Assembly (NCBI GenBank): GCA_023382455.1
Contig: JAHDVX010000023.1
Coordinates: forward strand, 13,210-50,887
Reading direction: 5' to 3'
Length of the DNA stretch: 37,678 nucleotides
Origin: Flavobacteriales bacterium
Lineage (GTDB): Bacteria > Bacteroidota > Bacteroidia > Flavobacteriales_F > PHOS-HE28
Shown piece by piece: positions 1 to 37,678 of this stretch (the first letter of the stretch is position 1; each line of letters starts with the position of its first letter). The translations under genes and the position numbers were made by a program. Under the pieces are notes generated by a model. It saw only the letters and a list, made by a program, of their open reading frames with translations, was not told the DNA's origin and searched no databases.

Positions 1-63
1 CTGCCGCACTGCCGCACTGCCGCACTGCCGCACTGCCGCACTGCCGCACTGCCGCACTGCCGC
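1..63. repeat. Tandem 8-bp repeat (CTGCCGCA)n at the left edge
   Basis: Seven perfect copies of CTGCCGCA plus a 7-base partial copy, running off the left end of the window, so the true array length is unknown. The right edge carries an array whose unit differs by one base. Its position at the very edge suggests that assembly stopped in the array. No function can be assigned from sequence. Confidence 0.95.
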
Positions 64-220
64 TCGAAGACCAGGGTCCATGAAGGTATGGCGACGTTCA
101 GGTCTCATCATTTCCGAAGGTAAGGGAAGTTGCCCGAAATCCGGCCGGTGGTTGAAAACTTCCATGGTCCGTGGGCAGCTGCTGGATGCGTGATCTGCAA
201 TGGTGCTTGGTCAAGCCTGT

Positions 221-312
221 CTCGCCCGCGTTTGCAACGCGGGCGTTAAAAGCCAACGCTCACTCCATTCGCCGCAACACCACCAAGCAAGGCCGTTGCA
301 AACGCGGACGAG
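221..312. repeat. REP/MITE-like inverted repeat in non-coding DNA
   Basis: A 19-bp arm at 221-239 (CTCGCCCGCGTTTGCAACG) recurs inverted at 294-312 with one mismatch, separated by 54 bp. The left arm is also part of a perfect hairpin of its own: 223-232 pairs with 236-245 (10 bp, 3-base loop). This nested palindrome layout resembles bacterial REP/BIME elements or a small MITE, but no transposase is present in the window and no second copy was seen. The rest of 64-409 holds nothing I can support as a gene; open frames there are overlaps of the OmpA-family gene on the other strand. Confidence 0.6.
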
Positions 313-409
313 AGCAGCGAGAGCAGTCGTCAAGCGCCAGGGTCCCCTCCTTCGTCGGGAGATCCTGCGCGAGGGAGAAAAGGTCGGATTATGTATTGGC
401 CTGCCTCAC

Positions 410-2407
410 TCAGAGCACCGTTACCTCGGTGCGGCGGTTCTTCGCGCGCCCTTCGTCGGTATCGTTGCCGGCCACCGGCTTGCTTTCACCGTATCCCTTG
501 GCCACCACGCGTTCCGCGGCGATGCCATGCTCCAGTAGGAAGGTGCGCACCGCGTTGGCGCGCTGCTCGCTGAGCTTCTGGTTGTCCGCATCGGAGCCCA
601 CATCGTCGGTGTGGCCACCCACCTCGATCCGCATGGTGGCGTTGGTGGCCATCAGCTTCACCAGCTTGTCCAACTCCACCGTGGAGGCGGGCAATAGTGC
701 GGCGCTGCCGGTCTCGAAGAAGATGTTGCGCAGCTCGATCTTCTCGCCGGCCGTCACGGGTTTCAGGCCCACGTCCAGGTCGGTCTGACTGGGCCCGTCG
801 CTCTGGGCCACGCTGTAGTTGCGGGAGAAGAAGAGGTAACCCTGCGCCGATGCGTTCAGTGCGTATTCCTTGCCGCGCGGCAGGCAGACCAGGAACTCCC
901 CACTGCCGGGATCGCTGTAGGCGGCAGTGGCCAAGGTTCCGGATGCCAGGTCGAAGAGTTCCACGTCCGCCTCCACCGGCTTGCCGGTGACGGCATCGGT
1001 CACCTTGCCGCGGATGTAGCCCACCGGCGTGGCGCGTGCAAACTCAGGGAGCTCGAAGCGGTAGAGGTCCATGTCGCCGAAGCCGCCCGGCCGGTCGCTG
1101 CCGATGTAGGCCAAGCGCCCGTCGGGCCCTACCAACACGCTGTTGTCCTCACCGGGGCTGTTGATGGGCGAGCCCAGGTTCACCGCCTTGCCCCAGCTGC
1201 CATCCGGCTGCATGCGGCTCACGAAGATGTCGGCGCCGCCAAGGCCCGGCAGGCCGTCGCTGCTGAAGTAGAGCGTCTTGCCATCGGGATGGATCTGCAC
1301 GCTCTGCTCCTGCCCCGCCGTGTTGACGTTGTGGCCCAGACGCTCCGGCTTGCCGAAGGATCCATCATCCCCCAGCTTGGTGACGTAGATGTCCATGCTC
1401 TTCCAATCCTTGCCGCTCTTGTTGGCACGGATGAAGTAGAGGGTGCGCCCATCGCTGCCCATGCTGGGCTGGCTCTCCCACTCCCGCGTGTTCACCGGGC
1501 TTCCGAGGTTCTCCGGGTGGGTCCACACATCGCCGATGCGGCGGCTGATGAAGAGGTCGCAGCTGCCCAGCCCCTTGTAGCCCTTGCCGTAGGTGCCATC
1601 CACTCCGACACACTTGGTGAAGACGATGAAGCGTCCGTCGGGCGTGAGGGTACCGGCACCTTCGTTGTCCGGCGTGTTCACGCTGTTGATCGGCATGGCC
1701 GCGCCCCAGCTGCCATCGGCCTTCTTGTGGCTCACGTAGAAATCCTCCTGCTTGCCGTAGGGTGAGGAAGGGTCGTCCACCAGGCGGGTGAACATCAATG
1801 TGCTGTCGTCGCCGGTGATGCAGGGAAAGTACTCGGCGGCCTTGGTGTTCACGCCCGGCCCGAGGTTCACGGGGTCGAAGGGCACCGGATTTGCCAATGC
1901 CTGCACGGCGAATTCGCAGTTGGCCAGGCCCTGTGCGATGCGCTTTCGCCGCTCCGGGTCCTGGTCCACTTCCTTGGCCAGCCCGAAGTGTTCCCTGGCC
2001 GCATCGTAATCACCGGCAGCCACCTCCAGCTCGGCCAAATGCAACGCCGCCGGCGGGAAGAAGCGCGGATCGATGGCCAACACCTCCTTGTAGCGTGCCA
2101 TGGCCTCGGCGGACATGCCCCGTTGCTCGTACATCTCGGCGAGGTAGATGCGCGGCTCGATGAAGCCCGCATCTGAGGCTGCCGCCTTGTTCAACTCCGT
2201 TTCCGCGCAGTCCCACTTCCGGAGGCGCATGCACTCGGCGCCGTTCTCATACTGCTTGACCGCACGGTTGTTCGTGCTGGTGTAGCGCACCGGCTGGGCC
2301 GTGGCCCCTGCGGCGGACAGCAGCAACACGGCCATGGCCACCAGCGGCCACAACATTCGGGTGGCCGGCTGACGCGCCATGGAAGCGGCCGATGGACCAA
2401 GGCTCAT
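410..2407 (-). CDS. PorE-like OmpA-family protein (TPR, PD40 propeller, CRD, OmpA)
   Basis: A 665-residue exported envelope protein. In order: signal peptide (about 1-37), TPR-like helices (about 45-150, YENGAECMRLRKW and two further units), a PD40/WD40-like beta-propeller (about 190-460, with repeated SPDG/HPDGKTLYFSSD-type blades), a carboxypeptidase-regulatory-like domain (about 463-533, GKVTDAVTGKPVEADV), and a C-terminal OmpA peptidoglycan-binding domain (about 557-665, with GGHTDDVGSDADNQKLSEQR). This is the domain order of PorE (PG1058), a Porphyromonas gingivalis T9SS component, and 665 residues fits that family. Paralogues with the same layout exist in Bacteroidota, so the T9SS role is inference, supported by two T9SS cargo genes at the right of the window. 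The start at 2407 was chosen because its ATG overlaps the queE TGA as ATGA and precedes a signal peptide; the frame stays open further upstream inside queE. Confidence 0.85.
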   Translation of the reverse strand: MSLGPSAASMARQPATRMLWPLVAMAVLLLSAAGATAQPVRYTSTNNRAVKQYENGAECMRLRKWDCAETELNKAAASDAGFIEPRIYLAEMYEQRGMSAEAMARYKEVLAIDPRFFPPAALHLAELEVAAGDYDAAREHFGLAKEVDQDPERRKRIAQGLANCEFAVQALANPVPFDPVNLGPGVNTKAAEYFPCITGDDSTLMFTRLVDDPSSPYGKQEDFYVSHKKADGSWGAAMPINSVNTPDNEGAGTLTPDGRFIVFTKCVGVDGTYGKGYKGLGSCDLFISRRIGDVWTHPENLGSPVNTREWESQPSMGSDGRTLYFIRANKSGKDWKSMDIYVTKLGDDGSFGKPERLGHNVNTAGQEQSVQIHPDGKTLYFSSDGLPGLGGADIFVSRMQPDGSWGKAVNLGSPINSPGEDNSVLVGPDGRLAYIGSDRPGGFGDMDLYRFELPEFARATPVGYIRGKVTDAVTGKPVEADVELFDLASGTLATAAYSDPGSGEFLVCLPRGKEYALNASAQGYLFFSRNYSVAQSDGPSQTDLDVGLKPVTAGEKIELRNIFFETGSAALLPASTVELDKLVKLMATNATMRIEVGGHTDDVGSDADNQKLSEQRANAVRTFLLEHGIAAERVVAKGYGESKPVAGNDTDEGRAKNRRTEVTVL

Positions 2408-3024
2408 GGGATGTTCAGGTATTTGTGGGTTTGTAGCGAGACCCGCCAGCGTGGGTGCCCCATCACATAGTTCGTCACCAAGGGGATCATGGCCTCGCGC
2501 TTGCTCCATTCCGGCTGCAGGAAGAGCGCGCAATCGGGGCGCGTCTTGCCGCCATGCCCCTCGGCCCATTGCAGGTCATGCTTGTTGAAGACCACCACCT
2601 TGAGCTCATCGGCGAACTGGTGGAACCCTTCCACGGGCTCCTTGAACTTTTTCGGGCTGAAGCAGATATGATGCCAATCCCCGGACAAGGGTGATGAACC
2701 GCTGGTCTCCAGGTGCGTGCGGAAGCCCGCCGCCCGCAAGGCATCGGTGAGCGGCCGCAGGTTGTACAGCAGCGGTTCGCCGCCGGTGACCACGGCGATG
2801 CGTGCCGGCCGGGCCGAGGCCTCGGCCACCAACTCCTCCACGGTGCGCACCGGGTGCTTGTCCGCTTCCCAGCTCTCCCTCACATCGCACCAGGTGCAGC
2901 CCACATCGCAGCCGGCCAGGCGGATGAACCACGCGGCCTGGCCGGTGAAGGCCCCTTCGCCCTGGATGGTGGGGAAGGTCTCCATGACGGGCAGCGCGTC
3001 ACCGTTGATCACGGACACGGTCAT
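2404..3024 (-). CDS. queE: 7-carboxy-7-deazaguanine synthase (radical SAM)
   Basis: QueE converts 6-carboxy-tetrahydropterin to 7-carboxy-7-deazaguanine, a step in queuosine/7-deazaguanine synthesis in the cytoplasm. The 206-residue protein shows the N-terminal ETFPTIQGEG motif and the radical-SAM cluster motif C39-x3-C43-x2-C46 (CDVGCTWCD), then VVTGGEPLL and LETSGS, all typical of the family. The ATG at 3024 (MTVSVINGD) is preferred over the one at 3075, because the latter lies in the U-run terminator of the RNA gene just upstream. The stop overlaps the start of the OmpA-family gene by 4 bases (ATGA), so the two are probably translationally coupled although their functions look unrelated. 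No queC, queD or queF is in the window. Confidence 0.93.
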   Translation of the reverse strand: MTVSVINGDALPVMETFPTIQGEGAFTGQAAWFIRLAGCDVGCTWCDVRESWEADKHPVRTVEELVAEASARPARIAVVTGGEPLLYNLRPLTDALRAAGFRTHLETSGSSPLSGDWHHICFSPKKFKEPVEGFHQFADELKVVVFNKHDLQWAEGHGGKTRPDCALFLQPEWSKREAMIPLVTNYVMGHPRWRVSLQTHKYLNIP

Positions 3025-3062
3025 GACTGGAACGGATGATGAAAGCGGCTTGGGATGGGGAC

Positions 3063-3296
3063 AAAAAAAGCCCACACAGGACCGAGTTCAAAAAACCCAT
3101 GGATCACATGAGCGGGCCGGACAGAAAGGGGTCGGTAATCCTCGTGTTCCCGAAGGAAGCCACCCGAAGGTGGAGAGGCCCGCCCTTGCCCTTTGGATCT
3201 TCCGACCCTGAGGAAGAAGTGTTGGTTTTGAGAACCGATGGCCTATGTGGGCTGCAAGGTGACAGCGCACGGCTGTGAAAGAACGTCTTCGTGGGC
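3063..3296 (-). ncRNA. Structured non-coding RNA, candidate 6S-like RNA
   Basis: This stretch has no good coding frame but has a promoter, long-range pairing and a terminal U-run. The RNA begins GCCCAC (3296-3291) and ends GUGGGC (3075-3070), which pair and are followed directly by seven U (3069-3063). Nested inside are GGUUCUCAAAACC (3236-3224) against GGGUUUUUUGAACU (3098-3085) and GGGUCGG (3208-3202) against CCGACCC (3135-3129). At the apex are two adjacent UUCG-loop hairpins (3173-3160 and 3158-3147); a further small hairpin lies at 3276-3262. A closed 5'/3' stem with a long interrupted rod of about 230 nt fits the general plan of 6S RNA. RNase P and tmRNA signatures were not found. The RNA class is inference; that it is an RNA gene is well supported. 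Confidence 0.68.
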
Positions 3297-3328
3297 CGAA
3301 GGTAACACCACCTGCAACGAATACCAAA
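3297..3328 (-). promoter_or_regulatory. Bacteroidota-type promoter of the non-coding RNA
   Basis: On the minus strand TTTG (3328-3325) is followed after exactly 20 bases by TACCTTCG (3304-3297), matching the Bacteroidota -33 TTTG and -7 TAnnTTTG elements with one change (TTCG for TTTG). It lies 40-70 bases past the stop of the gene at 3371 and just before the first paired segment of the RNA. It is the best two-part promoter I found in the window. Confidence 0.65.
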
Positions 3329-3370
3329 CATCCAGGTGCACCGCGCGCTTCGGAGCGGCGACCACGCCGG

Positions 3371-3910
3371 CTACTCCCCTTTCTGCCCCACGAACTGGTC
3401 CTCCTTGTCCTCGAACAGGATGTTGAACGTGGTGAGGCTTCCGTAACAGCGGGTGATATACTGCTGCATCTCCACCTTGTCCTGCTCGCTGAGCCGGGCG
3501 TGGGCATTGATCTTCTGCTCCAGCACGCGGAACCGGTCGCGCATCATGACGATCTTGTGGAAGAAATCCTCGATGGGCACTTCCTTGCTCTTCAACGCGG
3601 CGTCGCGCGGTTTGATCTCCAGCATACCGCCTTCATAGCGCCGCGCAAGCTCCACGGGCTTCCGCAGGCTGTTGTCCTCGTCGAGCACCTCGCGCAAGGC
3701 ATCCTTCACACTTTCGATGTCCAGCGGCTCCGGCTCCACTTCCACCCCCGGCGCCACCACCTCCAACCCCTCGAAGGAACGCGAGATGGATCGCTCGCCT
3801 TGGTCCTTGAAGAAAATGTGGACCGTGCGTGGATCGAGGTCGTAGACCACGCCGAGGCCCAAGGTGGGGTGCTTCACGCGTGCGCCGATGTTGAGGCCGT
3901 AGTGTTCCAT
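3371..3910 (-). CDS. Conserved-looking protein with KOW/CarD-like N-terminus, unknown function
   Basis: 179 residues, no signal peptide or membrane segment, so probably cytoplasmic. The first 45 residues (GARVKHPTLGLGVVYDLDP, then VHIFFKDQGERSIS) look like a small beta-barrel of the KOW/Tudor or CarD-N type, in which a GxGVV turn is typical; such folds bind nucleic acid or RNA polymerase. The remainder is mostly charged helix (VKDALREVLDEDN, then MRDRFRVLEQKINAHARLSEQDKVEMQQYI). No family is recognised with certainty. The ATG at 3910 is preferred over 3937, because a -7-like box (TATCATTG, 3935-3928) overlaps the upstream codons. It stands alone between the M14 peptidase and the RNA gene. Confidence 0.75.
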   Translation of the reverse strand: MEHYGLNIGARVKHPTLGLGVVYDLDPRTVHIFFKDQGERSISRSFEGLEVVAPGVEVEPEPLDIESVKDALREVLDEDNSLRKPVELARRYEGGMLEIKPRDAALKSKEVPIEDFFHKIVMMRDRFRVLEQKINAHARLSEQDKVEMQQYITRCYGSLTTFNILFEDKEDQFVGQKGE

Positions 3911-3927
3911 GGATCGATGTGTGGGGC

Positions 3928-3935
3928 AATGATAC
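3928..3935 (-). promoter_or_regulatory. Possible -7 box upstream of the KOW-like gene
   Basis: TATCATTG on the minus strand matches TAnnTTTG at all but one position and lies 17 bases before the ATG at 3910. No clear -33 TTG was found at the right distance, so this is weak on its own. Confidence 0.3.
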
Positions 3936-4016
3936 ATCCTGTGGTGGCTCCACCTGAATAGCAGGATGCCGTGGTGATGACGGGTTGGAGAGGTGGGTGA
4001 GGACGGAAACGCCGGG

Positions 4017-5741
4017 TCAGTCCATCACCCGGAGCACCGGATACTTCCGGTAGCCGGGCTCCATCCATGGGGATCGGCGGTAGAGCCACGTGAGCTGGTC
4101 CCAGGCGCTGGCGGCGAAGGCCGGGTCTTCCGCACGCTTCTGCTCGAATGCCGCTTTCAGCACGGGGTCGCGCTGGAGCATGCCCGCAGCAATGTCCTCG
4201 AAGACGTAATCATTGAACCATTCCTTCTGTTGGAGCACGCCGTCGAAGAAGTTCCATGCGAAGAAGCCGTCCTCGGCACGGCACTCCAAGGCTTCCATGA
4301 CATACCGGTCCGTGGCATGGCCCATGGGCACCAGCACATCGCCGGCGTGCACGGGCACCTGCTTCACCGTCCGCACGGTGTTGATGCGGCCGTGGAGGTA
4401 ATGCCCCTCGTAGGCCATGGGCACCGTGGTGAAGTCCACGATGCTGTCCTGCTCCACCATCCGCTTCCCATCCCTCGCCACCACCGTCAGGGGCACACCG
4501 CTCCATTCCAGGCGCTGGATCACACCTTCCCATTGCTTGGCCACCAAGTAGGCCTTGGGTTTGATGACATGGAGGGATGGGCGGTAGGTATCGAACCAGG
4601 CCAAGGTGATGTCCTCCGGTGCCTTATGGTCGTAGCGGATGCGCGGCAGGCCCGTGACGGTGCTCTTTTCCGTGCGGGCCACATAGCCTTTCCAACGCAA
4701 GGAATCCACGGCGGTCCGGTCCAGCGTCCAGTTCATGCCGAACTCCTTTGCCGTGGACGTGTAGCGGCGCGCCTGATCGCGGGCCTGGCGCAGTTCTTTG
4801 GGGTGGGTGTCCATAACGGCCAGTGTGCCGAGCAGCAGCTGGAAGGTGGCGTTCACGCGGTCCGCATAGGGCTTCAGCACATGGCTTTCGCTGATGATGG
4901 AGATGCGGTCGAACAGGGCATTGTAGCCGCTGCTGTACCGCGGGCTGTCGTAGAAGCCGTACAGGCCTTCGGCAGGCGTGGTGCCCAGCAGCTCGAAGTA
5001 AGGGCACATGGCCGATCCCTTCCCCTCCATCCATTGGTACTGCCCGGGAATCAGCGTGCCTGACATGAAGGCGGCCAGCGGCGGGGCCAGCTTGTTCTTC
5101 TGCGTGGCCATCAGGGCCATGATGTAGCGGTGGTCGGCCCCGTCGCTCACATGGGTCTCGAAGTAGATGTCCGGGTCCCACTTCGCCAAGGCCCTCGCCA
5201 TGGCCTGCATGTTGCGCGAATCCATCTTCATGAAATCGCGGTTGAGGTCGAGGTTCTTCGCATTGCCCCGGAAGCCGTATTCCACGGGGCCGTCCTGGTT
5301 CACCCGGCTGTGCCCGCCGCGGTTGATCGCCCCACTGACGTTGTACACCGGCACGATGCACACGGCGGTGTTGGCCAGCAGCCCCATGAGCTGGTCGCTG
5401 TCCAGCAGGGCCTGGGCGAGCATCAGGCTGGCGTCGATGCCATCGGGCTCCCCGGGGTGGATGCCGTTGGTGACCCATAGGATGTTCTTGCCGGATGCCC
5501 GGATGCTGTCCGGCGTGAAGCCGCTGCCGTCCGAGAGGATGAAGAGGTGGATGGGATGGCCGTCATCATCCCGCCCGATCACGGTGAGCTGCGCGCCCGT
5601 GTAAAGCGAATCCATGCGCTGGTAACGGGCGATGGCCTGCTGCCAGGTGGCGGAGGTATCGCCTTCGAAGGTCCATTGGGCCTGTGCGGAACAGGTGATG
5701 AGCAGGGCGGCAAAGGCCAGTGCCCGGTTGAAAGGGTGCAT
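4017..5741 (-). CDS. Secreted M14-family zinc metallocarboxypeptidase
   Basis: 574 residues with a Sec signal peptide (MHPFNRALAFAALLITCSAQAQ). The M14 zinc site is visible: H95-x-x-E98 in NGIHPGEPDG, the DLNRDF motif (R168, substrate carboxylate binding), and the third ligand H197 in YFETHVSDGADH. A later ISESHVLKPYADRV segment is typical of this large M14 subfamily. It should cleave amino acids or peptides in the periplasm or outside the cell; the substrate is unknown. The long C-terminal part (about 300-574) is beyond the usual catalytic core and has no clear motif. The start at 5741 is chosen for the signal peptide; a CATCTTTG box ends only 3 bases before it, suggesting a very short or absent leader. 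A strong hairpin separates it from the upstream small gene. Confidence 0.88.
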   Translation of the reverse strand: MHPFNRALAFAALLITCSAQAQWTFEGDTSATWQQAIARYQRMDSLYTGAQLTVIGRDDDGHPIHLFILSDGSGFTPDSIRASGKNILWVTNGIHPGEPDGIDASLMLAQALLDSDQLMGLLANTAVCIVPVYNVSGAINRGGHSRVNQDGPVEYGFRGNAKNLDLNRDFMKMDSRNMQAMARALAKWDPDIYFETHVSDGADHRYIMALMATQKNKLAPPLAAFMSGTLIPGQYQWMEGKGSAMCPYFELLGTTPAEGLYGFYDSPRYSSGYNALFDRISIISESHVLKPYADRVNATFQLLLGTLAVMDTHPKELRQARDQARRYTSTAKEFGMNWTLDRTAVDSLRWKGYVARTEKSTVTGLPRIRYDHKAPEDITLAWFDTYRPSLHVIKPKAYLVAKQWEGVIQRLEWSGVPLTVVARDGKRMVEQDSIVDFTTVPMAYEGHYLHGRINTVRTVKQVPVHAGDVLVPMGHATDRYVMEALECRAEDGFFAWNFFDGVLQQKEWFNDYVFEDIAAGMLQRDPVLKAAFEQKRAEDPAFAASAWDQLTWLYRRSPWMEPGYRKYPVLRVMD

Positions 5742-5744
5742 GCA

Positions 5745-5752
5745 CAAAGATG
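5745..5752 (-). promoter_or_regulatory. Possible -7 box directly before the M14 peptidase start
   Basis: CATCTTTG (TAnnTTTG with one mismatch) ends 3 bases before the ATG at 5741. If used, the transcript would start at or next to the start codon. The same box variant occurs before the glycosyltransferase at 14686. No clear -33 element was seen. Confidence 0.35.
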
Positions 5753-5770
5753 CCGCACCGCCGGTAAAAT

Positions 5771-5805
5771 GGAAACCCCGGCGCAGCAAGGAGCGCCGGG
5801 GTTCC
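5771..5805 (-). terminator. Strong intrinsic terminator after the small Gln-rich gene
   Basis: 5771-5784 and 5793-5805 form a 13-bp GC-rich stem (core CCCCGGCGC against GCGCCGGGG) with an 8-base loop and one bulged base. On the minus strand it is followed by TTTCCATTTTACC. It lies between the stop at 5841 and the M14 start at 5741. Confidence 0.7.
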
Positions 5806-5812
5806 AGGAAGA

Positions 5813-5832
5813 CCGGTGAACCTGATCACCGG
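5813..5832. other. Perfect 7-bp hairpin next to the terminator
   Basis: CCGGTGA (5813-5819) pairs with TCACCGG (5826-5832) around a 6-base loop, 8 bases after the small gene's stop. With the larger hairpin at 5771-5805 it gives a double stem-loop at the transcript end. There is no T-run of its own. Confidence 0.5.
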
Positions 5833-5840
5833 AGGGTTGC

Positions 5841-6026
5841 TCAACTGTTCTTCTCCTCTTCCACCACAGGCCATTGGGCGCAGGTCTCCTCCTGCTCTTT
5901 CACGGCCTGTTGGGCCATGTCCTGCTGCTGCTCCTGCGGCTGAACCGCCGGCTCGGCGTTCGCGGCGAACAATTGCTCCTCATCGGTGAGCTGGAGCAGG
6001 AGGGTGAGGGTCATCACAGGCCACAT
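5841..6026 (-). CDS. Small Gln/Glu-rich protein, unknown function
   Basis: 61 residues beginning MWPVMTLTLLLQLTDEEQ, with a short hydrophobic N-terminal stretch, then a Gln- and Glu-rich body (VQPQEQQQDMAQQAVKEQEE) with one cysteine and an acidic end. No family recognised. The frame stays open further upstream to 6212, but those codons cross AT-rich promoter-like DNA, so the ATG at 6026 is preferred. A double hairpin with a strong terminator directly follows its stop, which supports a real transcribed gene on this strand. The N-terminus is too weakly hydrophobic to call a signal peptide or a membrane segment firmly. Confidence 0.5.
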   Translation of the reverse strand: MWPVMTLTLLLQLTDEEQLFAANAEPAVQPQEQQQDMAQQAVKEQEETCAQWPVVEEEKNS

Positions 6027-6205
6027 GGTGGAAGCGTTTGGTGGTGCAATTTGAGGCACCAAACCCGCCTTTGTCAAGTCAAATAGCCGTTTTTCATCGA
6101 CGAATTTCTTATTTCTACGGACCAATGCCCTGAACCTGAAGTCATTCGGCTGCTGCGCCCCGCAGGCTGATGGGCCGATTGGCGGAAGTGTCGCACCTTC
6201 GTGCC

Positions 6206-6874
6206 ATGGCACCTTCCCTACATGCCGCAGCCCTTTCTTTGGCCGTGGGCCTTGCCCTGCTGCTCCCCTCCTCCTCTACTGCCCAGGAATCACGGAACGG
6301 CCCGAAGGTGGGCGTGGGCATCGGCACCCAGACGCTCGGGCAATTCCTGGGCTGGAGCGGCCTGCCCAAGGTGGGGCCGATCGTCGGCTGGAGCTTCGAG
6401 GCCCCGGTAACCGACCAGATCAGGCTGCTGATCGAGCCCATGTACATCGGCAAGGGTAGCGTAACGGTGAACAGCCAGCTGAAAACGCGCAGCTCGGTGG
6501 CCCTGAACTACCTGGAGATGCCCCTGTTGCTGAAGGTGAGCACGAACCCCGACCCGCAGGGCCTGTTCCTTACCGGCGGCCTGATGTACGGCTACCTGCT
6601 CCACGGCAAGGTGAAGAACTTCCGCGATGGCCAATTGGAATCGAGCTATGATTTCTCCCCGGCAGGCCATACCAACCGGGGGCAATTCAGCGCGGCCATC
6701 GGGCTGGGCCATGAAATCGGCTCCTGGATGTGGGAACTCCGCGGGCAAAGCAGCCTGAACACCTTCGACCGGGTGGTGCGCTCGCACATGGTGGTGTACT
6801 CGCTGCAAGTGGCCTGGCGCTTCCCCACACAGGCCGAGCGGGAGGAAAAGCGGCGTACCCAGGAAGAGGATTGA
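6206..6874 (+). CDS. Outer-membrane beta-barrel protein (PorT/OMP_b-brl-like)
   Basis: 222 residues: an Ala/Leu-rich signal peptide (about 1-26, ending SSTAQ) followed by alternating beta-strands such as KVGVGIGTQTLGQFLGW, LNYLEMPLLLKV, GLFLTGGLMYGYLL and SAAIGLGHEIG. The NYLEMPLLLK strand is a hallmark of the Bacteroidota outer-membrane beta-barrel family (porin-like, PF13568 type). The tail is charged (AEREEKRRTQEED) rather than ending in an aromatic residue. Function within the outer membrane is unknown. The ATG at 6206 is chosen because the signal peptide starts there; 6170 is an alternative. Transcribed divergently from the small Gln-rich gene. Confidence 0.82.
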   Translation: MAPSLHAAALSLAVGLALLLPSSSTAQESRNGPKVGVGIGTQTLGQFLGWSGLPKVGPIVGWSFEAPVTDQIRLLIEPMYIGKGSVTVNSQLKTRSSVALNYLEMPLLLKVSTNPDPQGLFLTGGLMYGYLLHGKVKNFRDGQLESSYDFSPAGHTNRGQFSAAIGLGHEIGSWMWELRGQSSLNTFDRVVRSHMVVYSLQVAWRFPTQAEREEKRRTQEED

Positions 6875-6900
6875 AGCACCTTGCCCGGGCCAACCACAGG

Positions 6901-8064
6901 CTACATGCCGTCGTTCCGGAAGAAGTCCAGATTCTGGAGCTTCACCAGGTGCACGTTGGCGAAATAGTGGTGCAGGATATCGGCGTAGCCGTAGCCCTTG
7001 CGCGCCATGTTCATCGCCCCTTCCTGGCAAAGGCCCACGCCGTGCCCGAAGCCCCGGCCCCGCAGCACCACCATGTCGCCTTCCGGGCGGATGCTGAAGT
7101 AGGCCGAGCGCAGGTGGAAGTCGTTGCGCACCTGCGTGAGGGGCACCGCCGGCCGGATGTTGGCCAGGTAGAGCTCGCGGCATTCCGGTACGTGGGACGT
7201 TACGCTGGCCACCACTTCACTGTCATCCGTATTCACCCCCAGCTTGCGCAGGTAGCCGAGCCATTTGGCGCGCGGCACGCTTTTCTCCCAGACGGCGTGG
7301 GGCTCATGCAGGCAGAAGGTGTCCAAGGTGCTAACGAGGTAGGGTTCGCTCTTGCTCCAGACATCCTCGGCGTTCATGGTCTCGCCACCACAGTTGCTGT
7401 GGAAGGTGGCATGGATCAACTGGATGTCGGAATCCACCACCACGAGGTCGCGTGTAAGGGCCACGGCCTGGCGGATGCTGTCCACGCGGTTGCGGCCATG
7501 GAACACCTGGCAATGGGTGCCGTCGCACACCTCGTAGCCATCGGCGGCATGGCGCCGCTTGTTGGCCAATGCGTAGGTGCGGCAGCTCACGGCCTGCAGC
7601 TTGTAGTACTCCATCCACTGTTCCTTGCCGGCCTCGGCCTGCACCACGCCCCCCACATACTCCTCCAAGGGCACGGTGGCCACCAAGCGGAAGCTTCCGT
7701 TCACCAGGCCGAGCTCCAAGCTGCCGGGATAGGCATGCTCGGGCGTCTTGGGCGCCACACTGCGCATGCGGAAGCCCCTGCCCGCCGGGGATCGGAAGAC
7801 CAGGCTCTTCCCGGCGTTGATCACCAGCATCAGGGATCGAGCCTCGATGCCGCCGGGCGTGGCCTTGAGCACCATCCCGTCCGTGGAGGCCAGTTCGCCG
7901 ACCTGCTTGCCGTCGGCCCAAATGGTGAGCGGCCCGCCATCGCCCATGACCATCACTTGCCGGGTGGAGGTGTTGCGCAGCAGGCCCACGCGCATATCGG
8001 CATACTGCGCCGAAGCCCCCAAGGCCAACAGGCCGAGCAGGGGCGACAGGAGAAAACGGTTCAT
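6901..8064 (-). CDS. SpoIID/LytB-domain protein
   Basis: 387 residues with a signal peptide (MNRFLLSPLLGLLALGASAQ). The SpoIID family cuts glycan strands of peptidoglycan lacking stem peptides in sporulating Firmicutes; in non-sporulating bacteria the role is wall remodelling by inference. Family marks are visible: LEEYVGGVVQAEAG with the conserved Glu, the ATFHSNCGGETMN block, and the C-terminal GRGFGHGVGLCQEGAMNMA (usually GHGVGMSQYGA; Cys replaces the usual Ser). It is the last gene of the surE-lpxB operon, 26 bases after lpxB. The ATG at 8064 is chosen for the signal peptide. Confidence 0.9.
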   Translation of the reverse strand: MNRFLLSPLLGLLALGASAQYADMRVGLLRNTSTRQVMVMGDGGPLTIWADGKQVGELASTDGMVLKATPGGIEARSLMLVINAGKSLVFRSPAGRGFRMRSVAPKTPEHAYPGSLELGLVNGSFRLVATVPLEEYVGGVVQAEAGKEQWMEYYKLQAVSCRTYALANKRRHAADGYEVCDGTHCQVFHGRNRVDSIRQAVALTRDLVVVDSDIQLIHATFHSNCGGETMNAEDVWSKSEPYLVSTLDTFCLHEPHAVWEKSVPRAKWLGYLRKLGVNTDDSEVVASVTSHVPECRELYLANIRPAVPLTQVRNDFHLRSAYFSIRPEGDMVVLRGRGFGHGVGLCQEGAMNMARKGYGYADILHHYFANVHLVKLQNLDFFRNDGM

Positions 8065-8090
8065 GCGGTTCCGGCGGTAATGGCGCGAAA

Positions 8091-9236
8091 CTATCCGCGC
8101 CCACTGGCGTCCTGCGGGCGTGCCTGCATACTTTTCCACAGGCGATCGGCCACATGTGCCGAGGCGCCCGGTCCGCCCAGCTTTTCGCGCAGCGCCGCCA
8201 GGTCGCCCTGCATGTGCTCGCGGTAGGCCTGGTCGTGCAACAGGCGGTGGAGCTCCTTGCGGAGTTCGGCGGGCCGCATGTCCTCCTGGATCAACTCGCG
8301 CACCACCTCCCGGCCCATGATCAGGTTCACCAGGGAGATGAACGGCACCTTGATGAAGCGCTTGGCCAACCAGACGTTGACGACCCCGCCGCTGTAGCAG
8401 ACGGCCTCCGGCGTGCCGATCAAGGCCGTTTCCAGAGTGGCGGTGCCGCTGGTGACCAGGGCCGCCTTGGCGCCACGCAGCAGCGGATAGGCGCTGCCCG
8501 AGGCCAGTTCCACCGGCTTGCCGGACAGGAAGCCCTCATACACGGCGCGGGGCACGGAGGGTGCCGCCGCCACCACGAACCGGTGATCGGGGAAATGGGG
8601 TACCACGGTGAGCATGGCGGGCAGCATGCGGCGGATCTCCTGCAGGCGGCTGCCCGGTAGCAGGGCCACCACCGGACGGGCATCACCGGCCGGGGGCGGT
8701 GCGGCCTCCGCCGAGCCTTGTGCCTCCAGCGCATCGAGCAAGGGGTGCCCCACGAAGTCCACTTCCATGCCGTGCTCCGCGTACCAATCCTTCTCAAAAG
8801 GCAGGATCACGTACATGTGGTCCACGTCGCGCTTGATGGCCTTCACCCGCCCGGCTTTCCAGGCCCAGACCTGCGGGCTGATGTAGTAGTGGACCGGTAT
8901 GCCCTGTTCATGCGCAAAGCGCGCGATGCGCAGGTTGAATCCGGGATAGTCGATGAGTACGATCGCGTCCGGGCGGAAAGCCAGGATGTCAGCCTTGCAC
9001 GCCTTGATGTTGCGCAGGATGGTGCGCAGGTGGAGCAGCACCTGTGTGAAGCCCATGAAGGCCAGGTCGCGGTAGTGCTTCACCACCTGCGCCCCGGCCG
9101 CGGCCATGTGGTCGCCGCCCCAGGCGCGCACCTCCAGGGCCTCTCCGCCAGCCCGCTGCTTCAGCGCACGGATGAGGTTGCCCCCGTGGAGGTCGCCACT
9201 GGCCTCGCCGGCGATCACATAAAGTCTCTTCCCCAT
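8091..9236 (-). CDS. lpxB: Lipid-A-disaccharide synthase
   Basis: LpxB joins UDP-2,3-diacylglucosamine and lipid X into the lipid A disaccharide at the inner membrane. The 381-residue length is that of the family. It opens with MGKRLYVIAGEASGDLHGG, the conserved LpxB N-terminus, followed by MGFTQVL, DYPGFNLR, YYISPQVWAWK, PFEKDWY and FVGHPLLD, all family signatures, and the C-terminal LVTSGTATLE nucleotide-binding segment. The start at 9236 overlaps the end of the upstream membrane-protein gene by 22 bases. No other lpx gene is in the window. Confidence 0.96.
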   Translation of the reverse strand: MGKRLYVIAGEASGDLHGGNLIRALKQRAGGEALEVRAWGGDHMAAAGAQVVKHYRDLAFMGFTQVLLHLRTILRNIKACKADILAFRPDAIVLIDYPGFNLRIARFAHEQGIPVHYYISPQVWAWKAGRVKAIKRDVDHMYVILPFEKDWYAEHGMEVDFVGHPLLDALEAQGSAEAAPPPAGDARPVVALLPGSRLQEIRRMLPAMLTVVPHFPDHRFVVAAAPSVPRAVYEGFLSGKPVELASGSAYPLLRGAKAALVTSGTATLETALIGTPEAVCYSGGVVNVWLAKRFIKVPFISLVNLIMGREVVRELIQEDMRPAELRKELHRLLHDQAYREHMQGDLAALREKLGGPGASAHVADRLWKSMQARPQDASGRG

Positions 9237-9535
9237 AGCAGCAGGAGCAGTACGATCACCGCACCGTAAGCGAGCATGGCCCCCACTACGCCGCGCATGG
9301 CCTTGAGCATCCGCCGGCGGTCCAGGGCGAAGAACAGGGCCACGTCCGCCAGCAGGCTCAGGGAGATGGTGGGGGCGATGTTCCCGCGGATGCCGAAGAG
9401 CATGCGCCGCAGCAGGAAATCCAGTTCCAGGTCCGGGCGCAGCACAGTGACGGCGAAAGTGCAATAGGCCAGGAGGCCCACGGCGGGCACCACCAGGCCA
9501 AGAAGGAAGCCGGTGCGGAAGTTGTCAAAGCGCAT
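9215..9535 (-). CDS. Small three-helix membrane protein between surE and lpxB
   Basis: 106 residues with three likely membrane helices (FLLGLVVPAVGLLAYCTFAV, then a segment around NIAPTISLSLLADVALFFAL, then VGAMLAYGAVIVLLLLLW) and a short basic loop (DRRRMLKAMRG). It overlaps surE by 11 bases and lpxB by 22 bases, so it is almost certainly co-translated with them. Its position suggests a link to lipid A synthesis or the envelope, but nothing in the sequence gives a function. Confidence 0.8.
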   Translation of the reverse strand: MRFDNFRTGFLLGLVVPAVGLLAYCTFAVTVLRPDLELDFLLRRMLFGIRGNIAPTISLSLLADVALFFALDRRRMLKAMRGVVGAMLAYGAVIVLLLLLWGRDFM

Positions 9536-10304
9536 GGTCCCAAGCCTTGATGGCGGCCAGTTGCCCGTGGTCGGTCATGTCGAACTGTACGGGCACCACG
9601 CTGGCGTAACCGTGGCTGGTGGCCCACACATCGGTGTCCTCGCCCGCGTCGGTGCTCTTGAAGTCGCCTTTGAGCCAGTGGTAGGCGTGCCCGGAGGGAT
9701 CCATGCGGGTCTCCACGGCGTCCTCCCAGGAGCCCAATGATTGCCGGCAAACCCGGATGCCCTTGATGGGCCCCGTGGACGCCGCCGGCATGTTCACGTT
9801 GAGGCAGACACCTTTCTTCAGGCCGTTGCCCAGCACGTTGCGCGTTACGCGGCGCACCACTTCACGCGTGTGCTCAAAGGACGCATCGATGCCGTACTCC
9901 ATCAGGGAAAAGCCGATGCTGGGGATGCCTTCCAAGGCCCCTTCCACCGCGGCGCTCATGGTGCCGCTGTAAAGGATGTTGATGCTGAGGTTGCTCCCGT
10001 GATTGATGCCGCTGACCAACAAGGCCGGCCGCCCCTTGATCAGGTGGTACACGGCCAGCTTCACGCAATCCACCGGGGTGCCCGTGGAGCTGTACGCCTC
10101 CACTCCATCCATGAAATCCACCTTGCGCAACCGCAGAAAATTGTGGATGGTGATGGCATGGCCCATGGCGCTCTGGGGCTTGTCCGGGGCCACCACCAGC
10201 ACTTGGCCGAAGGCCATCATCTCCTCCACCAGGACCCGGATGCCCGGGGCGAAAATGCCGTCATCGTTGGTTACCAGGATCAATGGGCGCTCGGAACTCT
10301 TCAT
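9525..10304 (-). CDS. surE: 5'/3'-nucleotidase SurE
   Basis: SurE is a metal-dependent nucleoside monophosphatase linked to stationary-phase survival. The 259-residue protein starts MKSSERPLILVTNDDG with the metal-binding D14-D15 pair, followed by DKPQSAMGHAIT, the STGTPVDCVKLA block, VSGINHGSNL and YSGTMSAAVEG, all conserved. It is the first gene of a four-gene operon with the membrane protein, lpxB and the SpoIID protein. The ATG at 10304 is chosen because it opens the family's N-terminus and because a -7 box lies just before it; the open frame upstream passes through heptad repeats and is not coding. Confidence 0.96.
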   Translation of the reverse strand: MKSSERPLILVTNDDGIFAPGIRVLVEEMMAFGQVLVVAPDKPQSAMGHAITIHNFLRLRKVDFMDGVEAYSSTGTPVDCVKLAVYHLIKGRPALLVSGINHGSNLSINILYSGTMSAAVEGALEGIPSIGFSLMEYGIDASFEHTREVVRRVTRNVLGNGLKKGVCLNVNMPAASTGPIKGIRVCRQSLGSWEDAVETRMDPSGHAYHWLKGDFKSTDAGEDTDVWATSHGYASVVPVQFDMTDHGQLAAIKAWDHAL

Positions 10305-10310
10305 GGGGGC

Positions 10311-10318
10311 CAAAGCTA
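10311..10318 (-). promoter_or_regulatory. Possible -7 box of the surE operon
   Basis: TAGCTTTG on the minus strand is an exact TAnnTTTG match and ends 6 bases before the surE ATG, so the leader would be only a few bases or absent. No -33 TTG is seen in the C-rich DNA upstream. Confidence 0.4.
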
Positions 10319-10378
10319 ACGGGGGAAGGGGGTTGGAGGGGGCAGCCCGCCTTCGCGGAAGCTTCGGCGAAGTGAGTG

Positions 10379-10425
10379 GGCAGTTGCAGTTCGCAGTAGC
10401 AGTTGGCAGTTGGCAGTTGGCAGTT
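10379..10425. repeat. Degenerate heptad repeat (GGCAGTT)n
   Basis: Seven units of GGCAGTT or one-off variants (6-7 bp: GCAGTT, CGCAGTA, GCAGTT), the last three perfect. It lies in the surE-ridA divergent region. Reading frames across it give low-complexity peptides and are spurious. Confidence 0.85.
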
Positions 10426-10435
10426 ATCAGGCCAT

Positions 10436-10505
10436 AGCCTGTGGCTTGTGGCCTGCAGCTTGTGGCTCCGAGCCTGCGGCTCAAAGCTCATGGCTCAAGG
10501 CTCAC
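10436..10505. repeat. Ten-unit degenerate heptad repeat (RGCYTGT/RGCTCAN)
   Basis: Ten consecutive units in strict 7-bp phase, such as AGCCTGT, GGCTTGT, GGCCTGC, AGCTTGT, GGCTCCG, GGCTCAA and GGCTCAC. R-G-C opens every unit; the tail drifts from TGT-like to CAN-like. Three further units (GGCTCAC, GGCCCAT, GGCCCAC) occur at 10568-10588 out of phase. The rest of 10305-10694 shows no gene and no convincing promoter for ridA. Confidence 0.8.
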
Positions 10506-10694
10506 AAGTAGATCACCGTCATCCGCGACGCTCGTTTTCAGCTTTCCTCTCTCGGCTTTCCCACCGTGGCTCACGGCCCATGGCCCACAACCGGGCACCC
10601 GCAACTTCAGCCCGCCGTTATCTGCGAAGCATGCCTGCAACCGGACCTGTCGAACATCAACTTCCGAAACACGTTGCATGGCGAACTTCGCCGC

Positions 10695-11075
10695 ATGAAG
10701 AAGCCCATTTTCCCCGCAGGGGCGGCCAAGCCGCTGGCCCCCTACTCCCCGGCCGTGGAGGCCAACGGCATCGTGTTCCTCAGCGGCCAGATCGCCCTGA
10801 TCGGCGACACAGGCCAGCTCCGCACAGGCTCCATCGCCGAGGAGACGCGCCAGGTGATGGACAACCTCGGCCTGCTGCTGAGCGCGGCCGACTTGGACTT
10901 CAGCCACCTGGTGAAGTGCACCATCTTCATGAGCAGCATGGACCATTACGGGGCGGTGAACGAGGTGTATGGCAGCTATTTCAAGGATGCCCCTCCGGCC
11001 CGCGAGGCCGTGGCCGTGGCCGGTTTGCCCCGCGGCGTGAACGTGGAGATCAGCGGGATCGCGGTGCGGGGTTAA
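10695..11075 (+). CDS. ridA: RidA family enamine/imine deaminase
   Basis: RidA hydrolyses reactive enamines/imines such as 2-aminoacrylate formed by PLP enzymes, protecting the cytoplasm. The 126-residue protein is standard length and shows the family pattern: PYSPAVEANGIVFLSGQIA, QVMDNLGLLLSAA, VKCTIFM, then PPAREAVAVAGLPRGVNVEI with the conserved Arg and Glu of the active site. The ATG at 10695 (MKKPIFPAGAAKPLAPYSP) is the natural start. It is a single gene, convergent with the membrane-protein gene at 11137. Confidence 0.94.
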   Translation: MKKPIFPAGAAKPLAPYSPAVEANGIVFLSGQIALIGDTGQLRTGSIAEETRQVMDNLGLLLSAADLDFSHLVKCTIFMSSMDHYGAVNEVYGSYFKDAPPAREAVAVAGLPRGVNVEISGIAVRG

Positions 11076-11136
11076 ACCGCGATCGTTCAATCCTGCATCG
11101 GCGTCGCAGCGGAAACCGCGGGCGACCCGGGCTTGA

Positions 11137-11622
11137 TCAGCCCACCAACGGAGCTTCACCGCTCCCGCGCAGGGCCTTGCGGTGGATGTAGTAGAGATAG
11201 CACCAGTTGAGGACCAGGATGAAGCCGAGGATGTTGAAGGTCTCCGGCCCCACGACCAGGATGGGCAACAGCACCCCAAGCAGCTGGGCCGTGGTGTAGA
11301 TGTGGAACCCGTCCCGCCAGCCCTGCCAGATGCGCAACGTGCCGATGAAACGGGCCAGGGTGCGCAGGGCGAGGATGGCCATCAGCGCCACGCCATGCCG
11401 CTGCAGCAGGGCGATATAGGCCTCCAACTGGTCCTGCTGGGCCGGTTGGATGAAGGCACCGTACGTATTGATCACGAGCTCGCGGAGTTCCGCGGCCGGT
11501 ACGCCCCGCATGGCATAGGCCATGAAGATACCGAGTACGTACAGCGGGAACACCACGGCTTGGTTGGTGAAGCTTGCCGCGCACAGCCAAGTGAGCGACT
11601 TCGGCCGACCTGCCGGGGCCAT
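11137..11622 (-). CDS. Four-helix membrane protein, unknown function
   Basis: About 161 residues with likely membrane helices around AVVFPLYVLGIFMAYAM, GVALMAILALRTLARFIG, TAQLLGVLLPILVVGP and ILGFILVLNWCYLYYI; the loop between helices 1 and 2 (about 45 residues) is polar. No family recognised. A GTG at 11643 is an alternative start, but it sits only about 8 bases past the U-run of the terminator of the upstream gene, so the ATG at 11622 is preferred. It may be distantly related to its neighbour at 11707, which has a similar size and helix number, but they do not align obviously by eye. Confidence 0.7.
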   Translation of the reverse strand: MAPAGRPKSLTWLCAASFTNQAVVFPLYVLGIFMAYAMRGVPAAELRELVINTYGAFIQPAQQDQLEAYIALLQRHGVALMAILALRTLARFIGTLRIWQGWRDGFHIYTTAQLLGVLLPILVVGPETFNILGFILVLNWCYLYYIHRKALRGSGEAPLVG

Positions 11623-11657
11623 GGGATCCAAGTTGCTTTCCACGGTGCGAAAAAACG

Positions 11658-11687
11658 AAAAAGCCCCCGAAGCGACCGGGGGCTTTT
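11658..11687 (-). terminator. Intrinsic terminator between the two membrane-protein genes
   Basis: GCCCCCG (11663-11669) pairs with CGGGGGC (11677-11683), extended by A/T pairs on both sides, with a 7-base loop. In minus-strand RNA it is followed by UUUUUCGUUUUUU. It should end the transcript from 11707-12204; the next gene then needs its own start signal in very little space. Confidence 0.85.
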
Positions 11688-11706
11688 CCTCTTGCGGACA
11701 AAACGC

Positions 11707-12204
11707 TCAGTGCATGTACTTCAGGTTCACGGCATACAGGATGATGAAGATCAAGGAGAAGAAGCCGGCCACGCCCACCGTGGCGAGTGCCATGAAGCTG
11801 CCGCCCAGGAAATACAGCGGCACCGCCAACCCTGCAATGGATGCCAGCACGTACAGCCAGAAGCCGTTCTTCTTCAGGTTCCACATCTGCCAAACGCCGA
11901 ACAGGCTGAGCAGCGAAAGCAGGATGTTCGCTATACCCATCGGCTTGGCGTTCTCCACGGCGCGGCGGGTGATCTCCATGGAGGAATCCAGCATGCGCCC
12001 GGCCATGCCATCGGCCTGGTCGCCCAGCTGGGCCCGGGCCTCCTCCATCCTGGCCTGCGTTTCGGCCAGCACCTTTTCGCCGTCCTGGCGGAAGTTGCCC
12101 ACACCCGAGATGATGCCCCACACTCCCATGATGAAGCTCAGGACACAGATCACGGTAAGCAGGGTGGGCCGGGTTGCGGGCGGGTTCGGGTTCATGTCGG
12201 TCAT
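11707..12204 (-). CDS. Four-helix membrane protein with a soluble helical loop
   Basis: 165 residues. Helix 1 (TLLTVICVLSFIMGVWGIIS) is followed by an amphipathic, coiled-coil-like segment (GEKVLAETQARMEEARAQL, then MAGRMLDSSMEITRR) and three more helices (GIANILLSLLSLFGVWQM, FWLYVLASIAGLAVPLYFL, VGVAGFFSLIFIILYAV). It ends NLKYMH. The family is not recognised with certainty. The ATG at 12204 (MTDMNPNPPATRPT) is chosen over the open frame upstream; 12195 is also possible. A strong terminator follows. Confidence 0.78.
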   Translation of the reverse strand: MTDMNPNPPATRPTLLTVICVLSFIMGVWGIISGVGNFRQDGEKVLAETQARMEEARAQLGDQADGMAGRMLDSSMEITRRAVENAKPMGIANILLSLLSLFGVWQMWNLKKNGFWLYVLASIAGLAVPLYFLGGSFMALATVGVAGFFSLIFIILYAVNLKYMH

Positions 12205-12378
12205 GTCCAATTCGGAGTTTGGTTTGGTAACGAAAGTACCGTGCAACGATCAATGGCCGTGGGCCATGCCGGGGCGATCCTCACCAGCTCCCTGTTGAAA
12301 ACCGCGAAGGCAGGCCATGGCCGCCATGTAGCGGCTTTGGAGGTGACTTCCTGCGGTGCGCGCTTCCCCCGGGGCTGC

Positions 12379-12386
12379 TACCTTCG
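12379..12386 (+). promoter_or_regulatory. Possible -7 box of lpdA
   Basis: TACCTTCG, the same -7 variant as the non-coding RNA promoter, about 64 bases before the lpdA ATG. No TTTG is found at the expected distance upstream. Confidence 0.35.
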
Positions 12387-12450
12387 CGCCGCACAAGCCA
12401 ACCGGCGGCCCGGCCGCCAACACCAACTTCCAAAGAAATACCGACAGCAG

Positions 12451-13839
12451 ATGAGCTATGACCTGATCGTTCTGGGCAGCGGCCCCGGCGGCTATGTGGC
12501 CGCCATCCGTGCCAGCCAACTGGGCCTGAAGACCGCCATTGTGGAAAAGGAAGCCCTGGGCGGCATCTGCCTGAACTGGGGCTGCATCCCCACCAAGGCC
12601 CTGATCAAGAGTGCCAGCGTGTTCGAGTACATCAACCACGCCAAGGACTACGGCATCACCGTGGGGGCGCCCCAGGCCGACTTCAAGGGCATTGTGCAGC
12701 GCAGCCGTGACGTGGCCAAGGGCATGAGCAACGGCGTGCAGTTCCTGATGAAGAAGAACAAGATCGACGTGGTGATGGGCACGGGCATGCTGAAGCCGGG
12801 CAAGAAGGTGGAAGTGACCGCCGCCGACGGGAAGAAGCAGACCCTGGAGGCCAAGAACATCATCATCGCCACGGGTGCCCGCAGCCGGGAGCTGCCAGCC
12901 ATGAAGCAGGACGGCAAGAAGGTGATCGGCTACCGCGAGGCCATGAGCCTGCCCGCCCAGCCCAAGAGCATGGTGGTGGTGGGCAGCGGTGCCATCGGCA
13001 GCGAGTTCGCCTATTTCTACAACGCCATCGGCACCAAGGTGACCCTGATCGAATTCCTGCCCAACGTGGTACCCGTGGAGGATGAAGAGGTGAGCAAGCA
13101 GCTGGAGCGCAGTTTCAAGAAGCAGGGCATCGAGGTGATGACCTCCAGCGAGGTGACCAAGGTGGACACCGGCGGCAAGGGCTGCAAGGTGACCGTGAAG
13201 ACCCCCAAGGGCGAGCAGCAGATCGAATGCGACATCGTGCTCAGTGCGGTGGGCATCGCCACCAACATCGAGGGCATCGGCCTGGAGGAAGTGGGCATCG
13301 TCACCGACCGGGGCAAGATCACGGTGGACCCGTTCTACGCCACCAACATCCCGGGCTACCATGCCATCGGCGACGTGACCCCGGGCCCGGCCCTGGCCCA
13401 CGTGGCCAGCGCGGAGGGCATCATCTGCGTGGAGAAGATCGCCGGGAAGAACCCCGAGCCCCTGGACTACAACAACATCCCGGGCTGCACCTACTGCTCG
13501 CCCGAAGTGGCCAGCGTGGGCTATACCGAGAAAGCGGCCAAGGAGAAGGGCTATGAACTGAAGGTGGGCAAATTCCCCTTCAGCGCCAGCGGCAAGGCCA
13601 GCGCGGCCGGGGCCAAGGACGGCTTCGTGAAGCTGATCTTCGACGCCAAGTACGGGGAGCTGCTGGGAGCCCACATGATCGGCATGAACGTGACGGAGAT
13701 GATCGCCGAGTGCGTGGCCCTGCGCAAGCTGGAGACCACCGGGCATGAGATCATCAAGACGGTACACCCCCACCCCACCATGAGCGAGGCGGTGATGGAG
13801 GCCGCCGCCGCCGCGTATGGCGAGGTGATCCACCTGTAG
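12451..13839 (+). CDS. lpdA: Dihydrolipoyl dehydrogenase (E3)
   Basis: The E3 flavoprotein reoxidises dihydrolipoamide of 2-oxoacid dehydrogenase complexes and the glycine cleavage system, using FAD and NAD. The 462-residue protein has the FAD site LIVLGSGPGGYVAAIRA, the redox disulfide C40-C45 in GGICLNWGCIPTKAL, the NAD site VVVGSGAIGSEFAYFY, the second FAD motif YHAIGDVTPGPALAHVA, and the C-terminal HPHPTMSEAVMEA with the active-site His-Glu pair. The ATG at 12451 opens the family's N-terminus. No E1 or E2 gene is in the window. Genes downstream are unrelated, with a methyltransferase following within 62 bases. Confidence 0.97.
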   Translation: MSYDLIVLGSGPGGYVAAIRASQLGLKTAIVEKEALGGICLNWGCIPTKALIKSASVFEYINHAKDYGITVGAPQADFKGIVQRSRDVAKGMSNGVQFLMKKNKIDVVMGTGMLKPGKKVEVTAADGKKQTLEAKNIIIATGARSRELPAMKQDGKKVIGYREAMSLPAQPKSMVVVGSGAIGSEFAYFYNAIGTKVTLIEFLPNVVPVEDEEVSKQLERSFKKQGIEVMTSSEVTKVDTGGKGCKVTVKTPKGEQQIECDIVLSAVGIATNIEGIGLEEVGIVTDRGKITVDPFYATNIPGYHAIGDVTPGPALAHVASAEGIICVEKIAGKNPEPLDYNNIPGCTYCSPEVASVGYTEKAAKEKGYELKVGKFPFSASGKASAAGAKDGFVKLIFDAKYGELLGAHMIGMNVTEMIAECVALRKLETTGHEIIKTVHPHPTMSEAVMEAAAAAYGEVIHL

Positions 13840-13901
13840 GATGCATCATGTTGGCGGCCGCCACGGTGTACATGCCCCGGCACCAACGTTTTACCCGGAC
13901 C

Positions 13902-14651
13902 ATGGGGGACCCCGTGCAATTCTTTGATGACTTGGCCCCGAGCTACGGGGAACGCTATGCGGGCAAGCCGGGATTCCATGATTACTACTTCGGGGAGCGG
14001 TTGGCAAAAGCCACGGAGGGATTGCAACTGGATGGCCGCCACGTGCTGGACATCGGCAGCGGAACCGGCGACCTCTATGCCGCACTGCAGCCCCGGTTCC
14101 CCGGCATGTATTACCTGGCCTCCGATGTGAGCCCAAGGATGCTGGAACACAGCAAAGTTCCGCCGGGCCAGCGGATGGTGGGGCACATCTACGACCAGGA
14201 CATCGGCGATCGCAGGTTTGATGCCATCTTCATGCTGGGGGTCACCACGTACATGGAGCCAACGGAGCTGGAGCGCAACCTGGAATGGGTGGCCCGCCAC
14301 CTGGGTCCATCCGGCCTGTTCATCGTCACGTTCACCAACCGGCATGCCGTCGATTCCTGGGTGCGCCGCCTCTGCAAGCCCATGCTGAACGCAGGGTCGG
14401 CAGGCAAGGGCAATGTCCTCACGAGCGGCCTGCGGATCCACCAGTATGCCCACGGCGATATCCGTGACCTGCTGGAGGCCCGGTTCCGCATCACCCGCTG
14501 GGATGCCTTGAACCATACGATCTTCCCCTTCAACCGTCTTTTCCCCTTCCTTTCCATCAGGGTCTCCCGCTCATTGGCATCCGTGCCCGGTGCGCCCTGG
14601 TGGCTGCGGCCGTTCAGCTCCGACCTGATGGTGCGGGCCATGGCCCGATAA
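13902..14651 (+). CDS. Class I SAM-dependent methyltransferase
   Basis: 249 residues. Motif I is HVLDIGSGTGDLYAAL, motif II is near YLASDVSPRML, and FDAIFMLGVTTYM is the post-II/III strand, so it is a Rossmann-fold methyltransferase binding S-adenosylmethionine. The C-terminal third (LNHTIFPFNRLFPFLS, then APWWLRPFSSDLMVRAMAR) is basic and hydrophobic as in methyltransferases acting on lipid or sugar-linked substrates; the substrate is not known. The ATG at 13902 (MGDPVQFFDDLAPSYG) fits the family start; 13848 and 13872 are alternatives that would put it 8 bases after lpdA. It lies just before the polysaccharide genes and may belong with them. Confidence 0.85.
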   Translation: MGDPVQFFDDLAPSYGERYAGKPGFHDYYFGERLAKATEGLQLDGRHVLDIGSGTGDLYAALQPRFPGMYYLASDVSPRMLEHSKVPPGQRMVGHIYDQDIGDRRFDAIFMLGVTTYMEPTELERNLEWVARHLGPSGLFIVTFTNRHAVDSWVRRLCKPMLNAGSAGKGNVLTSGLRIHQYAHGDIRDLLEARFRITRWDALNHTIFPFNRLFPFLSIRVSRSLASVPGAPWWLRPFSSDLMVRAMAR

Positions 14652-14661
14652 GCTGGGGAAA

Positions 14662-14693
14662 TTGTGCATTTTGGAGCAACCAGATCATCTTTG
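14662..14693 (+). promoter_or_regulatory. Possible promoter of the polysaccharide cluster
   Basis: TTG at 14662-14664 and CATCTTTG at 14686-14693 are 21 bases apart, close to the Bacteroidota TTTG / TAnnTTTG pattern with one mismatch in the -7 box. It lies about 58 bases before the glycosyltransferase ATG and after the methyltransferase stop. Confidence 0.45.
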
Positions 14694-14751
14694 CACGTCC
14701 TATTCAACGAAACCGGACCTGCACTTGCCCAGCTCCACCCGCAAGCGCCCC

Positions 14752-15978
14752 ATGCCCCGAGTGCTCCACATCAACAACCGCTTCAACGTGGGCGGCCCCA
14801 CGCACAATGTGGCCTGCTTGGCGCGGTACATGATGCCGGAGTATGAAACGCTGCTGATCGGAGGCCCACCGGAAGCCCATGAGAAAAGCAGTGAGCACAT
14901 CCTGGCGGCCATGGGCGTTGACGCCATCATCGTGCCGGAGATGCACCGCAAGATCTCCCCTTGGAAGGACCGCTCCGCCTATCGCCGGGTGAAGCAGATC
15001 ATCAAGGAATTCAAGCCGGACGTGGTGCACACCCACGCGGCCAAGGCAGGTGCCGTAGGGCGGCTGGCCGCCCGGGAATTGGGCGTGAAAGCCGTGGTGC
15101 ACACCTTCCACGGGCACGTGTTCCACAGCTATTTCGGCCCGGTGCGCACCTCGGTGTTCAAGAACGTGGAACGCTACCTGGCGCTCCATACCCACCGGAT
15201 CATCGCCATCAGCGAGAAGCAGCGTAGCGAACTGGTGGAGGAGCACCGGATCTGCCGGCCGGACAAGGTATCGGTCATCCACTTGGGGTTCGACCTGAGC
15301 AAGTTCCGGGAAGACCAGGACCGGAAACGGGCCCTGTTCCGCCACGTATATGGCGTGGCTGATGACGAGGTGGCCGTGGCGATCGTGGGCCGCCTGGTGC
15401 CTGTGAAGAACCATGGCCTTTTCCTGGAAGGACTGAAGGACGTGCGGGCACGCACCGGCAAACGGGTGCGCGCCTTCATCGTGGGCGACGGCGAGGAACG
15501 GGGGCACATCCAGGACAAGGCCTCCGCCTTGGGCCTGAGCCAAGCACATGCTCCCGGTTTCAATGGGCACGGGTTCGGCCACGGGGTGAACGGCAAGCCC
15601 GTGGTGGAACGGGCGGACATCACCTTCACCAGCTGGGTGGAGGAGGTGGATTTCGTACATGCCGGTGCAGACCTGGTGGCGCTCACAAGCTTCAACGAGG
15701 GCACCCCGGTGAGCCTGATCGAGGCGCAGGCCGCAGGCCGTGCCGTAGTAAGCACGCAGGTGGGCGGCATTGAGAACGTGGTACACCATGGGGTGACCGG
15801 CCTGTTGAGCCCGAACAATAACATCAAGGCCTTCAGCGAAAACCTGTTGCGCCTGGTGGAAGAGGATGAACTGCGCAACCGGTTCGCCGCAAAAGGGTGG
15901 GACCAAGTGGGCGAACGCTACCATTACTCCCGGTTGGTGCGCGACACGGCCAACCTCTATTCGGAGCTGATCGCGTGA
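14752..15978 (+). CDS. GT4-family glycosyltransferase
   Basis: 408 residues, GT-B fold. It shows the N-terminal HINNRFNVGGPTHNVACLA acceptor-side loop, VHTHAAKAGAVGRLAA, the sugar-nucleotide domain starting VAVAIVGRLVPVKNH, and the EX7E motif in SFNEGTPVSLIEAQAAG. This is the pattern of cytoplasmic retaining glycosyltransferases that extend lipid-linked polysaccharide units. A glycine/histidine-rich stretch (about residues 262-285, around FNGHGFGHGVNG) interrupts the usual LG-to-FTGW linker, where most relatives have only a few residues. The start at 14752 (MPRVLHINNRF) is typical. It is the first gene of the export cluster and is 42 bases from the Wza-type gene. Confidence 0.92.
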   Translation: MPRVLHINNRFNVGGPTHNVACLARYMMPEYETLLIGGPPEAHEKSSEHILAAMGVDAIIVPEMHRKISPWKDRSAYRRVKQIIKEFKPDVVHTHAAKAGAVGRLAARELGVKAVVHTFHGHVFHSYFGPVRTSVFKNVERYLALHTHRIIAISEKQRSELVEEHRICRPDKVSVIHLGFDLSKFREDQDRKRALFRHVYGVADDEVAVAIVGRLVPVKNHGLFLEGLKDVRARTGKRVRAFIVGDGEERGHIQDKASALGLSQAHAPGFNGHGFGHGVNGKPVVERADITFTSWVEEVDFVHAGADLVALTSFNEGTPVSLIEAQAAGRAVVSTQVGGIENVVHHGVTGLLSPNNNIKAFSENLLRLVEEDELRNRFAAKGWDQVGERYHYSRLVRDTANLYSELIA

Positions 15979-15996
15979 TCGCCTAGCCCCTTTGGC

Positions 15997-16004
15997 TATT
16001 TTTG
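15997..16004 (+). promoter_or_regulatory. Exact -7 box upstream of the Wza-type gene
   Basis: TATTTTTG is an exact TAnnTTTG match, 17 bases before the ATG at 16021 in a 42-base gap. No -33 TTG stands at the right distance, so an internal promoter is possible but not certain. Confidence 0.45.
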
Positions 16005-16020
16005 CCCGAAATCCGAAGGA

Positions 16021-16779
16021 ATGGGGAAGCGGTCGTTGATGTTGGGCGGGGTCATATTCCTGCTATCCGGTTGCTACATCAACCGCGACATCATGTTCAA
16101 GACGCCGAGGGATTATGCGTTCGACGCCATTTCGGACACCCTGAACCGCGAATTCACGATCCAGCCGGATGACATCCTCAGCTTCCGGATGTATGCCAAC
16201 GACGGCTTCAAGATGGTCGACATGGTCAACGAGGACCAAACGAGCGTGAACGCCCGGAACCGGATGGTGTTCGACTATCCGGTCTACCCCGATGGCAATA
16301 CGCGCCTGCCGGTGGTGGGCAAAGTGCACGTAGTGGGCCTCACCATCCGCCAAGCGGAAATGCTTCTCGAGGAACGCTATGCGGTGTACTACCAGAAGCC
16401 TTATGTGCTGCTCACGGTGAACAACCGGCGTGTCGTGGTCTTCCCAGGAGGGGGTGGTGATGCCAAGGTGGTGAACCTGGAAAACAACAACACCACCCTG
16501 ATGGAGGTGCTGGCAAAGGTGGGTGGCATCGCCAAGCGCGGCGACGCCCGCCATGTGAAACTGTTCCGCCAGGACGGCGATCGGCGCAAGGTGATGGAGT
16601 TCGACCTGTCCGACATTGAGAACCTGAAGTATGCCGATGTGGTGATGCAGGCTGACGACGTGGTGTACGTGCAGCCCACTCCCGAGATCGCCCGCGGCAT
16701 CCTGCAGGAGATCACGCCCCTGGTCACCTTGCTCACCACCACCGTGCTCGTGGTGGGCCTTGTCCAATCCCTGAAATAG
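16021..16779 (+). CDS. Wza-type polysaccharide export lipoprotein
   Basis: 252 residues. A lipoprotein signal peptide ends in LLSGC with Cys18 as the lipidated residue. The polysaccharide-export (Poly_export) domain follows (about 45-130, FTIQPDDILSFRMYANDG, then YPVYPDGNTRLPVVGKVHV), then a SLBB-like beta-grasp segment (about 135-215, VVVFPGGGGDAKVVNL), and a hydrophobic C-terminal helix (LVTLLTTTVLVVGLVQSL) that could span the outer membrane as in Wza. It would form the outer-membrane export pore working with the Wzc-type kinase 14 bases downstream. Confidence 0.92.
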   Translation: MGKRSLMLGGVIFLLSGCYINRDIMFKTPRDYAFDAISDTLNREFTIQPDDILSFRMYANDGFKMVDMVNEDQTSVNARNRMVFDYPVYPDGNTRLPVVGKVHVVGLTIRQAEMLLEERYAVYYQKPYVLLTVNNRRVVVFPGGGGDAKVVNLENNNTTLMEVLAKVGGIAKRGDARHVKLFRQDGDRRKVMEFDLSDIENLKYADVVMQADDVVYVQPTPEIARGILQEITPLVTLLTTTVLVVGLVQSLK

Positions 16780-16793
16780 AACCCGGAGGGGCG

Positions 16794-19256
16794 ATGCTGA
16801 ACGACACGGTGGGCAATCAGGCGGCGCAGCTGGCCAGCTACCGTGACCGCATCACCAATTTCAGCAACGAGTTCGACCTCGGGCTGTTCGTGTACATCGT
16901 CAAGCGGTCGCTCATCTGGATCGCCATGTGCCTGCTGCTCGCCTTCGGGACGGCATACATCTACCTGCGCTACACGGCCCCGGTGTATGCCAGCAGCACA
17001 ATGCTGCAGTTGGCACAGACCAACAATGCGCAGACGGTCCTGAAAATGAACGAGATGATGGAGGACAACAACCTCCAGGCCGACGTCCAACTGCTCCGCT
17101 CCAAATTCTTCATTGCCAAGGCCGTGGGCGCTCTTCCGCTGGAGGTCCGCTATTTCTTCCAAGGCCAGATCCTCACCGAGGAGCAGTACAAGCAGTCCTT
17201 CTACAAGGTAACCGACGTGGAGGTGGTGAATGCCGCCGTGCGGGAAAAGCCCATCTACCTCGGCAGGTTGGAGGACGGCAGACTGGAGCTCTCCTACACC
17301 GTGGGCACGGAAGTCATCAAGCAGGCCATCACACTGGGATCGCCCTTCAGCACGCCGCACTTCAAGGCCAGGTTGACCCTTACCCGGGGCACCGAGTGGC
17401 CCAAGGGTTCGGACCGCAGCACCTACTACTTCACTTTGAACGACATCGGGTCGCTGACCAACCAGCTGGCGGGGAACATCGTGGTATCCGTGGCGGATCC
17501 CAACGCCAAGACCATATCGATCAATACCAAGAACAACAACGCCATGCTGGCGCGCGACTTGAGCCAGGCCATGGCCGATGCGTTCATCACCTACGACGTG
17601 CAGCGCAAATCGGAAAGCGCCGAGAGCATACTGCGCTTCATCGAGAGCCAGAAGGACACCGTGTTCCGGGAACTGCGCGAAAGCGAGCTGAAACTCGGCA
17701 TGTTCAAGCGGGACAACCGCGTGGCCGACGTGGATGAGCTGACCCCCCTGCTGTTGGCAAGGTCCGACGAGTACGAGGACCAGGTGCTCAAACTGCGCAT
17801 CAAAGACAACCTGCTCAAGGAGGTGGAGCATGCCGCACGCCAGGACGAAGGCCATCTGGACGTGTACCAATTGCGTCCGCTGCTGGCGGGCACGGACCTG
17901 GAGGCCTCGCTGCAGGAAGCCATCTCCGTGCTGGGCGACCTGTTGCAGCAGCGTGAGACCATGGCCTTCGAGGCCACCACCAACAACGAGAACCTCCAGC
18001 TGCTGGACCGCCAGATCGAAATGCAGCAAGGCCTCATCCTCGGGAGCATTTCCGTGATGCGTCAACGGATCGGCTCACGCATGGCCGACTACGAGCAGAA
18101 GCTGCAGGAGTATGAAAGCCGCTTCAGCCAGATGCCCGAGAAGGAACTGGCCTACGCGCGCATCGAGCGACTGTTCAACATCAACGAGAAGTACTACACC
18201 CAGCTGCTGGAGAAGGACATCGAGTACCGCATCAGCAAGGCGGGGTTCGTGCCCGAGAACCGCGTGCTGGAATCCGCCGTGCTGCCCACCGTGCCGGTAT
18301 CGCCCAACCGGAGCCTGGTGATGCTCTCCTACATCCTGACGGGACTGATCCTGGGCATATTGATCGTGCTGGTGCGATACCTGCTGCACAACGACCTCAC
18401 CTCGCTGAATGATATCGCCAAGGCCAGCAACGCCTCCGTGGGCATCCTGGGCATGGTGCCCAAGTACAAGAAGGAGATCCCGGTGAGCCAGCTGCTGGTG
18501 GACAAGAACCCGAAGTCGCTGATCGCCGAGAGCTTCCGCAGCATACGCACCAACCTGCAGTTCGTGGACAACTCGCCGGGGCCGAAGCTGATCGCCGTGA
18601 CCAGCACCATCTCCGGCGAAGGCAAGACCTTCGTGGCCATCAACCTCGGCGGCATCATCAGCTTCAGCGACAAGCGGGTGGTGATCCTGGACCTCGACAT
18701 GCGCAAGCCGAAGATCCACCTGGGGTTCGGGGTGGAGAACGTCCGCGGCATGAGCACCCTGCTGATCGGCAAGGACAGCGTGGCGAACTGCATCCAGCAC
18801 AGCACGCTGCCGAACCTGGACTTCATCACCGCCGGCCCCATACCGCCCAACCCGAGCGAGCTGATCATCAGCGACCACATGGACCAGATACTGGAGGAGC
18901 TTAAAAAGACCTATGACGTGGTGCTGATCGACACCCCGCCGGTGGGCCTGGTGACGGACGGCGTCAGCATCATCCAGCAGGCGGACATCCCCATCTACAT
19001 CTTCCGCGCGGACTACTCCAAAAAGGCCTTCGTGCAGAACGTGGACCGCTTGATCAACGAGAACCAGATCTCGCGCCTGAGCTGTGTGCTCAATGGCGTG
19101 GACGTGGACCGCAACAAATACGGCTATACCTACGGATACGGCTATGGCTATGGCTATGGCTATGGCTATGGCTACGGTTACGGCCAGGGCTACTACGACG
19201 ACCGAAGCAGGGAGGCGCCGAAAACCTGGATCGCCAAGATCCTTTCCAAGATATGA
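16794..19256 (+). CDS. Wzc-type polysaccharide co-polymerase / tyrosine autokinase
   Basis: 820 residues in the inner membrane. The N-terminal Wzz-like part has a first membrane helix (about 36-60, SLIWIAMCLLLAFGTAYIY), a long periplasmic coiled-coil region (about 65-505) and a second helix (about 507-527, SYILTGLILGILIVLV). The cytoplasmic BY-kinase domain has Walker A SGEGKTF (about 605), Walker A' VVILDLDMRKP (about 630) and Walker B VVLIDTPP (about 709). The tail from Y776 holds 13 tyrosines within 28 residues, as nine Tyr-Gly units plus flanking ones, and would be the autophosphorylated Tyr cluster that controls chain length and export. A GGAGG site lies just before the ATG. The TGA overlaps the rfbC ATG by 4 bases. 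Confidence 0.94.
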   Translation: MLNDTVGNQAAQLASYRDRITNFSNEFDLGLFVYIVKRSLIWIAMCLLLAFGTAYIYLRYTAPVYASSTMLQLAQTNNAQTVLKMNEMMEDNNLQADVQLLRSKFFIAKAVGALPLEVRYFFQGQILTEEQYKQSFYKVTDVEVVNAAVREKPIYLGRLEDGRLELSYTVGTEVIKQAITLGSPFSTPHFKARLTLTRGTEWPKGSDRSTYYFTLNDIGSLTNQLAGNIVVSVADPNAKTISINTKNNNAMLARDLSQAMADAFITYDVQRKSESAESILRFIESQKDTVFRELRESELKLGMFKRDNRVADVDELTPLLLARSDEYEDQVLKLRIKDNLLKEVEHAARQDEGHLDVYQLRPLLAGTDLEASLQEAISVLGDLLQQRETMAFEATTNNENLQLLDRQIEMQQGLILGSISVMRQRIGSRMADYEQKLQEYESRFSQMPEKELAYARIERLFNINEKYYTQLLEKDIEYRISKAGFVPENRVLESAVLPTVPVSPNRSLVMLSYILTGLILGILIVLVRYLLHNDLTSLNDIAKASNASVGILGMVPKYKKEIPVSQLLVDKNPKSLIAESFRSIRTNLQFVDNSPGPKLIAVTSTISGEGKTFVAINLGGIISFSDKRVVILDLDMRKPKIHLGFGVENVRGMSTLLIGKDSVANCIQHSTLPNLDFITAGPIPPNPSELIISDHMDQILEELKKTYDVVLIDTPPVGLVTDGVSIIQQADIPIYIFRADYSKKAFVQNVDRLINENQISRLSCVLNGVDVDRNKYGYTYGYGYGYGYGYGYGYGYGQGYYDDRSREAPKTWIAKILSKI
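19131..19184 (+). repeat. In-frame Tyr-Gly hexanucleotide repeat in the kinase tail
   Basis: Nine in-frame TAY-GGN units; the middle five are identical TATGGC (as GCTATG in register 19141-19170). A change of unit number by slippage would keep the frame and alter the number of tyrosines available for phosphorylation. Confidence 0.9.
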
Positions 19257-19801
19257 TCGAGGTGGAAGCGACCCCGCTTGAAGGCCTGCTGCGGATCCGC
19301 CCCAAGGTGTTCGCCGATGCCCGGGGCGAGTTCCTGGAGACCTTCAATGCGCGGACCTTCGCCGAACGGACCGGCGTGATCACGACGTTCGTGCAGGACA
19401 ACCAGAGCCGTTCCATGGCCGGTGTGCTACGCGGCCTTCACCTGCAAGCGCCCCCCTTCGCCCAAGCGAAACTGGTGCGCGTGGTGGCCGGCGCCGTGCT
19501 GGATGTCTGCGTGGACCTGCGGCCCGGGAGCGCCACCTTCGGCCAGCACTATTCCTTGAGGCTCAATGCCACCGGGCAGGAGATGCTCTACATCCCCGAA
19601 GGCATGGCACACGGCTTCCTGGCCTTGGAGGACAACACCGTGTTCGTGTACAAGTGCACGGCCTACTACGAGCCGAAGGCCGAACGCTGCGTGCGATGGA
19701 ACGACCCCGACCTGGGCATCGACTGGGGGGTGCGCGATCCGCTGGTCAGCGAAAAGGACCAGGCCGGCTCCTCCTTTGTCTCGCGCCTGTGGATGCAATA
19801 G
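19253..19801 (+). CDS. rfbC: dTDP-4-dehydrorhamnose 3,5-epimerase
   Basis: RfbC epimerises C3 and C5 of dTDP-4-keto-6-deoxyglucose on the way to dTDP-L-rhamnose. The 182-residue protein is of family length and shows DARGEFLETFN, QDNQSRSMAGVLRGLHLQ with the catalytic His, AVLDVCVDLRPGSATFG, LYIPEGMAHGFLALED and FVYKCTAYYEPKAE with the catalytic Tyr. Its ATG overlaps the kinase stop (ATGA). rfbA, rfbB and rfbD are not in the window, so rhamnose (or a related deoxysugar) would need genes elsewhere; a C3- or C5-only epimerase of the same fold is the alternative. Confidence 0.9.
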   Translation: MIEVEATPLEGLLRIRPKVFADARGEFLETFNARTFAERTGVITTFVQDNQSRSMAGVLRGLHLQAPPFAQAKLVRVVAGAVLDVCVDLRPGSATFGQHYSLRLNATGQEMLYIPEGMAHGFLALEDNTVFVYKCTAYYEPKAERCVRWNDPDLGIDWGVRDPLVSEKDQAGSSFVSRLWMQ

Positions 19802-19804
19802 GGC

Positions 19805-20887
19805 ATGTATTCATCCAACCAGCTCTTCTTCATGTTGACGGGCCTGTTCTTCCTGGCCCTGGTGTTCACCCTGCTGGTGAACTCCGTCTTCATGCGCTTC
19901 TTCCACACGTTCGGCATCCGTGAGCATGCCCCGCAGCTGGTGCGCTGGAACGCCTCCAGCAAGCCGGCCTTCGGAGGTATCGGCTTCTTCATCGTCTTCC
20001 TGTTCGCCTTCGCCGCCTTCGGTGTGCTGTTCCCCAACATCCCCGGCCCGTTGAAGCCCGAACTGCTCGGCCTGTTGGCCGCCACCGGACTGGGGTTCCT
20101 CATGGGCCTGGCGGATGATGCGTACAACACCCGCCCCCTGCTGAAATTCATCACCCAAGTGGCGTGCGGCCTGCTGCTATTGGGCACCGGCACCCGCATC
20201 GACATTTTCCACATCCCTGCGGTGGACGGAGCCATCACCGTGCTCTGGGTGGTGGGCATGATGAATGCGATCAACATGCTGGATAACATGGACGCCATCA
20301 CCACGGTGGTTTCCCTGGCCATCTGTATCGCCGCCCTGGTGATCCTGCTCCTTTCCGGGGCGGCCACCGAGGTGGACACCACCATCATGATCGCCATGTG
20401 CGGCGCACTGGGCGGGTTCCTCTTCTTCAACTGGCATCCATCCCGGATGTTCATGGGCGATACCGGAAGCCAGTTCCTGGGCGTGCTGCTGGCCTACATC
20501 GGCATCCGCTTCTTCTGGAACGGGACCTCCATGGCGGGAACCGAGGAAGTGTGGCGCCAAGTATCCGTCGCCCTGGTGGTTTTCATCCTGCCCTTGGCGG
20601 ACACCACCACCGTTTCCATCAACCGCATTTGGCGGGGCCGTTCCCCGTTCATCGGCGGAAAGGACCACACCACGCACCACCTGAGCTACGCCGGCCTCAC
20701 CGATCCACAGGTGGCCATGGCCTTCGGCGGCCTGGGATTGGTATCCGCCTTCCTGGCCGTGATCGCCTACCGGTACATCCCGGTTTGGCACACTTGGCAC
20801 ACGCTGTTGTACCTGGGATACGCCTTGGCGGTATTCTCCTTCCTGTTCGGGTTGACGAAAAGGCGGGGGATCGACCGACCTTTGTAG
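19805..20887 (+). CDS. WecA/MraY-type undecaprenyl-phosphate sugar-1-phosphate transferase
   Basis: 360 residues with about ten membrane helices. The polyprenyl-phosphate transferase motifs are present: GLADDAYN (the DD metal site), NAINMLDNMDA (catalytic Asp region), RMFMGDTGSQFLG, and KDHTTHHL near the cytoplasmic end. The NMLDNMD and short HTTHHL forms fit WecA-like enzymes, which load a sugar-1-phosphate on undecaprenyl phosphate to start polysaccharide units, rather than MraY of peptidoglycan; this choice is inference. It follows rfbC by 3 bases and would be the initiating enzyme of the cluster. Confidence 0.92.
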   Translation: MYSSNQLFFMLTGLFFLALVFTLLVNSVFMRFFHTFGIREHAPQLVRWNASSKPAFGGIGFFIVFLFAFAAFGVLFPNIPGPLKPELLGLLAATGLGFLMGLADDAYNTRPLLKFITQVACGLLLLGTGTRIDIFHIPAVDGAITVLWVVGMMNAINMLDNMDAITTVVSLAICIAALVILLLSGAATEVDTTIMIAMCGALGGFLFFNWHPSRMFMGDTGSQFLGVLLAYIGIRFFWNGTSMAGTEEVWRQVSVALVVFILPLADTTTVSINRIWRGRSPFIGGKDHTTHHLSYAGLTDPQVAMAFGGLGLVSAFLAVIAYRYIPVWHTWHTLLYLGYALAVFSFLFGLTKRRGIDRPL

Positions 20888-20891
20888 CCCC

Positions 20892-21860
20892 ATGAGGCGT
20901 CTCCCCTCCCTGCTCGGCAAAAGTCTTTTCCTGTTGGCGATGATCGCCACCGGTGCCATTGCCTTGCACGTTTTCTCGTTCGGCACCAGTTCCACGGAAA
21001 GCGACCTGGACCACCAACGGAGCTTCAACGAGGGCTACCGCATTTTCAGCCTCACCCTGCCCGCCCAACTGGATTTCTGCGGCGAGAAGGTCCCCTTGGA
21101 GCTGCTGGACGTGCGCGAAAGGCTGGACCGCGAACTGCTGGTGAACACCTACTGGCAAAGCAATTCGCTGCTCGCCCACAAGCGGGCCAACCGCTGGTTC
21201 CCGGTGATCGGGAAGATCCTGGCCCGCGAAGGCGTGCCCGACGACATGAAATACCTGGCGTTGGTGGAAAGCGGCCTGACCAACGTGGTGAGCCCGGCCG
21301 GGGCCACGGGCTTCTGGCAATTCATGCAACCCACCGCGGAATCGCTCGGCCTGGAAGTGAACAGCGAGGTGGACGAGCGCTACAACGTGGAGCGCAGCAC
21401 GGAGGCGGCCTGCCGCTACCTGAAGGAAGCCTATGGGCGATACGGGTCCTGGGCCATGGCCGCAGCCAGCTACAACCTGGGGCCGGGCAACCTGGAGCGC
21501 CAGACCCAGCGGCAGCAGGAAACGGACTACTTCGCCCTGCTGCTGCCCGAGGAGACATCGCGCTACATCTTCCGCATCCTGGCCATGAAGGCGATCATCT
21601 CCGACCCCGGACGTTATGGTTTCCACCTTCGGGACAAGGACCTTTACGCCCCCTACCGCATCCGCACCGCGGAACTGCCCACCCCCACACAGGACCTCAG
21701 CGCCTTCGCCAAGGCCAACGGCACGAACTACAAAGTGCTCAAATTGCTGAACCCTTGGCTGCGAGACAACAGCATCAAGGGGAAACCGGGGAAGACCTAC
21801 ACGGTGCTGCTTCCTGCCGAGGATTTTGACAAGGCCGTGGCCGACCATGAAGAGGAATAA
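20892..21860 (+). CDS. MltD-like lytic transglycosylase with LysM-like end
   Basis: 322 residues. The N-terminal hydrophobic segment (SLFLLAMIATGAIALHVFSF) is a signal anchor. The SLT/MltD domain (about 100-225) has the catalytic Glu126 in YLALVESGL, then SPAGATGFWQFMQPTAESLG and AAASYNLGPGN. The C-terminal part (about 273-310, LSAFAKANGTNYKVLKLLNP, then TYTVLLP) resembles a LysM module. It would cut peptidoglycan glycan strands in the periplasm, perhaps making room for export complexes, but this link rests on position only. It follows the WecA-like gene by 4 bases and overlaps the uvrA start by 14 bases. Confidence 0.9.
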   Translation: MRRLPSLLGKSLFLLAMIATGAIALHVFSFGTSSTESDLDHQRSFNEGYRIFSLTLPAQLDFCGEKVPLELLDVRERLDRELLVNTYWQSNSLLAHKRANRWFPVIGKILAREGVPDDMKYLALVESGLTNVVSPAGATGFWQFMQPTAESLGLEVNSEVDERYNVERSTEAACRYLKEAYGRYGSWAMAAASYNLGPGNLERQTQRQQETDYFALLLPEETSRYIFRILAMKAIISDPGRYGFHLRDKDLYAPYRIRTAELPTPTQDLSAFAKANGTNYKVLKLLNPWLRDNSIKGKPGKTYTVLLPAEDFDKAVADHEEE

Positions 21861-24717
21861 CGGCACCTTGCCCGCCAACGACACGCCATCACCGGGGGCT
21901 GCTGAGGCCGAACACATCGAGGTGTTCGGCACGCGCGTGCACAACCTGAAGAACGTGGACGTGCGTATCCCCCGGGACCGCCTGGTGGTAGTGACCGGCC
22001 TGAGCGGAAGCGGCAAGAGCTCCCTGGCCTTCGACACCATCCACGCAGAGGGCCAGCGCCGCTACATCGAGACCTTCAACGCCTACGCCCGGCAATTCCT
22101 GGGCGGCATCGAAAGGCCCGACGTGGACCAGATCACCGGCCTCAGCCCCGTGATCGCCATCGAGCAGAAGACCATCAGCCGCAACCCGCGCAGCACCGTG
22201 GGTACCGTGACGGAGATCTACGACCTCCTGCGCTTGCTCTATGCCCGCGTGGGCACGGCCTACAGCCACGTGACCGGCGCGCCCATGGTGCGCTACACCG
22301 ACCAGCAGATCACCAACCTGCTGCTGCGCGAACACGACGGGCAGGACCTGATCATCCTGGCCCCCATGGTGCGCGGCCGCAAGGGCCACTACCGCGACCT
22401 CTTCGAGCAACTGCTGCGGCAAGGGTTCCTGCGCGCACGCGTGGACGGCAAGGTGATCGACATCACCGGCCGGCCGCGGCTGGACCGATACAAGCTCCAC
22501 GACATCGAGCTGGTGGTGGACCGCCTGAAGGTGAATGCCGCACAGGCCAAGCGCATCGCCGACAGCTGTGCCACCGCCCTGAAGATCGGCAAAGGCAACC
22601 TCATGGTGCTGCCCGCCCAGGGCGAGGCACCCCCGAAATACCTGAGCAGGCACTTGATGGACCCCGTGAGCGGCATCGCCTACGAGGAACCCGAGCCGAA
22701 CCTGTTCAGCTTCAACAGCCCCTATGGTGCATGCCCACGATGTGGCGGTTTGGGCGAAGTGACCGAGGCCGCGCCGGAGAAGATCGTGCCCGACCGGTCC
22801 AAGAGCCTCAAGCGAGGCGCCATTCCCGCATTGGGCGCCTACAAGCCCACCGGAATCTTCCGGCAGGTGGAAGCCCTGCTGGAGCACTACGGACATGATG
22901 CGGAAACACCCTTCGAGGAACTTGACGAGGAGGTGATCGGCACACTGTTCAACGGCTTGGACGAGCCTTTGCGCATCGTGAGCAAGGCCGGCCTGAGCGA
23001 TCGCACGATCAGCTTCGACGGCATCATCCCCCATATCCTGGAGCAGGCCCAGGATGGATCCCACCAGGCACGCAAATGGGCCGAGCAGTTCACCCGCATG
23101 GTGCAATGCCCCCTGTGTGAGGGAACACGCCTGAAAAAGACCGCGCGCTGGTTCCGCATTGCCGACATGGACATCACCCAGCTGGCCCGTATGCCGATCA
23201 GTGACCTCCATGCCCGGGTGATGGCCATCCCGGACCTGCTCGATGAGCGCCAACGCCAGATCGCCAAGGAGGTGATCAAGGAGATCGCCACCCGCAGCAA
23301 ATTCCTGCTGGACGTAGGCCTGGACTACCTCACCCTGGACCGCAGCGCGCGCACCCTCAGCGGTGGTGAGGCCCAGCGCATCCGCCTGGCCACGCAGATC
23401 GGCAGCCAACTCACCGGCGTGCTCTACATCCTGGACGAACCCAGCATCGGCCTGCACATGCGCGACGACCACCGCCTGATCGGCAGCCTGCGCGACCTGC
23501 GCGACGGGGGCAACAGCGTGCTGGTGGTGGAGCACGACAAGGAAATGATGCTGCATGCCGACCACATCATCGACATGGGGCCCGGGGCGGGAACGCACGG
23601 CGGCCGCATCGTGGCACAAGGCACGCCGAAGGAACTGATGGCGGGTGATTCCTTGACCGCGAACTACCTCACCGGCAAGGCCCGCATCCCTGTGCCCGCC
23701 GAACGCAGGAAGGGAAACGGCCATTTCCTGCGCCTAAAGGGCGCTACGGGCAATAACCTGAAGAAAGTGGACCTGTCGCTGCCGCTGGGCACCTTCATCT
23801 GCGTGACCGGCGTGAGCGGAAGCGGCAAGAGCACCTTGATCGACGACACGCTCTATCCCATCCTCGGCAAGACCTTCCACCGCGCGCAGACACACCCGCT
23901 TCCATACACCTCCATCGAGGGCTTGAAGTTCCTGGACAAGGTGATCGAGGTGGACCAATCGCCCATCGGGCGCACCCCGCGCAGCAACCCCGCCACCTAC
24001 ACCGGCCTGTTCGACCACGTGCGCCAGCTGTATGCCGCCCTGCCCGGCGCCAAGATCCGCGGCTACAAGACCGGCCGTTTCAGCTTCAACACGCCGGGCG
24101 GCCGCTGCGAAACCTGCAAGGGGGCCGGCGTGCGCACCATCGCCATGAACTTCCTGCCGGACGTGGACGTGCCCTGCGAGACCTGCCGCGGCAAACGCTA
24201 CGACCGCGAAACGCTCGAAGTGCGCTTCAAGGGCCGCAGTATTGCCGATGCGCTCGACCTCAGCGTGGAGGAGGCCATGGAGGTCTTCGGCGATATCCCG
24301 CAGATCAGCACCAAGCTGGCCACCCTGCTGGATGTGGGCCTCGGTTACATCACGTTGGGCCAATCCAGCACCACGCTCAGCGGCGGTGAGGCGCAGCGCA
24401 TCAAACTGGCCACCGAGCTCAGCAAGCGCCACACCGGAAGCACTTTCTACATCCTGGACGAGCCCACCACCGGCCTGCACTTCGAGGACACACGGCAACT
24501 GATCAACGTGCTGAACAAACTGGTGGACCAAGGCAACACCGTGCTCACCATCGAGCACAACATGGACATCATCAAGGTGGCCGACCACGTGATCGACATG
24601 GGGCCCGAGGGGGGCGAAGGCGGCGGGCGTATCGTGGCGGCCGGCACGCCCGAGGACGTGGTGCTGCTGGGCCGGGGCCACACCGCCAAGTTCCTGGCGA
24701 AGGAACTCTACGGTTGA
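21847..24717 (+). CDS. uvrA: Excinuclease ABC subunit A
   Basis: UvrA is the damage-recognition ATPase of nucleotide excision repair. The 956-residue protein is of normal length with two ABC units: Walker A GLSGSGKSSLAFD (about 50) and GVSGSGKSTLID (about 655), signatures LSGGEAQRIRLA (about 505) and LSGGEAQRIKLA (about 844). Zinc sites are CPRCGGLG/CPLCEG in the first half and CETCKG/CETCRG in the second, all four cysteine pairs present. The N-terminal domain is preceded by about 25 extra residues (MKRNNGTLPANDTPSPG). The ATG at 21847 overlaps the transglycosylase stop by 14 bases; 21826 is an alternative. The coupling to a cell-wall gene is unusual. Confidence 0.97.
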   Translation: MKRNNGTLPANDTPSPGAAEAEHIEVFGTRVHNLKNVDVRIPRDRLVVVTGLSGSGKSSLAFDTIHAEGQRRYIETFNAYARQFLGGIERPDVDQITGLSPVIAIEQKTISRNPRSTVGTVTEIYDLLRLLYARVGTAYSHVTGAPMVRYTDQQITNLLLREHDGQDLIILAPMVRGRKGHYRDLFEQLLRQGFLRARVDGKVIDITGRPRLDRYKLHDIELVVDRLKVNAAQAKRIADSCATALKIGKGNLMVLPAQGEAPPKYLSRHLMDPVSGIAYEEPEPNLFSFNSPYGACPRCGGLGEVTEAAPEKIVPDRSKSLKRGAIPALGAYKPTGIFRQVEALLEHYGHDAETPFEELDEEVIGTLFNGLDEPLRIVSKAGLSDRTISFDGIIPHILEQAQDGSHQARKWAEQFTRMVQCPLCEGTRLKKTARWFRIADMDITQLARMPISDLHARVMAIPDLLDERQRQIAKEVIKEIATRSKFLLDVGLDYLTLDRSARTLSGGEAQRIRLATQIGSQLTGVLYILDEPSIGLHMRDDHRLIGSLRDLRDGGNSVLVVEHDKEMMLHADHIIDMGPGAGTHGGRIVAQGTPKELMAGDSLTANYLTGKARIPVPAERRKGNGHFLRLKGATGNNLKKVDLSLPLGTFICVTGVSGSGKSTLIDDTLYPILGKTFHRAQTHPLPYTSIEGLKFLDKVIEVDQSPIGRTPRSNPATYTGLFDHVRQLYAALPGAKIRGYKTGRFSFNTPGGRCETCKGAGVRTIAMNFLPDVDVPCETCRGKRYDRETLEVRFKGRSIADALDLSVEEAMEVFGDIPQISTKLATLLDVGLGYITLGQSSTTLSGGEAQRIKLATELSKRHTGSTFYILDEPTTGLHFEDTRQLINVLNKLVDQGNTVLTIEHNMDIIKVADHVIDMGPEGGEGGGRIVAAGTPEDVVLLGRGHTAKFLAKELYG

Positions 24718-24844
24718 CCGCCGAAACCGGTTCTACCAAGAACACGGCCTGCCGCCGCAATCCGGAAGTGCCAACCGCTGCTCTTCAACACGGCACTGTT
24801 GGAAGATGCGCCCTGCCACGGGATGCCCCGCATGGCGGTGCCGA

Positions 24845-24852
24845 TAGTTTTG
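24845..24852 (+). promoter_or_regulatory. Exact -7 box upstream of the 24893 gene
   Basis: TAGTTTTG exactly matches TAnnTTTG, 40 bases before the ATG at 24893 and after the uvrA stop, in a 175-base gap with no other visible feature. No -33 TTG at the right distance. Confidence 0.4.
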
Positions 24853-24892
24853 CTCGCGACCTCAACTTGCTTACCCCGCGAAGCACTGACCC

Positions 24893-26308
24893 ATGATCAA
24901 GATTTTCACCCTGTTCAACCTGGCCGGGCTGTTCCTGCTCAATTTATTCCTTGGCAGCGACGTCAGCATCACGCAGGACATGCCCACACACATGGACCCC
25001 GGCAGCGAGGTGCGCGCCACCGTCACCGTGAACAAGGGAACGATCAGCGGCTTCGCCAAATTGCAGATCGACCTCCCCCCAGGATTTACCGCAACTGCGA
25101 TCGACACGCGAGGTGCCTCATTCACCTTCGCTGACGGCAAGGCCAAGTTCATCTGGATGGCCCTGCCCACGCAACCTTCCTTCAAAGTGAGCTATACGAT
25201 CAGCGCTTCCGCAACCACCAAGGGAACTTTCCCCATCAACGCGCGCCTGTCCTACATCGAGGACAATGAGCGCAAGACCGTCGACATGCCCCCCGCCACC
25301 TTGGCGGTAGGCAGCGGCGGCGAGGTGGCTGCGAGCACCCCTGCACCAGCCGCTCCGCAACCGGCCGAACCGGAACCCGCAGGCGGCGAGACCGGCACCG
25401 TAGCCTCCTCACCCATTCCCGATGTGCCCGTGACCGAGACCCCGGGACTGCCCGCCCAATCGGGCCTGGGCGATGTCAGCGCTTCCCGCACCGTGACCGC
25501 CATGAGCGCCTCGGAGTACCTGGTGGAGGTGACCGTGAACAAGGGCACGCTGCGCGGATTCGGCAAGCTGCAGGAGAACATCCCGATGGGCTTCACCGCC
25601 ATCGTGAAGAACAATGACGAGTCCATCTTCAGCCTGAAGGACCGCATGGTGAAGTTCGTTTGGCTGAACCTGCCCTCGAAGAGCAGCCTGAAAGTATCTT
25701 ATCGGTTGCTGGCCCCGGAAGGTGCGGAAGGGAGCCACACCATCAACGGCGAGTTCGGTTACCTGGTGAACGACCTTACCCAGCGGGCCGTGGTGGGCAG
25801 CACCACCTTCACCATCGGTGCCGCCATTGCCGCCGAAACGCCGGTGACCACGCCGGAGGAAACGGCCGTGAACACGGTATCGAACCCGACGCCCAGCACC
25901 AAGGTGGAACCCGCCCCCACGCAACCCACCACGGTGCAGCAGCCCAAGGCCACCCAAGCCGAAAACGTCACCGCAGGCACGGGCAAGCCGAAGGTCACCT
26001 CCATCCCCGCGCCGGAGACCGGCATCACCTTCAAGGTGCAGATCACCGCGGCGCACCGCGAAGTGGGCAAGTCCTACTTCATCCAGCGCCACCACTATGA
26101 CGGCGACTTCAGCATCGAGCACCACGAGGGCTGGATCAAGTACGTCACCGGACTCTTCGACCGCTACCGCGCCGCGCGCGACCAGCGCCAGTCCTTCATC
26201 AATGCCAACCACAACTTCCCCGGGCCTTTCGTCACCGCCTATAACAACGGCGAACGGATCACCGTACAGGAGGCCTTGATGATCGCCAAGCAAAACCAAG
26301 CCCAGTGA
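24893..26308 (+). CDS. Protein with duplicated unknown domain and SPOR-like C-terminus
   Basis: 471 residues. A short hydrophobic start (MIKIFTLFNLAGLFLLNLFL) is a likely signal or anchor. Two copies of a domain of about 100 residues follow: near 35-145 (VTVNKGTISGFAKLQIDLPP, ASFTFADGKAKFIWMALP) and near 205-305 (VTVNKGTLRGFGKLQENIPM, SIFSLKDRMVKFVWLNLP), the order and spacing being the same. Each is followed by a Pro/Thr/Ala-rich linker. The last 85 residues (TFKVQITAAHREVGKSYFIQ, then YVTGLFDRY and PFVTAYNNGERITVQEAL) resemble the SPOR-like peptidoglycan-binding fold common in Bacteroidota. It probably sits in the periplasm; function is unknown. Its neighbour downstream also carries SPOR-like repeats. 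Confidence 0.82.
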   Translation: MIKIFTLFNLAGLFLLNLFLGSDVSITQDMPTHMDPGSEVRATVTVNKGTISGFAKLQIDLPPGFTATAIDTRGASFTFADGKAKFIWMALPTQPSFKVSYTISASATTKGTFPINARLSYIEDNERKTVDMPPATLAVGSGGEVAASTPAPAAPQPAEPEPAGGETGTVASSPIPDVPVTETPGLPAQSGLGDVSASRTVTAMSASEYLVEVTVNKGTLRGFGKLQENIPMGFTAIVKNNDESIFSLKDRMVKFVWLNLPSKSSLKVSYRLLAPEGAEGSHTINGEFGYLVNDLTQRAVVGSTTFTIGAAIAAETPVTTPEETAVNTVSNPTPSTKVEPAPTQPTTVQQPKATQAENVTAGTGKPKVTSIPAPETGITFKVQITAAHREVGKSYFIQRHHYDGDFSIEHHEGWIKYVTGLFDRYRAARDQRQSFINANHNFPGPFVTAYNNGERITVQEALMIAKQNQAQ

Positions 26309-26340
26309 GTTGAACCCCGACCCCTACCCCGATCCAAGGC

Positions 26341-28422
26341 ATGCATCCGCCAGCCATGATCCACACGGCACGCCGCTTGGCAGCGGTGGCTGCCTTGGCC
26401 TTGATGGGCATGCAAGGGCTGAACGCCCAGGTCGATTCCGCCGGCTTCCAACTGAAGCCGGCGTTTTCCTTGGGTACGGGCATGCTCGGGTTCTACGGGG
26501 ACATCGGTTTCCAGAGCCGGGGATACAGCCCATTGGTTTCGCGGATCGGCTATGAGCTGCGCGCCTACTCGCCCATCAATGAATGGCTGGAGGTGAGCCT
26601 CTTCGCCGTGCATGGCCGGTTGAGTGCCAACGAGCACAGCGCGCCGCGCTACCTCAACTTCGAGTCGCGCATCACCACCGGGGGCGTGCAGTTTGCCTAC
26701 AACTTCCTGCAATTGCTCAATCCGAAGCGCGTGGTGGAACCTTGGGTGAGCGTGGGCTTTGAGACGGTGGAGTTCCTGAGCAAGACCGACCTGATGGACG
26801 GGCAGGGCCGGCGCTACCACTACTGGGCCGACGGTTCCATCCGCGACATCGCCGAGGATGCGCCCAACGCGGTGGACGCCGTGGAGATCCACCGCGACTA
26901 CACCTACGAGAGCGATGTGCGCGAATCCAACTTCGACGGGTTCGGGAAATACCGCGAGCAGACCTGGGCCATCCCCGTTGGCGTGGGGGTGAAGATGCGC
27001 CTGGGCCACGGGTTCGACGCGCGCCTCGGCACCACCATGCACTTCAGTGGATCCGACCTGATCGACGGGGTGACCGCAAACAGCATCGAGGAGCGCCGGG
27101 GCGACAGCCGCAACGACCGCTTCCTCTTCACCTCCTTCTCCGTGGGATACGCCATCAACACCACACCCAAACAGAAGAAGTGGAAGCCCACGCTCAGCCC
27201 CGAACAGATGGACGCCATCGCCCTCAACGACGACGAGGACGGCGACGGTGTGATGGACTGGAGCGACCGTTGCCCCCATACACCTCCCGGCGTGGCCGTG
27301 GACGCGAACGGATGCCCGCTGGACGGAGATGGCGACGGCGTACCCGACCACTTGGACGATGAGATGAACACCCCGGCCGGTGCCGCCGTGGACGCCCGTG
27401 GCGTGGCCTTGACCGACGATGACCACCTGAGGGGATACTTGAACTTCATCGACTCCGGCAACGTAACCCTCGTGGCCTCACGCGTGGAGTCCTTCGGCCC
27501 GGTGGGCAAGCCCAAGGTGACCCGTCCGCCGGTAAGGCCCAAGCAGACATACGTGGTGAAGGTGGGCGCGCAGGTGGAGGGCATCTCCGAGGAGTTCATC
27601 CAGCGCATCCTCAGCTTGCCGGACGTGCGGACCATAGAACGCGGCGATACCACCTACTATGTCGTGGGCAACTTCGAGGCCTTGCCGGACGCGATCAAGC
27701 GGCAGCTGCAGCTCAAGGGCCAAGGGTTTGATGGCACCGTCATGCTGGAGCAGGATGGCCAATTGCTCGACCTGGCCAGCGGTGCCCTCACCGCTCGTGA
27801 GGAGGAGGTGCTTACCCAGCTCGCTCCCGCCACCCCGGCGAAGGAAGGCCAAGTGGTGGTGCGCGTACAGCTCGGTGCATTCCGGCACGTGCTCTCCAAG
27901 AACATCTTTGCGGGTATTACCGACCTGGTGACGCTGAAGGACAAGGACGGGATAACCCGCTACTACACGGGTTCCTACACCGACATCAACCAGGCCGCCG
28001 AGCACAAGGTGAACATGGTGCTGAACGGTTTTGATGGCGCCTTCCTGGTGGCGTTCAAAGACGGCAAACGCGTATCCATCGCCGAGGCGGGCACGCAGCT
28101 CACCGGGCCGGAGAACCTGAACAGTGTTCCCTTGGGCGGCATCAATACCGAAAACCTCGTGTTCCGCGTGCAGGTGGGCACCTTCGCCGGCAACGTGCCG
28201 ATGGAGACCATGAACAAGTTCGTGGAACTGGGAAATGTGAAGCCCGTGGCCGGCCCCAGCACGGTGCGCTACTTGTATGGCGAATATGCCACGCGTTCCG
28301 CTGCCGAACTCGCGCGCAAGGAGCTGCAGAACCTTGGCTTTGCCGATGCCTTCGTCGTCGGTGAATTGCTGGGCCGCATCATCCAGGCCGAGGACGCGGA
28401 ACGCCTGCAGAAAGGCGAGTAG
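26341..28422 (+). CDS. Outer-membrane beta-barrel with TSP3 repeats and three SPOR-like domains
   Basis: 693 residues. Signal peptide (to about residue 29, GMQGLNAQ), then a beta-barrel-like region (about 35-275, GTGMLGFYGDIGFQSRGY, FEPWV-like strands, AIPVGVGVKMRLG). Calcium-binding thrombospondin type 3 repeats follow (about 297-345, DDEDGDGVMDWSDRCP and DGDGDGVPDHLDD). Three SPOR-like repeats end the protein, beginning TYVVKVGAQVEG (about 400), VVVRVQLGAFRHV (about 505) and LVFRVQVGTFAGN (about 606). The layout is that of an OmpA-like protein whose peptidoglycan anchor is replaced by SPOR repeats. It follows the 24893 gene by 32 bases; an ATG at 26356 is an alternative start. Confidence 0.85.
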   Translation: MHPPAMIHTARRLAAVAALALMGMQGLNAQVDSAGFQLKPAFSLGTGMLGFYGDIGFQSRGYSPLVSRIGYELRAYSPINEWLEVSLFAVHGRLSANEHSAPRYLNFESRITTGGVQFAYNFLQLLNPKRVVEPWVSVGFETVEFLSKTDLMDGQGRRYHYWADGSIRDIAEDAPNAVDAVEIHRDYTYESDVRESNFDGFGKYREQTWAIPVGVGVKMRLGHGFDARLGTTMHFSGSDLIDGVTANSIEERRGDSRNDRFLFTSFSVGYAINTTPKQKKWKPTLSPEQMDAIALNDDEDGDGVMDWSDRCPHTPPGVAVDANGCPLDGDGDGVPDHLDDEMNTPAGAAVDARGVALTDDDHLRGYLNFIDSGNVTLVASRVESFGPVGKPKVTRPPVRPKQTYVVKVGAQVEGISEEFIQRILSLPDVRTIERGDTTYYVVGNFEALPDAIKRQLQLKGQGFDGTVMLEQDGQLLDLASGALTAREEEVLTQLAPATPAKEGQVVVRVQLGAFRHVLSKNIFAGITDLVTLKDKDGITRYYTGSYTDINQAAEHKVNMVLNGFDGAFLVAFKDGKRVSIAEAGTQLTGPENLNSVPLGGINTENLVFRVQVGTFAGNVPMETMNKFVELGNVKPVAGPSTVRYLYGEYATRSAAELARKELQNLGFADAFVVGELLGRIIQAEDAERLQKGE

Positions 28423-28566
28423 GACCGTGGGGCCTGAAGGTGCCCGTTGAAGCGCCACACTTCGCCCCGGTAATTTCCCGTTTGACCGTATACACCAGCT
28501 TGGCCCATGGGTGGAACAGGTAATCATGGGCAAGGCCGGTTAACTTGCTCTTTTATTCCACCACCC

Positions 28567-31500
28567 ATGCACCTGCTGTTCCGTGCTTCCCGTTCGCTGC
28601 TCCTCCCATCCATACTGCTGCTCTCGCTGGCCACCGGTTGCCGGAAGGACCAGCCTCCCGCACGGCCTGATGATGCCTTCACCCCGTACATCCAGGCGTT
28701 CACGGGCGGCCACGTGCCCGCACTTTCCCCGGTGCGCGTGCGGCTGGCCGATGGATTGGCGCTGAAGGACACCTCGGCCGAGGCCCTGCAGTCCTTGTTC
28801 TCTCTTACCCCTTCCGTGGACGGCTCGGTCTACTGGCAGGATGGCCGCACCCTGGTCTTCCGGCCTGCGGCGCGGCTCCGGCAGGAATCGACCTACAACG
28901 TCACCTTCCACCTTGGGCAGATCACCGATGTGCCCAAGGAACTGGGCGAGTTCAAGTTTGGCTTCACCACCTATCCGCAGCACATCGAGGTGAAGGTGCG
29001 CGACATGCAACCGCATTCGCCCACCGACCTCACCTGGCAACGCGCCGTGGTCGCCGTTTTCACCGCGGATGATGCCACGGGACAGGACCTCGAAGGATGC
29101 TTGACCGCCGTGCAGGACGGGCGGAAGCTCCGGCTCACCTGGGAACACCAGCCCGGGGGCACCCTGCACCGGGCCGTGGCGGACAGCGTGCAGCGCGGTG
29201 AGCAGGCCAGCGCCGTGGAGTTCCGCTGGAACGAATCAAAGATCGGTGGCAAGGGGGAAGGCACGCTCCGCTTCCCCGTGCCCGCCATCGGCGAGCTGGC
29301 GCTGATCACCGCGGAAACCTCGTCCGAAGGCGAACAGTTCGCCGCGCTGCTCTTCAGCGACCCGCTGGATGCGGCACAGGACCTGAACGGCCTTGCCGGC
29401 ATCCTCGGGCGGGACAAGGTGCGCCTGGCCGTGAGCGGCAACAAGCTGATGCTTTACCCCGAAGAGCATCTCTCCGGAGAACAAGTGGCCTTCGTGGCAG
29501 CAGGGCTGAAAAACGCCGGCGGCCGCCCCTTGGGCCAGGAGCTGCATGTGGACCTCGACTTCCAGGAGGTGAAGCCCGACGTGCGCAACGTGGGCAACGG
29601 TACCATCCTGCCCAGCACCGATGGCCTGCTGTTCCCTTTCGAGGCGGTGAACCTGAATGCGGTCGATGTCCATGTGGTGCGCATCTATGAGGATAACATC
29701 CCCCAGTTCCTGCAAGTGAACAACCTCGACGGAAATGAGGAGCTGGTCCGCACCGGCCGCCTCGTGCTCAGCACCACGGTACCCTTGGATGTTCAGGGCG
29801 CCGAACCGGGCAAATGGAAACGCCATTACCTGGACCTGGCCAAACTGATCAAGTCCGAGCCCGGTGCCATCTACCGCATCATCCTGGGCTTCCGGCAGGC
29901 CTACTCGCTATACCCCTGTGGCGAAGCAACACCCCAGGCCCCGCTGGTGCCGCAGCAGGCCGAAGCCTTGGACGACAGCCAATGGGACAACCAGTACGGC
30001 TACTACTATGAACCCGATTTTGGCGGGTATTCGGAGAGCTACAATTGGAACGACCGCAACAACCCGTGCACACCCAGCTATTTCCATGGGAAGGCCAGCG
30101 TGGCGCAGCGCAATATCCTGGCCAGCGACCTCGGCCTGATCGCCAAGCGCGGCAACGACGGATCCCTGCTGCTGGCCGTCAGCGACCTGAAGACCACCGA
30201 TCCCGTACGCGGCGCGGAACTGAAGTTGCTGGACCTGCAACACCGCGTGATGGCCTCCGGCCGGACCGACAAGGACGGGCTGCTCCGCGTGGAGGCCACG
30301 GCCCACAAGCCCTTCCTGCTGGTGGCCGCCAAGGACAAGCAGCGCGGTTACCTGCGCCTGGACGATGGCAGCGCACTCAGTGTAAGCGACCTCGATGTGG
30401 AGGGCGAAAGCGTGGACAAGGGCATCAAGGGATTCCTCTACGGTGAGCGCGGCGTGTGGCGGCCCGGCGATTCCCTGTACCTCACCTTCATCCTCCAAAA
30501 GGCCAAACAGCAACTGCCGGACAACATACCGGTCACCTTTGAGCTGACCGACCCGCAAGGCCGCCTGCAGCAACGCATGGTGCGCACCCAGGGCGTGGAG
30601 GGCACCTACGCTTTCCGTTGCCGCACGCCGGACGATGCGCCCACCGGCTACTGGAGCGCGCGCGTGACCGTGGGCGGCACGTCGTTCCACCGCTCGTTGC
30701 GCATCGAAACGGTGAAGCCCAACCGCTTGAAGATCCAACTGGACCTCGGCGGCGACCGCCTGACGGCCAGCAGCCAGCGCACGGTGCAGCTGCAGGGCAA
30801 CTGGCTGCACGGCGCGCCCGCCAAAGGGCTCACCGCCAAAGTGACCGCCAGCCTCACACGCGCCGGTGCCCGGTTCAATGGAGCGGAGAAGTACCTCTTC
30901 GATGACCTGGGCGACGACCTGAACACGGACGAGATGCCCGTGTTCGACGGTACGCTCGACGCCAACGGCCATGCTGCCTTCCCCTTCACCCTCGAACTGA
31001 ACGGCCATGCACCGGCCGCAGTGAAGGCCAACATCGTCACGCGCGTGTTCGACCAAGGTGGCGATGCCAGCATGGACCGCACCGACGTGCTCTACTATCC
31101 CTACACCAGTTACGCCGGGCTGCGCCTGCCGGAAAGCACGTCCTACTGGGGCAGCTACTTCACCGACACCACCTACTCCGTCGGCACCATCGCCTTGGAT
31201 GCCGATGGCAAGCCGCTCGCCGCACACCACCTGAAGGCCCAGGTGCTGAAAGTGGACAACAACTGGTGGTGGAGCGGCGACATGGACGAGGTGGGCAACT
31301 ACATGAGCGCGCCCAGCACCCGCGTGGTCCAGGAACACGACATCACCACCGATGCCCAGGGCAAGGCCAGCTTCCAACTGCGCGTGGACCAGCCGGAATG
31401 GGGCCTTTTCGTGGTGCGCCTCACCGACCCGCGGAGCGGACACACCTCCGCCGCACGCATGTACCTGGACTGGCCCGGATACGGCGGACGCAGCCAGCGC

Positions 31501-34176
31501 CAGGCCACTTCCGCCGCAGCCATGCTCCGCTTCAACAGCGACAAGGAGAAGTACGCGCCGGGCGACCGCTGCCAACTCACCATCCCCAGCGCCGGCCACG
31601 GCCGCGCCCTGATCAGCATCGAGAACGGCAGCCGTGTGCTGGAGGCCACCTGGGTGGAACTGAAGGAGAAGGAGACCCAATACAGCTTCACCATCACCGA
31701 TGAGATGGCGCCCAACGTGTACGCCTTCGTCACCCTGGTGCAGCCGCATGCGCTTACCGGTCCCGCGGATGGGCCGGATGCACCGGGCAACGACCTGCCC
31801 ATCCGCCTCTACGGCACCATCCCCATCGCGGTGGAGAACGCCGCCACACACCTCCACCCCTTGATCGGCAGCGCCCAGGAATTCAAGACCGACAAGGAAT
31901 TCACCGTGGAAGTTTCGGAACAGAACGGCAAAGCCATGACCTACACCTTGGCCATCGTGGATGAAGGCTTGCTGGACCTCACGCGCTTCAAGACCCCGGA
32001 CCCGTGGCACCACTTCTATGCCAAGGAAGCCTTGGGCGTGCGTACCTGGGACCTGTACGACCAGGTGATCGGCGCCTTCGGGCAACGCCTGCGGCGCGTG
32101 CTGGCCCTGGGCGGCAGTGACCAGGCCGGGCCCGTGCAGGCTCCGAAGGCGCAGCGGTTCAAGCCGGTGGTGCGCTTCGTGGGCCCCTTTACCCTGGCCA
32201 AGGGCAGGAAGGCCACGCACGCCTTCACCATCAGCAACTACGTGGGCAGTGTCCGCATCATGGTGGTGGCCAACACCGCCACCGGTGCCTACGGAAGCGC
32301 CGAAAAGGCCGTGCCCGTGCGCAAGCCGCTGATGGTGCTGGCCACCTTGCCCCGCGTGGTGGGCCCTGGTGAAACCGTGGACCTGCCCGTCACCGTCTTC
32401 GCCATGGACCCCAAGGTGAAGAACGTGGCCCTGAACCTCACCACCAACGACCTCTTCACCGTGGAAGGCGGCTCACGCCAAGCGCTCACCTTCGCCAAGG
32501 CCGGCGAACAGGTGGCCCTGTTCAGGGTCACCATGAAGGACCGCATCGGCGTGGGCAAGGTGACCGTGAGCGCGGAAGGTGCGGGTGAACGCTCCTCGCA
32601 ATCCATGGAGATCGATGTGCGGCAGGCCGGCAGCCCGGAAACGGAGGTCACCGAGGCGATCATTGAGCCGGGCGCCTCCTGGGATGGTGCACCGGCCGCC
32701 ATCGGCATCGCCGGCACCAACAGCGCCTACCTGGAGCTGAGCACGCTTCCACCGGTGGACCTGGGCCGAAGGCTCCAATACCTGATCGACTACCCGCACG
32801 GCTGCCTGGAGCAGACCACCAGCCGCGCCTTCCCGCAATTGTTCATCGCCGACGTGATGGAGGCCAGCGACGCCACCGTGGACGCCATGCGCCGCAACGT
32901 GCAGGCGGGCCTGGACCGCCTGAAGCAATTCCAGACCGCCAGCGGCGGCTTCGGCTACTGGCCCGGCAACACCGAGCCGGATGACTGGACCAGCACCTTC
33001 GCCGGGCACTTCCTGGTGGAGGCCGAGCGCAAGGGCTTCCCTGCGCCACCGGGCGTGAAGGAGGGCTGGCTGCGCTTCACCCGCGGCCGTGCGCGCGACT
33101 GGGCCCCGGATGCACGGCTCCAAGGCGGCTGGAACAGCAACAGCAGCCAGCTGGCCCAAGCCTACCGCCTCTATGCCCTGGCCCTGGCCAACCAGGCCGA
33201 GGCCGGCGCCATGAACCGCCTGCGCACCACACCGGGCCTGAACCCGCGTGCCAGCTGGATGCTCGCCGCCGCATACGCCCTGAACAACCGAAAGGATGTG
33301 GCACGGGAGATCGTGAAAGGCCTCACCACGCAGGCCACCGCCTACCGCGAAATGGCGTGGACATACGGCAGCGGACTGCGCGACCAGGCCGTGATCGCCG
33401 AGGCCCTGATGCGCATGGACGACAAGGCCCAGGCCGCCCCAGTGGTGCGGCAGATCGGCCAGCAGCTCAGCAGCGGTGAATGGTACAGCACCCAGAGCAC
33501 CGCGTGGGCCTTGCTCGCCATCAGCCGATTCGCCTCGGGCCAAGGATTGGACAACACCTTGCACTTCACCGCCGTGGTGAACGGCCGCACCGACAACCGC
33601 GTCAGCACCAAGCCCATTGTACGCCTGGAGCTGCCCGCGCCCGACGGCACGCGAAAAGCCTCCATCACCAACACCGGGAAATCCCTGATCTATCTCCGGC
33701 TCGTGCGCACGGGCACACCGGTGGCCGGCCAGGAAACGCCGGCCAGCAACGGCCTGGTGATGAACGTGGCCTACCGCACCATGGACGGCAAGCCCTTGGA
33801 CCCCGCCGGATTGCCGCAAGGCACCGACTTCCAGGCCGTGGTCACCGTGAGCAATCCAGGCATTCGCGGCAACTATGCGGAGCTCGCGCTCACGCAGGTG
33901 TTCCCCAGCGGATGGGAGATCCGCAACAGCCGCCTGGAAGGCACCGAGGCCGCACAAGGGAACAGCCCATTCAACTACCAGGACATCCGCGACGACCGCG
34001 TGCTTACCTACTTCGACCTGGCCGCCGGAGGATCAGCCACTTTCCGCGTGCTGCTGAACACCGCCTATACCGGGCGCTTCCACTTGCCCAGCACCACCTG
34101 CTCCGCGATGTATGACAACACTGTGAACGCCCGCAATGGCGGACAATGGGTGGAAGTGGTGAAACCGGGGAATTAG
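28567..34176 (+). CDS. Bacterial alpha-2-macroglobulin lipoprotein with thioester
   Basis: 1869 residues, a very large envelope lipoprotein (signal ending LSLATGC, Cys20 lipidated). Bacterial alpha-2-macroglobulins trap proteases that reach the periplasm. MG-type beta-sandwich domains run over about 30-1100 (the bait region is not identifiable by eye), the A2M domain is near 1185-1265 (RFVGPFTLAKGRKATHAFTI), and the thioester domain is marked by YPHGCLEQTTSRAFPQL with Cys1413-Leu-Glu-Gln1416 intact, followed by alpha-toroid repeats (ASGGFGYWPGNTEPDDWTS). The C-terminal receptor-like domain ends at 1869. The frequent partner pbpC (penicillin-binding protein 1C) is not adjacent. The start at 28567 is chosen for the lipoprotein signal. 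Ends at a bidirectional terminator. Confidence 0.93.
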   Translation: MHLLFRASRSLLLPSILLLSLATGCRKDQPPARPDDAFTPYIQAFTGGHVPALSPVRVRLADGLALKDTSAEALQSLFSLTPSVDGSVYWQDGRTLVFRPAARLRQESTYNVTFHLGQITDVPKELGEFKFGFTTYPQHIEVKVRDMQPHSPTDLTWQRAVVAVFTADDATGQDLEGCLTAVQDGRKLRLTWEHQPGGTLHRAVADSVQRGEQASAVEFRWNESKIGGKGEGTLRFPVPAIGELALITAETSSEGEQFAALLFSDPLDAAQDLNGLAGILGRDKVRLAVSGNKLMLYPEEHLSGEQVAFVAAGLKNAGGRPLGQELHVDLDFQEVKPDVRNVGNGTILPSTDGLLFPFEAVNLNAVDVHVVRIYEDNIPQFLQVNNLDGNEELVRTGRLVLSTTVPLDVQGAEPGKWKRHYLDLAKLIKSEPGAIYRIILGFRQAYSLYPCGEATPQAPLVPQQAEALDDSQWDNQYGYYYEPDFGGYSESYNWNDRNNPCTPSYFHGKASVAQRNILASDLGLIAKRGNDGSLLLAVSDLKTTDPVRGAELKLLDLQHRVMASGRTDKDGLLRVEATAHKPFLLVAAKDKQRGYLRLDDGSALSVSDLDVEGESVDKGIKGFLYGERGVWRPGDSLYLTFILQKAKQQLPDNIPVTFELTDPQGRLQQRMVRTQGVEGTYAFRCRTPDDAPTGYWSARVTVGGTSFHRSLRIETVKPNRLKIQLDLGGDRLTASSQRTVQLQGNWLHGAPAKGLTAKVTASLTRAGARFNGAEKYLFDDLGDDLNTDEMPVFDGTLDANGHAAFPFTLELNGHAPAAVKANIVTRVFDQGGDASMDRTDVLYYPYTSYAGLRLPESTSYWGSYFTDTTYSVGTIALDADGKPLAAHHLKAQVLKVDNNWWWSGDMDEVGNYMSAPSTRVVQEHDITTDAQGKASFQLRVDQPEWGLFVVRLTDPRSGHTSAARMYLDWPGYGGRSQRQATSAAAMLRFNSDKEKYAPGDRCQLTIPSAGHGRALISIENGSRVLEATWVELKEKETQYSFTITDEMAPNVYAFVTLVQPHALTGPADGPDAPGNDLPIRLYGTIPIAVENAATHLHPLIGSAQEFKTDKEFTVEVSEQNGKAMTYTLAIVDEGLLDLTRFKTPDPWHHFYAKEALGVRTWDLYDQVIGAFGQRLRRVLALGGSDQAGPVQAPKAQRFKPVVRFVGPFTLAKGRKATHAFTISNYVGSVRIMVVANTATGAYGSAEKAVPVRKPLMVLATLPRVVGPGETVDLPVTVFAMDPKVKNVALNLTTNDLFTVEGGSRQALTFAKAGEQVALFRVTMKDRIGVGKVTVSAEGAGERSSQSMEIDVRQAGSPETEVTEAIIEPGASWDGAPAAIGIAGTNSAYLELSTLPPVDLGRRLQYLIDYPHGCLEQTTSRAFPQLFIADVMEASDATVDAMRRNVQAGLDRLKQFQTASGGFGYWPGNTEPDDWTSTFAGHFLVEAERKGFPAPPGVKEGWLRFTRGRARDWAPDARLQGGWNSNSSQLAQAYRLYALALANQAEAGAMNRLRTTPGLNPRASWMLAAAYALNNRKDVAREIVKGLTTQATAYREMAWTYGSGLRDQAVIAEALMRMDDKAQAAPVVRQIGQQLSSGEWYSTQSTAWALLAISRFASGQGLDNTLHFTAVVNGRTDNRVSTKPIVRLELPAPDGTRKASITNTGKSLIYLRLVRTGTPVAGQETPASNGLVMNVAYRTMDGKPLDPAGLPQGTDFQAVVTVSNPGIRGNYAELALTQVFPSGWEIRNSRLEGTEAAQGNSPFNYQDIRDDRVLTYFDLAAGGSATFRVLLNTAYTGRFHLPSTTCSAMYDNTVNARNGGQWVEVVKPGN

Positions 34177-34186
34177 GAAAAGCTGA

Positions 34187-34233
34187 AACAGGAAAGGGCC
34201 GGTAGCGTGCACCAGCCCTCTCCTTTTCCTGTT
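34187..34233. terminator. Bidirectional terminator between convergent genes
   Basis: AACAGGAAA (34187-34195) pairs with TTTCCTGTT (34225-34233), with a GC-rich inner stem (GGGC against GCCC). T-rich DNA lies on both sides. It ends the alpha-2-macroglobulin gene (plus) and the T9SS cargo gene (minus). Confidence 0.65.
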
Positions 34234-34237
34234 GGGC

Positions 34238-36280
34238 TCACTTCACCTTCACGGCCCGCTTCACCACCACGTTGCCGTCCAGCAGGAAGGTGCAGAAGTA
34301 GGTGCCCGCCGCCAGCTTCGTGGTGTTCCACTCACACCTGTATGCACCCGGCTCGGCCAACTCCTCGCGCAAAGTGCCCATGGGCTTGCCATCACCGGTG
34401 CTCACCGAAAGGCTCACCTTGCCCGCCTTGGGCACATAGTATTCCAGCATGGTGAGATCGGCCACCGGATTGGGGATGACCAGCAGGCGTTGCTCCTGCA
34501 CGTCGCCCGTCTGCGGCGCATCCTTCTGCATGGGCACGTCCTGCGGGGCCATGCCTTGGTCGGCGGCGCAACAATTGGCCACCTTGGCCTGCAGGTCGGC
34601 CAGTTGGGCCTGTTGTTGCTGCAGGGCCCCGATCAGGTAGGGCACCAGTCCTGCGTAGTTCACCGCCTTATAATCCATGGCGGGGTAGATCACATTGCCC
34701 GCCGTATCCACGGTGGCCCCGATGCGGGCATCGCGCACCAGGCCGGGCAATACGGCCTCCAGTTCCTGCGCCAGCAGGCCTGCCTGGGGACCGGAAGGAA
34801 AATCCAACTGGGGGTATTGGCCGGTGGCGAAATCATAGCGGTGCGGTTGCAATTGCATGACGATCCCCAAGGCATCGTCCAAGTCCTGCACATTCGTCTT
34901 GAACTGCCCATCGCTGGCCAGGAACACCCCGTTGAGGTAATAGCCCGTACCGGTCACGTTCACGTTGCCGGCGAAATAGCCCGCCCAGTTATCCGATGGG
35001 TTCAGCGCCCCGCTGGCGGCCCCGTACACGCCGATCACGCTGGTGGCGCTCCCATAAGCCTTGGCCAGCCCTCTAACACCGACCAGCTCCTCTGCCGTGC
35101 CCGGTGATTCGGCGGCAATGGTAGCCACGCCCAACACCCCTATGGACTTCTTCCCGTTTTCGGCACTCCCCTGCACACCGGTCAGTGTGTTGTTCGAAAA
35201 CGTGGTGGTCAGCGCGGAATTGGCCGAGCCGCTCACCGCCCTGCCCCCGCTTTGATCGGACTTGTACTGGCCCGCAATCACATCATTCCCAAAGAAGCCC
35301 GGCGTGGTGGTGAACACATCCAGCTTGGCCTTGGGTGCGTTGGTCCCCACTCCCACGGCATCCCACTTATCCGGGCAGTCGTTGCTCAAGCCCTCGGCCG
35401 TGTATACGTTGTGCGGGACCGACGGGCCCGACACGCCGTTGTTCTGAAGGATCCATTCACATCCGGCTCCACCGGGCAAGGAGGATGGGGCAACCCATTT
35501 GATCACGCCACGTTCGCCACTGGGCGCGGTTGCGTCATCCACGACCAGCACCTTGTACGTTCCCGTGTATTGGGGATCATCCGGAAGCTGCCGGATGCGC
35601 ACGCGGCCGTTGAGCACATCCAAGCGCTCAGCGGGTTGCAGGCCGGGTGTAAAGAAATCCCCGATGCCGAAAAAGCCTTCATTCCCGTTCGAGGCGGGTA
35701 TCACGCGGGCCATCTCCAGACCGTCGCCACCAGCGGCTACCGAGGATCCGCTGCTGGTGCGTGTGAAAATAAACCGCAGGGCATCCGGCCCAACCCCAGG
35801 GCTATCTTGATCATTATCGAACCAGTTCAATACTGCGTCAATGCGGTCATCGTCTTCCCGTTTGGTGCCAACGTACATCCCGTCATTGTTCTCAGACATG
35901 AAGGTGCCCACGCGCATCCAAGGCCGGTAGCCAGCGAAATGGCTTCCGTTGGAATTGATGTGGATATAGGCCAACGGCCGTGTCGGGACCGGGCCGCCGA
36001 GGCCCAAGTGCCCGCTGAGGTCCAAGCCCGTGTAGGTATTCACCGTTTGGCCGGTAAGCGTGGGCATAAGCCGCATGCGCTGCACCGCATCCGTGTACCA
36101 CTGGATCGGCTGGTTGGCATTGTGCCGCACCATCAGCGGAAAATTATTGGTGTTGTCCCAGCCCAAGTAATGGGCCGGACCACCGCTGTTGCCAAGCACG
36201 GATGCTTGACCGGCAACCTGCCCGGAGGCCAGGGCCAAGGCTCCTGCCACCAGGTGCTTCATGAAATTCTTCGTTCTCAT
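34238..36280 (-). CDS. T9SS cargo with S74 intramolecular chaperone (tail-fibre-like)
   Basis: 680 residues. Signal peptide (FMKHLVAGALALASGQVAGQ), a long beta-rich, Gly/Asn/Asp-rich body (about 25-445), then an S74-type intramolecular chaperone domain (about 450-560, starting ASDGQFKTNVQDLDDALGIV, with GLLAQELEAVLPGLV) as in phage tail spikes and endosialidases. Next is a coiled coil (ALQQQQAQLADLQAKV). The last 83 residues are a T9SS type A sorting domain (LLVIPNPVADLTMLEYYVP, GAYRCEWNTTKLAAGTYFC, ending VVKRAVKVK). In phages S74 helps trimer folding and then cuts itself off; here that would interact with the sorting domain, which lies after it. ATG 36280 or 36262 are possible starts; a hairpin covers the site before the first. 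Confidence 0.88.
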   Translation of the reverse strand: MRTKNFMKHLVAGALALASGQVAGQASVLGNSGGPAHYLGWDNTNNFPLMVRHNANQPIQWYTDAVQRMRLMPTLTGQTVNTYTGLDLSGHLGLGGPVPTRPLAYIHINSNGSHFAGYRPWMRVGTFMSENNDGMYVGTKREDDDRIDAVLNWFDNDQDSPGVGPDALRFIFTRTSSGSSVAAGGDGLEMARVIPASNGNEGFFGIGDFFTPGLQPAERLDVLNGRVRIRQLPDDPQYTGTYKVLVVDDATAPSGERGVIKWVAPSSLPGGAGCEWILQNNGVSGPSVPHNVYTAEGLSNDCPDKWDAVGVGTNAPKAKLDVFTTTPGFFGNDVIAGQYKSDQSGGRAVSGSANSALTTTFSNNTLTGVQGSAENGKKSIGVLGVATIAAESPGTAEELVGVRGLAKAYGSATSVIGVYGAASGALNPSDNWAGYFAGNVNVTGTGYYLNGVFLASDGQFKTNVQDLDDALGIVMQLQPHRYDFATGQYPQLDFPSGPQAGLLAQELEAVLPGLVRDARIGATVDTAGNVIYPAMDYKAVNYAGLVPYLIGALQQQQAQLADLQAKVANCCAADQGMAPQDVPMQKDAPQTGDVQEQRLLVIPNPVADLTMLEYYVPKAGKVSLSVSTGDGKPMGTLREELAEPGAYRCEWNTTKLAAGTYFCTFLLDGNVVVKRAVKVK

Positions 36281-36312
36281 GTCCTTTCGTGTTATGGGTT
36301 CTTCGAAAGGAC
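36281..36312 (-). promoter_or_regulatory. 9-bp hairpin over the ribosome-binding site
   Basis: GTCCTTTCG (36281-36289) and CGAAAGGAC (36304-36312) form a perfect 9-bp stem with a 14-base loop. In the minus-strand RNA the AAAGGA next to the ATG at 36280 lies in the stem, so the ribosome site would be paired. No U-run follows, so it is not a terminator. Regulation by folding is inference. Confidence 0.5.
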
Positions 36313-36326
36313 CGGAACGATGCCAC

Positions 36327-37349
36327 CTATTCAGCCAATACGAACTTATGGAACTCTACCCCGCTTCTTGTCTCCGCACGCAATGTGTAGCTGCCCCGCG
36401 CCCAATGGCCAACCTGCACTACGTGTCGCTCACCCATTGTTCGACCTTGCCATACCACGCGCCCCAGTGCATCCAACACCGTGCTCCACGCACCACCCAC
36501 TCCTGCGATCACAAGTTCCTCGCTTGCAGGATTCGGGTACAGGACCACCAAGGTGGCTTGTTGCTCGTCCACCGTATGGGCAAGTTCACAGCCCCCTGGG
36601 TCCAGGGATACGCATAACGCATCGATCAGCGTATACGCCATCGGGTACCACGGGAAAACGGATCCCGGTGACACGAAGTGGAGCGTATCCGTCAACGCGT
36701 TGCTGAAGAACTGCCCGATCATCACGTACTGGTAGGCGCTGTCCGCCACGAAACTGCCGCTCACCAAGGTCCAGCCCACCGTATCCGCCAGCACACCGGT
36801 GTGCAGCACATGGGCGAAGTTCGGCCGGGGAGGCTCGGGATCGCCCCAGTTCCACGGTCGGTCCTGCGTGGTGAACAGCATGCCCACTTTGTCGTTGGCC
36901 AACCAGATCTGGGGATACTGAGCGTTGCCACCAAAGCCGGCATTCGCTCTGAAGCTGCAGTAGTAGGTCTGCCCTGGCACCAGCGGTTCCAGCAAAGGCG
37001 CCATGACCCACTCCCGTTGCTCATCCGAGCCGTTCTGATGATAGGTGAACACCCCCACACAGGAACCGCCTTCGAAGGGTTGCTGGAAGGTGAAGAGGTT
37101 CAAGGGCAGTCCGTTCGCCGTACCGTAGGGCTGGCAACTTTGCAAGTGGTCCGGTGTGCCATTGGCGCTGTACCAATCGTACAGCTCGCCAAGCCCTAGG
37201 CCGAAGGTGCAGCTATCAGTTTCCTCAAACCCCGGGTTAGGTACCAGGTTTTGGGCGTGCGCGGTGCCGGACGTGCAGAACACCGCTGCAACCAAGGCAA
37301 AGGCTAGCGCGGAGCTGCATCTGCGCATAGGTGTAGCGGTGAAGTCCAT
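36327..37349 (-). CDS. T9SS-sorted secreted protein with N-terminal sugar-binding-like domain
   Basis: 340 residues. Signal peptide (RRCSSALAFALVAAVFCTSG, cleaved near AHAQ), then NLVPNPGFEETDSCTF, the start of a beta-sandwich domain common in Bacteroidota secreted proteins and related to carbohydrate-binding modules (about 25-255, with EREWVMAPLLEPLVPG-like and YYCSFRANAGFGG strands). The C-terminal about 80 residues are a T9SS type A sorting domain (VVLYPNPASEELVIAGVG, GSYTLRAETRSGVEFHKFVL). It is probably released or anchored at the cell surface; the ligand is unknown. The ATG at 37349 is preferred; 37328 and 37379 are alternatives. Transcribed in the same direction as the S74 gene, 46 bases upstream of it. 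Confidence 0.86.
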   Translation of the reverse strand: MDFTATPMRRCSSALAFALVAAVFCTSGTAHAQNLVPNPGFEETDSCTFGLGLGELYDWYSANGTPDHLQSCQPYGTANGLPLNLFTFQQPFEGGSCVGVFTYHQNGSDEQREWVMAPLLEPLVPGQTYYCSFRANAGFGGNAQYPQIWLANDKVGMLFTTQDRPWNWGDPEPPRPNFAHVLHTGVLADTVGWTLVSGSFVADSAYQYVMIGQFFSNALTDTLHFVSPGSVFPWYPMAYTLIDALCVSLDPGGCELAHTVDEQQATLVVLYPNPASEELVIAGVGGAWSTVLDALGRVVWQGRTMGERHVVQVGHWARGSYTLRAETRSGVEFHKFVLAE

Positions 37350-37458
37350 CGTGCGCTTGTTCGTATTGGCCGGGAGCATCGTCCCGGTCCCGTGAAGTTA
37401 CAATGCACCGCGCCACCTGTGCGGCGCATGCCTTCCCTTGCAGCGGCCGGGAGGGGCC

Positions 37459-37499
37459 GTTCGCTTTTCAGCGAACGCCGTGCGCCTAGGCGCGCGGCG
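37459..37499. repeat. Hairpin and long GC palindrome in the right-hand non-coding region
   Basis: GTTCGCT (37459-37465) pairs with AGCGAAC (37470-37476). Directly after it, 37476-37499 is a 24-bp palindrome, perfect except for one T-G pair, centred on GCGCCTAGGCGC. The region 37350-37558 shows no gene. Confidence 0.6.
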
Positions 37500-37558
37500 C
37501 CTGCAGCGGCTCAGGCGGTATGGGCTTCATGGCAAAGCGGGTTTTGGGGTTGGGCAAT

Positions 37559-37591
37559 AAAAAAACCGCCCGTGCCCATGGCACCGGACGG
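37559..37591 (-). terminator. Intrinsic terminator for a minus-strand gene beyond the right end
   Basis: A GC-rich hairpin (37566-37591, CCGCCCGTGCC against GGCACCGGACGG, with a mismatch and a bulge) is preceded on the plus strand by seven A (37559-37565), which read as U7 after the stem on the minus strand. It would end a transcript that comes from beyond 37600. Confidence 0.65.
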
Positions 37592-37624
37592 CTGGTGTAA
37601 CTTGCTGGATTGAAAATTCAACGG

Positions 37625-37678
37625 CTCTGCCGCTCTGCCGCTCTGCCGCTCTGCCGCTCTGCCGCTCTGCCGCTCTGC
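37625..37678. repeat. Tandem 8-bp repeat (CTCTGCCG)n at the right edge
   Basis: Six perfect copies of CTCTGCCG (equivalently CTGCCGCT) plus a 6-base partial, running off the end. The unit differs from that of the left-edge array by one base (T for A at the last position of CTGCCGCA). Length in the genome is unknown. Confidence 0.95.

Follow-up and report, generated by a model that had tools for sequence, protein, structure and literature searches.

On the minus strand of the window (the whole stretch of DNA that was analysed, 37,678 nucleotides from a Flavobacteriales bacterium), an ORF (3937-3371) and a radical SAM gene (3024-2404) are separated by a gap for which an RNA gene, possibly a 6S RNA, had been predicted from the letters alone. 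The question raised by this locus is whether the RNA sited in the gap is a 6S RNA, and how it is expressed. 6S RNA is a mimic of the open promoter which is bound to the RNA polymerase holoenzyme and released by the synthesis of a product RNA. In its classical form it consists of a closing stem, a central bubble and a long apical arm.

The locus and its conservation in the genus

The radical SAM gene, directly downstream of the RNA and on the same strand, matched Pfam PF04055 and is probably queE by our reading of its name. The 188-aa protein encoded upstream (3371-3937, minus strand) showed no ZapA match in Pfam, only a weak similarity below threshold to a RapA Tudor-like domain (E 0.00022, 21.6 of 26.3 bits). 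BLAST with the stretch gave matches in 28 of 58 genomes, all of them from the same genus (28 of 35 when the source genome is counted), and in 0 of the 23 genomes outside it. Five of the seven same-genus genomes lacking a match were less than 90% complete. The source genome contained one match in the search with its own model. A pattern scan of named genomes returned 36 stretches, including two presumed chance matches (L081, L085) and the leaderless L103, nearly all from metagenome-assembled records named as "Flavobacteriales" or "Bacteroidetes/Bacteroidota". The RNA of this genus is also borne by a metagenome-assembled genome labelled Chryseobacterium gleum (L099), a species label that is probably wrong.

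For comparison, 26 full same-genus loci were aligned (A1); L023 and L028 were omitted because they are truncated by contig ends. A conserved reading frame, which the original prediction had named as evidence against an RNA gene, was not kept: 0 of 6 frames, unadjusted for indels, were stop-free throughout all 26 homologues. The protein-coding reading of the overlapping ORFs was rejected on the ground that they are not kept and every frame has stops in some homologue.

Secondary structure and covariation

The predicted fold of the transcript had a free energy of -90.1 kcal/mol (z -3.1), and none of 200 shuffled sequences was as stable. A structure of 51 pairs was paired in 97.1% of cells on A1 (n = 26 same-genus loci), and controls slid along the alignment paired in 26-52% of cells. 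Two-sided changes were found in 19 of the 51 pairs, in 108 cells, and 0 of 500 shuffles reached any of these measures. RNAalifold alone, run on A1, produced 45 pairs, 18 of them with two-sided changes. The features of the locus are collected in Table 1.

Table 1. Features of the RNA gene and its leader on the minus strand of the window
Feature	Position	Strand	Evidence and remarks
Possible -33 element of a sigma-A (Bacteroidota) promoter, TTTG	3325..3328	-	Sequence
-7 element, TAnnTTTG type, TACCTTCG	3297..3304	-	20 nt after TTTG
boxA-like element CGTTCTTT, just past the inferred transcription start	3278..3285	-	Exact in 24/26 same-genus loci
Small leader hairpin between boxA and RNA body	3262..3276	-	Predicted fold; another sequence in the genus's more distant clade
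6S RNA body (very probable assignment) and terminator	3063..3253	-	R1 match 3253-3059, 220.9 bits; the window locus is in the R1 training set
Closing stem P1, 5' strand	3240..3253	-	Pairs with 3083-3069; 99.5% of cells paired, two-sided changes in 4/14 pairs
P2, 5' strand	3224..3235	-	3235-3232 with 3089-3086; 3229-3224 with 3097-3092
Central bubble, 5' strand	3209..3223	-	Unpaired; invariant AACA in 26 sequences
P3, 5' strand	3201..3208	-	Pairs with 3121-3114; 97.1% paired, two-sided changes in 5/8 pairs
P4, 5' strand	3189..3194	-	Pairs with 3130-3125; two-sided changes in 4/6 pairs
Internal loop, 5' side, GGCGGGCC	3177..3184	-	Invariant in 26; same letters in RF01693 consensus
Apical hairpin 1, UUCG loop	3160..3173	-	Sequence; relatives differ in length and loop
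Apical hairpin 2, UUCG loop	3147..3158	-	Two-sided changes in 2/3 counted pairs
Internal loop, 3' side, GGAUUAC	3135..3141	-	Invariant in 26; same letters in RF01693 consensus
P4, 3' strand	3125..3130	-	A1 covariation
P3, 3' strand	3114..3121	-	A1 covariation
Central bubble, 3' strand, with CAUG/CAUG mini-hairpin	3098..3113	-	97.1% paired, nearly invariant in genus
P2, 3' strand	3086..3097	-	A1 covariation
Closing stem P1, 3' strand	3069..3083	-	Adjoins U run; A1 covariation
U7 of terminator	3063..3069	-	Sequence

Most of the architecture read from the single sequence was recovered. The predicted pairing of the 5' and 3' ends corresponds to the closing stem, and the helix of 3236-3224 with 3098-3085, the two UUCG hairpins (3173-3160 and 3158-3147) and the seven U at 3069-3063 were present as described. 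In P2 the segment 3235-3232/3089-3086 was paired in 83.5% of cells with zero two-sided changes on A1, and the segment 3229-3224/3097-3092 in 97.4%, two of its six pairs showing two-sided changes. A second long helix proposed at the same time, 3208-3202 with 3135-3129, did not survive: it was paired in 81.9% of cells with two-sided changes in one of seven pairs, and was rejected in favour of the pairing of 3208-3201 with 3121-3114 (P3).

The structure was then followed across families in A4, an alignment of 31 loci selected more strictly than an earlier 41-row set that had contained nine antisense rows (L069 was also lost by this selection), and in A5, with 45 rows. Pairing on A4 was 95.4%, with slid controls at 33-50%, and two-sided changes were present in 44 of 51 pairs on A4 and in 50 of 51 on A5, both alignments being fitted to the model. 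The same nine helices showed two-sided changes across families. The covariation proposed as a check of the prediction was strong both within the genus and on A4, and a 6S-type rod with closing stem, central bubble and apical arm is supported by it. The CAUG/CAUG mini-hairpin of the bubble had two-sided changes in three of four pairs on A4 and was paired in 72.2% of cells on A5. The internal loop was less constant: GCGGGCC of its 5' side was found in 29 of 31 A4 rows but only 13 of 45 A5 rows, and GGATTA of its 3' side in 30 of 31 and 16 of 45, respectively. The idea of a phylum-wide GGCGGGCC/GGAUUAC loop was weakened accordingly, although the loop is conserved within the genus and among RF01693 members. 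The antisense strand also scored with the covariance model R1 described below (28-34 bits in nine same-genus loci, 18.4 bits in the window), which is expected since the RNA is a near-palindromic rod.

Relationship to Rfam families

No match at gathering score was obtained when the whole window was compared with Rfam. With lax limits, RF01693 (Bacteroidales-1) gave a partial match of 19.8 bits at 3194-3125, covering model positions 60-123 of 179, with GGCGGGCC and GGAUUAC common to both. The scan, which had been suggested as a check, yielded this partial likeness and no match to RF00013 or RF01685 (6S-Flavo). The gathering scores, 60 for RF01693 and 85 for RF01685, are cut-offs of models built from other sequences and not biological features; the window RNA lies below both, and direct Rfam scanning misses it for this reason. 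RF00013 did not match the source genome, while the same search detected its target in five control genomes. RF01685 had no match in the source genome either, a result that alone shows little, since the search did not respond in any control genome. Among the 58 relatives, RF01693 gave 12 rows at E up to 1, none above the cut-off: all eight same-genus rows were at the syntenic locus, and four were in other families, two of them with E below 0.01.

Covariance models of the RNA itself were more informative. R1, built from the 26 same-genus loci only, matched 27 of 395 genomes of the class, in 11 of 196 genera, and recovered L067-L069 full length at 33-39 bits; these are members of RF01693 at 183-189 bits. 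One locus, L029, scored with RF01693 (41.1 bits) and with RF01685 (49.3 bits) over the same stretch, below both gathering scores. The widened model R2, built from the 31 A4 loci, matched 107 of the 395 class genomes (61 of 196 genera) and 45 of 395 genomes of the phylum, 28 of them outside the class, with one match in each; under the strict filters used, 288 class genomes were without a match. R2 recovered L135-L137, gathering-level members of RF01685 (90-104 bits for that model), and also four further gathering-level members of RF01693. The 40 R2 loci that were fetched comprised these three RF01685 and four RF01693 members and 33 loci that reached neither gathering score. RF00013 had no match in the 53 Bacteroidota loci scanned, and R2 did not match ssrS of E. 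coli.

Full-length homology to accepted members of both Rfam families was thus found by way of R1 and R2, and because of it Bacteroidales-1, 6S-Flavo and the window RNA are regarded as one family. At the level of sequence comparison, the window RNA is shown to be a conserved structured RNA of the same family as RF01693 and RF01685, and it is a diverged member of the Bacteroidota 6S RNA, not the RF00013 form. Given the negative results with RF00013 and with R2 on ssrS, kinship with classical 6S RNA draws on the structural plan, the neighbouring gene, the Rfam text and work in Bacteroides thetaiotaomicron. The Rfam text for RF01693 states that "6S-Bacteroidales RNA suggested", and the accessible part of the paper naming Bacteroidales-1 carries no 6S label. 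6S RNA and its product RNAs have been detected in B. thetaiotaomicron (PMC7366714). Since RF01693 but not RF00013 gave a match in the Bacteroides control genome, the 6S RNA of B. thetaiotaomicron is presumably RF01693. The original guess of a 6S RNA is in this way supported through the Rfam families, and the window segment 3253-3063 (minus strand) is very probably a 6S RNA gene.

Neighbouring genes

Neighbours were surveyed at 56 divergent loci. An upstream ORF of at least 50 residues ended within 200 bases of the RNA in 49 of them, and in 28 of these 49 (28/56 of all loci) it was ZapA by Pfam. Downstream, RNase_Y_N matched 12 of 35 ORFs, many of which were shortened by the ends of the fetched stretch. 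The gene for ssrS follows zapA in many beta- and gamma-Proteobacteria (PMC7641849), and in E. coli the order is zapA, 41 bases, ssrS. In the source genome ZapA is followed by RNase Y after 61 bases (L163 1768-1828, C5), and this zapA-rny locus contained no 6S match and no boxA-like letters on the coding strand. Since zapA and rny adjoin there without the RNA, the 6S gene seems to have moved; probably it left the zapA-rny site, which it occupies in other Bacteroidota, for its present place ahead of the radical SAM gene, where it has a promoter of its own.

Promoter, leader and boxA-like element

The predicted promoter, TTTG-N20-TACCTTCG, was present in the window, and its two parts fared differently among the homologues: a -7 box of the form TAnnTT[CTG] was found in 26 of 26 same-genus leaders, but TTTG near -33 was kept in only 7 of 26. 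The -7 consensus of Bacteroidota promoters is TAnnTTTG (PMC7366714, PMC9723704). By sequence, the gene has its own promoter, marked by the -7 box, and its own terminator, marked by the U run at the 3' end. Transcription would run from about 3290 towards 3063. The predicted length of about 230 nt fits the probable primary transcript, of which about 35 nt are leader, but the structured RNA measures only about 190 nt. In the more distant clade of the genus (L022, L024-L027) the part of the leader that separates boxA from the RNA has about 20 additional bases and contains a shared ACCTG...GCATC stretch.

The original prediction did not mention a boxA-like element at 3285-3278 of the leader. In the genus, CGTTCTTT follows the -7 box by 6-12 nt, with a spacing of 11 nt in 19 of 24 loci including the window. 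No 16S rRNA was found in the source assembly. Two sets of other genomes yielded it in 5 of 8 and in 4 of 12 cases, and three of the six same-genus genomes examined have it. All three same-genus rRNA leaders (3/3 with 16S) have CGTTCTTT 18 nt after the -7 box, and in the same genomes GTTCTTTGAC boxes precede 16S and recur in the 16S-23S spacer. The boxA sequence is thus common to the 6S leader and the rRNA leaders of the same group. The arrangement of -7 box and boxA occurred at the 6S leader in 27 of the 36 pattern-scan loci and was not seen elsewhere on either strand of the 276,791 bases; these being largely the same loci and genomes, the count is not independent of that from A1.

G[TA]TCTTT was found in the 100 bases preceding the RNA at 35 of the 56 divergent loci, where 2.0 would be expected from the remaining sequence of these loci; such counts are not independent events because the loci are related. 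The motif was present at 24 of the 28 loci linked to zapA and at 11 of the other 28. Extending the search a little raised the former count to 25 of 28, and 23 of these boxes were 0-14 bases past the zapA stop; the two exceptions are L153, where the ORF is misread through an N run, and L160, where the box overlaps the ORF end. Six boxes fit GYTCTTTAANA exactly, against 0.16 expected, and a GYTCTTT match at L069 is false, being located in the terminator of the upstream gene. GYTCTTTAANA is the published gamma-proteobacterial boxA (PMC5725501). The box was absent in 21 of the 56 loci, including all seven gathering-level RF01693 loci, and therefore is not essential to 6S RNA. Nor do its letters simply match within each genome, since in two genomes of one family (f2; G352 and G236) the rRNA boxes near 16S read GTTATTTGAC and the 6S leaders GATCTTT. 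One genome (G134, locus L073), whose sole SSU rRNA match is unlike bacterial 16S and may be contamination, was left out of the leader comparison.

Discussion

We hold with considerable confidence the combined reading of a 6S RNA gene with a polymerase-mimic role, a boxA leader and a former site between zapA and rny. The partial extent of the direct Rfam match could be explained by a lineage-specific structured RNA that binds a protein or acts as antisense and shares only a motif with Bacteroidales-1. Such an RNA is improbable, as R1 and R2 recover members of two Rfam 6S families over their full length, the same nine helices carry two-sided changes across families, and ZapA is the neighbour in half of the divergent loci. 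Even more remote is a riboswitch or attenuator in the 5' leader of the probable queE (2404-3024). The RNA does stand just upstream of that gene, in the same orientation, and the U run at its end resembles a terminator; however, its homologues elsewhere in the class are preceded by zapA or unrelated genes and followed by rny or unrelated genes, and 99.5% of cells pair in the closing stem that adjoins the U run. This reading was rejected on the neighbours of the homologues.

Instead of an antitermination signal, the box itself could be a processing site or belong to the initially transcribed region of an rRNA-type promoter. Its position (6-12 nt after the -7 box in the genus, 18 nt in rRNA leaders) speaks for this explanation, which we regard as tentative and rather unlikely; against it, 23 of the 25 boxes found at zapA-linked loci start 0-14 nt after the zapA stop, and six boxes equal the gamma-proteobacterial consensus to the letter. 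For the antitermination reading, we give an even chance to the proposal that, RF01693 lineages apart, many Bacteroidota produce 6S RNA in the manner of an rRNA transcript, with a boxA directly before the RNA recruiting the rRNA antitermination complex. In this proposal the boxA sits just past the zapA stop, or just past the gene's own promoter once the gene has moved.

Judging from its kinship and anatomy, the rod would imitate an open promoter, bind the RNA polymerase holoenzyme that carries sigma-A and keep it off promoters during slow growth. The closing stem may take the place of the DNA downstream, and the apical arm that of the DNA upstream. The 5' strand of the bubble (3223-3209) is the expected template of the product RNA, and the enzyme would be released on copying a short product from it. 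By hand count, about 21-24 bases separate the GGCGGGCC/GGAUUAC loop from the edge of the bubble, a distance that may place the loop near the -33 contact of sigma-A, although this is a guess. At the transcript start, boxA could load antitermination factors of the NusB/S10 type as in rRNA operons; the untranslated structured transcript might then escape early termination, for example by Rho, and the leader would afterwards be trimmed back to the closing stem.

Among the closest known RNAs is RF01693: the genus model recovers gathering-level members of it over their full length, and they share the plan and the internal loop, whereas the window RNA is far under its gathering score; its seven gathering-level loci lack a boxA-like leader element and, by our ORF reading, ZapA. 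The three RF01685 members recovered by R2 all follow a ZapA ORF, two with the box and one with GTTCATT, but the core of that family is shorter, at 108 positions, and its search of the source genome was matchless (as in every control). Classical 6S RNA (RF00013; E. coli ssrS) has the same stem-bubble-arm plan and stands after zapA, as the gene does in many Bacteroidota; it differs in the absence of cross-matches between the models and in the E. coli zapA-ssrS gap, which has no boxA-like element. The boxA-bearing rRNA leaders of the genus share CGTTCTTT after the -7 box but not its spacing. BoxA is known before long non-coding transcripts, the CRISPR arrays (PMC7862264); here the box likewise precedes a non-coding transcript, in this case a 6S RNA. 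The boxA survey PMC5725501 states that it left non-coding RNAs aside, and no report of a boxA leader of 6S RNA was found in the literature searched, whose coverage leaves out most subscription papers.

Present Rfam models appear to miss the 6S RNA of many Bacteroidota, as only 7 of the 40 fetched R2 loci reach a gathering score, and a single model unites Bacteroidales-1, 6S-Flavo and the RNA of the window's genus. The zapA-6S neighbourhood of Proteobacteria also occurs in Bacteroidota. If the boxA is functional, 6S RNA and rRNA would share one antitermination control; if this is true, the RNA that silences polymerase and the rRNAs that mark fast growth would be placed under one control of elongation.
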